From Bacteroidales bacterium KA00344 (GTDB lineage: Bacteria > Bacteroidota > Bacteroidia > Bacteroidales > Bacteroidaceae), in NCBI GenBank assembly GCA_001552765.1, contig KQ959462.1, forward strand, positions 17,697 to 81,696: a stretch of DNA of 64,000 bases, in the 5' to 3' direction. Numbering within the stretch: the stretch's first letter is position 1; each line of letters opens with the position of its first letter. Under the pieces are notes generated by a model, which saw only the letters and a program-made list of their open reading frames with translations, did not search any database and was not told the DNA's origin. This document shows, piece by piece, positions 1-64,000 of the stretch. The translations under genes and the position numbers were made by a program.

Positions 1-30
1 CCGTTTGAGATACCGCAAGGGTGGGAATGG
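1..30 (+). repeat. Outer inverted repeat of the hsdS pair, left arm
   Basis: These 30 bases are a perfect inverted match to 2533-2562 in the minus-strand hsdS. They encode the start of TRD1 (PFEIPQGWEW) in both genes. The match may continue to the left of the window. Recombination here would swap everything downstream of the TRD1 border between the two genes. Confidence 0.9.
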
Positions 31-1329
31 TGCAGAGTTTCATCACTATTTCAAATAAATCCAAAGGTAGTAGCAAATGATAATATTTCCGCTGCTTTTA
101 TTCCTATGGAAGCTATTTCTGCAGGATATGGTTCTGAATTTAGATATTACGAGAAGAAATGGGGTGAAATCAAATCTGGTTACACAACTTTTGCCGATAA
201 TGATATCGCATTTGCAAAAATCACTCCATGTTTTCAAAATAGAAAATCTGCAATCTTTGAGGGATTGCCCAATGGTATAGGAGCAGGAACAACAGAGTTG
301 AAAGTTCTACGAACATATGGCGATACCATAAACCGCTGGTTTGTTTTGTATTTTCTGGAGTCTCCATATTTTATTGACGAAGCGACATTCAAGGGTACAG
401 CAAACCAACAACGTATAATTGTTGGATATTTGGAAAACAAATTATTCCCCATTCCACCATTATCGGAGCAAGAGCGTATAGTTGGTAAGATAAGGTTAGC
501 AATGCCTATCATTGATAAATACTCAAAATCTCAGGAGCATTTAGACAAAATAAATGCAGAACTTAAAGTGTGTTTGAAAAAATCTATTCTACAGGAGGCA
601 ATCCAAGGAAAGCTCGTTCCGCAGATTGTAGGAGAAGGCACAGCCCAAGAATTGCTTGAACAGATAAAAGTGGAGAAACGAAAGCTCGTGAAAGAGGGCA
701 AGTTAAAGAAGTCTGCCCTCAATGATTCCGTTATCTTCCGTGGTGACGATAACAAGTATTACGAGCAGGTAGGTAAAAGCTGTATTGATATAACAGATGA
801 AATCCCGTTCGATTTGCCATGCAATTGGTGCTGGTGCAGATTTTCCAATATCGTATCTATGACTATTGGAAAAACGCCAGCAAGAAGTGAACAGGCATAT
901 TGGATAAATGGTAAATACAATTGGGTTTCAATATCAGATATGGTTGACGGAGGCATAATTTCTACTACAAAAGAAAAGGTTTCAGATTTGGCCGTCAAAG
1001 AAATTTTCTCTGCTCCAATCAGTGAAAAAGGGTCTCTTCTTATGAGCTTCAAACTAAGCATCGGTAAGACTTCAATTTTGGATATTGATGCTTATCACAA
1101 CGAAGCAATTATAACAATACGTCCTATTATTGATAAAGAATATGCCATGAGGAATTACCTATTCAAAGTATTACCTCAAATTGCAAATTTTGGTGAATCG
1201 AAAGATGCAATTAAGGGTAAGACCTTGAATAGTAAAAGTTTGGGGAAATTACTAATACCTTTACCACCTTTGCAAGAGCAACAACGTATAATAGTACAAA
1301 CGAATATGTTATCGAAGCAACTGCGATGA
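1..1329 (+). CDS. hsdS: Type I restriction specificity subunit HsdS, alternate convergent copy (5' end outside window)
   Basis: This reading frame is open from the first base of the window, so the gene begins outside it; 442 residues are visible. HsdS gives a type I restriction-modification complex its DNA target through two target-recognition domains (TRDs) separated by helical spacers. The visible part starts inside TRD1 at the motif PFEIPQGWEW, reaches the central conserved spacer (QGKLVPQIVGEGTAQELLEQ, about 600-690), then a second TRD starting at EIPFDLPCNW and ending in the usual PPLQEQQRI motif. It converges on the minus-strand hsdS and the two 3' ends overlap by 21 bp. Long inverted repeats are shared with that gene, so this copy is probably a silent or alternate cassette of an inverting locus rather than a decayed gene. 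Whether it has its own start and promoter cannot be seen here. Confidence 0.88.
   Translation, partial: PFEIPQGWEWCRVSSLFQINPKVVANDNISAAFIPMEAISAGYGSEFRYYEKKWGEIKSGYTTFADNDIAFAKITPCFQNRKSAIFEGLPNGIGAGTTELKVLRTYGDTINRWFVLYFLESPYFIDEATFKGTANQQRIIVGYLENKLFPIPPLSEQERIVGKIRLAMPIIDKYSKSQEHLDKINAELKVCLKKSILQEAIQGKLVPQIVGEGTAQELLEQIKVEKRKLVKEGKLKKSALNDSVIFRGDDNKYYEQVGKSCIDITDEIPFDLPCNWCWCRFSNIVSMTIGKTPARSEQAYWINGKYNWVSISDMVDGGIISTTKEKVSDLAVKEIFSAPISEKGSLLMSFKLSIGKTSILDIDAYHNEAIITIRPIIDKEYAMRNYLFKVLPQIANFGESKDAIKGKTLNSKSLGKLLIPLPPLQEQQRIIVQTNMLSKQLR
591..677 (+). repeat. Inner inverted repeat of the hsdS pair, left arm
   Basis: These 87 bases are a perfect inverted match to 1889-1975 when read base by base. 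The similarity continues with about 11 mismatches through roughly 775 (partner down to about 1791). The repeat encodes the central conserved spacer of HsdS, so inversion of 591-1975 would exchange the second TRDs and leave both frames open. Confidence 0.92.
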
Positions 1330-2811
1330 TTGTTCAATCTTCTGAACTATTCTTCTCTGCTCTTGCAGTGGTGGTATGCCAATAATAAGACCATAGAACA
1401 GTTCCTTGTTAAGGTGCGGAATAGCTGCACCTTTCTTGGAATTGCGTAAAGTTTCTTTGTAGAACTGTATAAAAGCTAAAACATAAGGTTTGTACATAGA
1501 GGAATTTATCCATAGTTGCTTGAATGTACTACCCATATAGCCGTCTTGTGGTACGGTGAAAACCTCACCAGAGTTTTCACCGTCCACAAGCACGATATTA
1601 TCACCTTTACACACAAATTTCCCTTGTTCAACAATCGTTTCTGGACTTTTACCACGTAAGTATTTTGCATTTAACAAGCATTGCTTGCCAGTGGTTTTTA
1701 AGCCGTCTGTAAGTTGGCAAACTGCATTTAATCGAGCAATAGACCAAGAACTTGGAAAGTCAAAAGGTAATTCAGTTTCAGAAACCTCGCTCCCTACCTG
1801 CTCATAATACTTGTTATCGTCACCACGGAAGATAACAGAGTCGTTGAGAGCAGACTTCTTTAGCCTGCCCTCTTTCACGAGTTTCAGCTTCTCCACTTTT
1901 ATCTGTTCAAGCAATTCTTGGGCTGTGCCTTCTCCTACAATCTGCGGAACGAGCTTTCCTTGGATTGCCTCCTGTAAAAGACTCTTTTTAAGACTTTCCT
2001 TTATTGTTGTATTTAGTTCATCCAAATGTTTTTGAACTTTACTATATCTTTCTATTTGTGATAATAGTTCAACTAATTTTGCCACAATTCTTTTTTGTTC
2101 TGACAGAGGAGGGAAAGGCAAAAGCAAACTTTTCAATCGATTTGCCGAAAGTCCAGGCATTGCTGTACCAACTGATGCCAAATTGTTGCTTTCTTTCAAT
2201 AGATAGATGAAATGGTATACATACTCACAGATACCATTAATACACGGACGTAATCTGTGAACATGGTTTTGAAGACACATATCATAATCTTCATTCCATA
2301 TAGCAGAACGTCCATAACCAGCACCACCTTCACAAACGAGCAAATCTCCTTTCGTAGCCGAGCAAGTCTTGATTTCTTCGTCAGTGAAATTCATAACCTT
2401 TACATTGTCAAGGACAAAGTATCCCCAATATAGATTAGAGGTCGTTATGAACTTTTGTGGAGTTCCACCACCTTTGTTGCTACTGCTCTGTTGTTTACCA
2501 CTTCCATGGTTAAAAATGTTGCCTATACGAGTCCATTCCCACCCTTGCGGTATCTCAAACGGCACTTCGTCGTCAATGCATTTCACCTCGCCTGTGGCGA
2601 GTATCTTCTCATAATGGGAATTGTCGTCACCACGGTAGATGACAGATGCGTTCTTGTCGCGCTTGATTTTCTTCTCCTTGATCAAGCGTTCTTTCTCTTG
2701 GCGAATCTTTTCAAGCAATACGCTTGCTGGCTCATCATTTGGATTTTGCGGTACAAGTTTTCCCTGTATTGCCCATTGTAATATGCTGTTCTTTAATTGT
2801 TTTCCGTTCAT
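1309..2811 (-). CDS. hsdS: Type I restriction specificity subunit HsdS (complete, expressed copy)
   Basis: A 500-residue DNA-specificity subunit. Order of parts: N-terminal helical spacer (MNGKQLKNSILQWAIQGKLV), TRD1 starting at VPFEIPQGWEW near residue 84, central spacer of about 85 residues with GKLVPQIVGEGTAQELLEQ, TRD2 starting at ELPFDFPSSW, and a C-terminal PPLQEQRRI motif. The duplicated spacer plus two TRDs and the length are normal for the family. The ATG at 2811 lies 66 bp behind the hsdM stop, and the gene is last in an hsdR-hsdM-hsdS operon, so this is the copy in expression position. The 3' end overlaps the convergent second hsdS by 21 bp. The inverted repeats it carries would let it change specificity by DNA inversion. 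No recombinase is visible in the window; one may lie to the left. Confidence 0.95.
   Translation of the reverse strand: MNGKQLKNSILQWAIQGKLVPQNPNDEPASVLLEKIRQEKERLIKEKKIKRDKNASVIYRGDDNSHYEKILATGEVKCIDDEVPFEIPQGWEWTRIGNIFNHGSGKQQSSSNKGGGTPQKFITTSNLYWGYFVLDNVKVMNFTDEEIKTCSATKGDLLVCEGGAGYGRSAIWNEDYDMCLQNHVHRLRPCINGICEYVYHFIYLLKESNNLASVGTAMPGLSANRLKSLLLPFPPLSEQKRIVAKLVELLSQIERYSKVQKHLDELNTTIKESLKKSLLQEAIQGKLVPQIVGEGTAQELLEQIKVEKLKLVKEGRLKKSALNDSVIFRGDDNKYYEQVGSEVSETELPFDFPSSWSIARLNAVCQLTDGLKTTGKQCLLNAKYLRGKSPETIVEQGKFVCKGDNIVLVDGENSGEVFTVPQDGYMGSTFKQLWINSSMYKPYVLAFIQFYKETLRNSKKGAAIPHLNKELFYGLIIGIPPLQEQRRIVQKIEQSSQLLR
1889..1975 (-). repeat. Inner inverted repeat of the hsdS pair, right arm
   Basis: Perfect 87-bp inverted partner of 591-677, in the central spacer of the minus-strand hsdS. 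Confidence 0.92.
2533..2562 (-). repeat. Outer inverted repeat of the hsdS pair, right arm
   Basis: Perfect 30-bp inverted partner of 1-30, located at the beginning of TRD1 in the complete minus-strand hsdS. Confidence 0.9.
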
Positions 2812-2877
2812 TGTTCTTGATACTACTTAAATTCGTCTACAACTTAGTGACGAATTAGTGAGACACCGTCTCACCTT

Positions 2878-4389
2878 TTACAATTCCTCCACATTCACAT
2901 CAATCCCCAAGATACGCTGTATCTCTGCCAAGGTCTTGTCTATCTCATGGTCGAGAGCCTTGCGTTTCTTGAAATAATTGGCAAGCAGCTCAGCTGGAGG
3001 CAAAATCTCCTCATCCTCTTTCGGAAACTTGCACAAGTCGAAGTTACAATCAGAATCTATCAACTCTTGCACAGGATAGCAGCGTGATTTCTCGTCACCA
3101 TCAGCAATGATAATTTCCTTGCGGTCGTTCCACCATTCACGGATAGGATTGCAATGCTCAGACTTCATGGATTTTGTCTTGGAGAAATGCTTGTAACCCT
3201 CTGGCATGTCGAGACGATAGAACCACGTTTCCTTTGTAGAGTAGCCCTCAGGAGCATCGTCTGCACTGGTATTGTCGAAAAACAAAATGTTTGTAGCAAT
3301 CGAAGTGTAAGGTGCAAAGATACTGCCAGGCAAACGGATAATGGTGTGCAAGTTGAAATCTCTGAGTAACTTTGTTTTGATGGCAATCTTTGTATTGTCT
3401 GCACCAAACAGGAAACCGTCTGGCACAATGACCGCTGCACGACCATACTTCTTCAGCCGATACATGATGAGAACCATGAACAAGTCGGCGGTCTCGCTAC
3501 TACGCATATCAGAAGGGAAATGTGACTTGACATCAGACTTCTCGCTGCCACCGTATGGAGGGTTCATCAATACAACATCGAACTTATCTTCATCCGTATA
3601 GTTTAGGACATCTTTTGTAAGTGAGTTGTCGTGATAAACCAATGGCGTGTCTATGCCATGCAGCAACAGATTTGTAACGCACAGCATATATGGAAATTGT
3701 TTCTTTTCAATGCCAAATACAGACTGATTGTACTCCCTACGGTCTTCCGCAGTCTTTACTTTTTTATCCAATTCGCCCAACCAACTCGTAATGAAACCTC
3801 CTGTACCACAGGCAAAGTCTGCCATCTTTTCGCCAATCTTCGGATTGACTATCTCTGCCATAAATTCGGTCAAGGCTCTTGGAGTGTAGAACTCACCAGA
3901 CGAGCCTGCCGACTGCATTTCTTTAAGGATAGTCTCGTATATCTCACCAAAAGCGTGGCTTTCTTCGTAATCACCAAGGTTTAAGCCGTCAATCACATTA
4001 AGCACTTGGCGAAGCTGAACACCGTCTTTCATGTATTGGTTGGCATCTTCAAAGGTTGTCTTTACAATCGCTTGGCGGATAGGAGTATTTGGTGTAACCT
4101 CAATATTTTTGAGTTTAACAAACAAGGTGTTATTGACAAACGAAAGCAGATCATCACCCGTCAGGGCATTACCACTTCCGTCATCATGTGCCCAGTTACG
4201 CCAACGGCACTCTTCGGGAATGATAGACTTGTAATCGTCATCGTCCAACTCCCAGTCATTCTCTTTCTCGTCATAGACTTTCATAAACAGCATCCATGCC
4301 ATCTGTTCTATGCGTTGCGCATCACCGTTGATACCGGCATCATTGCGCATGATATTACGTATTCGTTTTACGAAATTTGATAAACTCAT
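2878..4389 (-). CDS. hsdM: Type I restriction-modification DNA methyltransferase HsdM
   Basis: N6-adenine methyltransferase subunit. With two HsdM and one HsdS it forms the modification enzyme, and adding HsdR gives the restriction enzyme. Counted from the ATG at 4389 (504 residues), residues 1-130 form the helical N-terminal HsdM domain, SAM-binding motif I is FACGTGG at 192-198, and catalytic motif IV is NPPY at 276-279. The frame can be extended to a TTG at 4440, but MSLSNFVKRI is the usual family start and the added residues look unrelated, so the ATG was chosen. It lies 90 bp downstream of hsdR and 66 bp upstream of hsdS in one operon. The region looks more AT-rich than the housekeeping genes to the right, consistent with horizontal origin. 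Confidence 0.95.
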   Translation of the reverse strand: MSLSNFVKRIRNIMRNDAGINGDAQRIEQMAWMLFMKVYDEKENDWELDDDDYKSIIPEECRWRNWAHDDGSGNALTGDDLLSFVNNTLFVKLKNIEVTPNTPIRQAIVKTTFEDANQYMKDGVQLRQVLNVIDGLNLGDYEESHAFGEIYETILKEMQSAGSSGEFYTPRALTEFMAEIVNPKIGEKMADFACGTGGFITSWLGELDKKVKTAEDRREYNQSVFGIEKKQFPYMLCVTNLLLHGIDTPLVYHDNSLTKDVLNYTDEDKFDVVLMNPPYGGSEKSDVKSHFPSDMRSSETADLFMVLIMYRLKKYGRAAVIVPDGFLFGADNTKIAIKTKLLRDFNLHTIIRLPGSIFAPYTSIATNILFFDNTSADDAPEGYSTKETWFYRLDMPEGYKHFSKTKSMKSEHCNPIREWWNDRKEIIIADGDEKSRCYPVQELIDSDCNFDLCKFPKEDEEILPPAELLANYFKKRKALDHEIDKTLAEIQRILGIDVNVEEL

Positions 4390-4479
4390 ATATTTTGTCT
4401 CACTTTGTGTATCTTTCTCGCCACGACATAGCTCAAGCAAGCTTGGCTCTGTTCGTTTGACTTATCGAAAAGTTTCTAT

Positions 4480-6840
4480 TTATGCTATATTATAAATGTA
4501 TTGTTCCAGTTCCTTTACAGCATCAAGATATCCTTGCTTGCCACCAAAGAACTTCACAATGTTTGCCTTTGAACCCAATTTGCGGAATGGGTCATTTTCA
4601 AGCACGGTAAGGCTTTCCAATTCAGACACGCCTTCCTTGGTGTACTTATCCAACAAGGCTTCAAGCACAAGTCGTGCCTGTTCACCATACTTGCTGAATA
4701 TATCACGTTTCTTCACCTGTTCAGCACGCTCATGTCGTGTAAGTGTTTTCTTGCCGTAGGCTATATGACAGATGAAATCGAAATCATCCACATCATCCAT
4801 GTCTTGGTCGTGCTTCAATGCAGCAAGGTCAATACCACTTTCTTTGAGCATTTCGGCAATGTCTGACTTTTTCTTGGTCTCTTGCCATTTAGAAGTGAAG
4901 GTGTCAATTGTTGCGTATGTGTCAACAATACTTTTCTTTGTATAGTCAGTAATACTTTCCGTGCGCAGCAACTTGCCGTTTGTATCATAGACAGAAACAA
5001 CTTTGTTGATAACCATCACTTGACAACCATCCTTGGCAACAATCGGCTTCGGGCATGGCTCAGGATCGGGTTCTTTCACATCTTTAGGCTCGTCGTCTTC
5101 AGGAAGTACATACGGCTTAGGCTCTTTCTGCTTGGGCGGATAGTTCGGATCTATTTCAATCGGCCCGTCCCAATCTGGGTCTGCGAACAATCGTGTCACG
5201 TTGCGGAAGTCCATTACAGTGAAATATGTCTTTCCCTCCTTTTCACGAAGACGGGTGCCACGACCTATTATCTGCTTGAACTCTGTCATGGAGCCGATTT
5301 GTTGGTCAAGGACAATCAGTTTTGTCATTTTGCAGTCAACACCAGTCGAAAGCAACTTACTTGTTGTCGCTATGACCGGATATTTAGCCGAAACAGAAAT
5401 AAAGTAATCCAATTTACTTTTTCCGTATTCATCACTACCTGTTATACGAACCACATAATCTGGATTTTTCTTGCACATGTCAGCATTAGCATTCGTCAAA
5501 GCCATGCGCATATATTCCGCGTGAGTCTCGTCAGCACAGAACACAATGGTCTTTGCCATACGGTCTGTTTTTTTCAGGTAGTTGGTTATTTCTTGCGCAA
5601 CTTCCCTTATGCGGTCTTCTATGATTATGTTATAGTCGTAATCACTATTATTATAAATGCGGTCTTCTATCTCGTTGCCATGTATATCTTTTTGTCCCTT
5701 GGTCGGTCTCCACTCGTCACCGATGTTGGTTGTAATGTTGATTACCTTAAAAGGAGCAAGAAAGCCATCCTCTATGCCATTTTTGAGACTGTAAGTATAT
5801 ACAGGCTCACCAAAGTAACCAATACTCGACTGATACTTTGTTTCTTTTGGTGTGGCAGTCATACCAATATGAGTAGCCGAAGAAAAGTATTCCAATATAT
5901 TACGCCAGTTGCTGTCATCCTTTGCACTACCTCTATGACACTCATCAACGATAACGAGGTCAAAGTAATCGGGATTTGGAAACAGCTCTTGGTAATTCTT
6001 GGCGTCGTTCTGCCCAATCAGCTGTTGGTAGAGTGCAAAAAACACTTGGTACGAACCCAATTCCTCCAAGTGGTTCTTATCTTTTGAGTAGTCTATCTTG
6101 TGTGTTACCTTTTCCAATGGCTTAAAGTCCTGCTGTATAGATTGGTCAACCAATATATTGCGGTCGGCAAGATACAACACTTTCTTTTTCAATCCACTTT
6201 TTAGCAAACGCCATACAATCTGAAAGGCTGTATATGTCTTGCCTGTACCTGTTGCCATGACAAGGAGCACACGGTTCTGTCCTTTCGCAATGGCATTAAC
6301 TGTGCGGTTTACAGCATTGCGTTGATAATATCGTGGCGGAAAAATATTCTGGCCAGTGCAGAAAGGCTGCTCAATGACAGCTAACTCTTGCTCATTAAGT
6401 CCATTGCCATCGTTAGCCTCACTTTTGTATCTTTCGATAAGTTCTTCTTTTGTAGGAAATTCGTCCATGGCAAAAATGCGTTCCTTGCCAGTCAAAAAAT
6501 CATGTTCTGCAAAGCCTTCACCATTAGAACTATATGCAAACTTCACATCAAGCATTTGGGCATAAGTCTTAGCTTGTTGCAAACCATGAGAAACGGAGTG
6601 GTTGGCATCCTTTGCCTCTACAATGGCTAAGGGTGTTGCCTTGTTTGCATAAAGCACGTAGTCGGCAAACTTCGGTCTCTCTCTATGCACAAGATTGCCA
6701 TGAAGATTTATTTTACCATCCGTAAATTTAACCTTCTGTTCCATAAATATACTATCCTTTGACCACCCTTTGCTTGTAATGGCTTCATTGATATAGCGGA
6801 ACTTGACATCCTCTTCTGTTAAATTTTTGCTTATGCCCAT
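4480..6840 (-). CDS. hsdR: Type I restriction endonuclease subunit HsdR
   Basis: The translocating and cutting subunit of the type I system. From the ATG at 6840 (786 residues) the PD-(D/E)XK nuclease motif is seen as D60 and E75-A-K77, the helicase Walker A as GTGKT at 198-202, the DECH box at 299-302, followed by GMTATP and the motif VI sequence QIIGRGTRLR. A TTG two codons upstream is also in frame; the ATG is preferred. The length is shorter than EcoR124-type HsdR (above 1000 residues) but normal for the Bacteroidetes HsdR with a compact C-terminal region. All nuclease and ATPase motifs look intact, so the system should restrict DNA. It is first in the hsdR-hsdM-hsdS operon, 67 bp behind a small deleted regulator gene. 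Confidence 0.95.
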   Translation of the reverse strand: MGISKNLTEEDVKFRYINEAITSKGWSKDSIFMEQKVKFTDGKINLHGNLVHRERPKFADYVLYANKATPLAIVEAKDANHSVSHGLQQAKTYAQMLDVKFAYSSNGEGFAEHDFLTGKERIFAMDEFPTKEELIERYKSEANDGNGLNEQELAVIEQPFCTGQNIFPPRYYQRNAVNRTVNAIAKGQNRVLLVMATGTGKTYTAFQIVWRLLKSGLKKKVLYLADRNILVDQSIQQDFKPLEKVTHKIDYSKDKNHLEELGSYQVFFALYQQLIGQNDAKNYQELFPNPDYFDLVIVDECHRGSAKDDSNWRNILEYFSSATHIGMTATPKETKYQSSIGYFGEPVYTYSLKNGIEDGFLAPFKVINITTNIGDEWRPTKGQKDIHGNEIEDRIYNNSDYDYNIIIEDRIREVAQEITNYLKKTDRMAKTIVFCADETHAEYMRMALTNANADMCKKNPDYVVRITGSDEYGKSKLDYFISVSAKYPVIATTSKLLSTGVDCKMTKLIVLDQQIGSMTEFKQIIGRGTRLREKEGKTYFTVMDFRNVTRLFADPDWDGPIEIDPNYPPKQKEPKPYVLPEDDEPKDVKEPDPEPCPKPIVAKDGCQVMVINKVVSVYDTNGKLLRTESITDYTKKSIVDTYATIDTFTSKWQETKKKSDIAEMLKESGIDLAALKHDQDMDDVDDFDFICHIAYGKKTLTRHERAEQVKKRDIFSKYGEQARLVLEALLDKYTKEGVSELESLTVLENDPFRKLGSKANIVKFFGGKQGYLDAVKELEQYIYNIA

Positions 6841-6907
6841 ATTCAAATAATATTTTATTATCAGAAGTTCTACAACATACTTGCTAAGACAGGAAACTGC
6901 AAGCTCA

Positions 6908-7018
6908 TTACAATCTTTCGTTCTCGTCCGTAATCAAATCCTTGAGGTCAACTTCTATCAGCCAAGTTTGCGAAATACCCCTGCCATCTAAGACCTCTTT
7001 TATCTTGTTTAGTTTCAT
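6908..7018 (-). pseudogene. XRE-type helix-turn-helix regulator with internal deletion
   Basis: A 36-residue frame (MKLNKIKEVLDGRGISQTWL, then IEVDLKDLITDENERL) lies directly upstream of hsdR on the same strand. The first half matches the start of small XRE regulators that often precede Bacteroidetes restriction operons, which typically read KxVLxxRGISQTWLAxxxGKS. The second half matches their C-terminal end (VDLKDLI). The middle, which should hold the recognition helix and the NRRQPS-type segment (about 30 residues), is missing, and the two ends are fused in frame. From memory of the family, an intact member would be about 65-70 residues. I read this as a deleted controller; a functional minipeptide is possible but unlikely. 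Confidence 0.6.
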
Positions 7019-7286
7019 AAACTCACCGAATTTTGCTGCTAATATACATTAAAATTTGCGATAATCACTATAAATCAAGCTGTTTTATATAAATTATTCC
7101 AAATATTGCGAGTTATTTCGTGTAGTTATTGTACCTCTGCATCAGAGAAGAGTTGTTTGACAGCAAACGTATGCATATTGCAGAAGTTGGAACTGTTGCC
7201 AAATCATTACCTCTTTTGAGATAAAAGACTCATAAATAGCTTATTTAAGCTATTCTGCAGATTTTAGCGTAATTTTACGTAAAAAT
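7019..7286. other. AT-rich intergenic region upstream of the restriction operon
   Basis: No convincing gene is seen. It should hold the promoter of the minus-strand hsd operon, but I find no clean TAnnTTTG element on that strand. A perfect 9-bp stem-loop lies at 7235-7254 (AATAGCTTA / TAAGCTATT). A 32-codon open stretch ending at about 7222 resembles nothing I know. Confidence 0.4.
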
Positions 7287-7670
7287 AATTACCGTTTTTC
7301 TGTGATTATTTTCAGAGCATCTGGAGCAAAAAGGACTATGTTTTTACCTCCGTTGTCAGTTTGCGTCACATGAAAGCAGTCCGGTTTTTGTGTTTTGTGT
7401 TCTGCCGTATTATAACGAAGGCTTAATCACGATGCGATTAGGCCTTATCCGCCACCCGTCTAAGCCTCTTTCGCTCTGTGTTTAAGGCTCTTTCGGGATG
7501 CCGTTCGATATACAACCGCAGACGGATGAATTGGATGTATAAAAGCGTTTCGCCTAACACACTGATTATCAGAAAGCTACAAAACCTCCGCAAAAACAGC
7601 GTATTTCGGACGGAAGCGAAAGCGTTTTCAAATAAGCGAAATATAGAGGGGTGTTTGTCAATAAAAATAC
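7287..7670 (+). repeat. Dispersed intergenic repeat family, copy A (four 22-bp units)
   Basis: Left arm starts at ATTACCGTTTTTCTGT and contains AAAAAGGACTATGTTTTT. A central array of four units, each exactly 22 bp, runs 7416-7437, 7438-7459, 7460-7481 and 7482-7503; it is preceded by CTGCCGTATTAT and followed by TTCGATAT. The right arm ends in the best conserved block (7625-7670: TTTTCAAATAAGCGAAAT, then GGGGTGTTTGTCAATAAAAATAC in two parts). Related copies are near 23.9, 33.2, 47.2 and 57.2 kb. Units 1 and 2 can fold on each other (AAGGCTTAATC with GATTAGGCCTT). No coding potential and no transposase are seen. Confidence 0.85.
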
Positions 7671-7761
7671 AAGTATCAAGTACTTCCTGAGGTATAGGAC
7701 AACTATGTTTATTTTATAGCATATTTTTTAAGTTTGGCATCTTATTATTGAGTTTTTTACA

Positions 7762-7770
7762 TACCTTTGC
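7762..7770 (+). promoter_or_regulatory. Promoter -7 element of the outer-membrane barrel gene
   Basis: TACCTTTGC matches the Bacteroidetes -7 consensus TAnnTTTG, with TTATTG about 20 nt upstream. Transcription would begin near 7777, leaving a 40-nt leader before the ATG at 7817. This argues against the longer frame that opens at 7748, which would overlap the promoter. Confidence 0.6.
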
Positions 7771-7816
7771 ATCTGTTCAGCAGAACAATCAGCAATTTAA
7801 ATTTAATTTAAAAAAC

Positions 7817-8425
7817 ATGAAAAAAGTCATTCTAAGTGCGTTGGTTTTGCTAACCACGCTTAGCGCCAATGCTCAGCAGGAAGCAGGGCGCATCACTGTT
7901 CAGCCTAAAGTGGGGCTCAATGTTGCCTCAGTAACAAAAGATGACGATTCAGATTCGAGAATCGGTCTTGCTGCAGGAGCCGAGATAGAATATCAGGTCA
8001 CTGACATGGTGAGCCTTTCGGGCGGACTGCTCTATTCTATGCAGGGTGCCAAGGGAAAGTTAGGGGGTATCGATGGCACCATGAAACTTGACTACATCAA
8101 CATCCCCATTCTGGCCAATGTCTATGTGGCTAAGGGCTTTGCCGTCAAACTGGGCTTGCAACCCGGATTTATGATCAATGATAAGATTAAGGTGTCGCAA
8201 AACGGTGTGAGTGCTGAAGTCAGTCTGGACAAGGCATTCAAGCAGGCCGGCATTGAGGCAACCATTAACAAGTTTGACCTTGCTATCCCGGTCGGAGTGT
8301 CTTATGAGTTCAGCAACTTTGTTGTAGATGCCCGCTACAACTGGGGTATGACCAAGATTGTGAAAGAATCGAACAGCAAGAACAGCGTGTTCCAAATTTC
8401 CGTAGGCTATAAGTTTGCGCTATGA
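7817..8425 (+). CDS. Outer-membrane beta-barrel protein (porin family, OMP_b-brl_2-like)
   Basis: A 202-residue protein with a clear signal peptide (MKKVILSALVLLTTLSANAQ, cleavage after the AQ) and alternating hydrophobic beta strands ending in an aromatic/hydrophobic C-terminus (VGYKFAL), as expected for a small eight-stranded barrel inserted by the BAM complex. The repeated GxxxGxEIEYQ and ARYNWGMTKIV patterns are typical of the Bacteroidetes 'porin family / PorT-like' barrels. The start was set at ATG 7817 because the promoter at 7762-7770 lies inside the longer frame. It is monocistronic, with its own promoter and a strong terminator at 8461. The transported substrate, if any, cannot be told from sequence. 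Confidence 0.85.
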   Translation: MKKVILSALVLLTTLSANAQQEAGRITVQPKVGLNVASVTKDDDSDSRIGLAAGAEIEYQVTDMVSLSGGLLYSMQGAKGKLGGIDGTMKLDYINIPILANVYVAKGFAVKLGLQPGFMINDKIKVSQNGVSAEVSLDKAFKQAGIEATINKFDLAIPVGVSYEFSNFVVDARYNWGMTKIVKESNSKNSVFQISVGYKFAL

Positions 8426-8460
8426 TAAAAGTTGTTGCTGATAAAACTGCATAATAACTG

Positions 8461-8498
8461 AACAGGCTCAAACCTTGACATGGGTTTGAGCCTGTTTT
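8461..8498. terminator. Bidirectional terminator between the barrel gene and lpxB
   Basis: A perfect 14-bp stem (8461-8474 with 8483-8496) with an 8-nt loop, followed by T residues. It lies between convergent genes and can serve both. Confidence 0.8.
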
Positions 8499-8533
8499 GA
8501 CTGTAGGGGTTGTCGTGGACATACCTGTACGTA

Positions 8534-9682
8534 CTACTGAAGCAGGGAGACCATGAGGCGCGCAGCCTTTTCAGGCGCTACAGCGTCGCCCAATCGGGTG
8601 CGAACATCGTCATAACCACGCAACATGACATCGCGGGCAGGCTGTCCGGGCAAGATTTTGCCAAGTTCTCCGGCAATGCTAGCCACGCCGAAACGGTCGG
8701 CAAAAAGTTCCGATACGATTTCGCGATCGGCAATGAGATTAACCAAACTGATGTAGTCGCATTGAAGTATATGGTCAAATCCCCATCGGAAAAGACGTGG
8801 GAGAGGCGTTTTATAGCACACCACTTGTGGCACATCGAACAATGCCGTTTCAAGCGTCGCCGTGCCGCTCGTAACCAAAGCTGCTGTAGAATGAGCCAAT
8901 AAAGCGTAGGTCTCGTTGTCTACTTTCACCACATCGGTATCGTATAGGAATTGTTGATAATATTCATTTTCTATCGAAGGTGCTCCTGCCAACACCATCT
9001 GATAGTTAGACTGCTCATGGCAACAGGTGCGGGCAGCAGCTATCATCGCCGGAAGATTATCCTTGATTTCCTGCTTTCGACTCCCTGCAAGCAGGGCAAT
9101 GATGCGTTTTTGCGGATTGATTCCATGTCGGGTGCAGAACATTTCCTTCGTCTCCCGGTATTCAGAAAAGAAATGGGTAACCTCCTCTGCCGTAGGGTTG
9201 CCCACGTAGTGGATTTTGTAATGATGTTTCTCCTCATAGAAAGGCACCTCAAAAGGCAGTATGGAAAACATCTCGCTAATGTAGCGTTTGATGGATTTGA
9301 TGCGCCACTCCTTCCATGCCCATATCTTGGGAGAGATATAATAATAAACTGGGATGCGGGCGTTCTTGTGCAAGAACTTGGCTATTTTAAGATTGAAGCC
9401 CGGATAGTCTACAAGGATTACCACATCGGCGTGCCATTCCACAATATCGCGTTTGCACATCGCCATATTCCGGAAAATAGTGGGTAGATGCATCAACACG
9501 GGCAAAAAGCCCATATAAGCCAATTCCTTGTAGTGCTTGACGCGCGTTCCTCCGACGGCCGACATCAGGTCGCCGCCGAAGAAGCGGAATTCTGCCAAAG
9601 GGTCTTCTTTCTTTAAGCACTGCATCAACCGACTGGCGTGCAGGTCGCCCGATGCTTCGCCTACGATCAGGTAATACTTCAT
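8534..9682 (-). CDS. lpxB: Lipid-A-disaccharide synthase LpxB
   Basis: A 382-residue glycosyltransferase of family GT19. It joins UDP-2,3-diacylglucosamine and lipid X to form lipid A disaccharide at the inner face of the cytoplasmic membrane. The N-terminal signature MKYYLIVGEASGDLHASRLM is diagnostic, with SPKIWAWKEWR and the C-terminal donor-site stretch ALLAGSRKQEI and TSGTATLE all present. Length is normal for the family. The gene starts 49 bp behind surE and is probably cotranscribed with it. The 3' end converges on the porin gene across a shared terminator. Confidence 0.97.
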   Translation of the reverse strand: MKYYLIVGEASGDLHASRLMQCLKKEDPLAEFRFFGGDLMSAVGGTRVKHYKELAYMGFLPVLMHLPTIFRNMAMCKRDIVEWHADVVILVDYPGFNLKIAKFLHKNARIPVYYYISPKIWAWKEWRIKSIKRYISEMFSILPFEVPFYEEKHHYKIHYVGNPTAEEVTHFFSEYRETKEMFCTRHGINPQKRIIALLAGSRKQEIKDNLPAMIAAARTCCHEQSNYQMVLAGAPSIENEYYQQFLYDTDVVKVDNETYALLAHSTAALVTSGTATLETALFDVPQVVCYKTPLPRLFRWGFDHILQCDYISLVNLIADREIVSELFADRFGVASIAGELGKILPGQPARDVMLRGYDDVRTRLGDAVAPEKAARLMVSLLQ

Positions 9683-9731
9683 TTGTTCTCTGAGATTACA
9701 GGAATTCTACTTACAGCGTCGGGGCTGTGGC

Positions 9732-10502
9732 TTACAGTTTCCAGCCTTTCACCTCGTCCATAAACTCATACGCCGTCACATCAATATGGGTGGGCGTTAT
9801 GGCCACATAGCCGTGATGGAGCGCCCACTGATCGGAGTCGGCAGCATCCGGCTCGTCGTTATGGTATTCGCCCACCACCCAATAGTAGTCGTAGCCGCGC
9901 GGATGATGTTCTTTCACAATCTCGTTGATCCATCGCCCTTTCGTCATGCGACACACCTTAACCCCCTCAAAAGTCTCACGGGCAGGGAAATTTACATTCA
10001 GGCAGATGCCCTTGGGCAACCCGTCGGTCAGCACACGGCGTATAATGTTCTGAATATAGGGACGGAGTGGCTCAAGGTTAGCATCTTCTTCATAATAGCA
10101 ACTGGAAAAGGCCACCGACGGGATATACTTCATACAACCTTCCTTGGCAACACCCATTGTGCCACTGTAATGATTGTTCACCGAAGAATTATCACCATGA
10201 TTTATACCGCTGATAATCAAATCGGGGCGACGCTCGGCACAAAGCTGGTCGAGCGCGAGCTTCACACAGTCTACCGGGGTGCCGCTGCACGACCACACTT
10301 CGGTGTCGCCCATGTTGTGGCGGGGCTTGAGACGCAGATAATCGGTGGCCGAAAATGCACACCCATATCCTGAACGGGCATGTTCCGGAGCCACCACAAG
10401 CACGTCGGCAAGGGGTTTCACAATGTCTACAAGTTTACGGATGCCGGGCGAATGATAGCCGTCATCATTTGAAATAAGTATTAAAGGTTTGTTATTTTCC
10501 AT
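9732..10502 (-). CDS. surE: 5'/3'-nucleotidase SurE
   Basis: A 256-residue survival protein E, a metal-dependent phosphatase acting on nucleoside 5' and 3' monophosphates. The metal-binding signature ISNDDGYHSPGI is at the N-terminus, followed by VVAPEHARSGYG and SGINHGDNSSVNNHYSGTMG, all family hallmarks. The open frame extends to a TTG at 10520, but the ATG at 10502 fits the family start (short lead before the ILISNDDG strand). It is first of a surE-lpxB pair and is transcribed divergently from parA. Confidence 0.95.
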   Translation of the reverse strand: MENNKPLILISNDDGYHSPGIRKLVDIVKPLADVLVVAPEHARSGYGCAFSATDYLRLKPRHNMGDTEVWSCSGTPVDCVKLALDQLCAERRPDLIISGINHGDNSSVNNHYSGTMGVAKEGCMKYIPSVAFSSCYYEEDANLEPLRPYIQNIIRRVLTDGLPKGICLNVNFPARETFEGVKVCRMTKGRWINEIVKEHHPRGYDYYWVVGEYHNDEPDAADSDQWALHHGYVAITPTHIDVTAYEFMDEVKGWKL

Positions 10503-10562
10503 ATCTATTTGTTTTTCCAAGAATTTTCCTTTACTCCTCTCAATTCCTTTTTGTTAACCCTA

Positions 10563-10570
10563 CAAAAGTA
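10563..10570 (-). promoter_or_regulatory. -7 element for surE-lpxB
   Basis: On the minus strand this reads TACTTTTG, matching TAnnTTTG. The start point would be near 10556, about 54 nt upstream of the surE ATG. Confidence 0.5.
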
Positions 10571-10612
10571 CGAAAAAAACCTTTAATTATCTTCTTTCTC
10601 GCATAAAATACC

Positions 10613-10621
10613 TATCTTTGC
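10613..10621 (+). promoter_or_regulatory. -7 element for parA-parB
   Basis: TATCTTTGC matches the Bacteroidetes -7 consensus and gives an approximately 85-nt leader before the parA ATG. Together with the surE element it makes a compact divergent promoter region. Confidence 0.55.
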
Positions 10622-10712
10622 AATCTAAACTTATGTTGTTTCACGATGCAAATTTGCAGTCCCCCATCAGGGTTGCCATGGCGTTGTGACACAAGAAAAC
10701 CAGACTATCAAA

Positions 10713-11483
10713 ATGGCAAAAATCATAGCTTTGGCCAATCAAAAAGGCGGTGTGGGCAAAACCACTACCACCATCAATCTGGCTGCCTCGCTGGCCACGT
10801 TGGAAAAGTCAGTGCTTGTTGTAGATGCCGACCCACAGGCCAATGCGTCGAGCGGGCTCGGCGTAGACATCAGCGAGGTAGACTGTTCTATCTACGAATG
10901 TATCATCGACCACGCCGATGTGCGTGATGCCATATACACCACCGACATCGATGGGCTGGACATCATTCCAAGTCATATCGATCTGGTGGGCGCAGAAATA
11001 GAAATGTTGAACCTTGACAATCGCGAGAAGGTGATTAAGGGTATTCTCGACTCGATAAAAGACGAATACGATTATATCCTTATCGATTGTTCGCCGTCGC
11101 TCGGACTCATCACGGTAAATTCGCTCACAGCAGCCGATTCAGTGATTATTCCCGTGCAATGTGAATATTTTGCACTCGAAGGCATCAGCAAGTTGCTCAA
11201 CACCATCAAGATTATCAAGAGTAAACTCAATCCGAGGCTCGAAATCGAAGGATTCCTGCTCACGATGTACGACTCCCGTCTACGTCTGGCCAACCAGATT
11301 TACGATGAAGTGAAGCGTCATTTCCAAGAGTTGGTGTTCAAAACCGTGATTCAGCGTAATGTGAAACTCTCGGAGAGCCCCAGTCACGGGTTGCCCGTTA
11401 TTCTCTACGATGCCGACTCTACCGGCGCAAAGAATCACCTGGCACTGGGCAAGGAGATTATTATGAAGAACGAAAAACATTAA
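10713..11483 (+). CDS. parA: Chromosome-partitioning ATPase ParA (Soj)
   Basis: A 256-residue Walker-type ATPase that works with ParB and parS sites in origin segregation. The deviant Walker A KGGVGKTTTT is at residues 10-19 from the chosen ATG, with the Walker A' segment VVDADPQANAS and the DYILIDCSPSLG Walker B region following. The frame can be opened at a GTG at 10686, but MAKIIALANQKGG is the usual start. The length is typical of chromosomal ParA without an N-terminal DNA-binding extension. parB follows after 60 bp. Confidence 0.96.
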   Translation: MAKIIALANQKGGVGKTTTTINLAASLATLEKSVLVVDADPQANASSGLGVDISEVDCSIYECIIDHADVRDAIYTTDIDGLDIIPSHIDLVGAEIEMLNLDNREKVIKGILDSIKDEYDYILIDCSPSLGLITVNSLTAADSVIIPVQCEYFALEGISKLLNTIKIIKSKLNPRLEIEGFLLTMYDSRLRLANQIYDEVKRHFQELVFKTVIQRNVKLSESPSHGLPVILYDADSTGAKNHLALGKEIIMKNEKH

Positions 11484-11543
11484 GCGTTGAGCTTTAGAGT
11501 TTTAAAAATAGACAGCACTGATATAAGGAATTAGAAGTTAGGA

Positions 11544-12440
11544 ATGGCAGTTAAAAAGAAATACAATGCTTTGGGGCGCGGGCTCGATGCGCTCATATCT
11601 ACAGAAGCCGTACGCACGCAAGGCTCTTCGACGATAAGCGAAATACCACTCGACCAAATAGAGCCTAATCCCGACCAACCCCGAAACCTCTTTAATGAAG
11701 AAGCTCTTGAGGAGTTGGCTCACAGCATCAGCGAGATAGGAATCATACAGCCCATCACCCTGCGGCAAGTTGCTGAAAACAAATTTCAGATTATTGCCGG
11801 AGAACGGCGATGGCGTGCTTCGCAACTGGCCGGGCTGAAAACCATCCCTGCCTATATCCGCACCATTAAGGATGAGAGCGTGATGGAGATGGCGCTCGTG
11901 GAAAACATACAGCGTGAAGACCTCAACCCCGTAGAAATTGCCTTAGCATACGAGCATCTGCTCGAAAGGTCGGGAATGACTCAGGAGAAGGTGTCGGAGC
12001 GTGTGGGGAAAAGCCGCACGGCCATCACCAACTATCTAAGGCTGCTCAAGCTACCGGCACAGGTGCAGATGTCGCTGCAAAAAAGAGAAATAGACATGGG
12101 ACATGCCCGTGCACTGTTGGCAGTAGACAGTCCGTCGCTCCAGCTGAAACTATTTAAGGAAACACTGAAAAACGGATGGTCTGTGCGCAAGGTCGAGAAG
12201 ATGGCACAGCATCTGAAAAATGGGGAAGACATAGAAACCGGCAAGAAGAAGATAATGGCTAAGACACAACTGCCGGAAGGATTCAATATTCTCAAAGAGC
12301 AATTGTCTGATTTCCTCAACACCAAAGTAACCCTATCCTGCAACAGCAGAGGCAAAGGCAAAATAAGTATCCCCTTCAACAACGAGGAAGAACTCGAACG
12401 GATCATGCACACGTTCGACAAACTCAAGGAACAACAATAA
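11544..12440 (+). CDS. parB: Chromosome-partitioning CTP-dependent clamp protein ParB
   Basis: A 298-residue ParB/Spo0J. It begins with the ParA-stimulating N-terminus KKYNALGRGLDALI, then the ParB nuclease-like CTPase domain (IEPNPDQPR and AGERRWRASQLAG, with the GERR motif), the helix-turn-helix (MTQEKVSERVGKSRTAITNYLRLL) and a C-terminal dimerisation region. It loads on parS sites; none was identified by eye in this window. It directly follows parA and is immediately followed by the DUF5683 gene. Confidence 0.96.
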   Translation: MAVKKKYNALGRGLDALISTEAVRTQGSSTISEIPLDQIEPNPDQPRNLFNEEALEELAHSISEIGIIQPITLRQVAENKFQIIAGERRWRASQLAGLKTIPAYIRTIKDESVMEMALVENIQREDLNPVEIALAYEHLLERSGMTQEKVSERVGKSRTAITNYLRLLKLPAQVQMSLQKREIDMGHARALLAVDSPSLQLKLFKETLKNGWSVRKVEKMAQHLKNGEDIETGKKKIMAKTQLPEGFNILKEQLSDFLNTKVTLSCNSRGKGKISIPFNNEEELERIMHTFDKLKEQQ

Positions 12441-13193
12441 GTGAATACTCGTAACACAATATCGGCAAAGCTCTGTATCTTTGTTGGTTTGGCAACGCTT
12501 TCCATCACTTCCCAAGCTCAAAATAAGACAGAGAATCCATTGGACATTCCAATCGTCGAAGCAAACGATGCCACACTCACTCACGATACTATTCAGGCTA
12601 TAGAGTTGATGCCGGCGGAGACCAAAGAAACTGTGTTGCTCTCGACAGCCGACAGCTTGTCCAAAGGCCATAAGCGAGATTGGGACACATGGCGCCCAAG
12701 TCCGAAGCGGGCTTTGTGGCTGGCATTGGTTTTACCAGGAGCAGGACAGATTTACAACCGAAAATTTTGGAAACTACCCATCTTCTACGGGGGCTTTGTA
12801 GGGTGTGCCTACGCCATGCGGTGGAATAATATGATGTATCGCGACTACAGTCAGGCATACCTCGACATTATGGATGATGACCCAAATACACAGAGTTATA
12901 ACCAGTTTCTACACTTGGGCAATCAGATAACCAGCGAGAATATGGCACGCTGGCAAGAGATATTTCGCAAACGCAAAGACCGATACCGTCGTTGGAGAGA
13001 CCTGAGTTTCTTCGTAATGGTTGGCGTCTATGCATTATCGGTGATTGATGCCTATGTTGATGCATCGTTGTCGGAGTTTGATATCTCGCCCGATTTGAGT
13101 ATGAAAGTCTCACCAGCCGTGATCAATGGCAACATGGAGCGAAACCCCTTCAAAAGTTCTGCAATCGGCCTGCAATGCAGCCTGAACTTTTAA
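12441..13193 (+). CDS. DUF5683 domain membrane protein
   Basis: A 250-residue exported or membrane protein of unknown function. The N-terminus is a signal peptide ending in SQAQ. The DUF5683 signature PKRALWLALVLPGAGQIYNRKFWKLP sits in the middle, flanked by hydrophobic helices (IFYGGFVGCAYAM and FFVMVGVYALSVIDAYVDA). The GTG start directly abuts the parB stop codon, so the two are translationally coupled. The parA-parB-DUF5683-lytic transglycosylase-RelA order is widely conserved in Bacteroidales as I recall it, which hints at a role in the cell envelope or division. No enzymatic residues are recognised. Confidence 0.85.
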   Translation: MNTRNTISAKLCIFVGLATLSITSQAQNKTENPLDIPIVEANDATLTHDTIQAIELMPAETKETVLLSTADSLSKGHKRDWDTWRPSPKRALWLALVLPGAGQIYNRKFWKLPIFYGGFVGCAYAMRWNNMMYRDYSQAYLDIMDDDPNTQSYNQFLHLGNQITSENMARWQEIFRKRKDRYRRWRDLSFFVMVGVYALSVIDAYVDASLSEFDISPDLSMKVSPAVINGNMERNPFKSSAIGLQCSLNF

Positions 13194-13327
13194 AGAAGGA
13201 TTATCAAGGGGAGCAATGCATCTGACAAAAACAAAACGGGATGACGGAAGACTAACATTAGTAAAGGATTCAAGGCCATACACCTCACCCGTCTCTCCGC
13301 ATCCAAAGGTAAACAACGAAAAGAACT

Positions 13328-14740
13328 ATGATGAATTATAAAAAGATATTACTCGCAACAATCATATATGGAAGTGCCTGCACATTGCAAGCCCAAACAG
13401 AGAAGTCGATTACCGTAACAAGCGAAGACGGAAAACAGGAAGAGATTGATTTACCAGAATCGATGACTCAAGAGTTGGACAGTCTGATGAACCTTTATAA
13501 TACAAAGGTTTATCTGAAGCCGGACCCCGACTGCAATATGCCGGACGAAAACCGCACATTCGCTAAATCGGTTTACAAAGAGCGTCTGGCTAAGCTGCCT
13601 ACCATCATCGAAATGCCGTATAACGACATTGTACAGAAGTTCATTGACCGCTACAGCGGGGAACTTCGACACTCTGTGGCTTATATGTTGGGGGCTCAAA
13701 ACTTCTATATGCCAATCTTTGAAGAAGCTCTGGAGAGTTACGGGCTTCCGCTCGAACTGAAATATCTGCCTGTCATTGAGTCCGCCCTCAACCCTAAAGC
13801 CGTGTCAAAGGCCGGTGCTACAGGACTGTGGCAGTTTATGTTGGCCACCGGCAAACGCTATGGGTTGGAAGTGAACTCGCTGATAGATGAGCGCAAGGAT
13901 ATTGTAAAATCAACGTATGCGGCCGCCCACTATCTAAGCGACCTCTATAAGATATACGGAGACTGGAATCTCGTGATTGCGGCATACAACTGCGGACCGG
14001 AAAAAATCAACAAGGGAATACGACGTTCGAAGGGCGAAAAAGATTATTGGAAAATATACCCCTACCTTCCACGCGAAACACGGGGATATGTTCCTGCATT
14101 CATCTCGGCCAACTATATCATGAACTATTATTGTGAACACAATATCTGTCCACTTTCTACCACCCTACCCGTAAAAACCGATACCGTGATGCTCAACCGC
14201 GACGTTCACTTTGAACAGGTAGCTCATGTTACGGGCATAGACGTAAGCCAGTTGGAAGACTTGAATCCGCAATATCGCAGAAACATTGTGAACGGGTACT
14301 CCAAACCGTCTTCGCTACGCATGCCGGAAGAAATTCTCAACGCCTTTATCGACAACGAAGACTCTATATACAACTACAACAGAGAAGACTATCTCACCAA
14401 GCGCCGGGAAGTAAGAATTGATGACGACGCAGAATATATTGTCAATAAAAACCAAGTTACTCGTGTGGCGAGCGATGGTTCAGGCGATGCCGGAAACGTG
14501 AAGTCGTCGAGGATATCAACCGTCAGAAGAAGCTCCGGACGAAACTCCGGACGAAACGCGCGCGCTTCAAGAAACAAACGGAGTTCCCGCAATCAACGGG
14601 CGAGAAGAGTTACCGTAAGAAGGGGAGACACCCTGAGTGAGATTGCAGCACGCAACAACACCACCGTTTCCAAACTGCGGAGGCTCAATGGCATCAAGGG
14701 GAACAACATCAGATCCGGAAAGAAAATTAGAGTGAGGTAG
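13328..14740 (+). CDS. mltD: Membrane-bound lytic murein transglycosylase D-like protein with LysM
   Basis: A 470-residue periplasmic enzyme that would cleave the MurNAc-GlcNAc bond of peptidoglycan with formation of anhydro-MurNAc. A signal peptide is present (ends ACTLQAQ). The SLT domain spans about residues 120-290, with the catalytic glutamate E151 in VIESALNP followed by GATGLWQFM and AAYNCGPEKI. After it come an Arg/Ser-rich linker (about 390-430, very basic) and a single C-terminal LysM domain (VTVRRGDTLSEIA to the end) for glycan binding. E. coli MltD has two or more LysM repeats; one is common here. A second ATG lies one codon in. It is part of the par-DUF5683-rel cluster. Confidence 0.93.
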   Translation: MMNYKKILLATIIYGSACTLQAQTEKSITVTSEDGKQEEIDLPESMTQELDSLMNLYNTKVYLKPDPDCNMPDENRTFAKSVYKERLAKLPTIIEMPYNDIVQKFIDRYSGELRHSVAYMLGAQNFYMPIFEEALESYGLPLELKYLPVIESALNPKAVSKAGATGLWQFMLATGKRYGLEVNSLIDERKDIVKSTYAAAHYLSDLYKIYGDWNLVIAAYNCGPEKINKGIRRSKGEKDYWKIYPYLPRETRGYVPAFISANYIMNYYCEHNICPLSTTLPVKTDTVMLNRDVHFEQVAHVTGIDVSQLEDLNPQYRRNIVNGYSKPSSLRMPEEILNAFIDNEDSIYNYNREDYLTKRREVRIDDDAEYIVNKNQVTRVASDGSGDAGNVKSSRISTVRRSSGRNSGRNARASRNKRSSRNQRARRVTVRRGDTLSEIAARNNTTVSKLRRLNGIKGNNIRSGKKIRVR

Positions 14741-14775
14741 CGGAAGCGCTTTTACGCCTATTTATATCTATCACT

Positions 14776-17055
14776 ATGGACGAACAAGAGCATAAGAAAA
14801 AGGATAGGGAAGCACTAGACAACGAGATGATTACGGCAGCTTTCGATCATTTACTGGAGACGTATCTGAACTCGAGACATCGCAAAAAGGTGGACATTAT
14901 CACCAAGGCTTTCAACTTTGCACGACAAGCCCATAAAGGGGTGCGGCGGCTTTCGGGAGAGCCCTATATCCTCCACCCTATTGCCGTAGCACAGATTGCC
15001 TGTGAGGAAATGGGGCTGGGCTCCACAAGTATATGCTCTGCCCTACTCCATGACGTGGTGGAAGACACCGACTATACGGTCGAAGACATTCAAAACATCT
15101 TTGGTGACAAGATTGCACAAATCGTCGACGGTCTCACCAAAATCAGTGGAGGAATTTTCGGTGACCATGCTTCGGCCCAAGCTGAAAACTTCAAAAAACT
15201 GTTGCTCACCATGAGCGACGACATTCGGGTTATCCTGATTAAGATATGCGACCGCCTGCACAACATGCGCACCCTTGCCTCGCAGGCTCCCAACAAACAA
15301 TACAAGATCGCCGGAGAAACGCTTTACATTTATGCTCCGCTTGCCAACAGGCTTGGCCTCAACAAGATAAAGACCGAACTCGAAGACCTCAGTTTCCGTT
15401 ACGAACATCCGGAAGAGTATGCCGACATTGTGAACAAACTCTCGTTCACACAAGAGCAACGGAAAAAACTATTCGATGATTTCACCAACCCAATACGTGA
15501 GGCGCTCGACAAAATTGGTATCAAATACCATATCAAGGCACGTGTCAAGAGTCCATATTCTATATGGTGCAAGATGCAGAACAAACACGTCACTTTCGAC
15601 GAAATCTATGACATCCTTGCTGTAAGAATCATTTTTACTCCACAGGATTGGGCTAACGAAATCAACGAATGCTTCCATATCTACGTCATCCTAAATCAAA
15701 TCTATAAGAGCCATCCGGACCGATTCCGTGACTGGGTAAACCATCCCAAAGCCAATGGATACCAAGCCTTACACGCCACAATGATGTCGCGCAATGGGCA
15801 ATGGATAGAAGTGCAAATCCGATCAGAACGAATGAATGAGATTGCCGAGCAAGGATTTGCGGCCCATTGGAAATATAAAGAAGGTAAAAAGAGAGACGAC
15901 GACGAGGAACTTAACAACTGGTTGGGGACCATCAAGGAAATTCTCGACGACCCGCAGCCCGATGCTATGGACTTCCTCGACTCCATCAAGCTCAACCTGT
16001 TTTCCTCTGAAATATTTGTCTTCACGCCTAAGGGAGAGGTGAAAACCATGCCTTCGGGATGCACCGTACTCGACTTTGCATTCCGCATCCACACCGACTT
16101 GGGCAGCCACTGTATTGGTGCTAAAGTCAATCACAAGCTTGTTCCGCTCAGCCATAAACTGCAAAGCGGTGACCAAGTGGAGGTACTCACCTCCAAATCT
16201 CAGCGTGTTCAGCCGGGCTGGGTGAGCTTTGTGTCCACCGCTAAAGCTAAAAGCAAGATACAAGCCATCCTCCGACGCGATCGCAGAGAACTGCAAAAAA
16301 GGGGAGAAGGTATTCTGAATAACTGGTTGGAAAAGAATGGGTTGGAGCTCTCCACTTCCATTCTTGACCGTCTGTGCGATCTCCACAATGCCCAAAACCA
16401 AGATGCTCTATTGCTCTCCTTGGGTGAACGCGCCGTCATTCTCGGCGACAAGGATATGGAAGAACTTCATGGCAAGAAGCGAGATAGCGCCACTTCAGGA
16501 TGGCGTAAGTTTGTTCCTTTCCTTGGAAAAGCCAAGAAAGAGAAAAACGGCGATCGCCTGCAGGCATCCCGAAAGGATTTGTTGGTTGTCGGAAAAGAAT
16601 TCAACAAGAAACTTCCCTGTATCATCAGCGAGGAAACAATTGGTATGTATCTCTTCCCCAACTGCTGCCATCCCATTCCCGGCGATGATATTTTAGGATT
16701 TATCGACGGTAAAAACCGTGTAGAAATTCACAAGCGGTCATGCCCCGTAGCCAGTAAACTCAAATCGAGTTTCGGCCCCCGAATCCTCGACGCCAAGTGG
16801 AATATGCACAAAGAACTTTTCTTCGACGCAACCATAGAGATACATGGCATCGACCGCAAAGCCATGCTTTACGATGTCGCCGATATCATCTCCAACAAGA
16901 TGAATGTCAATATCCATCGTGTGAACTTCACGGCAGACGAAGGCATATTCGGAGGCAAGATTGAAATTCGCGTACACGACCGCGATGAGGTGAAGCTGAT
17001 TATGGAGAATCTCAAGAAAATAACCGATTTGAAAGAAGTGCTTCAAATTATGTAA
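14776..17055 (+). CDS. relA: Bifunctional (p)ppGpp synthetase/hydrolase RelA/SpoT
   Basis: A 759-residue long RSH protein controlling the stringent response. The HD hydrolase domain contains HDVVEDTD starting at residue 92, so hydrolysis looks intact. The synthetase domain follows (RVKSPYSIWCKM, AVRIIFTP, DWVNHPKANGYQALHATMM). Next is the TGS domain (VFTPKGEVKTMPSGCTVLDFAF), a conserved CC-type segment (FPNCCHPIPGD) and a C-terminal ACT domain. Order and length are normal. It is 35 bp behind the transglycosylase gene, and its stop codon is only 2 nt upstream of a pectinesterase start, an unusual partner for this gene. Confidence 0.97.
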   Translation: MDEQEHKKKDREALDNEMITAAFDHLLETYLNSRHRKKVDIITKAFNFARQAHKGVRRLSGEPYILHPIAVAQIACEEMGLGSTSICSALLHDVVEDTDYTVEDIQNIFGDKIAQIVDGLTKISGGIFGDHASAQAENFKKLLLTMSDDIRVILIKICDRLHNMRTLASQAPNKQYKIAGETLYIYAPLANRLGLNKIKTELEDLSFRYEHPEEYADIVNKLSFTQEQRKKLFDDFTNPIREALDKIGIKYHIKARVKSPYSIWCKMQNKHVTFDEIYDILAVRIIFTPQDWANEINECFHIYVILNQIYKSHPDRFRDWVNHPKANGYQALHATMMSRNGQWIEVQIRSERMNEIAEQGFAAHWKYKEGKKRDDDEELNNWLGTIKEILDDPQPDAMDFLDSIKLNLFSSEIFVFTPKGEVKTMPSGCTVLDFAFRIHTDLGSHCIGAKVNHKLVPLSHKLQSGDQVEVLTSKSQRVQPGWVSFVSTAKAKSKIQAILRRDRRELQKRGEGILNNWLEKNGLELSTSILDRLCDLHNAQNQDALLLSLGERAVILGDKDMEELHGKKRDSATSGWRKFVPFLGKAKKEKNGDRLQASRKDLLVVGKEFNKKLPCIISEETIGMYLFPNCCHPIPGDDILGFIDGKNRVEIHKRSCPVASKLKSSFGPRILDAKWNMHKELFFDATIEIHGIDRKAMLYDVADIISNKMNVNIHRVNFTADEGIFGGKIEIRVHDRDEVKLIMENLKKITDLKEVLQIM

Positions 17056-17057
17056 AA

Positions 17058-18035
17058 ATGAAACAAACTACGCTACTATTCCTACTTATTTTATCCTTTC
17101 TTTCACTACATGCCGCCAACAAATACGACAATCCCGACACCCTCTTCGTGGCTCGCGACGGCACCGCAGAGTTCCGAAACATAGATGATGCCATCGAGGT
17201 GTGCCGGGCATTCATGGAATACCACAAGGTAATCTATGTGAAAAAAGGCGTATATAAGGAAAAACTTATCATTCCCTCATGGCTCACCAACATCGAAATA
17301 TGTGGTGAAGACCGTGACAATACCATCATAACCTACGATGATCATGCCAACATCAGACTCCCGAACAATGCCAAACCTATGGGCACTTTCCGCACCTACA
17401 CTCTAAAGGTGGAAGGCTCCGACATCACCCTAAAGAATATCACCATCGAAAACAACGCCGCCAAACTCGGCCAGGCAGTGGCACTTCATACGGAGGGAGA
17501 CCGATTAATATTCATCAACTGCCGTTTTCTGGGCAATCAAGACACCATCTATACAGGTGTTGGCGGCACACGGCTATATTTCAAAGACTGCTATATTGAG
17601 GGAACCACCGACTTTATTTTCGGTCCAAGCACTGCTTGGTTTGAAGGCTGCACCATTCGCAGCAAGGCCAACAGCTATATCACCGCTGCATCTACCCCTG
17701 CCAATCAGGCCTACGGTTACATTTTCAACCACTGCACACTCACCGCAGCCTCCGAAGCCACAGCCGTATATCTTGGACGTCCCTGGCGTCCCTACGCACA
17801 CACGCTATTCATGAATTGCAACTTCGGCAATCACATCCGCCCCGAAGGATGGCACAACTGGAACAATCCGGCAAACGAGCAAACTGCCCGCTATCAGGAA
17901 TATAACAATTCCGGCAAGGGCGCCAACAGCAACCGGAGGGTGTCGTGGAGCCATCAACTCAAGCCCAAAGACATGAAGGAGCTTACCCCTGAAAAGGTGT
18001 TTAAATTAAACTCCGACTGGCTCCCCATACGCTAA
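17058..18035 (+). CDS. Pectin methylesterase, family CE8
   Basis: A 325-residue secreted enzyme that removes methyl groups from homogalacturonan, making it a substrate for pectate lyase. A signal peptide (LLFLLILSFLSLHA) is followed by the right-handed beta-helix. Catalytic motifs are intact: LGQAVAL, GNQDTIYT (Gln and first Asp), TTDFIFG (second Asp) and YLGRPWRPYA (Arg). It lacks a long C-terminal tail, so it may be periplasmic or exported differently from its two neighbours. The ATG is 2 nt after the RelA/SpoT stop, so at least part of its expression should come from that transcript. A separate promoter serves the pectate lyase downstream. Confidence 0.95.
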   Translation: MKQTTLLFLLILSFLSLHAANKYDNPDTLFVARDGTAEFRNIDDAIEVCRAFMEYHKVIYVKKGVYKEKLIIPSWLTNIEICGEDRDNTIITYDDHANIRLPNNAKPMGTFRTYTLKVEGSDITLKNITIENNAAKLGQAVALHTEGDRLIFINCRFLGNQDTIYTGVGGTRLYFKDCYIEGTTDFIFGPSTAWFEGCTIRSKANSYITAASTPANQAYGYIFNHCTLTAASEATAVYLGRPWRPYAHTLFMNCNFGNHIRPEGWHNWNNPANEQTARYQEYNNSGKGANSNRRVSWSHQLKPKDMKELTPEKVFKLNSDWLPIR

Positions 18036-18090
18036 AATCACACATTTGCGATATTATAAGCATTAATTCTTACTTTTTATCATCGAAATG

Positions 18091-18122
18091 TATTGAACTA
18101 ATGTTTTTTTTTTATACATTTG
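18091..18122 (+). promoter_or_regulatory. Promoter of the pectate lyase gene
   Basis: A -33 element TATTG at 18091-18095 and a -7 element TACATTTG at 18115-18122 are 19 nt apart, an almost ideal Bacteroidetes promoter. It gives a leader of roughly 60 nt before the ATG at 18192 and separates the lyase from the pectinesterase upstream. Confidence 0.7.
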
Positions 18123-18191
18123 CACAATAACTATCTGAAACAAATCACAACAAACCAACTTACCCGTAGTTTACGGAAACAACTACAGACT

Positions 18192-20534
18192 ATGCATGCT
18201 AAAACCTTATTAGCCATTGCTGCTATTGTACTTTGCAACACCTCAATGGCACAGACAAAATCCCCGGCATTCCCAGGAGCTGAGGGCAACGGAAGATACA
18301 CCACAGGTGGCCGAGGCGGTCAAATCATACACGTAACGAATCTTAAAGAAAGTGGCACAGGTTCACTTCGTGATGCCGTCCAAGGCACCATGCCGAAGAC
18401 CATCGTCTTCGACGTGGCAGGAGTCATTCCTTTGCAAAAAGACCTAACGATAGGAGCCAACACCACAATTCTTGGTCAAACTGCTCCCTATCCCGGCATC
18501 ACGCTAAGGTATTATACGGTACAACCAAGCTCCAACAACATCATTCGATTTATCCGAGTGCGGCGAGGCGAGGAGAAAGACGTCAACGACGGGGCAGACG
18601 CGATATGGAATCGCAACCTCACCAACGTTATCCTCGACCACTGTTCCTTCTCATGGAGCATCGACGAGGTGGCCTCTTTCTACGACAACAACAACTTCAG
18701 CATGCAGTGGTGCACCGTTGGTGAGAGCCTCAACAACGCCGGACACGGCAAGGGAGCACACGGCTACGGAGGCATCTGGGGTGGCAAACTGGCCAGCTTC
18801 CATCACAACATGATTACCCATGTCAATAACAGGGCACCCCGTTTCAACGGTGCACGATACGACTGGACGGGCTACACCCAAAACACAGAGTACGACAAAT
18901 ACCAATGGGAGAACTCGTTGCAGGCCGAAAACGTAGACTTCCGCAACTGTCTCATCTTCGACTGGGGCGGAGGCGGATGTTATGGCGGCCCCGGCGGTGG
19001 CTATATCAATATGGTGAACAACTATTACAAAGCTACACCCGAAACCGGCAAAAAGAATCGCGTCACACAGGTTTCCATCGCCAATTCCGACACCTCTAAT
19101 AACCCAAAATACATGGGCATGACCAGCCGCTATTACATCAACGGCAATTATGTTCATGGTTTCGGAGCCAATTACGACTGGCAAGGTGTGGCTTACGACA
19201 GTGACATCCAGTTCATCAACGGCGAACATTACACCCTCGACCCCTCACATTATTATGGAACAGCGGTAGAGTATGTCAGCAATGCAGCTGGAAAACCCTG
19301 CGTGAAAATCAAACTTGATCAGGCTAAGGCACCGGCCGGCACAGTGACCACTCATCGTGCCGAAACGGCCTACGAGAAGATTTTGAGTTATTGCGGTGCT
19401 TCTTTCTTCCGCGATGATGTGGATGCCCGCTACATGGAAGAAGCCAAGAATGGCAGATCAACCTACACCGGGTCGGTGACCAAAACGAAAGGACGCATCG
19501 ACCGCGTTTCCGACGTCAACGGATATACCGAGAAAAACTTTCCCACCGGTAAACATGAAGACGGTTACGACACCGACAACGACGGCATACCCGACGCTTG
19601 GGAGATAGCTAATGGGCTCGATCCCAACAACCCTAACGATGCGATAGCCTACTCGCTCGACCCTAAAGACTATTACACTAACCTCGAAGTCTTTGCCAAC
19701 TCCCTTGTGGAGGAGATTATGAAGAATGGCAATGCCGATGCCGAATCGTCCGTAAAGGAATACTACCCCTCCGTAAACAAAGCCGATGGTATAGAATATT
19801 ACACCGGCAGAATGGTGAAGCTCACAGAAGAAGGCTCCACAGATCCCGAAACGCCCGCAACCGGAGAAGAGGGTACCATCACGTGGACCTTCAACGCAGG
19901 CCAGTCTTCACTGACAGCCGCAGCTGTACTGTCGGACAATATCAAGGACGGAATCGCGGCAACAACCCTGTCGCTTGGCAGCAATTTCGACGCAGCCAAT
20001 GTCAGTACCAAGACTGTAAACGGCATTGTGGAAACAACACTCGTTCCGAACGAGAGACAGGCAGCAGCCGGTGAAAGCAACGCGCTCACTTTTACCGTCA
20101 CACCGGCCCGCAATTGCGTCTTCCAACCCATCGGCGTATCTTTCACCATTTCCAGAATCGGAACAAACAACGGACTGTTCAACGTGACGTGGGAAACCAA
20201 TTCCACTACCACCACACTCGACAGTGCGCTGAAGCCCAACCGTAACAATGCAGATGGTGGATGGTACACCTCGTACACCCAAACCATCACCGGCGTAACC
20301 GCGAGCGACGAGCCGGGCAGGCTGGTCATCAACTTGTATAATATGGCCAACGACAAGCAGTTTGGCATTGCCAACATCGTCGTCAAAGGTAAGATAGGAA
20401 CAACCAACGGCATCAGCGACATCAATGCAAACTGCCGGCAGCCCGACATCTATTACAACCTTTCCGGCCAACGTGTAGACAAATCCTACAAGGGTATCAT
20501 CATCTACAACGGCAAGAAATACCTTTCAAAATAA
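18192..20534 (+). CDS. Secreted pectate lyase, polysaccharide lyase family 1 type
   Basis: A 780-residue extracellular enzyme that splits de-esterified pectin by beta-elimination. After a signal peptide (ending TSMAQ) comes AFPGAEGNGRYTTGGRGG, the usual start of Bacteroidetes PL1 domains. The beta-helix holds VILDHCSFSWSIDE and the R-x-P-x-F segment NNRAPRFNGARYDW carrying the catalytic arginine. Around residue 480 there is a calcium-type DTDNDGIPDAWEIANGLDP repeat. The last 200 residues form a beta-rich accessory domain and a short tail (YYNLSGQRVDKSYKGIII to KKYLSK) common on exported Prevotella enzymes. The upstream ATG at 18120 lies inside the promoter, so 18192 was chosen. The large pectinesterase follows after 41 bp. 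Confidence 0.93.
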   Translation: MHAKTLLAIAAIVLCNTSMAQTKSPAFPGAEGNGRYTTGGRGGQIIHVTNLKESGTGSLRDAVQGTMPKTIVFDVAGVIPLQKDLTIGANTTILGQTAPYPGITLRYYTVQPSSNNIIRFIRVRRGEEKDVNDGADAIWNRNLTNVILDHCSFSWSIDEVASFYDNNNFSMQWCTVGESLNNAGHGKGAHGYGGIWGGKLASFHHNMITHVNNRAPRFNGARYDWTGYTQNTEYDKYQWENSLQAENVDFRNCLIFDWGGGGCYGGPGGGYINMVNNYYKATPETGKKNRVTQVSIANSDTSNNPKYMGMTSRYYINGNYVHGFGANYDWQGVAYDSDIQFINGEHYTLDPSHYYGTAVEYVSNAAGKPCVKIKLDQAKAPAGTVTTHRAETAYEKILSYCGASFFRDDVDARYMEEAKNGRSTYTGSVTKTKGRIDRVSDVNGYTEKNFPTGKHEDGYDTDNDGIPDAWEIANGLDPNNPNDAIAYSLDPKDYYTNLEVFANSLVEEIMKNGNADAESSVKEYYPSVNKADGIEYYTGRMVKLTEEGSTDPETPATGEEGTITWTFNAGQSSLTAAAVLSDNIKDGIAATTLSLGSNFDAANVSTKTVNGIVETTLVPNERQAAAGESNALTFTVTPARNCVFQPIGVSFTISRIGTNNGLFNVTWETNSTTTTLDSALKPNRNNADGGWYTSYTQTITGVTASDEPGRLVINLYNMANDKQFGIANIVVKGKIGTTNGISDINANCRQPDIYYNLSGQRVDKSYKGIIIYNGKKYLSK

Positions 20535-20575
20535 AACATCATTCATCTATTTACATTCAACAAACAACATTAAAC

Positions 20576-23500
20576 ATGAAATCAAATCTAAAACAATTCG
20601 CCCTGTTGTGGCTCCTGCTCATAGTGGCCGTCGCTGCCAAAGCCGGAAACGTGACCGCAATATGGGATTTCAAGACCATGGCGGCTGGCGCAGTCCACTA
20701 TGAACGCAACGCAGGCACCGTAGCCTCAGACGTTGAGGGAGTGGAACTCACCGTCGATGCCACCAAAGGGAAATTGAAATCTCGTGGCTCCGATGCTCAA
20801 TTCAATGCCGGCACCATTATCCGTATTCCCGTTAAGAGCACCAGAGACCATGTCTCTGTCATCTCTTATCCCGGTTGTCACAACTATACTGTTGGCGGAA
20901 CAACTGCCGATGCCGACAGCGTGTGGCACAAAGCCACTACGCAGGAAGTTGCAAACGGATATGTAGAAGTGGTGGGCACGACCACTTCCTATCTCTACAA
21001 AATCCAAACCACATTTGTGTCTCCCCTGCAGGAAAAGAACCTTTACGATACCGACTTCACCGATTGGGGAGCTGTGAACTACGCTACGTTCAAGACAGAC
21101 CCAACCGTTACTGCAGTGACAGAGGTCGTTGCCACCAAATACAGTCACGAGAATCTTACCTTCACCTATTGGGGAACAGGTTGTTTCCCGACAAAAGACG
21201 GCAAGAATATCGGTCAATCCGGTTATCTCATAGCCGGGAAATACAGCAATGAGGTGGCTGCAGAGCCATATATCGAGACCTCCACGCTGTCCAGCATCAC
21301 CAAGATAGAGTTCTCACAATATGCCACCGGCAGCGATCGTGGGTGGAAGGTTTTTGCCAAAGGAGACGGCGATACCGACTGGCAGCTTATGAGCACCCAG
21401 CCTGTGAGCAAATCGCGCGAGGTGACGTCTACCACCGTAGACATCAACAAAACCAACGTAAAACTTCGTTTCGAAAACCTGGTTCCGAGTCAGAATGCCT
21501 ACATGACCGAGCTTCACATCTATGGAAACGTAGACATGAGCCAAGCTCCGGCATTGGCAACATTCACCGCCAACGGCACCACCTATCAGGCTGCCGACGT
21601 GTTTGATCAGGACGAGGATGGCAATTTCTTCACCACCGTAGAAGTGTCCAAGACGGAAACGATGGTCGGTGCAGACAATCCCATTACGGCAACAGCTGAA
21701 AACGGCACCCTCGATGAGATTTCATACAAGCCGGTGCCCGGCACCGACAACGGCGGCAAACCGGCCGCTGATGTCACCATTCCGGTTGTGTTCAAGGGAG
21801 CCACCGCACAATACACCATTCATTTTGTGTGGAAACCCGACTTCACCGTGAACTATTACGACGCAGACGGCACAACCAAGGTGGCTTCACAGACCGTTGA
21901 GAAGGATGCTGCCATAGGAAAGCTGAACAACGGCAGCACCGTGAACGTGCCCGAAGGCAGCAAGTTCCGGGGCTGGCTGTTCAACCCTAAGGGCGACGAG
22001 AAAGCCAACAATGCCACTGTTGTGACCAACGAGAAACTCAATCTCTATGCTCTCGTAACCGATATTGAAGGTGACGAGGCCAACGAGCGCAATGTCTATG
22101 ACCTTAAAAACAAATACTTCTACGTGGAAGACCATGAGGCCTTCGTACCCACGTCGACCTACAGTTACAACGGATCACAGCATGGTCTCTACCTTAAGCC
22201 GGGATCGGTGAAACTGCTCGTCGGTGGCAATGCTACTATCATCATTGAGGCTTGCATGTACAACAAGGCTCCCATGACGCTCACCGATGCCAGCGGCAAT
22301 ACGCTGGGCACCATCAATGTGCCAGAAAACGATAGTGAGAAAACCACCCTCAAATATACCGGAAAGGCTGGGGAACTCACCCTCTCGTTCGACGGCGAGA
22401 TCTATCTCCACGCCCTCACCATCATCAACACGGGCATGGGCGACATCGCCAAAAACAGCGACGGCTACTATGTGGCCGAGCCCGGCAATGGCAACAGCTT
22501 CCTGAATATTCTCGACATCATCGAGGCCAACGAAGACGGAAGCAGTCGTGTAAAAATATTCCTGCCTGACGGGGTCTATGATTTGGGTCAAAAAGTGAAA
22601 ACAGCATTCCCCGTAGACAATCTCTCCATCATCGGACAGAGCATGGACAACACCATTATCGTTACCGCTCCCGACTTCTCTATCGAGGGATTGGGGTCTG
22701 CTGATATGTTCAACAACGACAAGCAGAATATCTATTTTCAGGACATCTCTCTGAAAAACGCACTCGATTACTATAGCTCAAAAGGTGCGGGACGCGCAGC
22801 CGTGATACAGGATCGTGGCAACCGGACCATCTACAAGAACGTAAAGATGCTCTCTTACCAAGACACCTACTACAGCCAGAACACAGCCATGCAGAGCTAT
22901 TTTGCCGACTGCGACATACACGGAACAGTAGACTTCATCTGTGGTGGCGGCGATGTGCGATTCCAAAACACCACCCTCTCGCTCGAAGGACGTAAGCAAG
23001 ACGGCACCGGCGGACGCACCATCACGGCTCCCACTACGACCACCAACTTCGGTTACGTGTTTGACAGTTGTAAAATTGTTGACCTGGCCAACGGCAAGGG
23101 TGATTGGAACTTCGGCCGCACTTGGCAGAACGAACCCGTCTGCGTGTTCCTCAACACTACTTTGGATGCCAACGCCAAAGCTACGCTCATAGCGACACGA
23201 TGGATCGAAAAGGGTATGAACAACAAAGACCCGAAGGTGTTTGGCGAGTATGGCACCAAGAACGAAAACGGTGATGATATTACTCCGGCAAGCAACAAGA
23301 TCTCTTCCTACACGGTTAATCTGGAAACAGTTCTCTCGGAAACAGAAGCCGCTGCCTACGCCTACGACAAGATGTACACCGACTGGGATCCTCGTGCCTT
23401 GTCCGGTCAGCTGGCCATTGCCAGCGCAACCGTGAACGACGGAACACTTTCATGGGAGTCCGCCACGGGCGCAACAGCCTATGCCGTGTTCAAAAACAAT

Positions 23501-23776
23501 GTGTTCCAAACCATGACCACCGAAACTACGTATAGCAATGCCGACAACTCCGCCACATGGAGCGTGCGCGCTGCCAACGAAATGGGCGGTTTCGGGGAGC
23601 CGACAGAGGCTACCGTCACCAATGGCATCAGCGCTGTAAACTCCGCCAAGACGGTAAGTACCACATACTATTCTCTGAACGGCATGAAGCTGAGCCATCC
23701 CCAAAAAGGAATAAACCTATGCGTCAATCGGCTCTCTGACGGAAAGGAAGTCACCGGAAAAGTGATGATCAAGTAA
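20576..23776 (+). CDS. Large multidomain secreted pectin methylesterase (CE8)
   Basis: A 1066-residue exported protein. Signal peptide: LLWLLLIVAVAAKA. Residues about 25-400 are beta-sandwich accessory modules. Near 425-475 there is an InlB B-repeat-like segment (FTVNYYDADG to SKFRGWLF). Residues about 640-940 are the CE8 beta-helix, with RAAV, SYQDTYYSQN (Gln, Asp), GTVDFICGGG (Asp) and FGRTWQN (Arg). The usual LGRPW is changed to FGRTW but the arginine remains. A fibronectin-III-like module follows (about 955-1020), then a C-terminal tail (YYSLNGMKLSHPQKGI to VMIK) similar to that of the lyase. It is cotranscribed with the lyase and ends at a strong terminator. Role: demethylating pectin outside the cell, with accessory domains likely for binding. 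Confidence 0.92.
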   Translation: MKSNLKQFALLWLLLIVAVAAKAGNVTAIWDFKTMAAGAVHYERNAGTVASDVEGVELTVDATKGKLKSRGSDAQFNAGTIIRIPVKSTRDHVSVISYPGCHNYTVGGTTADADSVWHKATTQEVANGYVEVVGTTTSYLYKIQTTFVSPLQEKNLYDTDFTDWGAVNYATFKTDPTVTAVTEVVATKYSHENLTFTYWGTGCFPTKDGKNIGQSGYLIAGKYSNEVAAEPYIETSTLSSITKIEFSQYATGSDRGWKVFAKGDGDTDWQLMSTQPVSKSREVTSTTVDINKTNVKLRFENLVPSQNAYMTELHIYGNVDMSQAPALATFTANGTTYQAADVFDQDEDGNFFTTVEVSKTETMVGADNPITATAENGTLDEISYKPVPGTDNGGKPAADVTIPVVFKGATAQYTIHFVWKPDFTVNYYDADGTTKVASQTVEKDAAIGKLNNGSTVNVPEGSKFRGWLFNPKGDEKANNATVVTNEKLNLYALVTDIEGDEANERNVYDLKNKYFYVEDHEAFVPTSTYSYNGSQHGLYLKPGSVKLLVGGNATIIIEACMYNKAPMTLTDASGNTLGTINVPENDSEKTTLKYTGKAGELTLSFDGEIYLHALTIINTGMGDIAKNSDGYYVAEPGNGNSFLNILDIIEANEDGSSRVKIFLPDGVYDLGQKVKTAFPVDNLSIIGQSMDNTIIVTAPDFSIEGLGSADMFNNDKQNIYFQDISLKNALDYYSSKGAGRAAVIQDRGNRTIYKNVKMLSYQDTYYSQNTAMQSYFADCDIHGTVDFICGGGDVRFQNTTLSLEGRKQDGTGGRTITAPTTTTNFGYVFDSCKIVDLANGKGDWNFGRTWQNEPVCVFLNTTLDANAKATLIATRWIEKGMNNKDPKVFGEYGTKNENGDDITPASNKISSYTVNLETVLSETEAAAYAYDKMYTDWDPRALSGQLAIASATVNDGTLSWESATGATAYAVFKNNVFQTMTTETTYSNADNSATWSVRAANEMGGFGEPTEATVTNGISAVNSAKTVSTTYYSLNGMKLSHPQKGINLCVNRLSDGKEVTGKVMIK

Positions 23777-23825
23777 TTTTCCGGAGTGCTCCCTGAGGTT
23801 TTAGGGGCATATTTCAAACAGATAT

Positions 23826-23864
23826 ACAAGGAGATACCCATTTTTGAGTATCTCCTTGTGCTTT
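23826..23864 (+). terminator. Terminator of the pectinase operon
   Basis: A perfect 12-bp stem (23826-23837 with 23848-23859) with a T-rich loop, followed by GCTTTC, 50 bp after the pectinesterase stop. Confidence 0.75.
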
Positions 23865-23936
23865 CAGATGTAGCGTTTCCCTGCTTTCGATTTTTTGCAA
23901 TGTAACATCACGAGACAAGCAGACAAAAACCGTGTG

Positions 23937-24247
23937 AAAAATACGGACAAACACCCTCGTATGCTGCGCGTATTTGAAAACAAATGAACGCTCGCTCGAA
24001 ATACTCGAATTTTAATAGTTTTCGTAACTATTTGTCAATAAGCACGTTGCGACAGTATCGTAGTTTTTCTGAAATTTTCAGTGCTTATTACTCCTGCGAT
24101 TAGGGCTTTGTGGCGATGCGACTGAAGCCTAAGCAGTGAGCGAATACTGTTTAACCGGCTCACGAGAAGGCCTTAGTCGCATCGCGACAAAGCCTTAACC
24201 GCGTTTACGAATGGTTTTCTTCACGCTGATATTACAGAAAAACGGCA
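23937..24247 (-). repeat. Dispersed intergenic repeat family, copy B (five 22-bp units, inverted)
   Basis: The only copy in minus orientation. Read on the minus strand, the left arm keeps only GCCGTTTTTCTGTAATAT. The array then has five units of exactly 22 bp: 24177-24198, 24155-24176, 24133-24154, 24111-24132 and 24089-24110. The right-arm core is 23937-23980 (TTTTCAAATACGCGCAGCAT and GAGGGTGTTTGTCCGTATTTTT). The left arm is shorter than in copies A, C and E. It lies between the pectinase terminator and the flavodoxin promoter. Confidence 0.83.
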
Positions 24248-24398
24248 AATATCCGGCTTTTTTGTTTCTATAATATAAGATTTTCCTGACCGTTTTCAAG
24301 TGAAGTTTTCCATACAATTCTGCGTCTAGCCTTTGTCTGCAACCCGCATTTCGGGCTTTCATCATTTATAGGTATTCTGCATAACCCCCATTTTTAGG

Positions 24399-24431
24399 TA
24401 TTGCAGCATAAGCATGAATCTCTTATCTTTG
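24399..24431 (+). promoter_or_regulatory. Promoter of the flavodoxin gene
   Basis: TATTG at 24399-24403 and TATCTTTG at 24424-24431 are 20 nt apart. The predicted leader is about 35 nt. Confidence 0.7.
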
Positions 24432-24472
24432 CAACCATAAATATTAAACATCTAAACGATATATAAACAACA

Positions 24473-24961
24473 ATGAAAAAGACAATTGTAGTTTACGGTT
24501 CTTCAACCGGAACGTGTGAGAGCATCGCACAAACCATTGGCAAGAAGTTGAACGCAGAGGTTATTGACGTGACAGATCTGACGACTGAGCAGCTCGAAGG
24601 CGCCGACAACATACTTCTGGGCACTTCTACATGGGGTGCAGGAGAGTTGCAGGACGATTGGTATGATGGACTGGAAGTGGTAAAAGAAGCCGACCTAACC
24701 GGCAAAAAAGTAGCCATCTTTGGTTGTGGCGACTCCGCCTCCTATTCTGACACTTTCTGCAATGGCGTGAAAGAACTGTTCGATACCGCCGGGGCTGTCG
24801 GCGCAACCATCGTTGGGCAAGTATCAACTGACGGCTATGAATTCGACGATTCCGAGGCAGTGGTAGACGGCGAATTTGTTGGGCTTCCCCTCGATGATAT
24901 CAACGAAGACGACAAAACAGAGGAGCGCATCGACGCATGGCTTCCTACACTTGGATTCTAA
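24473..24961 (+). CDS. fldA: Flavodoxin
   Basis: A 162-residue long-chain flavodoxin, a soluble FMN electron carrier that can replace ferredoxin. The FMN phosphate-binding loop is GSSTGTCES near the N-terminus. The two isoalloxazine-flanking loops are visible as TSTWGAGELQDDWYDG (Trp) and GCGDSASYSDTFC (Tyr). Length fits the long-chain class. It has its own promoter and is followed by a DUF2023 gene 80 bp downstream, probably in one transcript. Likely partners are pyruvate:ferredoxin-type oxidoreductases, inferred only. Confidence 0.96.
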   Translation: MKKTIVVYGSSTGTCESIAQTIGKKLNAEVIDVTDLTTEQLEGADNILLGTSTWGAGELQDDWYDGLEVVKEADLTGKKVAIFGCGDSASYSDTFCNGVKELFDTAGAVGATIVGQVSTDGYEFDDSEAVVDGEFVGLPLDDINEDDKTEERIDAWLPTLGF

Positions 24962-25041
24962 ACCGCAAACAGCAGTTGGGAAACACCCCTATCATTTCAA
25001 ACACTATTCTATTTCTTCTTCTCAAATGTTCGAACTAATAT

Positions 25042-25401
25042 ATGTCTGATATGCCCATAGAGATGAAAGTTCTCATGAACCATATATACGAGTATCAGAA
25101 AGGTGTGCGCCAAATGGTGCTTTATACTTTCAACCGTCGTTATGCTGACTTTGCCATTAAACGATTGGCAAACCAAAGCATTGATTATATGGTGTGTCCG
25201 GCCGGTGAGCAGACCATCAACCTCTTCTTTGGATGCAAAGAATGTTTGGATGCCGTTCGCTTTGTTGTCAACAAGCCGTTGAACACGCTCTCGCCGGAGG
25301 AGGATTTCATGTTGGGGGCACTTTTAGGCTACGATATCCGCAGACAGTGTGAGCGCTACTGCAAGCGCAAGACTCGACGCGGAACATGCACAGGGTGCTG
25401 A
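25042..25401 (+). CDS. DUF2023 family protein
   Basis: A 119-residue soluble protein of unknown function. The family is recognised by KVLMNHIYEYQKGVR, the central CPAGEQTINLFFGC and a C-terminal basic Cys-containing tail (CERYCKRKTRRGTCTGC). Six cysteines, several in the C-terminal CxxxCKRKTRRGTCTGC pattern, suggest metal or disulfide binding. It sits directly behind flavodoxin, an arrangement I recall from other Bacteroidetes, so a role tied to flavodoxin or iron limitation is a reasonable guess. ATGs at 25042 and 25051 are both possible. Confidence 0.85.
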   Translation: MSDMPIEMKVLMNHIYEYQKGVRQMVLYTFNRRYADFAIKRLANQSIDYMVCPAGEQTINLFFGCKECLDAVRFVVNKPLNTLSPEEDFMLGALLGYDIRRQCERYCKRKTRRGTCTGC

Positions 25402-25467
25402 CGATAGCACTATAATAGAAAATAAACATCAAAAACCATAGATTTTACATATTGTTAAATAGGTAAG

Positions 25468-25544
25468 GGTGGGGATTGCAAATAATATAACATTATTCAT
25501 GCCATGTATCTGAGTGTATCAGTTATTAGCTTTTCGACCCCACC
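25468..25544 (+). other. Possible structured RNA element closed by a 7-bp GC stem
   Basis: GGTGGGG (25468-25474) pairs with CCCCACC (25538-25544) across a 63-nt AT-rich interior in which AATAAT and ATTATT stretches can pair further. No known RNA family is recognised. With the hairpin at 25582 it could form a small transcript, or it may be a 3' UTR element of the flavodoxin operon. Confidence 0.3.
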
Positions 25545-25581
25545 TCAACATAAGTTCATAATGTTTTTGTATAATATGTAT

Positions 25582-25608
25582 AAGCCACGCTGTGAAGCGC
25601 GGCTTTTA
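25582..25608 (+). terminator. Terminator-like hairpin downstream of DUF2023
   Basis: AAGCCACGCT pairs with AGCGCGGCTT (one mismatch, 4-nt loop), followed by TTATATTG. It is the first plausible stop signal after the flavodoxin-DUF2023 genes. Confidence 0.5.
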
Positions 25609-26062
25609 TATTGATATAAAGCAGGGCTTTTGCGAGGCTAGGAAATGACAGTAAGAACGCTCTATGCAGACGATTCGTCAAGTCAAGACACATGAATGGC
25701 TATAGAGCAACTCTTTATATTTAATGACACATACAGGCTGTCACAAGCCGTAATGTACCAAAAACGGACTGTGCAAGAAAAGCATATTTGTAAATATATA
25801 TCAAAACATAAAGCAGTTTCTTTTTCCATGAAAAAATAAAATTAGTATTTGAGCGCATATCAAAATGCAATTTTATAACAGTGGTTTTGGCCAAATTACG
25901 ATCTCACACTTACTTTATGATAAAACATTCTTAATAATCTTGCAAAACGAAACTTAAGCGAACAACTTTACAAAATCATTGAAAACAGCAAAAAACCCTA
26001 TAACAAATGTTAAAGTTAAACATTATTAACCACAATAAACCCTCATCAATTATATTATTTTA

Positions 26063-26070
26063 TACATTTG
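26063..26070 (+). promoter_or_regulatory. -7 element of aspA with long leader
   Basis: TACATTTG matches the consensus. The resulting leader to the ATG at 26288 is about 210 nt, much longer than the other leaders in this window. No known riboswitch class is recognised in it. Confidence 0.45.
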
Positions 26071-26287
26071 TAATATAGGAATCTAAGCAACCGGAAAGAC
26101 AGAGCAACTCCCCTGATTTTCATACAACATTGACAATTCCCCGAAGTATGGGCATGTGACGGCATTGTAACAGCCGTATAGTCGATGGCGCTTTATTTTG
26201 CAGAGAGACCTCTGCTGTGGTTGTTAAAAGGAATCGACACAAGCGTGAAACATGGATCACCACATCTTAAACTAAAACGATTAAACA

Positions 26288-27682
26288 ATGGAAACAAACA
26301 AAAAATGCAGAGTAGAATCTGACCTTCTGGGCGAACTGCAGGTTCCCGCAGAAGCCTATTATGGCGTACAGACACAGCGCGCTATTAACAATTACAAAAT
26401 ATCCACCACCAAAATGAACGACTATCCCGATTTCATCATCGCCATGGCCTACGTCAAGAAAGCAGCTGCCATGGCTAATGGCGAATTGGGTGTGCTCAAC
26501 AAGACAATTGCCGATGCCATTATGAAAGCTGCCGACGAAGTGATTGCCGGTAAGTTTTGGGATGATTTCCCTGTGGATATGATGCAGGGCGGAGCCGGAA
26601 CATCCGTTAATATGAACGCTAATGAAGTGTTGGCCAACCGTGCGTTGGAAATCATGGGGTACGACAAGGGTGACTACCAACATTGTTATCCCAACGACCA
26701 TGTGAATTGCGGACAATCGACCAACGATGCTTACCCAACGGCATTGCGTTATGCCATTGTGCGCATGAACAAGGGTTTGGTCAAGAGTTTGGAAGATCTG
26801 ATTGCTGCTTTCCGCGCGAAAGGTGATGAATTTAAGGACGCCGTGAAAATGGGGCGCACCCAACTGCAAGATGCTGTACCGATGACTTCCGGTCAGGAAT
26901 TTACGGCATTTGCAAATAATTTGCAGGAAGAGGTGGAGCATCTCGGATACAACGCGAAGTTGCTGCTGGGCATTAACATGGGCGCCACAGCCATTGGCAC
27001 CGGATTGAATGCCGCTCCCGGATATGCCGACTTGGTTACCCAATATCTGTGCGACTATACAGATGAAGCGTTTAGGAAAGCGCCCGACATGATAGAAGCA
27101 ACTCCCGATACGGGCGACTATGTGAGCTATTCAAGTGCTTTGAAGCGTTTGGCCGTTAAACTTTCTAAGATATGCAACGACCTCCGCCTCATGGCATCAG
27201 GTCCCCGTTGCGGTTTACACGAGATCAATCTGCCCGCTATGGCTCCCGGTTCTTCCATTATGCCGGGTAAGATAAACCCGGTGATTCCGGAATTGACCAA
27301 TCAAGTTTGCTTCAAAGTGATAGGCAACGACACCACTGTAACGATGGCAGCCGAAGCCGGGCAGCTGCAGCTCAATGTCATGGAGCCGGTCATTGCCGAG
27401 TGTTTGTTCGAGAGTATCACGTGGCTCACGCGTGCCATGAACACGCTGAAAGACAAGTGCGTGAAAGGTATCACCGTCAATGCCGAGCACAATAAGCAGG
27501 TGGTGAAGCAATCTATAGGTATTGTTACCGCACTGAATCCCTACATCGGATACAAGAACAGCAGCAAAATCGCAAAGGAAGCCCTAGAGACGGGCAAATG
27601 CCTGCACGAGATTGTATTGGAAAAGAAGATGCTCAGCAAGGAGCAAGTAGAAGAAATTCTCGACCCTAAAAAGATGATATAA
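26288..27682 (+). CDS. aspA: Aspartate ammonia-lyase (aspartase)
   Basis: A 464-residue enzyme of the fumarase/aspartase superfamily, converting L-aspartate to fumarate and ammonia; the fumarate can feed anaerobic fumarate respiration. Seen motifs are GELQVPAEAYYGVQTQRA, GGAGTSVNMNANEV, NDHVNCGQSTNDAYPTA, the TSGQEFTAFA region and the superfamily signature GSSIMPGKINPVIPE carrying the catalytic serine loop. Fumarase C shares the fold, but the QTQRAINN and N-terminal residues fit aspartase. It is monocistronic, with a long leader upstream and a strong terminator downstream. Confidence 0.94.
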   Translation: METNKKCRVESDLLGELQVPAEAYYGVQTQRAINNYKISTTKMNDYPDFIIAMAYVKKAAAMANGELGVLNKTIADAIMKAADEVIAGKFWDDFPVDMMQGGAGTSVNMNANEVLANRALEIMGYDKGDYQHCYPNDHVNCGQSTNDAYPTALRYAIVRMNKGLVKSLEDLIAAFRAKGDEFKDAVKMGRTQLQDAVPMTSGQEFTAFANNLQEEVEHLGYNAKLLLGINMGATAIGTGLNAAPGYADLVTQYLCDYTDEAFRKAPDMIEATPDTGDYVSYSSALKRLAVKLSKICNDLRLMASGPRCGLHEINLPAMAPGSSIMPGKINPVIPELTNQVCFKVIGNDTTVTMAAEAGQLQLNVMEPVIAECLFESITWLTRAMNTLKDKCVKGITVNAEHNKQVVKQSIGIVTALNPYIGYKNSSKIAKEALETGKCLHEIVLEKKMLSKEQVEEILDPKKMI

Positions 27683-27700
27683 TCGCTCAAAGGCATACTA

Positions 27701-27751
27701 CAAATTCCGCGTTGCTCCCAATAGTTTAAGGAAGCAACGCGGAATTGTTTT
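27701..27751. terminator. Bidirectional terminator between aspA and merR-type gene
   Basis: A long stem (27701-27718 with 27730-27747, about 17 bp with one bulge) with T residues on the right. It serves convergent genes. Confidence 0.85.
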
Positions 27752-27765
27752 GTGTCTCCAACCGA

Positions 27766-28116
27766 TTATACCAAGCTGTCGAGGCGTTTCTTCAAGTCTT
27801 TCAGTTGTTCACGCACGTCTAAAAGGGTCTCTAAAACCTTTGCACTCCTATCCACCGTATCGCGGTTGTGGTGCATATATTTGCGCGCTGCAGCAATTTT
27901 GAAGCCTCGCACTTTGATAAGATTATAGATAACCTTAATGTCTTCAATATCCTTTTCAGTATATTGGCGCACCTTAGTGGAAGTCACAGTCTTAGGTTTG
28001 AGATTGGGAAATTCGGTCTCCCAATAACGCAGCGTACTTTCGTTCACGCCGATTATCTGTGCCACCTCCTTGATGGAATAGTAAAGTTTGGTGTTATAAT
28101 TCTTATTCAGTGTCAT
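27766..28116 (-). CDS. MerR-family transcriptional regulator
   Basis: A 116-residue DNA-binding protein. The winged helix-turn-helix is YYSIKEVAQIIGVNESTLRYWETEFPNLKPK (residues about 12-42), followed by the wing RQYTEKDIEDIKVIYNLI and a C-terminal coiled coil (VLETLLDVREQLKDLKKRLDSLV) for dimerisation. No cysteine-rich effector domain is present, so its signal is unknown. Small MerR proteins of this type are common single genes in Bacteroidetes. It lies divergent to alaS and convergent with aspA. Confidence 0.9.
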   Translation of the reverse strand: MTLNKNYNTKLYYSIKEVAQIIGVNESTLRYWETEFPNLKPKTVTSTKVRQYTEKDIEDIKVIYNLIKVRGFKIAAARKYMHHNRDTVDRSAKVLETLLDVREQLKDLKKRLDSLV

Positions 28117-28246
28117 CTGGTAGTGTTGTTTTTTATGCAGTTATGCAGTGGAAAGAGATATTGTGGACAAATGTCTGCATACTATTCCAGGTAGCAGGAA
28201 TATTGACCTTAACTCTGCAAAAGACCTTATCCGAAAGTCTCTATTG

Positions 28247-28254
28247 CAAAGATA
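28247..28254 (-). promoter_or_regulatory. -7 element of the MerR-type gene
   Basis: TATCTTTG on the minus strand, giving a leader of about 125 nt to the ATG at 28116. Confidence 0.5.
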
Positions 28255-28357
28255 GCAAAAAGATTGAATAGATGCTGGTTTGTAATCGTTTATTTAAAAA
28301 AATTAAGAGAATGCGAATTATCCTTTCTCCGTAACCGCCTATATGCTTTCTTTTTAG

Positions 28358-28365
28358 TAACTTTG
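28358..28365 (+). promoter_or_regulatory. -7 element of alaS
   Basis: TAACTTTG matches the consensus. The start point near 28372 leaves a leader of about 137 nt before the alaS ATG. Confidence 0.55.
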
Positions 28366-28448
28366 CACCAAATTAATAAAGAAGGTAAGTCTCTGCATGA
28401 ATCAACTATCATGGCTGATCATCCTTTTTCACATCATAAGACATCGTT

Positions 28449-28468
28449 GTGGGAGGTTCAAATCCCAC
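28449..28468 (+). promoter_or_regulatory. Stem-loop in the alaS leader resembling a tRNA T-arm
   Basis: GTGGGA pairs with TCCCAC around the loop GGTTCAAA. The loop resembles the TTCAAAT of tRNA T-arms, but the register is wrong for a real tRNA and no acceptor or anticodon stems are found around it. It lies in the untranslated leader 40 nt before the start codon and could affect alaS expression. Confidence 0.35.
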
Positions 28469-28508
28469 TATCCACATTGAAAGAAACAAAGATAAAAACA
28501 AAAATACA

Positions 28509-31169
28509 ATGATGACAGCAAACGAAATTCGCGACTCTTACAAGAAGTTTTTTGAGTCGAAAGGTCACGTCATCGTCCCGTCTGCACCCATGGTGATTAA
28601 GGACGACCCCACGTTGATGTTTACAAACGCCGGTATGAACCAGTGGAAAGATATTATTTTGGGTACCAAAGAACCCGAACCGAGACGCCGCGCCGACTCG
28701 CAGAAGTGTCTGCGCGTGAGCGGTAAGCATAACGACTTGGAGGAAGTGGGGCGTGATACCTACCACCACACCATGTTCGAGATGCTCGGAAACTGGAGCT
28801 TCGGCGATTACTTCAAGGAGAAAGCCATCGACTACGCGTGGGAATTCCTTGTGGATGTGTTGCATCTTGACCCGGCCGATCTGTACGTAACGGTGTTTGA
28901 AGGCTCGCCAGAGGAAAACATTGCACGTGACGAAGAAGCTGCCAAATATTGGAGCAAGCACCTGCCCGAAGACCATATCATCAACGGAAACAAGCACGAC
29001 AACTTCTGGGAGATGGGCGACACAGGCCCTTGCGGCCCCTGCTCGGAGATTCACGTAGACTCTCGCCCTGCTGAGGAAAAGACCAAAAAGCCCGGTCGCG
29101 AACTGGTCAATAAGGACGACCCACAGGTGATTGAAATCTGGAACATCGTGTTTATGCAGTTCAATCGCAAGTCTGACGGCACATTGGAGCCATTGGCCAT
29201 GAACGTCATCGATACCGGAATGGGCTTCGAACGTCTTGTACGCATGCTTCAAGGAAAGACCTCTAACTACGACACCGACATCTTCCAGCCCATCATCAAG
29301 GAAATAGAAATTCATTCGGGAAAGAAGTACGGCTTTACCATACCATCCGGAAAAGACGGCGAGCCGGTTGATAAGCAAGAGAAAATCGACATTGCCATGC
29401 GCGTCATTGCCGACCATCTGCGTACCGTTGCTTTCTCTATTGCCGACGGGCAACTGCCCGGAAACGCCAAGGCCGGCTATGTAATCCGACGTATTCTGCG
29501 TCGTGCCGTGCGCTATGCCTATACCTTTCTCGACCAGCGTAGCGCGTTCATGTACAAGCTCCTCCCCGTGTTGATACAGGAAATGGGCGCTACCTACCCG
29601 GAATTGCCAGCCCAACAGGAGCTAATCAGTCGGGTAATGAAGGAAGAAGAAGACAGTTTTCTCCGCACGTTGGAGAAGGGCATCCAGTTGCTCAACAGCG
29701 ACATGGAGGCTCTCCGCAAGCAGAACAAGACACAACTCGACGGTGCTAATGCCTTCCGCCTGTTCGATACCTACGGCTTTCCACTCGACCTCACCGAACT
29801 AATATGCCGTGAACACGGACTCACCGTGGACGAAGCGGGATTCAATGCCGAAATGGCCAAACAGAAAGAACGCGCTCGCAATGCCGCCGCCGTAGAGAAT
29901 GGCGACTGGGTAGTCGTGAAAGAGGGAGAGCAAGAATTCGTGGGTTATGATTACACCGAATACGAATGTAGCATCCTTCGTTACCGAAAGGTGACACAAA
30001 AGAAAATGAGTTTTTACGAGGTAGTGCTCGACTACACACCTTTCTATGGAGAGATGGGTGGACAGGTTGGCGACCAGGGCGTACTCGTGAATGAGGCAGA
30101 AACCGTCCACATCATCGATACCAAGCGCGAGAACAACCAAAGTATTCACATCGTCAAGTCGCTGCCCAAGGACGTTTCGGCCAAATTCATGGCGCGTGTA
30201 GACACTGATATGCGCACCGCAAGTGCTGCAAACCACACGGCAACCCACCTACTCGACTACGCTCTGAAGAAAGTTCTGGGTGACCATGTGGAGCAAAAAG
30301 GCTCCTACGTGAGTGCCGACACGCTGCGTTTCGACTTCGCTCACTTCCAGAAAACAACCGATGAGGAGTTGCGCGAGGTAGAGCGACTGGTCAATCGCCT
30401 GATTCGTGAAGATTACGCTATCGATGAACACCGTGAAACGCCCATTGAGGAGGCAAAAGCTATGGGAGCTGTTGCCCTCTTTGGCGAAAAGTATGGCGAC
30501 AAGGTGCGTGTAGTACGCTTTGGACCAAGTTGTGAATTCTGCGGAGGCATCCACGCTAAGAGCACTGGAAGCATTGGCATGTTCAAGATTGTTTCCGAAA
30601 GCAGTGTTGCTGCCGGAGTACGCCGCATCGAAGCCATGACCGCCAAAAACTGCGAAGAGGCTATATATACTTTAGAAGATACCATTAAGTATATCAAAGG
30701 CGTGTTTAACAATTCCAAGAACCTAAAGGGTACGATCGAGAAGTTTATCGAGGAGAACAGCCAATTGAAGAAAGAAGTGGAGAGCTTCCGCTCACAGGCC
30801 GTAGACCGCATCGCTAAGAGCCTTGCCGACCGTGTGCAAAACATCAATGGCGTGAATGTAGTCAAGGCTGTGATACCGGCAGAGCCCGCATCGGCTAAAG
30901 ACATCGTGTTCAAGATTCGCGAACTCCTGCCCAACAATCTCGTCTGCGTGCTTGGCTCTACTTACAACGACAAGCCCATGCTCTCCGTGATGCTCTCCGA
31001 CGACATGGTGAAAGACCACCAACTCAATGCCGGTCAGATGGTGCGCGAGGCGGCCAAACTCATTCAGGGCGGCGGCGGCGGACAGCCATACTATGCCCAA
31101 GCCGGTGGAAAGAACAAGGACGGATTGTCGGTAGCCGTAGACAAAGTCATTGAACTTGCCGAGCTTTAA
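28509..31169 (+). CDS. alaS: Alanyl-tRNA synthetase
   Basis: An 886-residue class II synthetase that charges tRNA-Ala. Catalytic domain motifs are [33 protein letters not shown] and [18 protein letters not shown]. The editing domain shows the zinc-binding HxxxH in [13 protein letters not shown] and [10 protein letters not shown] further on. A C-terminal oligomerisation domain ends with [16 protein letters not shown]. The start is ATGATG at 28509/28512; the longer frame to 28449 begins inside the leader hairpin and lacks family similarity. It has its own promoter and a GC-rich trailer. Confidence 0.97.
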
Positions 31170-31347
31170 GCTCCGTCAGAGGCTCATGTCGGCTTCTACC
31201 GTTCACCCGGCAGGGGCCGACGTCCACAGCGTGCTTCACGATACGAAACCCTGAAGGGCATTAAACCGGAGGGAACAACGCCCTACACGGCGTTACGCCC
31301 AACCCTCTTGCCACTTTGCGGGGACTGACATCCCCAAATTATTACAT
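31170..31347. other. GC-rich non-coding segment with several small stem-loops
   Basis: About 180 bp, clearly richer in G and C than other intergenic DNA here. It has consecutive short palindromes: CGGC/GCCG, AACGCC (31277-31282) with GGCGTT (31289-31294), and GGGGA/TCCCC near 31320-31336. No open frame is convincing. It may be a remnant of a repeat or an untranslated structured trailer. Confidence 0.35.
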
Positions 31348-31348
31348 G

Positions 31349-31392
31349 AAACGATAATATCCGTTAAAACCTAAACGGATATTATCGTTTTC
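31349..31392 (+). terminator. Terminator between alaS and the phosphoesterase gene
   Basis: A perfect 17-bp stem (31349-31365 with 31374-31390) with an 8-nt loop and trailing T residues. Confidence 0.85.
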
Positions 31393-31396
31393 TCAT

Positions 31397-31404
31397 TACC
31401 TTTG
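31397..31404 (+). promoter_or_regulatory. -7 element directly in front of the phosphoesterase gene
   Basis: TACCTTTG ends 8 nt before the ATG at 31413. If used, transcription would start at or next to the start codon, that is a leaderless or nearly leaderless mRNA. Confidence 0.45.
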
Positions 31405-31412
31405 CCGTTATC

Positions 31413-32510
31413 ATGAATAAAATGTGGGCAATCGTCTTTTTCGCGCTGCCGCTCATAGGGGCAGCCTATAGTTTTTGGCGCATTTGGAACATCCTGCCTT
31501 TGCCAAACCTTTACAAAGGCATCGTTGTTGGCGTCCTGACAATACTGTTTTGCTGGTTTTTTGCCAATTTCATCATCTTCAATGTCGACCGTTGGCCCAT
31601 GCCTTTGGCCCGTGCATCCTACGAGGTCGGCAACTCCACGCTCTTCATTTTGCTGTACACCGTGCTGCTGTTCCTGCTGTTGGACATTGGCCGACTGGCA
31701 CATCTGGTACCCCAAAGTTTCATGTTCGACAGTTGGAAAGGCACTTTGACGGTCATCGGCATACTCGTCGGAGTGTTTACCTACGGTTATTTCAACTATC
31801 TGCACAAAGTGCGCGTGCCCATAGAGCTATCCACATCGAAAACTATAGAAGGTACTAAAAAAATCGTGATGGCGGCCGACCTGCACATAGGCTACCATAA
31901 CAACCGCAAGGAACTCGCCACATGGATTGACAAGATCAACGCCGAAAGCCCCGACCTTATTCTTATTGGCGGTGACATCATCGACAGAAATATCAGGCCC
32001 ATTCTTGAAGAAAACATGGCTGCGGAATTTCGAAGACTCAAGGCTCCCGTGTATGCCTGCTTGGGCAACCACGAATATTACAGTGGAGAGCAAGACGCCG
32101 AGAAATTCTACAAGGAGGCCAACATCAATCTCCTGACAGACCAAAGCGTCTGCGTGCAGGGCATCAACATCATCGGACGAGACGACCGAACAAATCTCCA
32201 TCGCAAGTCGGTGAAGGCCCTCACCAGCGGTCTCGACATGAGCCGATACACCATTATGCTCGATCATCAGCCCTATCATTTGGAACAGGCGGAGCGAGCC
32301 GGCATCGATTTTCAATTGAGCGGACACACACATTACGGTCAGGTGTGGCCCATCAGCTGGATAGAGAACGCGATTTACGAGAAGGCCTACGGTATGCTGA
32401 CCAAAGGAAACACCCACTATTACGTCACGAGCGGACTGGGCATATGGGGTGGCAAATTCCGCATCGGCACACAATCTGAGTATGTGGTGGCAACCCTCAC
32501 CCAACAATAA
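31413..32510 (+). CDS. Membrane-anchored metallophosphoesterase (calcineurin-like)
   Basis: A 365-residue protein with about four N-terminal transmembrane helices (residues 5-22, 35-57, 75-95 and 108-128) followed by a metallophosphoesterase domain. Metal-binding motifs are ADLHIG (D156, H158), GGD 186-188, GNHE 218-221 and SGHTHYGQ near residue 305. This architecture is that of YkuE/YaeI-type membrane phosphoesterases, some of which hydrolyse UDP-2,3-diacylglucosamine or other lipid-linked phosphates; the substrate here is not known. A SprT-like gene follows 12 bp downstream in the same operon. Confidence 0.92.
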   Translation: MNKMWAIVFFALPLIGAAYSFWRIWNILPLPNLYKGIVVGVLTILFCWFFANFIIFNVDRWPMPLARASYEVGNSTLFILLYTVLLFLLLDIGRLAHLVPQSFMFDSWKGTLTVIGILVGVFTYGYFNYLHKVRVPIELSTSKTIEGTKKIVMAADLHIGYHNNRKELATWIDKINAESPDLILIGGDIIDRNIRPILEENMAAEFRRLKAPVYACLGNHEYYSGEQDAEKFYKEANINLLTDQSVCVQGINIIGRDDRTNLHRKSVKALTSGLDMSRYTIMLDHQPYHLEQAERAGIDFQLSGHTHYGQVWPISWIENAIYEKAYGMLTKGNTHYYVTSGLGIWGGKFRIGTQSEYVVATLTQQ

Positions 32511-32522
32511 TCCACACCCTCC

Positions 32523-33179
32523 ATGCAAGTAGACATTCACTGGATACGCACTTGGTTTGCCAAGTTTAACGCACAATATTTCGGCGGCGAGCTTCCCACG
32601 CCCTGCTTTCGTATCGGGCACGCCCGAACACAACTCGGCACCATGTCGTACAAGCGCAAACGCAGCTGGACATGCACCCAGTATTACGATTTCACCATCT
32701 CGTTGAGCAACTATTACGACCAACCAGAACATCGTTTTCAGAGCGTGCTCCTGCACGAGATGATACATCTTGCCATTGCCCACAGTGGTGTGAAAGACAC
32801 TTCGCCACACGGCATCGTGTTTCGCGGCATGATGGAACGGCTCAACCGAGACGGGTGGGACATCCACGTGACGACCGCCACCAAAGGCATGGAAAAAGCA
32901 TACACAGGGTCTAAAAACATCATCCGGCAGTATCTGGTGCTGGCACTTGAAATGACAGACGGACGGAGGTTTCTGTCGTCGGTCAATCCCAAATACGCCG
33001 CCACACTCCATCGGAAGCTGCCAACCCTCAAAGAGATAAACCGTTTTTCATGGTACACCACAGACGATCGATGGTTTGAAAATATGCCCAGAGTGCGCAG
33101 CTTTCGAGGCCGACGGGTGACCAAAGAAGTGTACGACGAGAAAGTGAAAACCATGACACCTTTCAGCTTTCCAACCTGA
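32523..33179 (+). CDS. SprT-like zinc-metalloprotease domain protein
   Basis: A 218-residue protein. The N-terminal SprT-like domain shows YFGGELPTP, GTMSYKRKRSWTCTQYYDFTISLSN split over residues 39-64, and the zinc motif HEMIH (H78, E79, H82) with a third histidine at H96. SprT/Spartan-type domains cleave proteins crosslinked to DNA in eukaryotes; bacterial members are poorly studied. The C-terminal 100 residues are basic with no recognised domain. It is the second gene of the phosphoesterase operon. Confidence 0.88.
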   Translation: MQVDIHWIRTWFAKFNAQYFGGELPTPCFRIGHARTQLGTMSYKRKRSWTCTQYYDFTISLSNYYDQPEHRFQSVLLHEMIHLAIAHSGVKDTSPHGIVFRGMMERLNRDGWDIHVTTATKGMEKAYTGSKNIIRQYLVLALEMTDGRRFLSSVNPKYAATLHRKLPTLKEINRFSWYTTDDRWFENMPRVRSFRGRRVTKEVYDEKVKTMTPFSFPT

Positions 33180-33212
33180 CACCACCCCACCCCGATTTTC
33201 TACCTGTAAGAT

Positions 33213-33576
33213 ATAATTACCATTTTTCTGTAATTATTTTCAGACCATCCAGCGGAAAAAGGGCTATGTTTTTTTCCATCAAAATCAGTCCACACTACTC
33301 CAAAACAGCAAAGGCAATGCCGTTGCTGCCTTTTCGTCACACGGTTGAGCCTTATTCACCATGCGGTAAAGCCTTATTCGCTGTGCCGTTAAAGCCCTTC
33401 GGCTGTGCCGTTCGATACTAAAGGCAAGCGGAAAAACGGGCGTTTCAAGGGTGTATCTACGGAAAGCACTGACAATCAGCCACCTATAAAACTCCTCAAA
33501 AATCGCGAAATTCAGACAAAACTAAATTTATTTTGAAATACGCGAAGCATTAGAGCACTTTTGTAAAGAAAATTAC
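33213..33576 (+). repeat. Dispersed intergenic repeat family, copy C (three 22-bp units)
   Basis: Left arm: AATTACCATTTTTCTGTAATT, split at its natural palindrome, then CCAGCGGAAAAAGGGCTATG. The array has units 33345-33366, 33367-33388 and 33389-33410, followed by TTCGATAC. Right arm: CTGACAATCAG, AAAATCGCGAAATTC and the core TTTTGAAATACGCGAAGCAT from 33531. All three units carry the AGCCTT orientation of the core word, unlike copies A and E, which mix both. Confidence 0.84.
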
Positions 33577-33682
33577 CAACATCTCAAATGCCAACAGCCA
33601 ATCAACCGGCAAATATGAAGTATGGAGTTGTGAAATAAACAATAATATCGCCGTAAAACCCATTCGTTTGCAATAATATTTG

Positions 33683-33690
33683 TAATTTTG
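33683..33690 (+). promoter_or_regulatory. -7 element of the bPH-dacB-mscS operon
   Basis: TAATTTTG matches TAnnTTTG. No well-spaced -33 element is seen. The leader would be about 58 nt to the ATG at 33756. Confidence 0.4.
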
Positions 33691-33755
33691 CATACTATAA
33701 TGTTGTTTTACGTGGCGATTTGTGTCGCTTGGCAGACAGGCATTGCTTTACAGAT

Positions 33756-34175
33756 ATGACCCGAACGTTTCACCATCAATTCACCTTGGGTTCCAAGTGT
33801 GGGGTAATTCTTTTTATCTCGCTGGCCATCTATTTATTTTGGATCAAATCAGCCATTACGGGATGTGTTTTCATCGCCCTCAGTGTGTTGGTTATTGAAC
33901 GTGTGCTTCATTCCAAGTATGTGTTCAGCGAAGACACGCTCACCATCTATCGCGGTCGGTTTGCCAAGTCGAAAACCATCCGTCTGAACCGGATCAAGTC
34001 GTGTCGGCCCATCACAACCTCCTTTGGTCTGTCCCACTACCTGCTCCTCGAATATGACGAGGAGCGGTATGTTGCCGTAGAGCCCGAACAAGAGGCATCG
34101 TTCATCAAACATTTGCAAACAGCCCGCCGGTCGGTGCTTGCACAGGAAACCACGTTAAAAGACGACGAAGGATAA
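33756..34175 (+). CDS. Small membrane protein with bacterial PH-like domain
   Basis: A 139-residue protein. Two adjacent hydrophobic segments (GVILFISLAIYLFWI and ITGCVFIALSVLVIERVL) are followed by a cytoplasmic or periplasmic segment KYVFSEDTLTIYRGRFAKSKTIRLNRIKSCRPI. The last part has the pattern of bacterial PH (bPH/YdbT-type) domains, with the characteristic strand-strand LxIYRGRF and IxLxxIKSCRPI. The ATG at 33756 was chosen over an upstream TTG. It is 29 bp upstream of dacB and starts a three-gene operon, so a link to cell-wall or membrane stress is possible but unproven. Confidence 0.72.
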   Translation: MTRTFHHQFTLGSKCGVILFISLAIYLFWIKSAITGCVFIALSVLVIERVLHSKYVFSEDTLTIYRGRFAKSKTIRLNRIKSCRPITTSFGLSHYLLLEYDEERYVAVEPEQEASFIKHLQTARRSVLAQETTLKDDEG

Positions 34176-34204
34176 TTCGGAGAAGGAATAATAAGAAGAG
34201 TAGT

Positions 34205-35482
34205 ATGTTTCTCAGTCAGAAAATAAAATATATATATTGCTGCCTATGGTGTCTTCTTGTCGCAGTTCCCATACACGCACAATATGAAGAAGACGAAATT
34301 GTCGAAGACAGCGATACCATTACAACCGACTCCCTATGGGCCGACTCACTCATCATCCGAAACGACACACTGTCGTGGCCACAAAATGTTCAGGCCGAGA
34401 TTGACCGGCTTCTTAAGCACGATATGTTCCAGACTTCACAGCTCGGACTCATGATATGGGATCTCGATGCCGACTCTGCCATCTATCGGTTCAACGAGCG
34501 ACAACTGATGCGCCCAGCCTCAACGATGAAAGCCATCACTGCCATAACAGCTCTTGACCGTCTCGGCGGCAGCTACCAGTTTAAGACAGAGCTGTGTTAT
34601 ACAGGGCAGGTGGACGGATGTGTGCTCAATGGTGACGTTTACTGCGTGGGCGGATTCGATCCCCGATTCAATACCGACGATATGCGTGCGTTTGTGGAAG
34701 CCTTAAACAAGATGGGTATTGACACCATACGTGGCAACATTTATTCGGATAAATCGATGAAAGACGACAAGGCGTTTGGCGAGGGATGGTGCTGGGACGA
34801 CGACAATCCGGTGCTCTCACCACTGCTCATCTCGCGTAAAGACCAGTTCATGGAACAATTCTATACGAAGTTGCGCCAAGGGAATATCTATCTCACAGGG
34901 GCTATCGGCGAGAAACGCAAGCCCCAAGAGGCCAACTGCATTGTGCGCCGCTTCCACACCATCGACCAAATCCTGATGCGCATGATGAAAGAAAGTGACA
35001 ACCTCTATGCTGAAGCCATGTTCTATCAGCTGGCTGCCGCAACAGGCAACCGTCCGGCATCTGCCAAAAGCGCAAGGAGCGTCATCAGGCAGCTTGTGAA
35101 CAAGTTAGGGCTTGACGGGTCGCGCTATCAGTTTGCCGACGGAAGCGGATTGTCGCTATACAACTATATAAGCGCAGAATTACTGACACGCCTTTTGCGT
35201 TATGCCCACAACAATGAAAATATCTACAACCACCTCCTGCCCTCGCTTCCCATCGCCGGGCAGGACGGAACGTTGAAACGGAGAATGCAGTCTCAGTTTA
35301 CGCGTGGCAACGTCCGCGCCAAGACCGGGACAGTGACGGGAGTAAGTTCGCTATGTGGCTATCTCACCGCCACCAACGGGCATCACATCTGTTTCTGCAT
35401 TATCAACCAAGGGGTGATGCATGGCAGGAACGGACGGAAATTCCAAGACAAAGTATGCTCAATACTGTGCAGCCCACAGTAA
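34205..35482 (+). CDS. dacB: D-alanyl-D-alanine carboxypeptidase/endopeptidase (PBP4, DacB type)
   Basis: A 425-residue class C penicillin-binding protein, peptidase family S13, acting on peptidoglycan peptides in the periplasm. Signal peptide: CCLWCLLVAVPIHAQ. Catalytic motifs are SxxK as S106-T-M-K109, SxN as S264-D-N266 and KTG at 373-375, all intact. The insert between the first two motifs is shorter than in E. coli PBP4 (477 residues). It sits between the bPH protein and an MscS channel with gaps of 28-29 bp, a single operon of envelope functions. Confidence 0.95.
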   Translation: MFLSQKIKYIYCCLWCLLVAVPIHAQYEEDEIVEDSDTITTDSLWADSLIIRNDTLSWPQNVQAEIDRLLKHDMFQTSQLGLMIWDLDADSAIYRFNERQLMRPASTMKAITAITALDRLGGSYQFKTELCYTGQVDGCVLNGDVYCVGGFDPRFNTDDMRAFVEALNKMGIDTIRGNIYSDKSMKDDKAFGEGWCWDDDNPVLSPLLISRKDQFMEQFYTKLRQGNIYLTGAIGEKRKPQEANCIVRRFHTIDQILMRMMKESDNLYAEAMFYQLAAATGNRPASAKSARSVIRQLVNKLGLDGSRYQFADGSGLSLYNYISAELLTRLLRYAHNNENIYNHLLPSLPIAGQDGTLKRRMQSQFTRGNVRAKTGTVTGVSSLCGYLTATNGHHICFCIINQGVMHGRNGRKFQDKVCSILCSPQ

Positions 35483-35510
35483 TATTCACATATTAACAAA
35501 AAGAAAACTT

Positions 35511-36626
35511 ATGGAAATTATCGTATCTTACATTGAGAGTTTAATTAAGATGTGCGGCCTTTCCGGCAATGCCATCACCTGGGTGCGTCACACCGTGATG
35601 ATAGTCCTTGTGTTGGTTTTGGCATGGTTAGCCTACCAGCTCTGCCGTCGTATCTTCATTCCCATTGTAGAAAAAATCACGCACCGCACTGCTGCCAAAT
35701 GGGATAACATCCTTCTTTGCCGCCCCGTTCTCCTGGCAGCGTGCAGCATCGTTCCGGCCCTCGTAGTATGGAAGCTGCTACCCATCGTTTTTTATGAACA
35801 CCCCGTTGTTCAGGAAGTCTTCAACCGACTGACGGCCATCTACGCGACCATTGCTACGGTTAATCTGATAGTTGTCATCATCAACAGCCTGAAGCGGGCG
35901 CAAAGCGGCAACGGCACGAACATGCGCCAATACATCGTGTCGTTCTGTGGATTGTTGCAGGTTGTCGTGGTCTTCATTGCTGTTATTATAGTCATCTCTA
36001 TCATCATCAATCGCAGCCCGCTCACCCTGCTGGCAGGACTTGGCGCAACATCCGCCATCCTGATGTTGGTCTTCAAAGACACCATCGAAGGATTGGTGGC
36101 CGGCATACGCCTCACCTCTGCCAATATGCTCCATGTGGGTGAGTGGATAACGGTGCCTTCGACAAATGCCGATGGTACGGTCATAGAGATGAATCTTACC
36201 ACTGTCAAGGTGCAGAATTTCGACAACACCATCGTCACCGTATCGCCCACCACACTGGTCAATGGTTCCTTCCAAAACTGGAAAGGCATGCAAGCTGCCG
36301 GCGGACGACGCGTCACCCGCATTATTCTGTTTGACATCCGCAGCATCAGCTTCGTAGACGAAAGTCGCAAAGAAACCAATATAGCGCGCTATCGCCGGGC
36401 TATAGAAGACTATTTGCAAAACAATCCCGAAGTGAATAATCAGATGACTTGCATGGTGCGCCAGAAAGAAGCTACGCCAACCGGACTTCCGATAGAGCTG
36501 TATTTCTTCCTGAAAGACAAGGTGTGGGTGAACTACGAACACAATTTGGCCGACATCATGGAGTATGCCTATGCCATAGCCGGAGAATACGGTCTGAAAG
36601 TTTACCAGAACTTCCCGAAACAATAA
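35511..36626 (+). CDS. Small-conductance mechanosensitive channel (MscS family)
   Basis: A 371-residue inner-membrane channel that opens under membrane tension and protects against osmotic downshock. Transmembrane helices are visible at about residues 22-42, 66-90, 100-122 and 140-170. The MscS pore-lining helix and following beta domain are recognised by LLAGLGATSAILMLVFKDTIEGLVAGI and ANMLHVGEWITVPSTNADGTV. The C-terminal alpha-beta domain ends the protein. The ATG at 35511 was chosen because the longer frame overlaps the end of dacB and lacks similarity. It is third in the operon, with a terminator at 36723. Confidence 0.94.
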   Translation: MEIIVSYIESLIKMCGLSGNAITWVRHTVMIVLVLVLAWLAYQLCRRIFIPIVEKITHRTAAKWDNILLCRPVLLAACSIVPALVVWKLLPIVFYEHPVVQEVFNRLTAIYATIATVNLIVVIINSLKRAQSGNGTNMRQYIVSFCGLLQVVVVFIAVIIVISIIINRSPLTLLAGLGATSAILMLVFKDTIEGLVAGIRLTSANMLHVGEWITVPSTNADGTVIEMNLTTVKVQNFDNTIVTVSPTTLVNGSFQNWKGMQAAGGRRVTRIILFDIRSISFVDESRKETNIARYRRAIEDYLQNNPEVNNQMTCMVRQKEATPTGLPIELYFFLKDKVWVNYEHNLADIMEYAYAIAGEYGLKVYQNFPKQ

Positions 36627-36722
36627 GGCTCCGTAAAGGCTGAGGCCTACATTCGGAAAATGAACAGAGTCCCCCGCTCCGCACATAGTGCAAGGCACAA
36701 AGACGGTCGGGGGAACATACGA

Positions 36723-36771
36723 AAACGATTGAGCCGCGTGATGATGTACATCGCGCGGCTCAATCGTTTGG
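36723..36771. terminator. Bidirectional terminator between mscS-type and FMN-binding genes
   Basis: A perfect 16-bp stem (36723-36738 with 36754-36769) with a 15-nt loop. A-rich on the left and T-rich on the right, so it can stop convergent transcripts. Confidence 0.85.
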
Positions 36772-36811
36772 GTGCATTATACGGTTTACAATATCCCTAT
36801 CTTGCAGCAGA

Positions 36812-37207
36812 CTACTTGTGTGCCTTGTAATATTTCAGACCCGTTTGTACGTTCTTCACTAATGCGTTGCTTGAAAGCGTGGCACCACTCACAGCATCCA
36901 CATTCATCTTCTCGGCCTTGGTGACCGTTTTTCCGGCAAAATTATTGAGTACAGCCTTTGCCTTAGCAAAGTATTTTGGAGTTTCCTGTGTTTTCAGAGC
37001 TTCTACCTTGACAACACGATTCTTCTCGATGTATATCTTTACCGGCGTCGTGCTCTTGTAGCCTCTTATGTTTTTAGTCAGCGTAGTGGTATTGACAACA
37101 GTTGTCGCGCCATTTTTCGTTATAACTCCATCGGCAGGCATAGCACTGATGAAAAATATCACCGCCAAGGCTGCAACAGATGATTTGATCATCATTTTCT
37201 TGTTCAT
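36812..37207 (-). CDS. FMN-binding domain protein (exported)
   Basis: A 131-residue protein with an N-terminal signal or anchor helix (SSVAALAVIFFISAMPADG) and an FMN_bind domain. The covalent flavinylation motif is S107-G-A-T110 in DAVSGATLSSNALVKNVQTG, where the threonine is normally attached to FMN by ApbE. It therefore resembles the small extracytoplasmic flavoproteins used in electron transfer across or outside the membrane, similar to the FMN domain of RnfG/NqrC. No partner genes are adjacent, and ApbE is not in this window. A possible minus-strand -7 element (TATCTTTA) lies near 37251. Confidence 0.88.
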   Translation of the reverse strand: MNKKMMIKSSVAALAVIFFISAMPADGVITKNGATTVVNTTTLTKNIRGYKSTTPVKIYIEKNRVVKVEALKTQETPKYFAKAKAVLNNFAGKTVTKAEKMNVDAVSGATLSSNALVKNVQTGLKYYKAHK

Positions 37208-37393
37208 ATCCTTACTATTTTAATTGAGACTTATCATTATATGAGATGTATAAAGATAGCCGAAAGTTTAGTTATTGGCAGAGTCAAATTGTTTTTAACA
37301 TTTAAACTTCTGCTTTTAACGTTTAAGACCTTGTGGAACATACCACCAAAGTTAGCCCACGCCCTTTCCTGTAGAAGGGGAAACCGGAACAAC

Positions 37394-38293
37394 CTACACC
37401 AGTGTGGCCACAATTTCCTCACGGCTGCCGGGCAGCATATCTATCACCGGAATTTCGGGCATCGTATAACATCCGGGCTGCAGACGCATGGCAGCACGGG
37501 CAACATTGACCAACACCTGTGCGGTGAGGGCGGGATTGTTGATGCTCATGTTGAATTCCAAGCGTTGATTGGGTGTTGTGCCACTAACGCCCTTGCGCAC
37601 GAGATTCACCCCATGCCCCATATCCTGAACATCTTTTACCGATGTCACGGCAAACACATGGGTCTCGTCGTGGGCAAAATAGGGATCGGCCTTAATTTCT
37701 GCTGTCACCTCTTCCAACTTGGCACCGTCTTCCAACTCCACGTAAACCATGCGGCGATGAATGCCCTCGCCCAACGGTATCGTCACGGAAAGCGCGTCTT
37801 TCACACCTTTCTTGCTCCGTGCGCACACACTGTGCCCCATCGACATACCCGGTCCGAAATTGGTGTACGTCAATCCTTTGGGGGCAAGGCTTTGCATCAG
37901 CACACGCACAATGGAGTCCGATCCGGGATCCCATCCGGCCGAAATCACGCTCACTCGTCCGGCCTGCTTGCAGTTTGCCATCTGTTTTGTGCGATAATCT
38001 AAAATAGAACTGTGGATATCGAAGCTGTCCACTGTGTTGATTCCCATGCCTACCAGCTTGGCCGCATACTCCGGACACATTCGCGTGGGCAGGGCAAGCA
38101 ACGCTACGTCTATATCTTGCAGCTTCGTGATATCGTCCACCACTTTGTAAGGGGTCAGCTCCAAGGGCTTATCCTTGTCGCCCTGACGGCGAACGATGCC
38201 CACAATCTCAAAATCGGGTGCGGCCGCCAAAGCCTCTACAGCATAACGACCTATATTTCCATAGCCAACGACGGCTGTTCTGATTTTTTTCAT
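37394..38293 (-). CDS. ddh: Meso-diaminopimelate D-dehydrogenase
   Basis: A 299-residue NADPH-dependent enzyme that makes meso-diaminopimelate from tetrahydrodipicolinate in one step for lysine and peptidoglycan synthesis. The Rossmann motif is VVGYGNIGRYAVEAL, followed by the family segments LLALPTRMCPEYAAKLVGMGINTVDSFDIH (parts thereof), SAGWDPGSDSIVR and NFGPGMSMGHSV. The upstream extension to a TTG at 38335 overlaps the promoter, so the ATG at 38293 was chosen. It is monocistronic on the minus strand, with a -7 element at 38333. Confidence 0.96.
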   Translation of the reverse strand: MKKIRTAVVGYGNIGRYAVEALAAAPDFEIVGIVRRQGDKDKPLELTPYKVVDDITKLQDIDVALLALPTRMCPEYAAKLVGMGINTVDSFDIHSSILDYRTKQMANCKQAGRVSVISAGWDPGSDSIVRVLMQSLAPKGLTYTNFGPGMSMGHSVCARSKKGVKDALSVTIPLGEGIHRRMVYVELEDGAKLEEVTAEIKADPYFAHDETHVFAVTSVKDVQDMGHGVNLVRKGVSGTTPNQRLEFNMSINNPALTAQVLVNVARAAMRLQPGCYTMPEIPVIDMLPGSREEIVATLV

Positions 38294-38332
38294 TTCTTCT
38301 GTGATTTTGTTATTTATATTTACTTCTGGTTG

Positions 38333-38340
38333 CAAAAGTA
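38333..38340 (-). promoter_or_regulatory. -7 element of ddh
   Basis: TACTTTTG on the minus strand with a leader of about 33 nt. It supports the start at 38293. Confidence 0.55.
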
Positions 38341-38544
38341 CACCATTCTCACGAAAAAATACATTATCTGACGTTTAAAATATAAAAAAAGTTTAGATGT
38401 GGCAACACGAAAGCTTTTCAAAGGAATAAAAAACAAAATGGAACACCAAGCAAGGGCATACCCCTCCTTTTTCAGTTTCTATACAATATGAGTATAAAAC
38501 ACACGTTATTACATTGTACTGTATATATACAAAGTTTAAACCAC

Positions 38545-39165
38545 ATGATAGAATATATTAAGGGTGAGCTTGTGGAGCTTTCACCCGCCTTGGCTGTTAT
38601 AGAAGCCCATGGAGTTGGCTACGCACTTAGCATCTCGCTCAACACTTATGATGGTATTCAAGGCAAAAAGGAGGCTAAACTGTTTGTTCACGAGGCCATT
38701 CAGGCGGGAGGACGCGATGACAGCTATACGCTCTACGGCTTCGCCACCAAGCAGGAACGCGAGCTTTACCGGATGCTGATCAGCGTATCGGGCGTTGGGG
38801 CCAACACGGCACGCACCATGTTGTCATCGTTGTCGCCCAACGAACTTTGCACCGCCATTGCCAACGGCGACGAGAAACTCATCAAGAGCGTCAAGGGAAT
38901 CGGCTTGAAAACCGCCCAGCGCGTCATCGTAGATCTGCGTGATAAAATCGTCAATTCGGGCATTGCCGACGAATTCCACGTTGGCACGCCATCCACTAAA
39001 ACATCGGGCATCAACACCGCCGTGAGGGATGAAGCCGTATCAGCCATGACCATGTTGGGATTTTCTCCTGCTCCTGCGGCCAAAGTGGTAGCCGCCATCC
39101 TCACCGAACAGCCGGATATGGCAGTAGAAATGGTGGTGAAGGAAGCTTTGAAGCGAATCAAATAA
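38545..39165 (+). CDS. ruvA: Holliday junction DNA helicase subunit RuvA
   Basis: A 206-residue protein that binds Holliday junctions and loads the RuvB motor. Domain I begins MIEYIKGELVELSPALAVIEAHGVGY, the helix-hairpin-helix motifs are LISVSGVGANTARTML and IKSVKGIGLKTAQRVIVDL, and the C-terminal domain III (DEAVSAMTMLGFSPAPAAKVVAAIL) contacts RuvB. The start at 38545 fits the family; the longer frame to 38488 adds unrelated residues. sprA follows after 133 bp, a pairing I recall as common in Bacteroidetes. Confidence 0.97.
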   Translation: MIEYIKGELVELSPALAVIEAHGVGYALSISLNTYDGIQGKKEAKLFVHEAIQAGGRDDSYTLYGFATKQERELYRMLISVSGVGANTARTMLSSLSPNELCTAIANGDEKLIKSVKGIGLKTAQRVIVDLRDKIVNSGIADEFHVGTPSTKTSGINTAVRDEAVSAMTMLGFSPAPAAKVVAAILTEQPDMAVEMVVKEALKRIK

Positions 39166-39298
39166 AAAGATATGGAGTACGGTTGTTCATGTTCAACAAC
39201 ACCCCTACTCCTCGTGCATACCTATTTGTAACGAGCTGATGAAGCCTGAGGCAGTTCCTGCTTTAGGCTAAGTTGGGCTGCAAGCAAGTCTTATAAAA

Positions 39299-42200
39299 AT
39301 GAAGATAAGGAAACATTACATCATCATATTGCTGATGCTGGGCATGACAATGGTCAGTTCCGCGGTCGTGCTTCCTTTCTTCCAAGTAGACCCTACGCAA
39401 CAAAATCGTAAGACTGCAAACGCCGCCAAGCCTCCATCTCAACCCATTTTGGAAAATGGGGATGAAACTCCCGATTCGCTAATCAATCCCCGATGGAAGA
39501 TTCAGCGTACCACCCCCATCACCTACGACGACCTCGAACAAAATGCAATGGACCTGAAACGTCCTGAGGGTTTGATGTATGAGGTGGTCTACAACGACAC
39601 CATCGACCGCTATATTATAGGTACAAAGATTGGCTCCACCTATCTTGCGGCCCCCATTATGATGACCCCTGAGGAGTATATGAAATGGAGCGAGAAGCAC
39701 GGGAGAGACGCATACTACCGCAGCAAGAACGACGAAATATACAAAACACAGGGCAAAGAGAAGTTCAGCTTCACCGATATGCACTTTGATCTCGGCCCGG
39801 CCGAAAAGATTTTCGGTCCCGGAGGCGTGCGCATCAAGACACAGGGAACGGCCGAACTAAAATTCGGGGCGACCTTCAAGAATATCGACAACCCCTCGAT
39901 CCCCATCCGAAACCGCAAGGTAACCACGATGGATTTCGACGAAAAGATTAACCTTAACGTCAATGGTAAAGTAGGCGACAAGGTGAACATGAATCTCAAC
40001 TACAACACCGACGCTACCTTCGACTTCGATACGCAGAACATGAAGTTGAAATATGACGGTAAAGAAGATGAGATTATTAAGCTGGTAGAAGGTGGAAATG
40101 TGTCGTTCCCCTCCAATTCGTCATTAATTCAAGGTGCCAGTAGTTTGTTCGGATTGCGCACCGATTTGCAGTTTGGCAAACTGAAACTGCAGCTTGTGGC
40201 CTCACAGAAAAAAAGCTCCTCGAAAAGCGTTTCCAGTCAAGGCGGAAAACAACTCACCCCCTTTGAAATCAGCGCGGCTGACTATGAGGAAAACCGCCAC
40301 TTCTTCCTGTCTCAATACTTCCGCAACCATTACGACGACGGCATGAAGACCTTGCCCAACCTGACCACCGGGGTGAGCATCAATCGCGTGGAGATTTGGG
40401 TCACCAACAAGAACGGAACGACTACCAACACACGCAATATCGTGGCACTGACCGACCTCGCCGAAAGCAGCAACATCAGCAACTCGATGTGGACACCAAG
40501 CAGAACGAACGTGCCATCGAACACGGCCAACACCGAATACAGCACCATTGTAAACCAGTATGCCGATGCACGCTCTATAGACCAAGCGTCTACCGTGCTC
40601 GACGGTGCGGGGTTGGTTGGAGGTGTCGATTACGAAAAACTGCAGAGCGCAAGACTTCTCAACTCCTCCGAATACACCATAAACTCGGCTCTGGGTTATG
40701 TATCGTTGCGCAGTTCGCTGCAAACAGATCAGGTGTTGGCAGTAGCTTATGAATACACATACGGCGGGCAGACCTATCAGGTTGGTGAGTTTGCCAGCGA
40801 CATTACCGATGTAAACCAGGCGCTTTTCGTCAAATCGCTGAAAAACACAAGCAATAATCCCATGCAGGGTAACTGGGATTTGATGATGAAAAACGTGTAT
40901 TACCTAGCGTCATCCGTCGAGAAAGACAAGTTCCGCTTAGACGTAAAGTTCCAAAGCGACACCGCTGGGGTGTATCTTTCATACATTCCTGAGCAACAGG
41001 TGAAGAACCAGACGCTTATCAAAGTGCTTGGTGCCGACCGACTGGACAATAATAACAAGGCTCATCCCAACGGCTATTTCGACTTCGTGGAAGGTTACAC
41101 CGTGAGCAACGGACGTGTATTTTTCCCCTCGGCAGAGCCTTTTGGTCGGTATCTCTACAATTATCTGACAAGCAAAGGAGTGAGTGCTGACAAGGCTCAG
41201 AAATACGCTTTTACCGAGCTATACGACTCCACCAAGACCATTGCCAAGCAAATTGCTGAGAAAGACAAGTATCTGTTGCAAGGTCAATATCGCGGAACAT
41301 CAGCTAATGTCATCTCGCTTGGAACCTACAATGTACCGCAAGGGTCAGTGGTAGTCACTGCCGGCGGCGTGACACTGACCGAAGGCGCTGACTACTCGGT
41401 GGATTATAGTGCCGGCGAAGTCACTATTTTGAATCAGAGCATCATCGATGCCGGTACCTCCGTCAATGTGTCTTTGGAGAGCCAATCCGAGTATTCGCAA
41501 GAACGAAAGACCATGTTCGGCATGAACTGGGAATACGATTTCTCGAAGAATTTCCAAATGTCGGGTACTCTCCAACACCTTTCCGAACAGGCCCTTACCA
41601 CCAAAGTGTCCATGGGTATGGAGCCACTGAACAACACAATATGGGGTCTCAATATCAATTGGAAGAAAGAAAGCCAATGGCTCACTAACATGCTCGACAA
41701 ACTTCCTTTCCTCCATCTCACCCAACCCTCACAAATTTCGTTCACCGGAGAGTTTGCCCAGCTTCTCGCAGGACAAAGTCGTGGTGTGCAAGACAACGCC
41801 TCCTATCTTGATGATTTCGAAGGAACCACCGACAAAATGGACGTTTCTACACCTACCAACTGGATTCTTTCCAGTGTGCCTTCGATGTTTCCAGAGAGCC
41901 GGGACCGCACAGGACTAACCAGCGGCTTTAACCGTTCGCAGATGGCTTGGTACACCATAGACCCTCTTTTCACCCGACGCAGCAGCAGCCTGACACCCTC
42001 TCACATCAAGAGCGACCTTGATCAACTGAGCGACCCCTACGTGCGCGAGATATACGTACGTGACCTTTACCCACAGCGCGACCAGAGCAGCTACAGCGGC
42101 GCCACCTCCACACTGCCCATTCTCAACCTGGCCTACTATCCCAACGAGCGTGGCCCCTACAACTTTAACCCCGATCTTTCTCCCAACGGCATGCTCAACA

Positions 42201-45200
42201 ATCCTCGCCAACATTGGGGAGGCATGATGCGCAAACTCGATACCAACGACTTTGAGGCCGCCAACATCGAATATATCGAGTTTTGGATGCTCGACCCCTT
42301 TATCAAAAGCAGCACTCAGCCCAATGCTTCGGAATACGGAGGAGACTTCTATATCAACCTCGGCGAAGTATCGGAAGACATTCTTCACGACGGCAAGAAG
42401 TTCTATGAGAGCGGTATGCCCGTAGACGGATCTACCAATTTCAGCTACACGCAATGGGGAAAAATTCCCGTACAAAGCACGGTTACCTACGCCTTTGCCA
42501 CGACAAACGGAAGCCGAAAACTGCAAGACGTGGGTTACAACGGCCTGAACGACGGAGAGGAACAGCAGTTTGAAACCTACCAAGATTTTCTCAAACAGAT
42601 ACAAGGCAAAGTCAATGCAGCCGTGTGGGACTCCATTTGGGCTGACCCGGCAAACGACAATTACCACTATTTCCGTGGCTCCGACCTCGACCGCATGGAA
42701 GCCTCCATCCTTCGACGATACAAGTATATCAACAATCCACAAGGCAACTCGCCCGACAACGACAGCCGAACGGAGGGCTACGACACGTCGTATAAATCCA
42801 CGCCCGATGCCGAAGACATCAACCAAGACTTTACACTCAACGAATACGAAAAATACTATCAATATCACGTTTCGGTGCGCCCGGAAGACCTTGTTGTGGG
42901 CAAGAACTTCATTGTAGACAAGCGCGAGACCAACCGCACGGCCCGAAACGGAAAGTCGCCCAAACTCACGTGGTATCTGTTCCGTATTCCCGTCAAAGAG
43001 TTTGAAAGTCGCAACGGCTCCATTTCCGACTTCAGCAGCATCCGTTTCATGCGAATGTTCCTCACAAACTTCGAGCATCCCGTTGTGATGCGATTTGCAA
43101 GTCTGGACCTCGTGCGTGGCACATGGCGTGTATATGAGCAGAATCTCGACAACTCTGCATCGACCGGCTCCATGACTACCGCGTCGGTGAGCATCGAGGA
43201 AAACAACGAAAAAACGCCCGTGAACTACATTTTACCACCGGGCATCAGCCGTGAACAAGACCCCACCCAGCCTCAACTCGTGCAGGCCAACGAGCAGGCA
43301 CTCGACATCAATGTCAAAAACCTGTCGAGCGGAGAGTCGAAGGCTGTATATAAGAACACCACACACGACCTTCGTCAGTACAAACGGCTCCAAATGTTTG
43401 TCCACGCCAACGCCGACGAACAGAATATAACAAACCTGCAGGATGGCCAGCTGGCTGTGTTCATACGTCTCGGCTCCGACTACAAAAGCAACTATTACGA
43501 ATACGAAATTCCCCTGAAACTTACTCCTCCGGGCCGCTACGACCGTATGTCGCGTGCCGACTGCATTGCCGTTTGGCCGGAAGAAAACATGCTCGACGTG
43601 CCCCTTTCGATATTCACCGCCTTAAAAAAGGAGCGCAACCAACAGAAAGGCCTTGGGCTGGCCTCCTACAATCGCCCCTACGAGGCCTACGACAGCGAAC
43701 GTCCTCAAAACAAGATTACCGTGATGGGCAATCCGACTTTAGGCGAGGTGAAGACCATGATTATCGGTGTCAGAAACCTTTCGGCCGACACCAAAAGCGG
43801 TGAGGTGTGGGTCAATGAACTGCGACTGAAAGAGTTTAACAATTCCGGAGGGTGGGCCGCCAACGGCAACCTGAACGTACAGATGTCCGATCTCGGCACC
43901 ATGAACGTGCAGGGACGGTATATCTCTCAAGGCTTTGGCGGACTGGAAGAAGGGGTGAACAGCCGTTCGAAAGACGACCGGAGCAACTTCTCTTTCATGA
44001 CAAACGTTGAACTGGGGAAGTTCTTCCCCGACAAGACTAAAGTCTCAGCCCCATTGTATTACAGCGTAACCAAACAGGTGACATCCCCAAAATACAACCC
44101 CCTCGACACCGATATGGAGTTGAAAGACGCCTTGGACGGTGCGCCAACACGCGCCGAGCGAGATTCCATTGAGCGCATTGCCGTGACGAAAACCATCAAC
44201 ACCAACTTCTCTCTATCCAACGTGAAAGTGGGTATCCAAACCAAACGTCACCCCATGCCCTACGATCCGGCCAACTTCTCCTTCTTCTACAGCCACAGTC
44301 ACACCCATAGCCAAGGCGAAACAACCGTCTACGAAAACGAAGACAACTGGCGGGGCGGCATGAACTACAGCTGGACTCCGGTGTACAGAGCATGGGAGCC
44401 GTTCAAGAAAGTCAAGGGAAAGAGCAAGTGGCTCGACTTTCCCAAGCGTATAGGTTTGAACTGGTTGCCACAAAACGTAAACTTCAACACGGAGATTACA
44501 CGTTCCTACTACGAACTGCAAGAGCGCGACATGGAAGCCATGGAGAACGCCAACCTACCTTTGGTATTCGCCCAACAGTTCTTGTGGAATCGGGAATTCC
44601 AACTGCGTTGGGACTTCACGAAAAACCTTCACATGAATTTTCAGAGTGCCACTCATGCGGAAATTGAAGAGCCTTATACTCCCGTCAATAAAGATCTTTA
44701 CCCCACCCAATACGAGGCATGGAAAGACTCGGTACGGAGAAGCATCCGACAGTTTGGAACGCCCCTCGATTATCAACAAAACTTTACGCTTTCATACCAA
44801 CTTCCACTCAACCTGATCCCCATCTTCGACTGGATGAACAGCGACGCGACCTACAATGCCACCTATCATTGGCTCAGAGGTACCGACCTCGAAGACGGCA
44901 CTTCTCTGGGCAACACCATACAAAACAACCGACAGCTCAACATCAACGGCTCGTTCGATTTTGTGCGTCTCTACAATCACAGTCCGTTCCTGAAAAAGGC
45001 CAACGAGCGTTTCGACAAGACACCAAGTCGCACGGAAATCAACAAGAAAAAGCAGGACAGGGAAAAATCCAGAGCTGAGAAGAAGAAACAGCAAGAGGCC
45101 GAAGCCAAAGCGCGCAAGCAGGCTATTGCCGATGGCAAAGACCCGGACGAGGCCGTTAAACAACTACGCGAAAACTACAGAAAGACTGCGGAGAAGCAAA

Positions 45201-46936
45201 CTTCCCTCCCCAAGAACAAGCGCTCGTTTGAACAAGAGATAACGCTGAAGCCCGACACTACCATCGAAGTGAGTCACGGCAAAAAAACCAAACGCCTCAT
45301 CGTTTCTGCGAAAACAGAGGACGGCAAGCGCCTGAAAATAAAATTCAAGAAGTTGGACGACAACAAAATACGCATCAAGAACAAGGTAGACTCGGCCACA
45401 AAGGTTAAAATCACCGTGACTCCGAAACCTGCACTCGATGACCAAAAATGGTATAAGACCGCCCAAGCCATTGCCCGTGTGGCGATGATGGTGCGCAGGG
45501 CCAGTATCTCCTATCGCAACCAATACTCCATGACGCTGCCGGGCTTCATGCCCAACATCGGCAACGCGTTCGGCCAGACCAACAACGCGAGAGCCAATGC
45601 CCTTGCTCCCGGTCTCGACTTCGCGTTCGGACTGATTGGCGACAGCTACATAGAGAAAGCCCGCAGAAACGACTGGTTGCTCATCAACGACAGCATTGCC
45701 ACGCCGGCAACAACCAACCTGACGGAAGATCTGCAACTGCGCGCAACGCTCGAACCGGTTAAAAACTTGAAAATAGACCTCAATGCCAGCCGAACGATGA
45801 CCACCGCCAAGAGCGTGCAGTATATGTATGTCGGCAACCCGACCACCCAAACCGGCACCTTCTCCATGACCACCATATCGGTGAAATCGGCTTTTGAGGG
45901 TATGGGCAACGCCAAAAATGGATTCAGAAGCACCACGTTTGAGAAGTTCTGCCATGCGCTCAACGGTTTCCGCCAACGCGTCGAGGCCCGTTATGCCGGC
46001 ACCGTCTATCCACAGGGCACCAGTCTGGCCGGTGAAACGTTCGACGCGGCCAATGGCGGGGTGAACGCCTACAGTGCCGACGTGATGATTCCGACATTCC
46101 TGAACACCTATACCAGCATGGGCGGAAGCGGATTTGATATATTCCCCGCCCTCAAAAAACTCCTGCCCAACTGGACCATCCATTACAGCGGCCTTAGCAA
46201 ACTGCCATGGTTTAGGGACATGTTTAAGAGCGTCAATATCAACCATAGCTACAAGAGCATCTTTGCCATAGGCTCCTATCAGAGCTACTCCACCTTCATG
46301 GAACTGATGGGACCGGGCATGGGATTCATTACCGACGCAACAAGCGGCTCTCCCATTCCCAACTCGATGTACAATATTTCTTCGGCCAGCATCAACGAAT
46401 CGTTCTCGCCGCTATTGGGCATTGACGTGACCCTGCAAAACAACCTCACCGCTAAGATAGAGTATCGCCAGAGCAGGGTGCTCACCCTCTCCATGACGAG
46501 TATTCAGATGAACGAGGCCGTAAGCAAAGACTGGGTGATGGGCTTCGGCTACAAACTCAACAACTTCAACCTCTTCGGACGACGGAACAGACGAGTGGTG
46601 AGGAGCAACAACAAAAAGCAAAACGACAACAATCAGGACAATAATTCCAGGAACAACACACGCGGAGGGGTGAATCACAGCCTGAATCTCCGCCTCGACC
46701 TGTCGTATAGAAAACAAGCCAGCATCACTCGCGACATTGCCACAATCACATCGTCGGCAAGCAGTGGAAACACGGCTTTCAAGCTGTCTTTCATGGCCGA
46801 CTACACGCTTTCCAAACTCATGTCGGTCAGCTTCTATCTTGACAGACAGACAAACACTCCCATATTGAGCAGCAGCAGCTATCCAACGACTATACAGGAC
46901 TTTGGTCTCAGTTTGAAGTTCTCACTGACCCGCTGA
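39299..46936 (+). CDS. sprA: Type IX secretion system outer-membrane translocon SprA (Sov)
   Basis: A 2545-residue outer-membrane protein that forms the very large single-chain beta-barrel through which type IX secretion cargo leaves the cell; it is also needed for gliding in motile relatives. Seen: an N-terminal signal/anchor (HYIIILLMLGMTMVSSAVVLPFF), the conserved SprA N-terminal domain (GPGGVRIKTQGTAELKFGATFKNIDNPSIP in parts, VNLNYNTDATFDFD-type segments), many beta strands with D/N-rich loops, a strongly basic coiled segment around residue 1900 (EINKKKQDREKSRAEKKKQQ), and a C-terminal strand ending FGLSLKFSLTR. Length is in the family range of about 2400-2500. It is one unbroken frame. 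Its presence implies a working type IX system, with other components elsewhere. Confidence 0.95.
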   Translation: MKIRKHYIIILLMLGMTMVSSAVVLPFFQVDPTQQNRKTANAAKPPSQPILENGDETPDSLINPRWKIQRTTPITYDDLEQNAMDLKRPEGLMYEVVYNDTIDRYIIGTKIGSTYLAAPIMMTPEEYMKWSEKHGRDAYYRSKNDEIYKTQGKEKFSFTDMHFDLGPAEKIFGPGGVRIKTQGTAELKFGATFKNIDNPSIPIRNRKVTTMDFDEKINLNVNGKVGDKVNMNLNYNTDATFDFDTQNMKLKYDGKEDEIIKLVEGGNVSFPSNSSLIQGASSLFGLRTDLQFGKLKLQLVASQKKSSSKSVSSQGGKQLTPFEISAADYEENRHFFLSQYFRNHYDDGMKTLPNLTTGVSINRVEIWVTNKNGTTTNTRNIVALTDLAESSNISNSMWTPSRTNVPSNTANTEYSTIVNQYADARSIDQASTVLDGAGLVGGVDYEKLQSARLLNSSEYTINSALGYVSLRSSLQTDQVLAVAYEYTYGGQTYQVGEFASDITDVNQALFVKSLKNTSNNPMQGNWDLMMKNVYYLASSVEKDKFRLDVKFQSDTAGVYLSYIPEQQVKNQTLIKVLGADRLDNNNKAHPNGYFDFVEGYTVSNGRVFFPSAEPFGRYLYNYLTSKGVSADKAQKYAFTELYDSTKTIAKQIAEKDKYLLQGQYRGTSANVISLGTYNVPQGSVVVTAGGVTLTEGADYSVDYSAGEVTILNQSIIDAGTSVNVSLESQSEYSQERKTMFGMNWEYDFSKNFQMSGTLQHLSEQALTTKVSMGMEPLNNTIWGLNINWKKESQWLTNMLDKLPFLHLTQPSQISFTGEFAQLLAGQSRGVQDNASYLDDFEGTTDKMDVSTPTNWILSSVPSMFPESRDRTGLTSGFNRSQMAWYTIDPLFTRRSSSLTPSHIKSDLDQLSDPYVREIYVRDLYPQRDQSSYSGATSTLPILNLAYYPNERGPYNFNPDLSPNGMLNNPRQHWGGMMRKLDTNDFEAANIEYIEFWMLDPFIKSSTQPNASEYGGDFYINLGEVSEDILHDGKKFYESGMPVDGSTNFSYTQWGKIPVQSTVTYAFATTNGSRKLQDVGYNGLNDGEEQQFETYQDFLKQIQGKVNAAVWDSIWADPANDNYHYFRGSDLDRMEASILRRYKYINNPQGNSPDNDSRTEGYDTSYKSTPDAEDINQDFTLNEYEKYYQYHVSVRPEDLVVGKNFIVDKRETNRTARNGKSPKLTWYLFRIPVKEFESRNGSISDFSSIRFMRMFLTNFEHPVVMRFASLDLVRGTWRVYEQNLDNSASTGSMTTASVSIEENNEKTPVNYILPPGISREQDPTQPQLVQANEQALDINVKNLSSGESKAVYKNTTHDLRQYKRLQMFVHANADEQNITNLQDGQLAVFIRLGSDYKSNYYEYEIPLKLTPPGRYDRMSRADCIAVWPEENMLDVPLSIFTALKKERNQQKGLGLASYNRPYEAYDSERPQNKITVMGNPTLGEVKTMIIGVRNLSADTKSGEVWVNELRLKEFNNSGGWAANGNLNVQMSDLGTMNVQGRYISQGFGGLEEGVNSRSKDDRSNFSFMTNVELGKFFPDKTKVSAPLYYSVTKQVTSPKYNPLDTDMELKDALDGAPTRAERDSIERIAVTKTINTNFSLSNVKVGIQTKRHPMPYDPANFSFFYSHSHTHSQGETTVYENEDNWRGGMNYSWTPVYRAWEPFKKVKGKSKWLDFPKRIGLNWLPQNVNFNTEITRSYYELQERDMEAMENANLPLVFAQQFLWNREFQLRWDFTKNLHMNFQSATHAEIEEPYTPVNKDLYPTQYEAWKDSVRRSIRQFGTPLDYQQNFTLSYQLPLNLIPIFDWMNSDATYNATYHWLRGTDLEDGTSLGNTIQNNRQLNINGSFDFVRLYNHSPFLKKANERFDKTPSRTEINKKKQDREKSRAEKKKQQEAEAKARKQAIADGKDPDEAVKQLRENYRKTAEKQTSLPKNKRSFEQEITLKPDTTIEVSHGKKTKRLIVSAKTEDGKRLKIKFKKLDDNKIRIKNKVDSATKVKITVTPKPALDDQKWYKTAQAIARVAMMVRRASISYRNQYSMTLPGFMPNIGNAFGQTNNARANALAPGLDFAFGLIGDSYIEKARRNDWLLINDSIATPATTNLTEDLQLRATLEPVKNLKIDLNASRTMTTAKSVQYMYVGNPTTQTGTFSMTTISVKSAFEGMGNAKNGFRSTTFEKFCHALNGFRQRVEARYAGTVYPQGTSLAGETFDAANGGVNAYSADVMIPTFLNTYTSMGGSGFDIFPALKKLLPNWTIHYSGLSKLPWFRDMFKSVNINHSYKSIFAIGSYQSYSTFMELMGPGMGFITDATSGSPIPNSMYNISSASINESFSPLLGIDVTLQNNLTAKIEYRQSRVLTLSMTSIQMNEAVSKDWVMGFGYKLNNFNLFGRRNRRVVRSNNKKQNDNNQDNNSRNNTRGGVNHSLNLRLDLSYRKQASITRDIATITSSASSGNTAFKLSFMADYTLSKLMSVSFYLDRQTNTPILSSSSYPTTIQDFGLSLKFSLTR

Positions 46937-47220
46937 TTGCGCCACATCCCTTGCCCAGGCCCACGTATTCTTTACACCTCAGCGCATGAGAGCCTGCGTT
47001 ACGTGCCCGGCATACCATCGTTATGCCTAAACATCTCACAAGACCCGCCATCAGCCCATCGGTGGCTTCCAAAGGCTATACCTTTGTATCTCGTTGAGTT
47101 TTTCGGGATGTAGCAAATCTTCTCCTCACATATCACGAAAAACTAACCAATTCGATGCAACTTTTCAATAAACACGTTCATCATCTCCACTGTTGATGTA
47201 AAATTTTCTTCACCATAAAA
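46937..47220. other. Intergenic region downstream of sprA
   Basis: No gene is seen. A single promoter-like TACCTTTG occurs at 47079-47086 without a clear upstream partner or an open frame behind it. Confidence 0.35.
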
Positions 47221-47600
47221 CAGTGCTTTCATTTTTCTGTTCCAGGTTATTCTGCCTGCTTTTTCCGGGCCAAATTATCATTCCTTCCGGCTTTATTTCC
47301 CCAAAACCGACTCATTCAACTATGAAAGTGTTGCGGTTAATATCTAAAGGCGTGGCGGTGGCTATCTAACGGCCACACCGATAGGCCCGAACGAGATTGC
47401 GACTGAAGCCTAACCACACCTCGAATAAGCCTTAATCGCGCAGAGAATCATCATCCGTATTTTATAAAAGGAGTCCAAATATCGACATCCTTCTGACTAT
47501 CAGAAAGTTGCACAAACGCGCCAAATTTTGAAGAATTCTGACCAATGAGCTTTCTGTTTTCAAATAAGCGAAATTTGAGAAGGTGTTTGTCAATATTTTT
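47221..47600 (+). repeat. Dispersed intergenic repeat family, copy D (five 22-bp units, most diverged)
   Basis: The left arm is recognisable only as TTTCATTTTTCTGTTCCAGG. The array has exactly spaced units at 47337-47358, 47359-47380, 47381-47402, 47403-47424 and 47425-47446; the first two are weak matches and the last two are strong. The right arm keeps CTGACTATCAGAAAG, and the core TTTTCAAATAAGCGAAAT, GGTGTTTGTCAATATTTTT at 47557-47600, nearly identical to that of copy A. Confidence 0.75.
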
Positions 47601-47760
47601 AGAAGCCTTATACAAGACTGAAAACGTCTACTCCTGATGCAAGCATCCATGTTGTTCGCCTGTCAAACTAACGAGCATTCTTAGTATCAAGCATTTAAAT
47701 CATAGGGTCTGCTTTAAGATTATTTTGACAATTAAAGGCATCGTTTTCATTTTTTTTAGG

Positions 47761-47768
47761 TAAGTTTG
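47761..47768 (+). promoter_or_regulatory. -7 element in front of the TPR-type gene
   Basis: TAAGTTTG ends 10 nt before the ATG at 47779, so the mRNA leader would be only a few nucleotides. Confidence 0.45.
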
Positions 47769-47778
47769 CAAATAAACA

Positions 47779-49497
47779 ATGCCTGATGTTATCATCATAG
47801 TAGCGATATGGGCCATCATGTTTATCGTGGCCTTTGTGTTCATCCCGTTGTGGCGACGACACCACGATGCGGAGAGCAGCCTCTATGCACGTACACAGGA
47901 AGACAATAAGCTCAGCGTGAGCAATGCCCTGAAAAAACTGAACTGCACACCCAAATGGGAGCGCAACCACGATGATCTCATTGCCCGCTACAATTATCAA
48001 AGCGGCCATTTCAACATTCGCCTGGAGAAAAACTCCCCCTATGTGCGACTGACATACCTGTTTTTCTTCGACACGGAACTTGACAACATTGAATTGGTAC
48101 GCAACCTGTGCAACCAATGCAACCTCAACACCGAAACTTGTAGAATAGTCTACTCCGTGAACGCAGACAAAGGTACGGTAGACACTCACATTGTGAACGC
48201 CCTATTGCTGAACGACAGCAACGCGGAAGAGGTGATAGAACGGGCCATGCAAAATGTCTTCCGCTGGCAGCGCGTATTCGTGATGCGCTTCAAGGCATTC
48301 AAAGAAGCCGGCGACAAAGCCCCCAACCGCGATGCCGAGAAACGCGACGCGTCGTGGAAGCGCGAACTGTTTCTGCTCAGAGAACTGGAGATGATGCATC
48401 AGGAAGACGGACCGGAATGGCACAACAACGACTTGTCGCCTATTCAGCTGCGCCAACTGTTGGCTTCGGGCATGGGCCTTGCCGACATTGTGCCGGCCCA
48501 ACTGACCATAACGTGCGACGGGAAAACCGAAGTGCTCGATGACGCAGACGCCATTCTCAACTACAACGTGTCGAAGCCACTGATACGAGACAATATATTC
48601 ATACACCACTCGGCGGTGGCTCTCCTTACTTATTACGACCCGCACGACCCTGTGAAATTACGGCAGCTCACGCTGTGTTTCGGGCAGGAAGAGCAGACCG
48701 ACGACACCCTCTACTATCGCATAACAATGGCATTGGCGCCTCTCTCGCTGAACGAAAACACAGAAGCTAACGAAATGCAGCGCCGAAAACTAATGAGCAG
48801 CGTGTTGCTGGGACACGACCTCACCCCTGTCGAGAAACGCCTGGCAGAGTTCAGATATGTGTGGAAAGAAGCAAGGGCCAAGTTGCGAAACGGACAAAAC
48901 GACGACTTCACAGACGAAGAACGAATACTTTGTAACTTGCAAAACCCACAGCATGGACAGGTGTTGCTGCGCGGAAAGGCACTGTTCGAACAAAAGAGAT
49001 TCTATGAGAGTGTGCTGGTTTTGGAAAACATGTTCTATCTGCTGCAATCATCTTTCGAAAAGATGGAAACATCCGCACGCAAGGCGTTCATCGAGTTGTG
49101 CTATCTGATTGGCTCATGCTATACCCATCTGAACCAATATTGCAAAGCCAGCTATTATCTCCAACTCACCCTGTCAGCCCATCGCATCACTTATATGCAG
49201 GCGTTCGTCAATTGTCTGGTCAATGGGCATGACTTTCGAGCCATGCTCTTCATCGACTCTTTTCTGCAGGAGCTGCAACCCATAGTGAATGGGGAACGGC
49301 TGGAGGAGGCCTCCGGAGAAATGTATGAATTCTTCGCGTTTATAGGATTTCTGAAACGCCGAAAAGCCTTTTTACTGGTAAGGGCGGAACGCTATGGCGA
49401 AGCAGAACAGATACTGAAACAACTGCTTGACGACCCGGCCAACAGTGACTATGCACTGAAAGAATTAGTCTATATTCAGAAGAAGAAACAGAAATAA
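47779..49497 (+). CDS. Hypothetical membrane-anchored protein with TPR-like C-terminal repeats
   Basis: A 572-residue protein I do not recognise by name. One transmembrane helix at residues 4-25 is followed by RRHH, so the rest probably faces the cytoplasm. Residues about 40-150 look like an alpha/beta domain resembling a sensory-type chaperone fold (ALKKLNCTPKWERNHDDLIARYNYQSGHFNIRL in parts). The C-terminal third (about 390-570) is helical with TPR-like patterns, for example GKALFEQKRFYESVLVLENMF and YGEAEQILKQLLDDP. This suggests a protein-protein interaction role. It lies between sprA and a cardiolipin synthase, which starts 93 bp downstream. Confidence 0.75.
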   Translation: MPDVIIIVAIWAIMFIVAFVFIPLWRRHHDAESSLYARTQEDNKLSVSNALKKLNCTPKWERNHDDLIARYNYQSGHFNIRLEKNSPYVRLTYLFFFDTELDNIELVRNLCNQCNLNTETCRIVYSVNADKGTVDTHIVNALLLNDSNAEEVIERAMQNVFRWQRVFVMRFKAFKEAGDKAPNRDAEKRDASWKRELFLLRELEMMHQEDGPEWHNNDLSPIQLRQLLASGMGLADIVPAQLTITCDGKTEVLDDADAILNYNVSKPLIRDNIFIHHSAVALLTYYDPHDPVKLRQLTLCFGQEEQTDDTLYYRITMALAPLSLNENTEANEMQRRKLMSSVLLGHDLTPVEKRLAEFRYVWKEARAKLRNGQNDDFTDEERILCNLQNPQHGQVLLRGKALFEQKRFYESVLVLENMFYLLQSSFEKMETSARKAFIELCYLIGSCYTHLNQYCKASYYLQLTLSAHRITYMQAFVNCLVNGHDFRAMLFIDSFLQELQPIVNGERLEEASGEMYEFFAFIGFLKRRKAFLLVRAERYGEAEQILKQLLDDPANSDYALKELVYIQKKKQK

Positions 49498-49590
49498 GAT
49501 GCCCTGCCGGCGGCAACAGCCCATTCTGAAGTCTCGGTGGCGGAGGCTTGCATTGTGCTTGCTGAGATGTAAAGAGAAAGATTTGAAAAC

Positions 49591-51015
49591 ATGACATACC
49601 TGCATTGGATTTGGGGAGTCGTCTATGGTCTGATTGTCATAGGCGTGATGATAAGGGTGCTGCTCGACAATCGGCAACCTGCAAAGACAATGGCATGGAT
49701 ATTGGTGTTGTGGTTTCTGCCTTTATTGGGGCTTGTGCTCTATATCTTCTTCGGACAAAACACCAGGAAAGAAAAGCTCATCAGTCAGGGCTCGCTCGAC
49801 CAACTGACCAAGCGGGCAATGACAGAATTCGTGGAGCAGCGTGATCTCCGGCTGCCCAAGTCGCATCAGCCATTGATGCGGCTTTTCAGAAATCAGAACA
49901 TGGCATTGCCGTTCAAAAACAATGAGGTGGAGATTTTTACCGACGGTTATGAATTTTTCCCAGCACTTTTACGTGAGATCGGTAAGGCAAAACACCACAT
50001 ACACATAGACATCTATATTTTTGCCGATGACGAATTGGGCAATCTGATTGCCGATACGCTGATTGACAAAGCACGTGAGGGCGTGGAAGTGCGTGTGATC
50101 TATGATGATGTGGGGTGTTGGAACGTGAAAAATGCCTTCTTTGAGCGTATGCGCGATGGCGGTGTAGACGTGCATGCCTTTATGCCGGTGAAATTCCCGG
50201 CCTTCACTTCTAAGGTGAATTACCGCAACCACCGCAAGCTCATAATCATTGACGGCAAGGTGGGATTTATCGGCGGCATGAACATTGCCACCCGCTATGT
50301 CAGAGGCACTAAAAAACAAGAGTGGCGAGATACCAATCTGATGGTGAGGGGCGGAGGCGTGTATGGCATTCAGCATGCCTTTTTGGTGGACTGGTATTTT
50401 GTTGACCGCACCCTGATTACCAACCGAGAATATTATCCCGACCAAGATTGGCACATCTCCAACGACTGTCTGGCCCAAGTAGTGACGAGCAGTCCCATCT
50501 CCCCCTGGCCCGACATTATGCAGGGCTATGTGCGCATACTCATCGAAGCCCGACGGTACGTCTATATGGAAAGTCCATACTTTTTGCCCTCCAAACCGGT
50601 GCTTTTCGCCATGCAAACGGCCGCGCTGGCAGGGGTGGATGTTAGGTTGATGATACCCATGAAAGGCGATTCGAAGATTGTGCAATGGGCAAGTATCTCG
50701 TATGTCATGGAAACCATAGAGGCCGGCGTGAAAGTTTATCTATACAAAGACGGGTTCAACCACTCGAAAATGCTGGTCAGCGACGACTGCATCTCTACCT
50801 GTGGCAGCACCAATATAGATGCACGGAGCTTTGAACACAACTTTGAATCGAATATATTTTTCTATGACAAGGGAATGGCACTGCGCATGAAAAAAATCTT
50901 CCTTGAAGACCAAAAACATTGCCTGCCGGTAGACGAGATGCTTAAAGCGAAACAACATTCATTCCTGAAACGGTTGAGAGGAAGCATATTAAGAATCGTA
51001 AGCCCATTGATGTAA
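49591..51015 (+). CDS. cls: Cardiolipin synthase (phospholipase D superfamily)
   Basis: A 474-residue membrane enzyme that joins two phosphatidylglycerol molecules (or PG and PE) into cardiolipin. Two N-terminal transmembrane helices (residues 5-25 and 33-53, ending LVLYIFFGQN) match the Cls N-terminal PLDc_N domain. The two HKD motifs are NHRKLIIIDGKVGFIGG with H214, K216, D221 and NHSKMLVSDD with H391, K393, D398. Length is typical. It is on the same strand as the TPR-type gene and may be cotranscribed with it. Confidence 0.95.
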   Translation: MTYLHWIWGVVYGLIVIGVMIRVLLDNRQPAKTMAWILVLWFLPLLGLVLYIFFGQNTRKEKLISQGSLDQLTKRAMTEFVEQRDLRLPKSHQPLMRLFRNQNMALPFKNNEVEIFTDGYEFFPALLREIGKAKHHIHIDIYIFADDELGNLIADTLIDKAREGVEVRVIYDDVGCWNVKNAFFERMRDGGVDVHAFMPVKFPAFTSKVNYRNHRKLIIIDGKVGFIGGMNIATRYVRGTKKQEWRDTNLMVRGGGVYGIQHAFLVDWYFVDRTLITNREYYPDQDWHISNDCLAQVVTSSPISPWPDIMQGYVRILIEARRYVYMESPYFLPSKPVLFAMQTAALAGVDVRLMIPMKGDSKIVQWASISYVMETIEAGVKVYLYKDGFNHSKMLVSDDCISTCGSTNIDARSFEHNFESNIFFYDKGMALRMKKIFLEDQKHCLPVDEMLKAKQHSFLKRLRGSILRIVSPLM

Positions 51016-51090
51016 CCACCTTCTCACTCCTCTCTGATAAGGTACAAAATCCTCCCCAACAGTTCGCAGGAGCAGTCAAGCCAAAGACTG

Positions 51091-51621
51091 TTACTTGAAT
51101 ATGCTGAAGTTTACGCTCCCGTAGCTGCGGTGCTCCACAAAGTGTTCGTGGGTGGAAAAATCGTAATTCCGTCCATGTTCGAAAACGAAAACGCCATCCT
51201 CCTTCAACAACGCATATTGAAACACAAGGTCGGGAAGCGTTGCCAATTGTTCCAAAGCATAGGGAGGGTCGGCAAAAATAAAGTCAAACTGTTTGTGACA
51301 AGACTTTAGAAATCGGAAAACATCGCCCTTAACGAGGAAGTTTTCTGTAACACCGAGTTTCTGCATACATTGACCAATGAAGCGCGCATGGTCTCGATCG
51401 GCCTCAACACTCACCACAGACGCACACCCACGCGACAGTAATTCAAGCGATATGCTGCCTGTCCCGGCAAACAAATCGAGTGCGGAAGCATCAGCAAAGT
51501 CAATGTATCTATTCATCACGTTAAATATATTTTCCTTTGCAAAGTCTGTTGTAGGACGTGCCTTGAACGTTCGGGGCACATCAAAATGGCGCCCCTTATA
51601 CTTTCCTGTTATAATTCTCAT
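51091..51621 (-). CDS. rsmD: 16S rRNA (guanine966-N2)-methyltransferase RsmD
   Basis: A 176-residue Rossmann-fold methyltransferase that modifies G966 of 16S rRNA. The N-terminus MRIITGKYKGRHFDVP is characteristic. SAM-binding motif I is ALDLFAGTGSISLELLSRG, and the catalytic motif is DFIFADPPY. It lies downstream of a DUF3822 gene with a 52-bp gap; this order is common in Bacteroidetes as I recall. Confidence 0.96.
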   Translation of the reverse strand: MRIITGKYKGRHFDVPRTFKARPTTDFAKENIFNVMNRYIDFADASALDLFAGTGSISLELLSRGCASVVSVEADRDHARFIGQCMQKLGVTENFLVKGDVFRFLKSCHKQFDFIFADPPYALEQLATLPDLVFQYALLKEDGVFVFEHGRNYDFSTHEHFVEHRSYGSVNFSIFK

Positions 51622-51673
51622 TGTCTCATTTACCTAAAAAATACAACTGCCGACGTTCCACACTCATGTGTCT

Positions 51674-52468
51674 TCATCCCAGATAGAGCGTCAGCAAGTC
51701 CATCGTGACGCCCTTGATGTTTGTCATTGGTGCTCGGTTGAAATCTGCAGAAGGATTGATGGCACTCGTTTTCCGGATATGAAGGAGCAGCTGTTCCATC
51801 AGCATCTCGCGCTCAACAATGTCGCCGGAGAGATAAAGTTCGTCTTTCTGCTGGTCGAGTGCAAGCTCTTTCCACACGAAAAGGATGAAATAGAGCGCGT
51901 CCTTGCCATGCTTAACATCATATCGATTGCTGAAAACGAAACGGTTGCGCTCAAAGCTGAACAACTCCAACTGATGATCATGAAAGTGGGCAAACAGTTT
52001 CCGACGAATACCAATGAAGCTGCGCTGGTGCATATATCGCCACACAGGAAGCATCAAGGCCGTGAACTTGACGTCCGAATAATGGTCTTCCACAACAAGT
52101 TTCAAATCCTTATTCACCGCAAACAATGCTACCGCCTTGAGGTCGGGCAGGACGTTGCTCATAACGACACATCCCTCCGTGTCAGGATAACTATGCCTAT
52201 AAAGTGTTTCGCTGTCCTGCTCATGATATTCTTCGATGGGGAGCAACAACACGGGGGCATTGACCAAAACACGTGCACGGGTGGTGGGATGAAGCAACAA
52301 TTCTTCCGTCTTGAAAGCTTCACGCAGATTGGCTGATATAGACACGCCGCTCTTAATGGTGTATGGGCTGAACGCTACTTGCTCTTCCAATCCCTTATCG
52401 GCTATTGCAAACGCTAATGAGCCCTTGCTCACACGGATTGTCATTCGGGGGGACTTGTTGTAATTCAT
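51674..52468 (-). CDS. DUF3822 family protein
   Basis: A 264-residue soluble protein with the ASKHA-like or pilus-assembly-like look of DUF3822: RVSKGSLAFAIADKG at the N-terminus, DVKFTALMLPVWRYMHQ, and FVWKELALDQQKDELYLSGDIVERE near the C-terminus. Function is unknown. It precedes rsmD and is almost always found next to it in this phylum as I recall. The upstream sequence contains repeated ATTCATAATT words (52461-52495) and a 22-bp tandem array. Confidence 0.88.
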   Translation of the reverse strand: MNYNKSPRMTIRVSKGSLAFAIADKGLEEQVAFSPYTIKSGVSISANLREAFKTEELLLHPTTRARVLVNAPVLLLPIEEYHEQDSETLYRHSYPDTEGCVVMSNVLPDLKAVALFAVNKDLKLVVEDHYSDVKFTALMLPVWRYMHQRSFIGIRRKLFAHFHDHQLELFSFERNRFVFSNRYDVKHGKDALYFILFVWKELALDQQKDELYLSGDIVEREMLMEQLLLHIRKTSAINPSADFNRAPMTNIKGVTMDLLTLYLG

Positions 52469-52510
52469 AATTCAAAATTCATAATTCATAATTGGCAAAG
52501 CACCCGGCTT

Positions 52511-52664
52511 ATGCAGTTCATGTTATCGGGCTTATGGCTTTATGATAGAGGTTTACATGCTTTGTGATGGGGTTTCTGTGGCTTGGTAACAGGGCATTTG
52601 TGGCTCTGTGATGGGGATTTTGCAGTTTTATGATAGGAGGTTTGCAGTTTTGTGGCAGATGATT
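52511..52664. repeat. Tandem array of seven 22-bp units
   Basis: Exact 22-bp spacing at 52511, 52533, 52555, 52577, 52599, 52621 and 52643; an eighth degenerate unit may follow to 52686. Unit consensus is close to TGTGGCTTTGTGAT, then a GGGG-rich stretch and TTT. Adjacent units match each other at about two thirds of positions. No open frame can use it in register because 22 is not a multiple of three. The word GGCTTTGT also occurs in unit 1 of repeat copy B, but no arms of that family are present here. Confidence 0.8.
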
Positions 52665-52768
52665 TCCTACTTCCTGACAAATGGATTTCTGATTGATGTC
52701 ATCGGCATGGCTGAGAAATTCTATCCACTTGACTGAGTTTTGGCCTCTCGATCTCACTTCTCACAACC

Positions 52769-53251
52769 TTATTCCCAATTGCCAACATTGCCGTTGAACG
52801 CTACAACGTCACCAATTTTCAAACCGGGAAACTGTCCGGAAGCAACAGCTTTCTCGATGAGTTCTGCAATGGAATTGGCATCAAGTCCCTGCAAATATTC
52901 CTCGTAACCCGCACTACACTCCATAAGCGGAACATGACGCCCACTCTTACCAATAGCCGACGAAACTGCGAGTGCAAACGGTTTATTGTCGGAAAAAGGT
53001 ATATACTTCAGCGAGTCGGCAAGCAATCCCACTTTGACAAGGGTGTCGAGGCTTCCCGTATAGGTGGCATGTGCGGTTTTATACGCCTCTTCCGCCACAC
53101 GGATTTTTACCAGATACTGTTTCACGACCATCTCTCTCATGGCCCGTTCCTTCTCAAACCGGAGCGGACGATAGACGCTCAAGAAACAGAGTACCGCCAA
53201 AACCAGTACACAACCTGCAAGGAGATAATTATTTCTGGCATTGAACTTCAT
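52769..53251 (-). CDS. Hypothetical membrane protein with N-terminal helix and coiled coil
   Basis: A 160-residue protein of no family I can name. One transmembrane helix at residues 9-26 (YLLAGCVLVLAVLCFLSV) is followed by a predicted helix (RFEKERAMREMVVKQYLVKIRVAEEAYKTAHATYTGSLDTLV). This helix-then-globular plan with a YxxxHATYTGS segment resembles pseudopilins, but the type IV prepilin cleavage motif is absent. It has its own promoter (minus-strand TATCTTTG at 53304-53311) and lies upstream of DUF3822 and rsmD on the same strand. Confidence 0.78.
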   Translation of the reverse strand: MKFNARNNYLLAGCVLVLAVLCFLSVYRPLRFEKERAMREMVVKQYLVKIRVAEEAYKTAHATYTGSLDTLVKVGLLADSLKYIPFSDNKPFALAVSSAIGKSGRHVPLMECSAGYEEYLQGLDANSIAELIEKAVASGQFPGLKIGDVVAFNGNVGNWE

Positions 53252-53268
53252 ATCTCACGTTTTATTAT

Positions 53269-53276
53269 TATCTTTG
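53269..53276 (+). promoter_or_regulatory. Candidate -7 element of the RecD-like helicase gene
   Basis: TATCTTTG, giving a leader of about 105 nt to 53390. Confidence 0.4.
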
Positions 53277-53303
53277 TCTCTTAGGCAAGACGGATTAGCA
53301 TTG

Positions 53304-53311
53304 CAAAGATA
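53304..53311 (-). promoter_or_regulatory. -7 element of the small membrane protein gene
   Basis: TATCTTTG on the minus strand with a leader near 46 nt. It lies opposite and to the right of the candidate helicase promoter, so the two transcripts would overlap by about 15 nt. Confidence 0.5.
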
Positions 53312-53389
53312 CTAAAAACCCAATAGATAACGACGGTTATCCCTTGTCTTTTAACAAAAAAGTATTTACCACCAATATTTCACAACGAA

Positions 53390-54859
53390 ATGACCCAAGC
53401 AGAGTTCATCGATTATATCAAACAAGACTTCGGTTTTGAGCCTACGTCCGACCAACAGAAAGGCATGGAGACCTTCGCCCGCTTTCTTGCCGACCGCAAT
53501 GACCGTGTAGTGATGATACTTCGAGGCTCCGCCGGAACGGGAAAAACCTCCCTTGCCGGTGCAATGGTGCGCACACTCCATCGTCTGGGACAAAAACTCA
53601 CACTGATGGCTCCTACCGGACGTGCGGCCAAAGTGTTTTCTCTCAACAGTGGTATGCCCGCCTACACCATACACCGGCGTATCTATCGCGAGCAAGCCTA
53701 TCAGGGATTGGACGGCCAGTTCAATCTCAACAACAACCGTTATCGCAATATGTTGTTTGTGGTAGACGAGGCTTCGATGGTGAGCAGCTTCCCAACGGGC
53801 GAGAGTTCGTTCGGTTCAGGGAGCCTACTCGACGACCTCATGCAATATGTGTACAGTGGCGACAACTGCCGTCTGATGCTCATCGGCGACTGCGCCCAGT
53901 TGCCACCGGTGGGCGAAGAAGAAGCTCCGGCACTGAGTTCGGACATGCTCGAAGGCTACGGCATGAAGGTTTACCAATGCGATTTGGACGAAGTGCTGAG
54001 ACAAAGTCAGGACTCAGGCATACTCTACAATGCCACATTGATACGCCAACTGATTACGCACGACGAAACCACCCTGCTTCCCCAAATCGATTTCAACGGA
54101 TTTGCCGACATCAAAGTGATGCCGGGCAACGAACTCATCGACAGTCTCGGCACAAGCTATCGGCAGACCGGAATAGACGAAACCATAGTAGTGACACGGT
54201 CAAACAAGCGTGCAAACATTTACAATCAGGGCATCCGAAACATGGTACTCGACCGGGAGGAGATACTCTGTACGGGAGATATGCTGATGATTGTACGCAA
54301 CAATTACTTCTGGACAGAGCAAATATCGAAAGAAAAACAACCGGCAGACGCCAACATCCCTTCCTTTCTTGCCAACGGCGACCGGGCGAAGGTGCTGAGA
54401 ATACGCAACGAACGCGAGTTCTATGGCTTCCGATTTGCCGACGTATGGCTACAGTTCCCCGACTACGACAACTTCGAAATGCAGGTGACCATTACCATGG
54501 ACTCGCTCATCAACGATGCTCCCGCACTGACCAGAGAACAACACGAGGAACTATATAATAAGGTAATGGAAGATTATGCCGATCTCCCCACCAAGCCGGA
54601 ACGGATGAAAGCACTGCGTAAGGACATCTATTTCAACGCCCTGCAAGTGAAGTTCGCCTATGCCGTTACCTGTCACAAGGCTCAGGGCGGACAATGGCAG
54701 CATGTCTATGTAGACCAAGGTTACATGACCGACGAGATGCTCACCCCAAACTATATTCACTGGCTGTACACCGCCTTTACGCGGGCCACTGACAAGCTTT
54801 TCCTTGTCAATTGGCCCCAAAACCAAGTAAAGCAGCATACGGAAGAACAACAGCCGTGA
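53390..54859 (+). CDS. ATP-dependent RecD-like DNA helicase (superfamily 1)
   Basis: A 489-residue SF1B helicase. Motif I is GSAGTGKTSLAGA, motif Ia LMAPTGRAAKVF, motif II VVDEASMVS, motif III LIGDCAQLPPVG, and motif V/VI region CHKAQGGQWQHVYVD with YTAFTRATDKL. There is no RecD N-terminal domain for RecBC contact, so it is a stand-alone RecD2-like or phage Dda-like enzyme. Cellular role is unknown but likely in DNA repair or replication. It is divergent from the small membrane protein gene and convergent with dnaG. Confidence 0.93.
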   Translation: MTQAEFIDYIKQDFGFEPTSDQQKGMETFARFLADRNDRVVMILRGSAGTGKTSLAGAMVRTLHRLGQKLTLMAPTGRAAKVFSLNSGMPAYTIHRRIYREQAYQGLDGQFNLNNNRYRNMLFVVDEASMVSSFPTGESSFGSGSLLDDLMQYVYSGDNCRLMLIGDCAQLPPVGEEEAPALSSDMLEGYGMKVYQCDLDEVLRQSQDSGILYNATLIRQLITHDETTLLPQIDFNGFADIKVMPGNELIDSLGTSYRQTGIDETIVVTRSNKRANIYNQGIRNMVLDREEILCTGDMLMIVRNNYFWTEQISKEKQPADANIPSFLANGDRAKVLRIRNEREFYGFRFADVWLQFPDYDNFEMQVTITMDSLINDAPALTREQHEELYNKVMEDYADLPTKPERMKALRKDIYFNALQVKFAYAVTCHKAQGGQWQHVYVDQGYMTDEMLTPNYIHWLYTAFTRATDKLFLVNWPQNQVKQHTEEQQP

Positions 54860-54933
54860 CACTTCCAAGCATCAAAAATCGTTGAAACCGCATTACTGGC
54901 CCGTATCACGGCATTATATGGAATAATGCAAAA

Positions 54934-56916
54934 CTATATAATGATGTTGTTGCCCAGCTGTTTGGCCAGCTTGTTGCGGATTTCCTGCATATCCTGATAC
55001 TCTGTCATAAGCTTTTTCAACTGCTCCGCATCATCTGCCGAATGTTTAATTTGCTCCATCAAATCCTTAAGATGATGCTCCACATAATCCATCCGAAAAT
55101 CCAGCAACAAGTGCTCAGTCTGTTGCCGCAAGGCCTCTATCTCGTCTTCTTCATGCTGGCGACGATCTTCCTCATCTATAAACATTTCCTCTTTTTCCGC
55201 TGACAGATGATAATAATCCGATGCCATCTTGTTGGCAATCTGACTGATCCGAATATCGTCATGATGGATAAAGTAAGGCTCTGCCTTGAAATCGGGCTTG
55301 TCACTCAGCTGCACGGCTTCGGCGAGAATATCGTTGAACAGGGATTCCTGAAACCGCAAACCATCGGCTTCAAGATTATAATGTATATATTGCGCAACCG
55401 TGAGGTTGTAGACATTGCCGTCCTCGCCCTCCACATTTTCAAAGATTACACGTTCGCCATGACGCACCACCATCTGCGTGAGCATTCTTTCCACCTTGCT
55501 CGCCTGCTGCATGGGTGTTGCGATACGAATGGGTTGCACGTCTCGCCCGGTCTCCGGGGTTAGACCTTGTTCCTCCTCATCCTGTCCCATCGGTGTTTTT
55601 CTGTTGCGTCTTCTGCGGATAAACGTGTTCATCTGGCTGATGAGCGACCGCTCGTTGATACCCATGCGCAGGGAACAATCGTGAATATAGGTATCGCGCA
55701 GAATTTGATTCTGCACCATCGAAATAGATTCCACGATGGAATTGATGGCCTCCGCGCGCTTTGTCGGGTCGGTCTCTCCCTTCAGCAACAAGTCGGTCTT
55801 GAACTGTATGAAATCGCTCTGATGCTGCTCTATATATTCCCGAAATTCTGTCACCGTATGTGCTCTGGCAAACTCATCAGGGTCTTTGCCTTCGGGCAGG
55901 AGCAACACTTTGAGATTCATGCCTTCCGACAGCAACATATCCGTACCTTTCATGGCCGCATGGATTCCCGCTTCATCACTGTCGTAAATAAGCGTAATGT
56001 TCGATGTAAACCGATGAAGCATGTGTATTTGATGAAAGCTCAGGGCCGTGCCGGAGTTGGCCACGACATTCTCTATGCCACACTGATGCATGGCAATCAC
56101 GTCGGCCTGTCCCTCTACCATGAAAACATTGTCCTCCTTGGCAATTGCCTTCTTGGCTTGCCAAATGCCATACAATTCGCGGTCCTTGTAATAAATGTCG
56201 CTTGCCGGAGAGTTCACATACTTCTGATTCACCCCCTTGCTGCGACTGTCCAGCACACGGGCCGTGAACCCCACCACCTTACCGCTGACACTTATCCACG
56301 GGAATATCACGCGCCCGGCATAGCGGTCGATAAGTTCGCCCCGGTCGTTCTTGTAACAGATACCCGTGGCAAGCAGAAACTCCTCTTTATATCCCTGCTG
56401 CAATGCCGTGCGTGCCAGAGCTGTACGGTCGTTCAGGTCATAGCCGAGTTGGAATTTCTTGATGACGTCATCGCGAAAGCCGCGACTCCGAAAATACTTC
56501 ATCCCAATAGCCACTCCATCCGCATTGTTGTGCAAAAGATCCTCAAAATATTTGCAAGCCCACTCATTGACAATAAACATCGACTCGCGCTGGCTCTGCT
56601 CCTCCTTTTCCTCATCGGTGAGTTCGCGCTCCCTGATCTCAATGTGGTATTTGTTGGCCAGCCATCTGAGCGCCTCAGGATAGGTCATCTGCTCGTGTTC
56701 CATCACAAAGTTCACGGGCGTTCCGCCCTTTCCGCAACCAAAGCAATGACACGTTCCACGTGCAGGAGACACAAAAAACGAAGGTGTCTTCTCGTTGTGA
56801 AACGGGCAAAGCCCCTTGTAGTTGGCCCCGGCTTTCTTCAGGGTCACAAATTCTGACACCACCTCCACTATATTGGCGGTATCCTTGATTTTCTCTACGG
56901 TTTGTCTGTCTATCAT
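54934..56916 (-). CDS. dnaG: DNA primase DnaG
   Basis: A 660-residue enzyme that makes RNA primers at replication forks. The CHC2 zinc finger is C37-x2-H40-x17-C58-x2-C61. The catalytic TOPRIM domain shows VFMVEGQADVIAMHQCGIENVVANSGTAL (in parts) and the DSDEAG motif. The C-terminal part, for DnaB contact, is rich in charged helices. Length is normal. It has its own promoter with a leader of about 120 nt. Confidence 0.97.
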   Translation of the reverse strand: MIDRQTVEKIKDTANIVEVVSEFVTLKKAGANYKGLCPFHNEKTPSFFVSPARGTCHCFGCGKGGTPVNFVMEHEQMTYPEALRWLANKYHIEIRERELTDEEKEEQSQRESMFIVNEWACKYFEDLLHNNADGVAIGMKYFRSRGFRDDVIKKFQLGYDLNDRTALARTALQQGYKEEFLLATGICYKNDRGELIDRYAGRVIFPWISVSGKVVGFTARVLDSRSKGVNQKYVNSPASDIYYKDRELYGIWQAKKAIAKEDNVFMVEGQADVIAMHQCGIENVVANSGTALSFHQIHMLHRFTSNITLIYDSDEAGIHAAMKGTDMLLSEGMNLKVLLLPEGKDPDEFARAHTVTEFREYIEQHQSDFIQFKTDLLLKGETDPTKRAEAINSIVESISMVQNQILRDTYIHDCSLRMGINERSLISQMNTFIRRRRNRKTPMGQDEEEQGLTPETGRDVQPIRIATPMQQASKVERMLTQMVVRHGERVIFENVEGEDGNVYNLTVAQYIHYNLEADGLRFQESLFNDILAEAVQLSDKPDFKAEPYFIHHDDIRISQIANKMASDYYHLSAEKEEMFIDEEDRRQHEEDEIEALRQQTEHLLLDFRMDYVEHHLKDLMEQIKHSADDAEQLKKLMTEYQDMQEIRNKLAKQLGNNIII

Positions 56917-57043
56917 AAAAATAAACGGTTTGAGGGAGAGGTTGAAGTAGTTACGTACAGCGAGCGCTATCGTGTCCCGACTTTAAACGAAGCTGTTTGT
57001 CCTGTTTCGCCTTAGCCTTTACACCAACTTTGCTACTCTCATG

Positions 57044-57051
57044 CAAAGATA
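57044..57051 (-). promoter_or_regulatory. -7 element of dnaG
   Basis: TATCTTTG on the minus strand, about 120 nt upstream of the dnaG start. Confidence 0.55.
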
Positions 57052-57173
57052 AGGCTTTTTATCTATAGTGAGCGTTTAAAAAAACAAAAATATAACGGCA
57101 TGATCACTCCACCCACCGCCCTACTCCACGGTTTCTCTTCATTCTTCCATCTCCCCGCTTCCCTTTATAAAAT

Positions 57174-57559
57174 ATTATTACCGTTTTTCGGTCATTATTT
57201 TCTGAGCAACCAGCGTAAAAAGGGCTATGTTTCCGCCCTCATTCCCCATTTGTTTGACCTAAAAACTGCACTGTTTGTGGAGATCGTACCCTGCCATATT
57301 ATGGCGGAGCCTTAACGGCGGTATGAATAAGCCTTAGTCGCAAGACGGTTAGGCTTCAATCGCTCTGCGGTTAAGGCTTATCCGCAATGCCATTCGATAT
57401 GTAATCGCAGACGAACGGATTGAAGGCGCAAAAGCAGAAAAACGCAACCAGTTGATTATAAACACATTACGAACTATCGTAAAAATCGCGAATTTCGGAC
57501 GGAAGCAAAATTATTTTGAAATACGCGAAGTATACGGGGGTGTTTGTAAAGAAAAATAC
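57174..57559 (+). repeat. Dispersed intergenic repeat family, copy E (four 22-bp units, closest to copy A)
   Basis: Left arm: ATTATTACCGTTTTTCGGTC, then AAAAAGGGCTATG. The array is preceded by CTGCCATATTAT and has units 57305-57326, 57327-57348, 57349-57370 and 57371-57392, followed by TTCGATAT. Right arm: AATCGCAGACGAACGGATTG, AAAAATCGCGAATTTCGGAC and the core TTTTGAAATACGCGAAGTAT from 57514 to 57559. Units 1-2 carry AGCCTTA and units 3-4 carry its complement-like AGGCTT, so the array can fold into a long hairpin. Confidence 0.86.
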
Positions 57560-57652
57560 AGATATGCAGTATCCCCAAAAACTATCACAATGTAATTACC
57601 GCAGGCTATGACAAACACCATGTAAACCCGATGGTTGTTTTTAGATGTTTTG

Positions 57653-57684
57653 TTTGGTCAAGAAGCAAATAATTTGTATTTTTG
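57653..57684 (+). promoter_or_regulatory. Promoter of the etfB-etfA-acyl-CoA dehydrogenase operon
   Basis: TTTG at 57653-57656 and TATTTTTG at 57677-57684 are 20 nt apart, a good Bacteroidetes promoter. The leader to 57722 is about 30 nt. Confidence 0.7.
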
Positions 57685-57721
57685 CCATAATTAACGACAC
57701 TTCAAATTTATACATAAATAC

Positions 57722-58591
57722 ATGAAACTAAAAATCGTTGTACTTGCCAAGCAAGTGCCAGACACGAGAAATGTGGGTAAAGACGCCATGACGGCTCAAG
57801 GCACCGTAAACCGTGCCGCCCTGCCCGCTATCTTCAACCCTGAAGACCTGAACGCCCTGGAACAAGCACTCCGACTCAAGGACCAAAACCCCGGCTCTAC
57901 GGTTGGTATTCTCACGATGGGACCACCCCGAGCAAGCGAAATTATCCGTCAGGGGCTATATCGGGGAGCCGATACCGGCTGGTTGCTCACCGACCGAAAG
58001 TTTGCCGGTGCCGACACCTTAGCCACATCGTATGCGCTCTCGATGGCCATTCGTAAAATAGGAAAGGTAGATATTATTCTGGGTGGACGCCAGGCCATAG
58101 ACGGCGACACGGCGCAGGTGGGACCACAAGTGGCTCAAAAGCTCGGCCTCAACCAAGTGACCTACGCAGAAGAAATCATCAAGATAGAAGATGGCAAGGC
58201 TACGATTCGCCGACACATTGACGGCGGCGTGGAAACGGTTGCCGCACCGCTCCCGGTGCTCATCACCGTGAACGGAACGGCTGCGCCGGCACGCCCCTGC
58301 AATGCCAAACTCGTGATGAAATACAAGTACGCCACCTGCCCTATGGAACGCAAGGGCGACGAGCCTTGGGCCGCGCTGTATGAGTCGAGGCCCTATCTCA
58401 CCCTCAACCAATGGAGCGTGGAAGACGTAGACGGCGACGAGGCTCAATGTGGGCTGTCGGGCTCGCCTACCAAAGTGAAAGCCGTGCAGAACATTGTGTT
58501 CCAAGCCAAAGAGAGCAAGACCCTCACGGACAGTGATGCCGACATTGAGGAATTGATGAAAGAACTCATCAACGAAAAAATTATTGGTTAA
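57722..58591 (+). CDS. etfB: Electron transfer flavoprotein beta subunit
   Basis: A 289-residue EtfB/FixA protein. It forms a heterodimer with EtfA that carries electrons between acyl-CoA dehydrogenase and other redox partners. Seen: KIVVLAKQVPDTRN at the N-terminus, FNPEDLNALEQALRLKD, the adenosine-binding segment ILGGRQAIDGDTAQVGPQVAQKLG (in parts) and a C-terminal lysine/glutamate helix. The conserved DGDTAQVG segment is the same in bifurcating and non-bifurcating members, so the type is not decided here. It is first in an operon, 31 bp before etfA. Confidence 0.95.
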   Translation: MKLKIVVLAKQVPDTRNVGKDAMTAQGTVNRAALPAIFNPEDLNALEQALRLKDQNPGSTVGILTMGPPRASEIIRQGLYRGADTGWLLTDRKFAGADTLATSYALSMAIRKIGKVDIILGGRQAIDGDTAQVGPQVAQKLGLNQVTYAEEIIKIEDGKATIRRHIDGGVETVAAPLPVLITVNGTAAPARPCNAKLVMKYKYATCPMERKGDEPWAALYESRPYLTLNQWSVEDVDGDEAQCGLSGSPTKVKAVQNIVFQAKESKTLTDSDADIEELMKELINEKIIG

Positions 58592-58622
58592 TTAAGATTG
58601 GCCTTTGAGCCACCTATAAAAG

Positions 58623-59645
58623 ATGAACAACGTATTTGTATATTGCGAAATAGAAGAAACAACCGTGAAGGAAGTTTCTCAAGAATTGCTGACTAAGGGT
58701 CGCAGACTGGCCCAACAACTCGGCGTACAGCTTCACGCCGTAGTTGCCGGGACGGGCATCAAGGGTAAAGTGGAGAGCCAGATCCTCCCTTACGGTGTGG
58801 ACAAGCTCTTCGTGTTCGACGCGGAAGGACTGTTCCCCTATACTTCCGCCCCCCATACGGACATCCTTGTAAACCTCTTTAAAGAAGAAAAACCTCAAAT
58901 CTGTCTCATGGGTGCGACCGTCATCGGGCGCGATCTCGGCCCACGAGTTTCGTCGTCGCTGACGTCAGGACTTACTGCCGACTGCACGCAGTTAGAGATT
59001 GGAGACTACGAAGACAAAAAGAGCGGCAAACTCTATAAGGACCTGCTGTTCCAGATTCGTCCCGCCTTTGGTGGGAACATTGTCGCCACCATCGTCAATC
59101 CTGACCACCGCCCTCAGATGGCTACCGTGCGTTCGGGTGTGATGCTGCGCGAGATTCTCGACGAAAACTACAAGGGCGAAGTGGTTTATCCGGATGTTGC
59201 CCAATATGTTTCCGAGACCAGTTATGCGGTAAAAGTCATTGACCGCCATGTGGAAAAAGCCATGAACAACCTCAAGGCCTCTCCCATTGTTGTGGCCGGA
59301 GGTTACGGAATGGGGTCGAAAGAAGCTTTCTCCATGCTCTACGATCTGGCCGACGTGCTCCACGCGGAGGTTGGCGCGAGCCGTGCTGCCGTAGACGCAG
59401 GCTGGCTGGATAACGAGCGTCAGGTGGGACAGACCGGCATCACCGTTCACCCCAAAGTGTATTTCGCCTTTGGAATATCCGGCCAAATTCAGCATATCGC
59501 AGGTATGCAGGACGCAGGCATCATCATCGCCGTGAACAACGACCCGGACGCGCCTATCAACGCCATCGCCGATTATGTGATTCGGGGTAACGTCGAGGAG
59601 GTGATTCCCAAGATGATAAAATATTACAAACAGAATAGTAAATAA
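58623..59645 (+). CDS. etfA: Electron transfer flavoprotein alpha subunit
   Basis: A 340-residue EtfA/FixB protein that holds the FAD. The N-terminal half has the EtfA Rossmann-like domain (ICLMGATVIGRDLGPRVSSSLTSGLTADCT, in parts). The C-terminal FAD domain shows VVAGGYGMGSKEAF, EVGASRAAVDAGW, QVGQTGITVHPKVYFAFGISG (in parts) and NNDPDAPI. It follows etfB closely and precedes an acyl-CoA dehydrogenase, its probable electron donor or acceptor. Confidence 0.96.
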   Translation: MNNVFVYCEIEETTVKEVSQELLTKGRRLAQQLGVQLHAVVAGTGIKGKVESQILPYGVDKLFVFDAEGLFPYTSAPHTDILVNLFKEEKPQICLMGATVIGRDLGPRVSSSLTSGLTADCTQLEIGDYEDKKSGKLYKDLLFQIRPAFGGNIVATIVNPDHRPQMATVRSGVMLREILDENYKGEVVYPDVAQYVSETSYAVKVIDRHVEKAMNNLKASPIVVAGGYGMGSKEAFSMLYDLADVLHAEVGASRAAVDAGWLDNERQVGQTGITVHPKVYFAFGISGQIQHIAGMQDAGIIIAVNNDPDAPINAIADYVIRGNVEEVIPKMIKYYKQNSK

Positions 59646-59778
59646 CAATCAAGCAGGAAAAATGACGGGAATGAAAGCATAGGGACTGTCAGTTTGGAGC
59701 AATCCGAACCACATCCGGCTTTGCTACTTTGATGCTGTGATACCCTCATGCCTTGATTCTCAAAACAAAATAAGTATT

Positions 59779-61500
59779 ATGTCTAATTACTATACAGACC
59801 ATCCCGAAATTGGATTCCAACTCAATCATCCATTGATGAAGAGGATTGTGGAACTCAAGGAACGCAACTATGCCGACCAAGAGAAGTTCGAAGATGCCCC
59901 CGTAAACTTTGAGGATGCCATCGAAAACTACAAACGATTGCTCGAAATCACCGGCGACATCACGGCCAACATCATTGAGCCCAACTCTGAAAGTGTGGAC
60001 TTGGAGGGGCCGCATCTTGAAAACGGGCGTATGCTTTATGCGAGCAAGACCTTAGAAAACCTTGAGGCCACGCGCCAAGCCGGGCTTTGGGGTGTTTCCA
60101 TGCCACGACAATATGGCGGACTAAATATCCCCATCACCATCTTTTCTATGATGTCTGAAATGGTGGCCACAGCCGACTCCGGTTTCCAGAACATTTGGAG
60201 CCTTCAAAGTTGCATTGATACTTTGTATGAGTTTGGCTCCGAAGAGCAGATGCAGAAATACATTCCCCGCGTATCTGCCGGCGAGACGATGTCGATGGAC
60301 TTGACCGAGCCGGATGCCGGCTCCGACCTGCAGCGTGTGATGCTGAAAGCTACGCAAGACGAGGACGGCACCTGGCGGCTCAACGGTGTGAAACGATTTA
60401 TCACCAATGGCGACTCTGACATTCATCTCGTTTTGGCTCGGTCGGAAGCCGGGACCAAAGACGGGCGTGGGCTCTCCATGTTTATCTACGACAAGCGCGA
60501 CGGTGGAGTTACCGTGCGCCACATCGAAAACAAACTTGGTATTCACGGCAGTCCTACCTGCGAACTGGTGTATAAAAACGCCAAAGCCGAACTATGCGGC
60601 GACCGTCGGATGGGACTTATCAAATACGTTATGAGCTTGATGAACGGTGCCCGGCTGGGAATCGCCGCGCAATCCGTAGGTCTGGCACAGGAGGCTTACA
60701 CTCAAGCTGTTGACTACGCCAAAGCCCGCGTGCAGTTCGGAAAGAAGATTGCCACCTTCCCCGCTGTCTATGACATGCTCTCCCGAATGAAGGCCAAACT
60801 CGATGCAGGGCGTGCCATTCTCTACCAGACATCACGCTATGTAGACATTTACAAAACCTTGGAAGACATTTCCCGCGAGCGCAAGCTCACGCCTGAGGAG
60901 CGCAAGGAGATGAAAACCTACAGCCGACTGGCCGATGCGCTCACGCCTCTGAGCAAGGGTATGATCTCAGAATATGCCAATCAGAATGCCTACGACTGTA
61001 TATCCGTTCATGGCGGCTCCGGCTTCATTATGGAATACAAGAGCCAGCGGCTCTACCGCGACGCCCGTATCTTCTCTATCTATGAAGGCACGACACAGTT
61101 GCAGGTGGTAGCTGCCATACGCTACATCACGAACGGAACCTATCTCAACATCATCAATGAGATGTTGGGCGAAGAAGTTTCTGAAGAATTGAAGCCCTAT
61201 AAGGAGCGCATCGAAAAGTGCGTGAAACTTTATGAAGAGGCCATTGAAAAAGTAAAGGCTGAAGACTGTCAGGAAGCTCACGACTTCCTCGGACGTCGTC
61301 TGTACAACATGACGGGCGACATCGTGATGGCACTCTTGCTCATCAACGACGCGTCTAAGGCACCTGAACTCTACGCCAAGAGCGCGAAAGTCTTTACCAG
61401 ACTGGCCGAAGAGGAAATCATTGGGCACGCCGCATTTATCCAAGCGTTTGTCATCGACGATCTGAAAGACTGCCGTCTCATCTCGGAAACAGAGGAATAG
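59779..61500 (+). CDS. Acyl-CoA dehydrogenase
   Basis: A 573-residue FAD enzyme that oxidises acyl-CoA, or reduces enoyl-CoA in anaerobes, using the adjacent EtfAB as electron partner. Seen are MSMDLTEPDAGSDLQ (FAD-contact TEPxxGSD), FITNGDSDIHLVLARS, the LGIHGSPTCELVY region, QVDYAKARVQFGKKI-type R-x-Q-F-G-K segment (KARVQFGKK), and the YEGTTQLQ signature. It is longer than the usual 380 residues owing to a C-terminal helical domain, as in the roughly 570-600-residue subfamily. The ATG at 59779 was chosen over 59737, which lacks similarity. It ends the etf operon at a terminator. Confidence 0.93.
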   Translation: MSNYYTDHPEIGFQLNHPLMKRIVELKERNYADQEKFEDAPVNFEDAIENYKRLLEITGDITANIIEPNSESVDLEGPHLENGRMLYASKTLENLEATRQAGLWGVSMPRQYGGLNIPITIFSMMSEMVATADSGFQNIWSLQSCIDTLYEFGSEEQMQKYIPRVSAGETMSMDLTEPDAGSDLQRVMLKATQDEDGTWRLNGVKRFITNGDSDIHLVLARSEAGTKDGRGLSMFIYDKRDGGVTVRHIENKLGIHGSPTCELVYKNAKAELCGDRRMGLIKYVMSLMNGARLGIAAQSVGLAQEAYTQAVDYAKARVQFGKKIATFPAVYDMLSRMKAKLDAGRAILYQTSRYVDIYKTLEDISRERKLTPEERKEMKTYSRLADALTPLSKGMISEYANQNAYDCISVHGGSGFIMEYKSQRLYRDARIFSIYEGTTQLQVVAAIRYITNGTYLNIINEMLGEEVSEELKPYKERIEKCVKLYEEAIEKVKAEDCQEAHDFLGRRLYNMTGDIVMALLLINDASKAPELYAKSAKVFTRLAEEEIIGHAAFIQAFVIDDLKDCRLISETEE

Positions 61501-61521
61501 TGAGATCGGAACGACATACAC

Positions 61522-61560
61522 ACAGCCTCGTCCACGCTTTTGGTGGGTGGGGCTGTTTTC
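61522..61560 (+). terminator. Terminator of the etf operon
   Basis: A 14-bp stem (61522-61535 with 61543-61556) with three G-U wobble pairs, followed by TTTTC. Confidence 0.75.
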
Positions 61561-61635
61561 GAAAATCAAGCCCAAAATTAGGCAAATAACACATCAACAC
61601 CCCTTGTACAAAGGATAACAGAAACATAAGGTAAT

Positions 61636-62853
61636 ATGAAATCACTCCGGGAAATTTATCGAATTGGCAAAGGACCGTCGTCAAGCCACACGATGGGACC
61701 ACAAAAAGCCGCACAGGCCTATCTTGCCAAACACCCTGAAGCCAAGAGCTTTCGGGTAACACTCTATGGCAGTCTGGCCGCAACGGGCAAGGGACACATG
61801 ACTGATGTTGCCATCGAAGACGTGCTCAGCCCCATTGCTCCGGTTGAAATTGTTTGGAAACCAAGCGAGTTTCTTGCTTTCCATCCTAATGCCATGAAGT
61901 TTGAAACCGACAAGGGGGATCCATGGACTGTGTACAGCGTGGGTGGAGGAGCCATTTCAGAGGGCCCGAATCCCACAGGGTTGATGCCGGTAAGTGGAGA
62001 TATTTACGATCTCACCTCTCTTAAAGACATTCAGAACTGGTGCGACACCCATGGACGAGCATATTGGGAATACGTTGATAAATGTGAGGATCCGTCGATA
62101 TGGGACTATTTGCAGGAAGTATGGGAAACCATGCAAGCTGCCGTAGAACGAGGCATCGACAGGGAAGGAGTACTGCCCGGTCCGCTCAACCTTCAACGCA
62201 AAGCCTCCACCTATTACATCAAGGCCAAGGGGTACAAACAAAGCCTACAGACGCGCGGTTTGGTCTATGCATACGCTCTGGCCGTAAGCGAGGAAAACGC
62301 TTCAGGCGGTATCATTGTTACCGCTCCGACCTGCGGCGCCAGCGGTGTAATCCCCGCCGTGCTCTATCACCTTTCCCGAGGTCATAACTTTTCAGACCAA
62401 AAGATACTCCATGCCCTTGCCACAGCCGGCTTGATTGGCAATGTTGTGAAAGAAAACGCATCCATTTCCGGAGCTGATGTGGGTTGTCAGGGAGAGGTTG
62501 GTGTAGCTTGTGCTATGGCTTCTGCGGCCGCCTGCCAGTTGTTTGGAGGCAGTCCGTCACAAATAGAATATGCTGCAGAGATGGGATTGGAACATCATTT
62601 AGGCATGACTTGTGACCCCATCTGCGGATTGGTACAGATTCCCTGCATAGAGCGCAACGCCTTTGCAGCCACTCGAGCCCTTGATTCGAACCTCTATGCA
62701 TCGTTCAGCGACGGCATGCACCGGGTGCATTTCGACCATGTAGTGGAAGTAATGATGCAGACAGGACACGACATTCCTTCGCTTTACAAGGAGACTTCGG
62801 AAGGCGGATTAGCAAAAGGATCAGGCTATTTCTTCTCTCCCGAAGAGATGTAA
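61636..62853 (+). CDS. sdaA: L-serine dehydratase, iron-sulfur single-chain type
   Basis: A 405-residue enzyme that converts L-serine to pyruvate and ammonia with a [4Fe-4S] cluster. The beta-type N-terminal domain ([16 protein letters not shown]) and the alpha-type catalytic domain are fused. Cysteines likely to hold the cluster or act nearby are in [26 protein letters not shown] and QIPCIERNA. Length is close to the fused E. coli SdaA (454). It has no obvious promoter right upstream other than the 75-bp gap after the terminator. A small lipoprotein gene follows 52 bp downstream. Confidence 0.95.
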
Positions 62854-62905
62854 ACAGCCATTTTTCCATATCATTCAAGAGATTAAGCGAATCCTTTAAG
62901 ACATT

Positions 62906-63346
62906 ATGCGAAAGATATTCCTTTTTGTTTTCATGGTGGTTATCACCGCTTGGGTGTCCACTTCCTGCCGTATGGCACCTTCCACAGACCTTGGCGACAC
63001 TGTGGAAGCTAAATATTTCGAGCCGTATGACAGTACCAAACACAAAACAACAAGGCAACAGGCACACCCCGTTCCTATCCAAGACAGTCTGGATATCTAC
63101 GTCATCGGACCGGCTTCAACATCCGATCGCGTTCAGCTTTTGAGCTATCCGAGCCGTCGTGACACAATGGTTTATGTCAAAGGAAGACATATCAAGGTGG
63201 TAGGTAATGCCGACTTCTACCATGTGGTACGGGCAAAGTTCTGGATTTCAGAGGCCGGAGACACACTGGTCACTCGCTTGGAGGAAATCAAAGACATTGT
63301 CCCAGACCAAGAAGAAGCAACGAAAGCGGACCGCAATAAGGAGTAA
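62906..63346 (+). CDS. Hypothetical lipoprotein
   Basis: A 146-residue protein of no recognised family. The signal peptide ends in a lipobox, VSTS-C21, so it should be lipid-anchored at that cysteine. The rest is small, beta-rich and hydrophilic (SLDIYVIGPASTSDRVQLLSYP, in part; YVKGRHIKVVGNADF) with an acidic C-terminal tail. It follows serine dehydratase in the same direction and may be cotranscribed, but the product gives no hint of a metabolic link. Confidence 0.75.
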   Translation: MRKIFLFVFMVVITAWVSTSCRMAPSTDLGDTVEAKYFEPYDSTKHKTTRQQAHPVPIQDSLDIYVIGPASTSDRVQLLSYPSRRDTMVYVKGRHIKVVGNADFYHVVRAKFWISEAGDTLVTRLEEIKDIVPDQEEATKADRNKE

Positions 63347-63438
63347 TCCTTAACCGCCCATTATAAAATTAAGGACTAAACGAAGTAAAGTAAAAGAAAA
63401 AACAAAGTAAAAGAAAAGTCTACCCAAACTAAAATGAC

Positions 63439-63478
63439 GGTTTACACGAAATCGTCTTTTCTGTAAACCTTTATTTGT
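63439..63478. terminator. Possible terminator between the lipoprotein gene and coaX
   Basis: GGTTTAC (63439-63445) pairs with GTAAACC (63463-63469) enclosing a second small hairpin, followed by TTTATTTG. The stem is short, so support is modest. Just upstream is a direct repeat of AAAGTAAAAGAAAA. Confidence 0.35.
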
Positions 63479-63518
63479 TTTTTGTACTATTCTAATCCAA
63501 CGACTGCCCAAACACACC

Positions 63519-64000
63519 TCATGATTCAGGGCACACGATATTGTTGTCGGTATAAATGCGGTATAATCCCTTAAAGAGCAAGAACTCATCATATATCACT
63601 TCGTGCCGACAGATAGGGCTTATCAAATGCGCAAGGCCACCCGTCATCACAACAGTGACTTCCGACTTCAGTTCATCCATAATTCTATTTACCAGTCCGT
63701 CTATCATCGAAGCACTGCCATAGGTTGCTCCACTCTGCATACACTCCGCAGTGTTTTTTCCTATCAGATGGTCCGGCGCACACAAAGGAACCTCCGACAA
63801 CTGTGAAGCATGACCGCAAAGGGCATCGAAAGATGTACGGACACCGGGAATAATCATCCCACCAATAAAACGTCCTTCCCGATCCACAACATTGACTGTG
63901 GTCGCCGTACCCATATCAATAATCACAAGGGGAGATGGAAAACGGCTTATGGCACCAATGGCATCGGCGATCCGATCGTGCCCCACCCGCTCAGGATATT
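63519..64000 (-). CDS. coaX: Type III pantothenate kinase CoaX (5' part beyond window)
   Basis: The first step of coenzyme A synthesis: phosphorylation of pantothenate. 160 residues are visible. The frame stays open to the edge (Y-P-E-R-V-G-H-D-R), so the start lies outside the window. Seen are the P-E-R-x-G-H-D-R segment, VIIDMGTATTVNVVD with the catalytic-region aspartate, GGMIIPGVRTS and the C-terminal VVMTGGLAHLI. Members of this ASKHA-fold family are about 240-260 residues, so roughly a third is missing. It converges on the lipoprotein gene. Confidence 0.93.
   Translation of the reverse strand, partial: YPERVGHDRIADAIGAISRFPSPLVIIDMGTATTVNVVDREGRFIGGMIIPGVRTSFDALCGHASQLSEVPLCAPDHLIGKNTAECMQSGATYGSASMIDGLVNRIMDELKSEVTVVMTGGLAHLISPICRHEVIYDEFLLFKGLYRIYTDNNIVCPES

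What the first reader, a model, noticed from the sequence alone, without database searches (positions are those of the whole stretch)
1..2562. Invertible type I specificity locus with two nested inverted repeats
Two convergent hsdS genes share a perfect 30-bp inverted repeat at the TRD1 border (1-30 and 2533-2562) and a perfect 87-bp inverted repeat in the central spacer (591-677 and 1889-1975). Inversion at one or both would produce up to four HsdS proteins and so change the methylome and host restriction by phase variation. Such systems are known in other Bacteroidetes; this one is inferred from the repeats.
Basis: partly seen in the sequence, partly recalled or inferred. Interest (0 to 1): 0.62.

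Follow-up and report, generated by a model that had tools for sequence, protein, structure and literature searches.

The report
Invertible DNA-specificity switch with neighbouring recombinase
This bacterium's type I restriction-modification locus carries a spare, promoterless half-gene, matching inverted repeats and (just outside the window) its own recombinase, so flipping two DNA segments should let it change which DNA sequence it methylates and cuts among four options; the kind of switch is known, this copy is new.

Summary
The "30-bp" outer repeat is cut by a 100-N scaffold gap immediately left of the window. On the far side, 30 more bases match the other end of window 2533-2620, so the real outer repeat is about 88 bp (a relative with the same TRD1 has exactly 88). 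The inner repeat is 88 bp exact (590-677/1889-1976).

The left hsdS lacks its 5' end, hence silent; hsdM and hsdR are intact. In silico, inversion at either or both repeats gives four complete HsdS proteins (500, 525, 524, 501 aa).

Close relatives of the recombinase sit beside convergent hsdS genes in dozens of loci. Comparing them exposes a short site inside the repeats, TAR-NNNNYA-TTATGAG. The 6-mer matches within outer pairs and within inner pairs but differs between them, suggesting a two-address code that keeps TRD1 and TRD2 shuffling separate.

This is a new member of a known kind (inverting type I R-M, like pneumococcal SpnIII/cod; reported in Prevotella intermedia and Bacteroides fragilis). 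Inversion itself was not observed.

The parts
1..30 (+). Visible right end of the outer-left inverted-repeat arm; its other 30 bp lie left of a 100-N gap (C122:17567-17596), with about 28 bp missing
1..1329 (+). Silent partial hsdS' (no start, no N-terminal region; continues left through the gap to C122:17567)
22..486 (+). TRD1a (silent here; 97% identical TRD is in the active gene of Hoylesella timonensis L009)
590..677 (+). Inner-left inverted-repeat arm (88 bp exact)
753..765 (+). Candidate inner crossover site CAAGTA-TTACGAG (one arm base differs from its partner)
784..1326 (+). TRD2a (silent here)
1309..2811 (-). Expressed hsdS, 500 aa (TRD1b + TRD2b in the assembled orientation)
1312..1776 (-). 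TRD2b (active here)
1801..1813 (-). Candidate inner crossover site CAAGTA-TTATGAG
1889..1976 (-). Inner-right inverted-repeat arm (88 bp exact)
2077..2541 (-). TRD1b (active here; 94% identical TRD silent in Prevotella corporis L012, 93% identical TRD active in Parabacteroides chinchillae L018)
2533..2620 (-). Outer-right inverted-repeat arm, complete 88-bp copy
2608..2620 (-). Candidate outer crossover site TTCCCA-TTATGAG; identical partner at C122:17567-17579, outside the window
2878..4440 (-). hsdM, N6-adenine methyltransferase (HsdM_N + N6_Mtase)
4480..6846 (-). hsdR, EcoAI-type restriction subunit (NF046051, 1086 bits, cut-off 550)

Best explanation
A complete EcoAI-like type I restriction-modification operon (hsdR-hsdM-hsdS, minus strand) is followed by a convergent silent hsdS' cassette and, divergently from that cassette, a dedicated tyrosine recombinase. 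The recombinase inverts DNA between like sites. The outer pair swaps TRD1 and everything inside it; the inner pair swaps TRD2. The single expressed hsdS therefore carries one of four TRD1 x TRD2 combinations, and each should give a different bipartite methylation and restriction target. Shown: genes, repeats, recombinase, in-frame chimeras, conserved site and conserved arrangement in relatives. Inferred: that inversion happens in cells, that the recombinase does it, that the 6-mer NNNNYA is the strand-exchange (overlap) segment that makes outer sites pair only with outer and inner only with inner, and that the methylome changes.
For: Repeats exact and far beyond chance. Recombinase: PF00589 at 3e-26, closest solved structure an XerC-like/XerA recombinase (4a8e, 3e-22); R, H-x-x-R, H and Y of the catalytic set are aligned. 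Four predicted HsdS open and full length. 67 loci with recombinase relatives; where enough flank is held, most have convergent hsdS with an outer repeat 60-70 bp from the recombinase start (Bacteroidales) and an inner repeat between the TRDs. TRD1a is silent here but active in L009; TRD1b is active here, silent in L012, active in L018. Site under DNA-level constraint: in 84 non-identical GDDNxxYE-type instances, Gly is always GGT and Glu is GAG 83/84 against a 34% background, while Asp and Asn codons vary. 40 hsdS loci from the order: no recombinase relative (one 25% match) and no core; four HsdS without a nearby recombinase checked in detail lack this linker. Same-address pairing: 135 of 151 sites have a partner with the same 6-mer in their locus; 5000 shuffles gave mean 103, maximum 119.
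Against: No reads, no second strain and no methylome were available, so only one orientation has been seen. The outer-left arm is interrupted by an assembly gap. The two inner sites differ by one base in the arm (TTACGAG/TTATGAG). Sites share ancestry, so the codon and address statistics overstate independence. Requirement for the recombinase was not tested; for pneumococcal spnIII one group found recombination independent of all known recombinases (PMC6620402, title).
Confidence: 0.88

Rival explanations
1. The repeats recombine by general homologous recombination (RecA) or gene conversion, and the neighbouring recombinase plays no part.
For: Arms of 88 bp embedded in longer similar stretches could support some homologous exchange. 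Independence from known recombinases has been reported for pneumococcal spnIII (PMC6620402).
Against: The recombinase is kept beside such hsdS genes from Bacteroidales to Treponema. Extra single-TRD cassettes in L014-L019, L024, L026, L027, L033 and L035 show the inner-type site without the RGDDN-coding DNA that precedes it elsewhere, so shared homology there looks like roughly 15 bp (by inspection). Synonymous positions of the core are constrained.
Confidence: 0.07
2. A frozen relic: the duplicated hsdS' and recombinase remain but the locus no longer inverts in this strain.
For: No orientation variants seen; one arm base differs between the inner sites.
Against: All genes intact, no frameshift in the silent cassette, inner arms identical over 88 bp while the wider similarity is 84%, which implies recent exchange.
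Confidence: 0.08
3. Assembly artefact: the outer repeat or the convergent arrangement is an artefact of misjoined contigs at the gap.
For: The gap lies inside the outer repeat.
Against: The same order recombinase - silent hsdS' - hsdS - hsdM - hsdR is found in independent genomes L009, L012, L013 and others. The gap pattern (30 bp on each side of an 88-bp repeat) is what a short-k-mer assembler leaves at a true two-copy repeat (inference).
Confidence: 0.02

Closest known systems
Inverting type I R-M systems with duplicated hsdS (REBASE survey, Atack et al. 2020, PMC7394358; Streptococcus suis four-way switch)
   Same: Repeats before the 5' TRD and between TRDs, two hsdS copies, four possible alleles, often a locus recombinase
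   Different: Other organism and TRDs; here the silent copy also lacks its 5' end and the recombinase lies beyond it
Pneumococcal cod/SpnIII locus with PsrA (PMC4948785, PMC7096588)
   Same: Tyrosine recombinase encoded in the locus; PsrA needs a 15-bp IR1 and IR1-like sequences inside longer repeats, as the short site would do here
   Different: Pneumococcus has three hsdS genes and three repeat pairs (six alleles); sequence relation of PsrA and IR1 to this recombinase and site was not compared
Phase-variable type I R-M in Prevotella intermedia and Porphyromonas gingivalis (PMC5690328)
   Same: Same order of bacteria, same class of system
   Different: Reported only as present in draft genomes; no site analysis in that announcement

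Membership tests
Type I restriction-modification (EcoAI-like) | HsdR, HsdM and HsdS with two target recognition domains | tested here: met
Inverting (phase-variable) type I R-M | Second, silent hsdS with different TRDs in opposite orientation | tested here: met
Inverting (phase-variable) type I R-M | Inverted repeats before TRD1 and between TRD1 and TRD2 | tested here: met
Inverting (phase-variable) type I R-M | Each inversion gives a complete in-frame HsdS | tested here: met
   (outer inversion modelled with the 28 gap bases taken from the right copy)
Inverting (phase-variable) type I R-M | Recombinase encoded at the locus | tested here: met
Inverting (phase-variable) type I R-M | Both orientations present in one population | not testable with these tools
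   no reads or second strain held
Phasevarion | Orientation changes methylome and gene expression | not testable with these tools
   needs experiment
PsrA-type recombinase | Direct sequence and site relation to pneumococcal PsrA/IR1 | not tested
   pneumococcal sequence not fetched; similar by context only

The most novel reading that the evidence does not exclude
One recombinase runs two independent, non-cross-reacting inversions in the same gene by a two-address code: a common arm (TTATGAG) plus a 6-bp exchange segment that is one sequence at TRD1 borders (TTCCYA, or TTTRCA in Clostridia) and another at TRD2 borders (CAAGTA, CAGGTA, CTCTTA). The site is carried inside HsdS as a conserved RGDDNxxYE-type linker that type I HsdS lacking the recombinase do not have. 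Relatives of the recombinase appear to use the same core to shuffle type IIG methylases.
Probability: 0.55. Interest if true: 0.55.

Novelty: new member of a known kind. Interest (0 to 1): 0.42.

Why it matters
The comparison across relatives gives a concrete, testable recombination site and an explanation of how 5' and 3' recognition domains are shuffled separately by one enzyme. If right, the site can be used to recognise such switches in draft genomes, where, as here, assembly gaps can fall inside the repeats.

Tried and rejected
A search of the paper library for the core sequence as text found only unrelated papers among those listed. A literature search for Bacteroidales plus invertible specificity subunits found nothing specific. 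Crossover anywhere in the long repeat was considered less likely, because extra cassettes seem to share only the short site. The first codon script used a motif off by one residue and found nothing; it was corrected. Within the Prevotellaceae HsdS-like set alone, recombinase presence versus exact core was not significant (Fisher p = 0.14; 9 of 14 against 1 of 6), in part because recombinases of about 64% identity use a variant core with AAC or AAT after GAG. Species identity was not established.

Full report
WHAT IS THERE. The window is G000:C122:17697-81696. On its minus strand run hsdR (4480-6846), hsdM (2878-4440) and hsdS (1309-2811). HsdR matches the EcoAI/FtnUII model at 1086 bits (cut-off 550), HsdM has HsdM_N plus N6_Mtase, and HsdS has two Methylase_S stretches. 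A second hsdS-like frame converges on it from the left (1-1329, +); the two overlap by 21 bp at their 3' ends.

THE REPEATS. Exact inverted repeats are 1-30/2533-2562 and 590-677/1889-1976 (88 bp), with further exact pieces of 16 and 32 bp beside the inner one, inside a 263-nt region 84% alike. 200 resampled sequences gave at most 22 bp. One base left of the window ends a run of exactly 100 N. The 30 bases before that run and the 30 after it are the two ends of the reverse complement of window 2533-2620. H. timonensis locus L009, with the same TRD1 (97% protein identity), has 88 bp from that point to the TRD. The outer arm is therefore most likely 88 bp with 28 bp lost in the gap.

THE RECOMBINASE. 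At C122:16698-17501 on the minus strand lies a 268-aa tyrosine recombinase; its start codon is 65 bp from the outer repeat. It matches Phage_integrase (3e-26) and XerA/C/D models below their cut-offs, and aligns nearly end to end with an XerC-like archaeal recombinase of known structure, catalytic residues included.

WHAT INVERSION WOULD DO. The silent copy starts at the outer repeat: to its left is recombinase upstream DNA, not an hsdS start. Simulated inversion at outer, inner or both repeats gave full-length HsdS of 525, 524 and 501 aa beside the assembled 500 aa (the 28 gap bases were taken from the right copy). TRD1a, silent here, is in the active gene in L009; TRD1b, active here, is 94% identical in the silent position of L012 and 93% in the active position of L018.

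RELATIVES. A scan of bacterial genomes with the recombinase returned 67 loci at 58-97% identity, in Bacteroidales, Clostridia, Treponema and Acholeplasma. Where enough flank is held, most have convergent hsdS copies with an outer and an inner inverted repeat. In a sample of 150 genomes of the window's own genus, 11 counting the window's own have a full-length recombinase of at least 60% identity, and one more has a 192-residue stretch at 77%.

THE SITE. Aligning DNA upstream of recombinases and around the repeats shows a short shared element, TAR-NNNNYA-TTATGAG. Outer identity starts at NNNNYA. Inner sites stay alike up to that 6-mer, while the bases after it vary (TTAT, TTGG, TTTC), so the 6-mer is where both kinds of exchange could occur. 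In 34 loci, 135 of 151 sites have a partner with the same 6-mer in the locus (shuffles: mean 103, maximum 119, 0 of 5000 reaching 135); paired 6-mers occur on both strands, and the outer and inner 6-mers differ within each locus. Minor variants occur together: both outer arms read TTCCCA here, in L035 and in L200, against TTCCTA elsewhere. The site is inside the coding sequence, yet its codons are fixed: GGT 84/84 and GAG 83/84 while GAG is 34% elsewhere in the same genes. Shared ancestry inflates these figures.

CONTROLS. 40 loci chosen by HsdS family match across the order had no close recombinase (one 25% match) and no core. Four HsdS without a nearby recombinase that were read residue by residue lack the RGDDNxxYE-type linker. 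In the HsdS-like set from the family, the recombinase-core association alone was not significant (p = 0.14), in part because a 64%-identical recombinase group uses a variant core.

CONTEXT. In relatives L210 and L223, cdsA and lpxB are convergent neighbours; in this genome recombinase, R-M genes and an outer-membrane beta-barrel gene lie between them. HsdM is 95-96% identical to copies in other genera but at most 60% in a sample of its own genus, which suggests horizontal transfer.

LITERATURE. Four-allele inverting type I systems are established (PMC7394358); pneumococcal PsrA inverts hsdS at a 15-bp repeat and at IR1-like sequences in longer repeats (PMC7096588); hsdS plus recombinase homologs are reported in Bacteroides fragilis and Treponema (PMC4948785) and phase-variable type I R-M in Prevotella intermedia and Porphyromonas gingivalis (PMC5690328). 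I therefore file this as a new member of a known kind. I found no published description of the address pattern in the held library, but most subscription papers are missing from it.

LIMITS. No orientation variants, mutants or methylomes were available; species was not identified; the role of the 6-mer is an inference.

Noticed in passing
L048:4921-9972, L043:3216-8267: A 68-69% identical recombinase beside a type IIG (Eco57I-type) enzyme and a convergent partial copy, with a perfect 30-bp inverted repeat across methylase motif IV (AIIGNPPY) that holds the core CATTATAGG: a likely invertible type IIG system.
   Followed up: partly
L065:1183-8815: A 61% identical recombinase between two genes coding Big_2-repeat proteins, with many inverted repeats: possible shuffling of surface proteins.
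   Followed up: partly
L035:6376-9102; also L014-L019, L024, L026, L027, L033: Extra single-TRD2 cassettes, each starting with the inner-type site; L035 has three, so more than four HsdS combinations are possible there.
   Followed up: partly
window 1-8425 with C122:14909-17696: The R-M island plus an outer-membrane beta-barrel gene (7748-8425) lies between cdsA and lpxB, which are adjacent and convergent in relatives L210 and L223.
   Followed up: partly
L193, L195, L196, L197: Recombinases of 63-66% identity beside HsdS with a variant site ACGCCCCATTATGAGAA, encoding HYEN instead of YYEK.
   Followed up: no
L019:6905-7515 and 8536-9146: A perfect 611-bp inverted repeat between active and silent hsdS copies, so both carry the same TRD2 segment: sign of recent exchange or conversion.
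   Followed up: no
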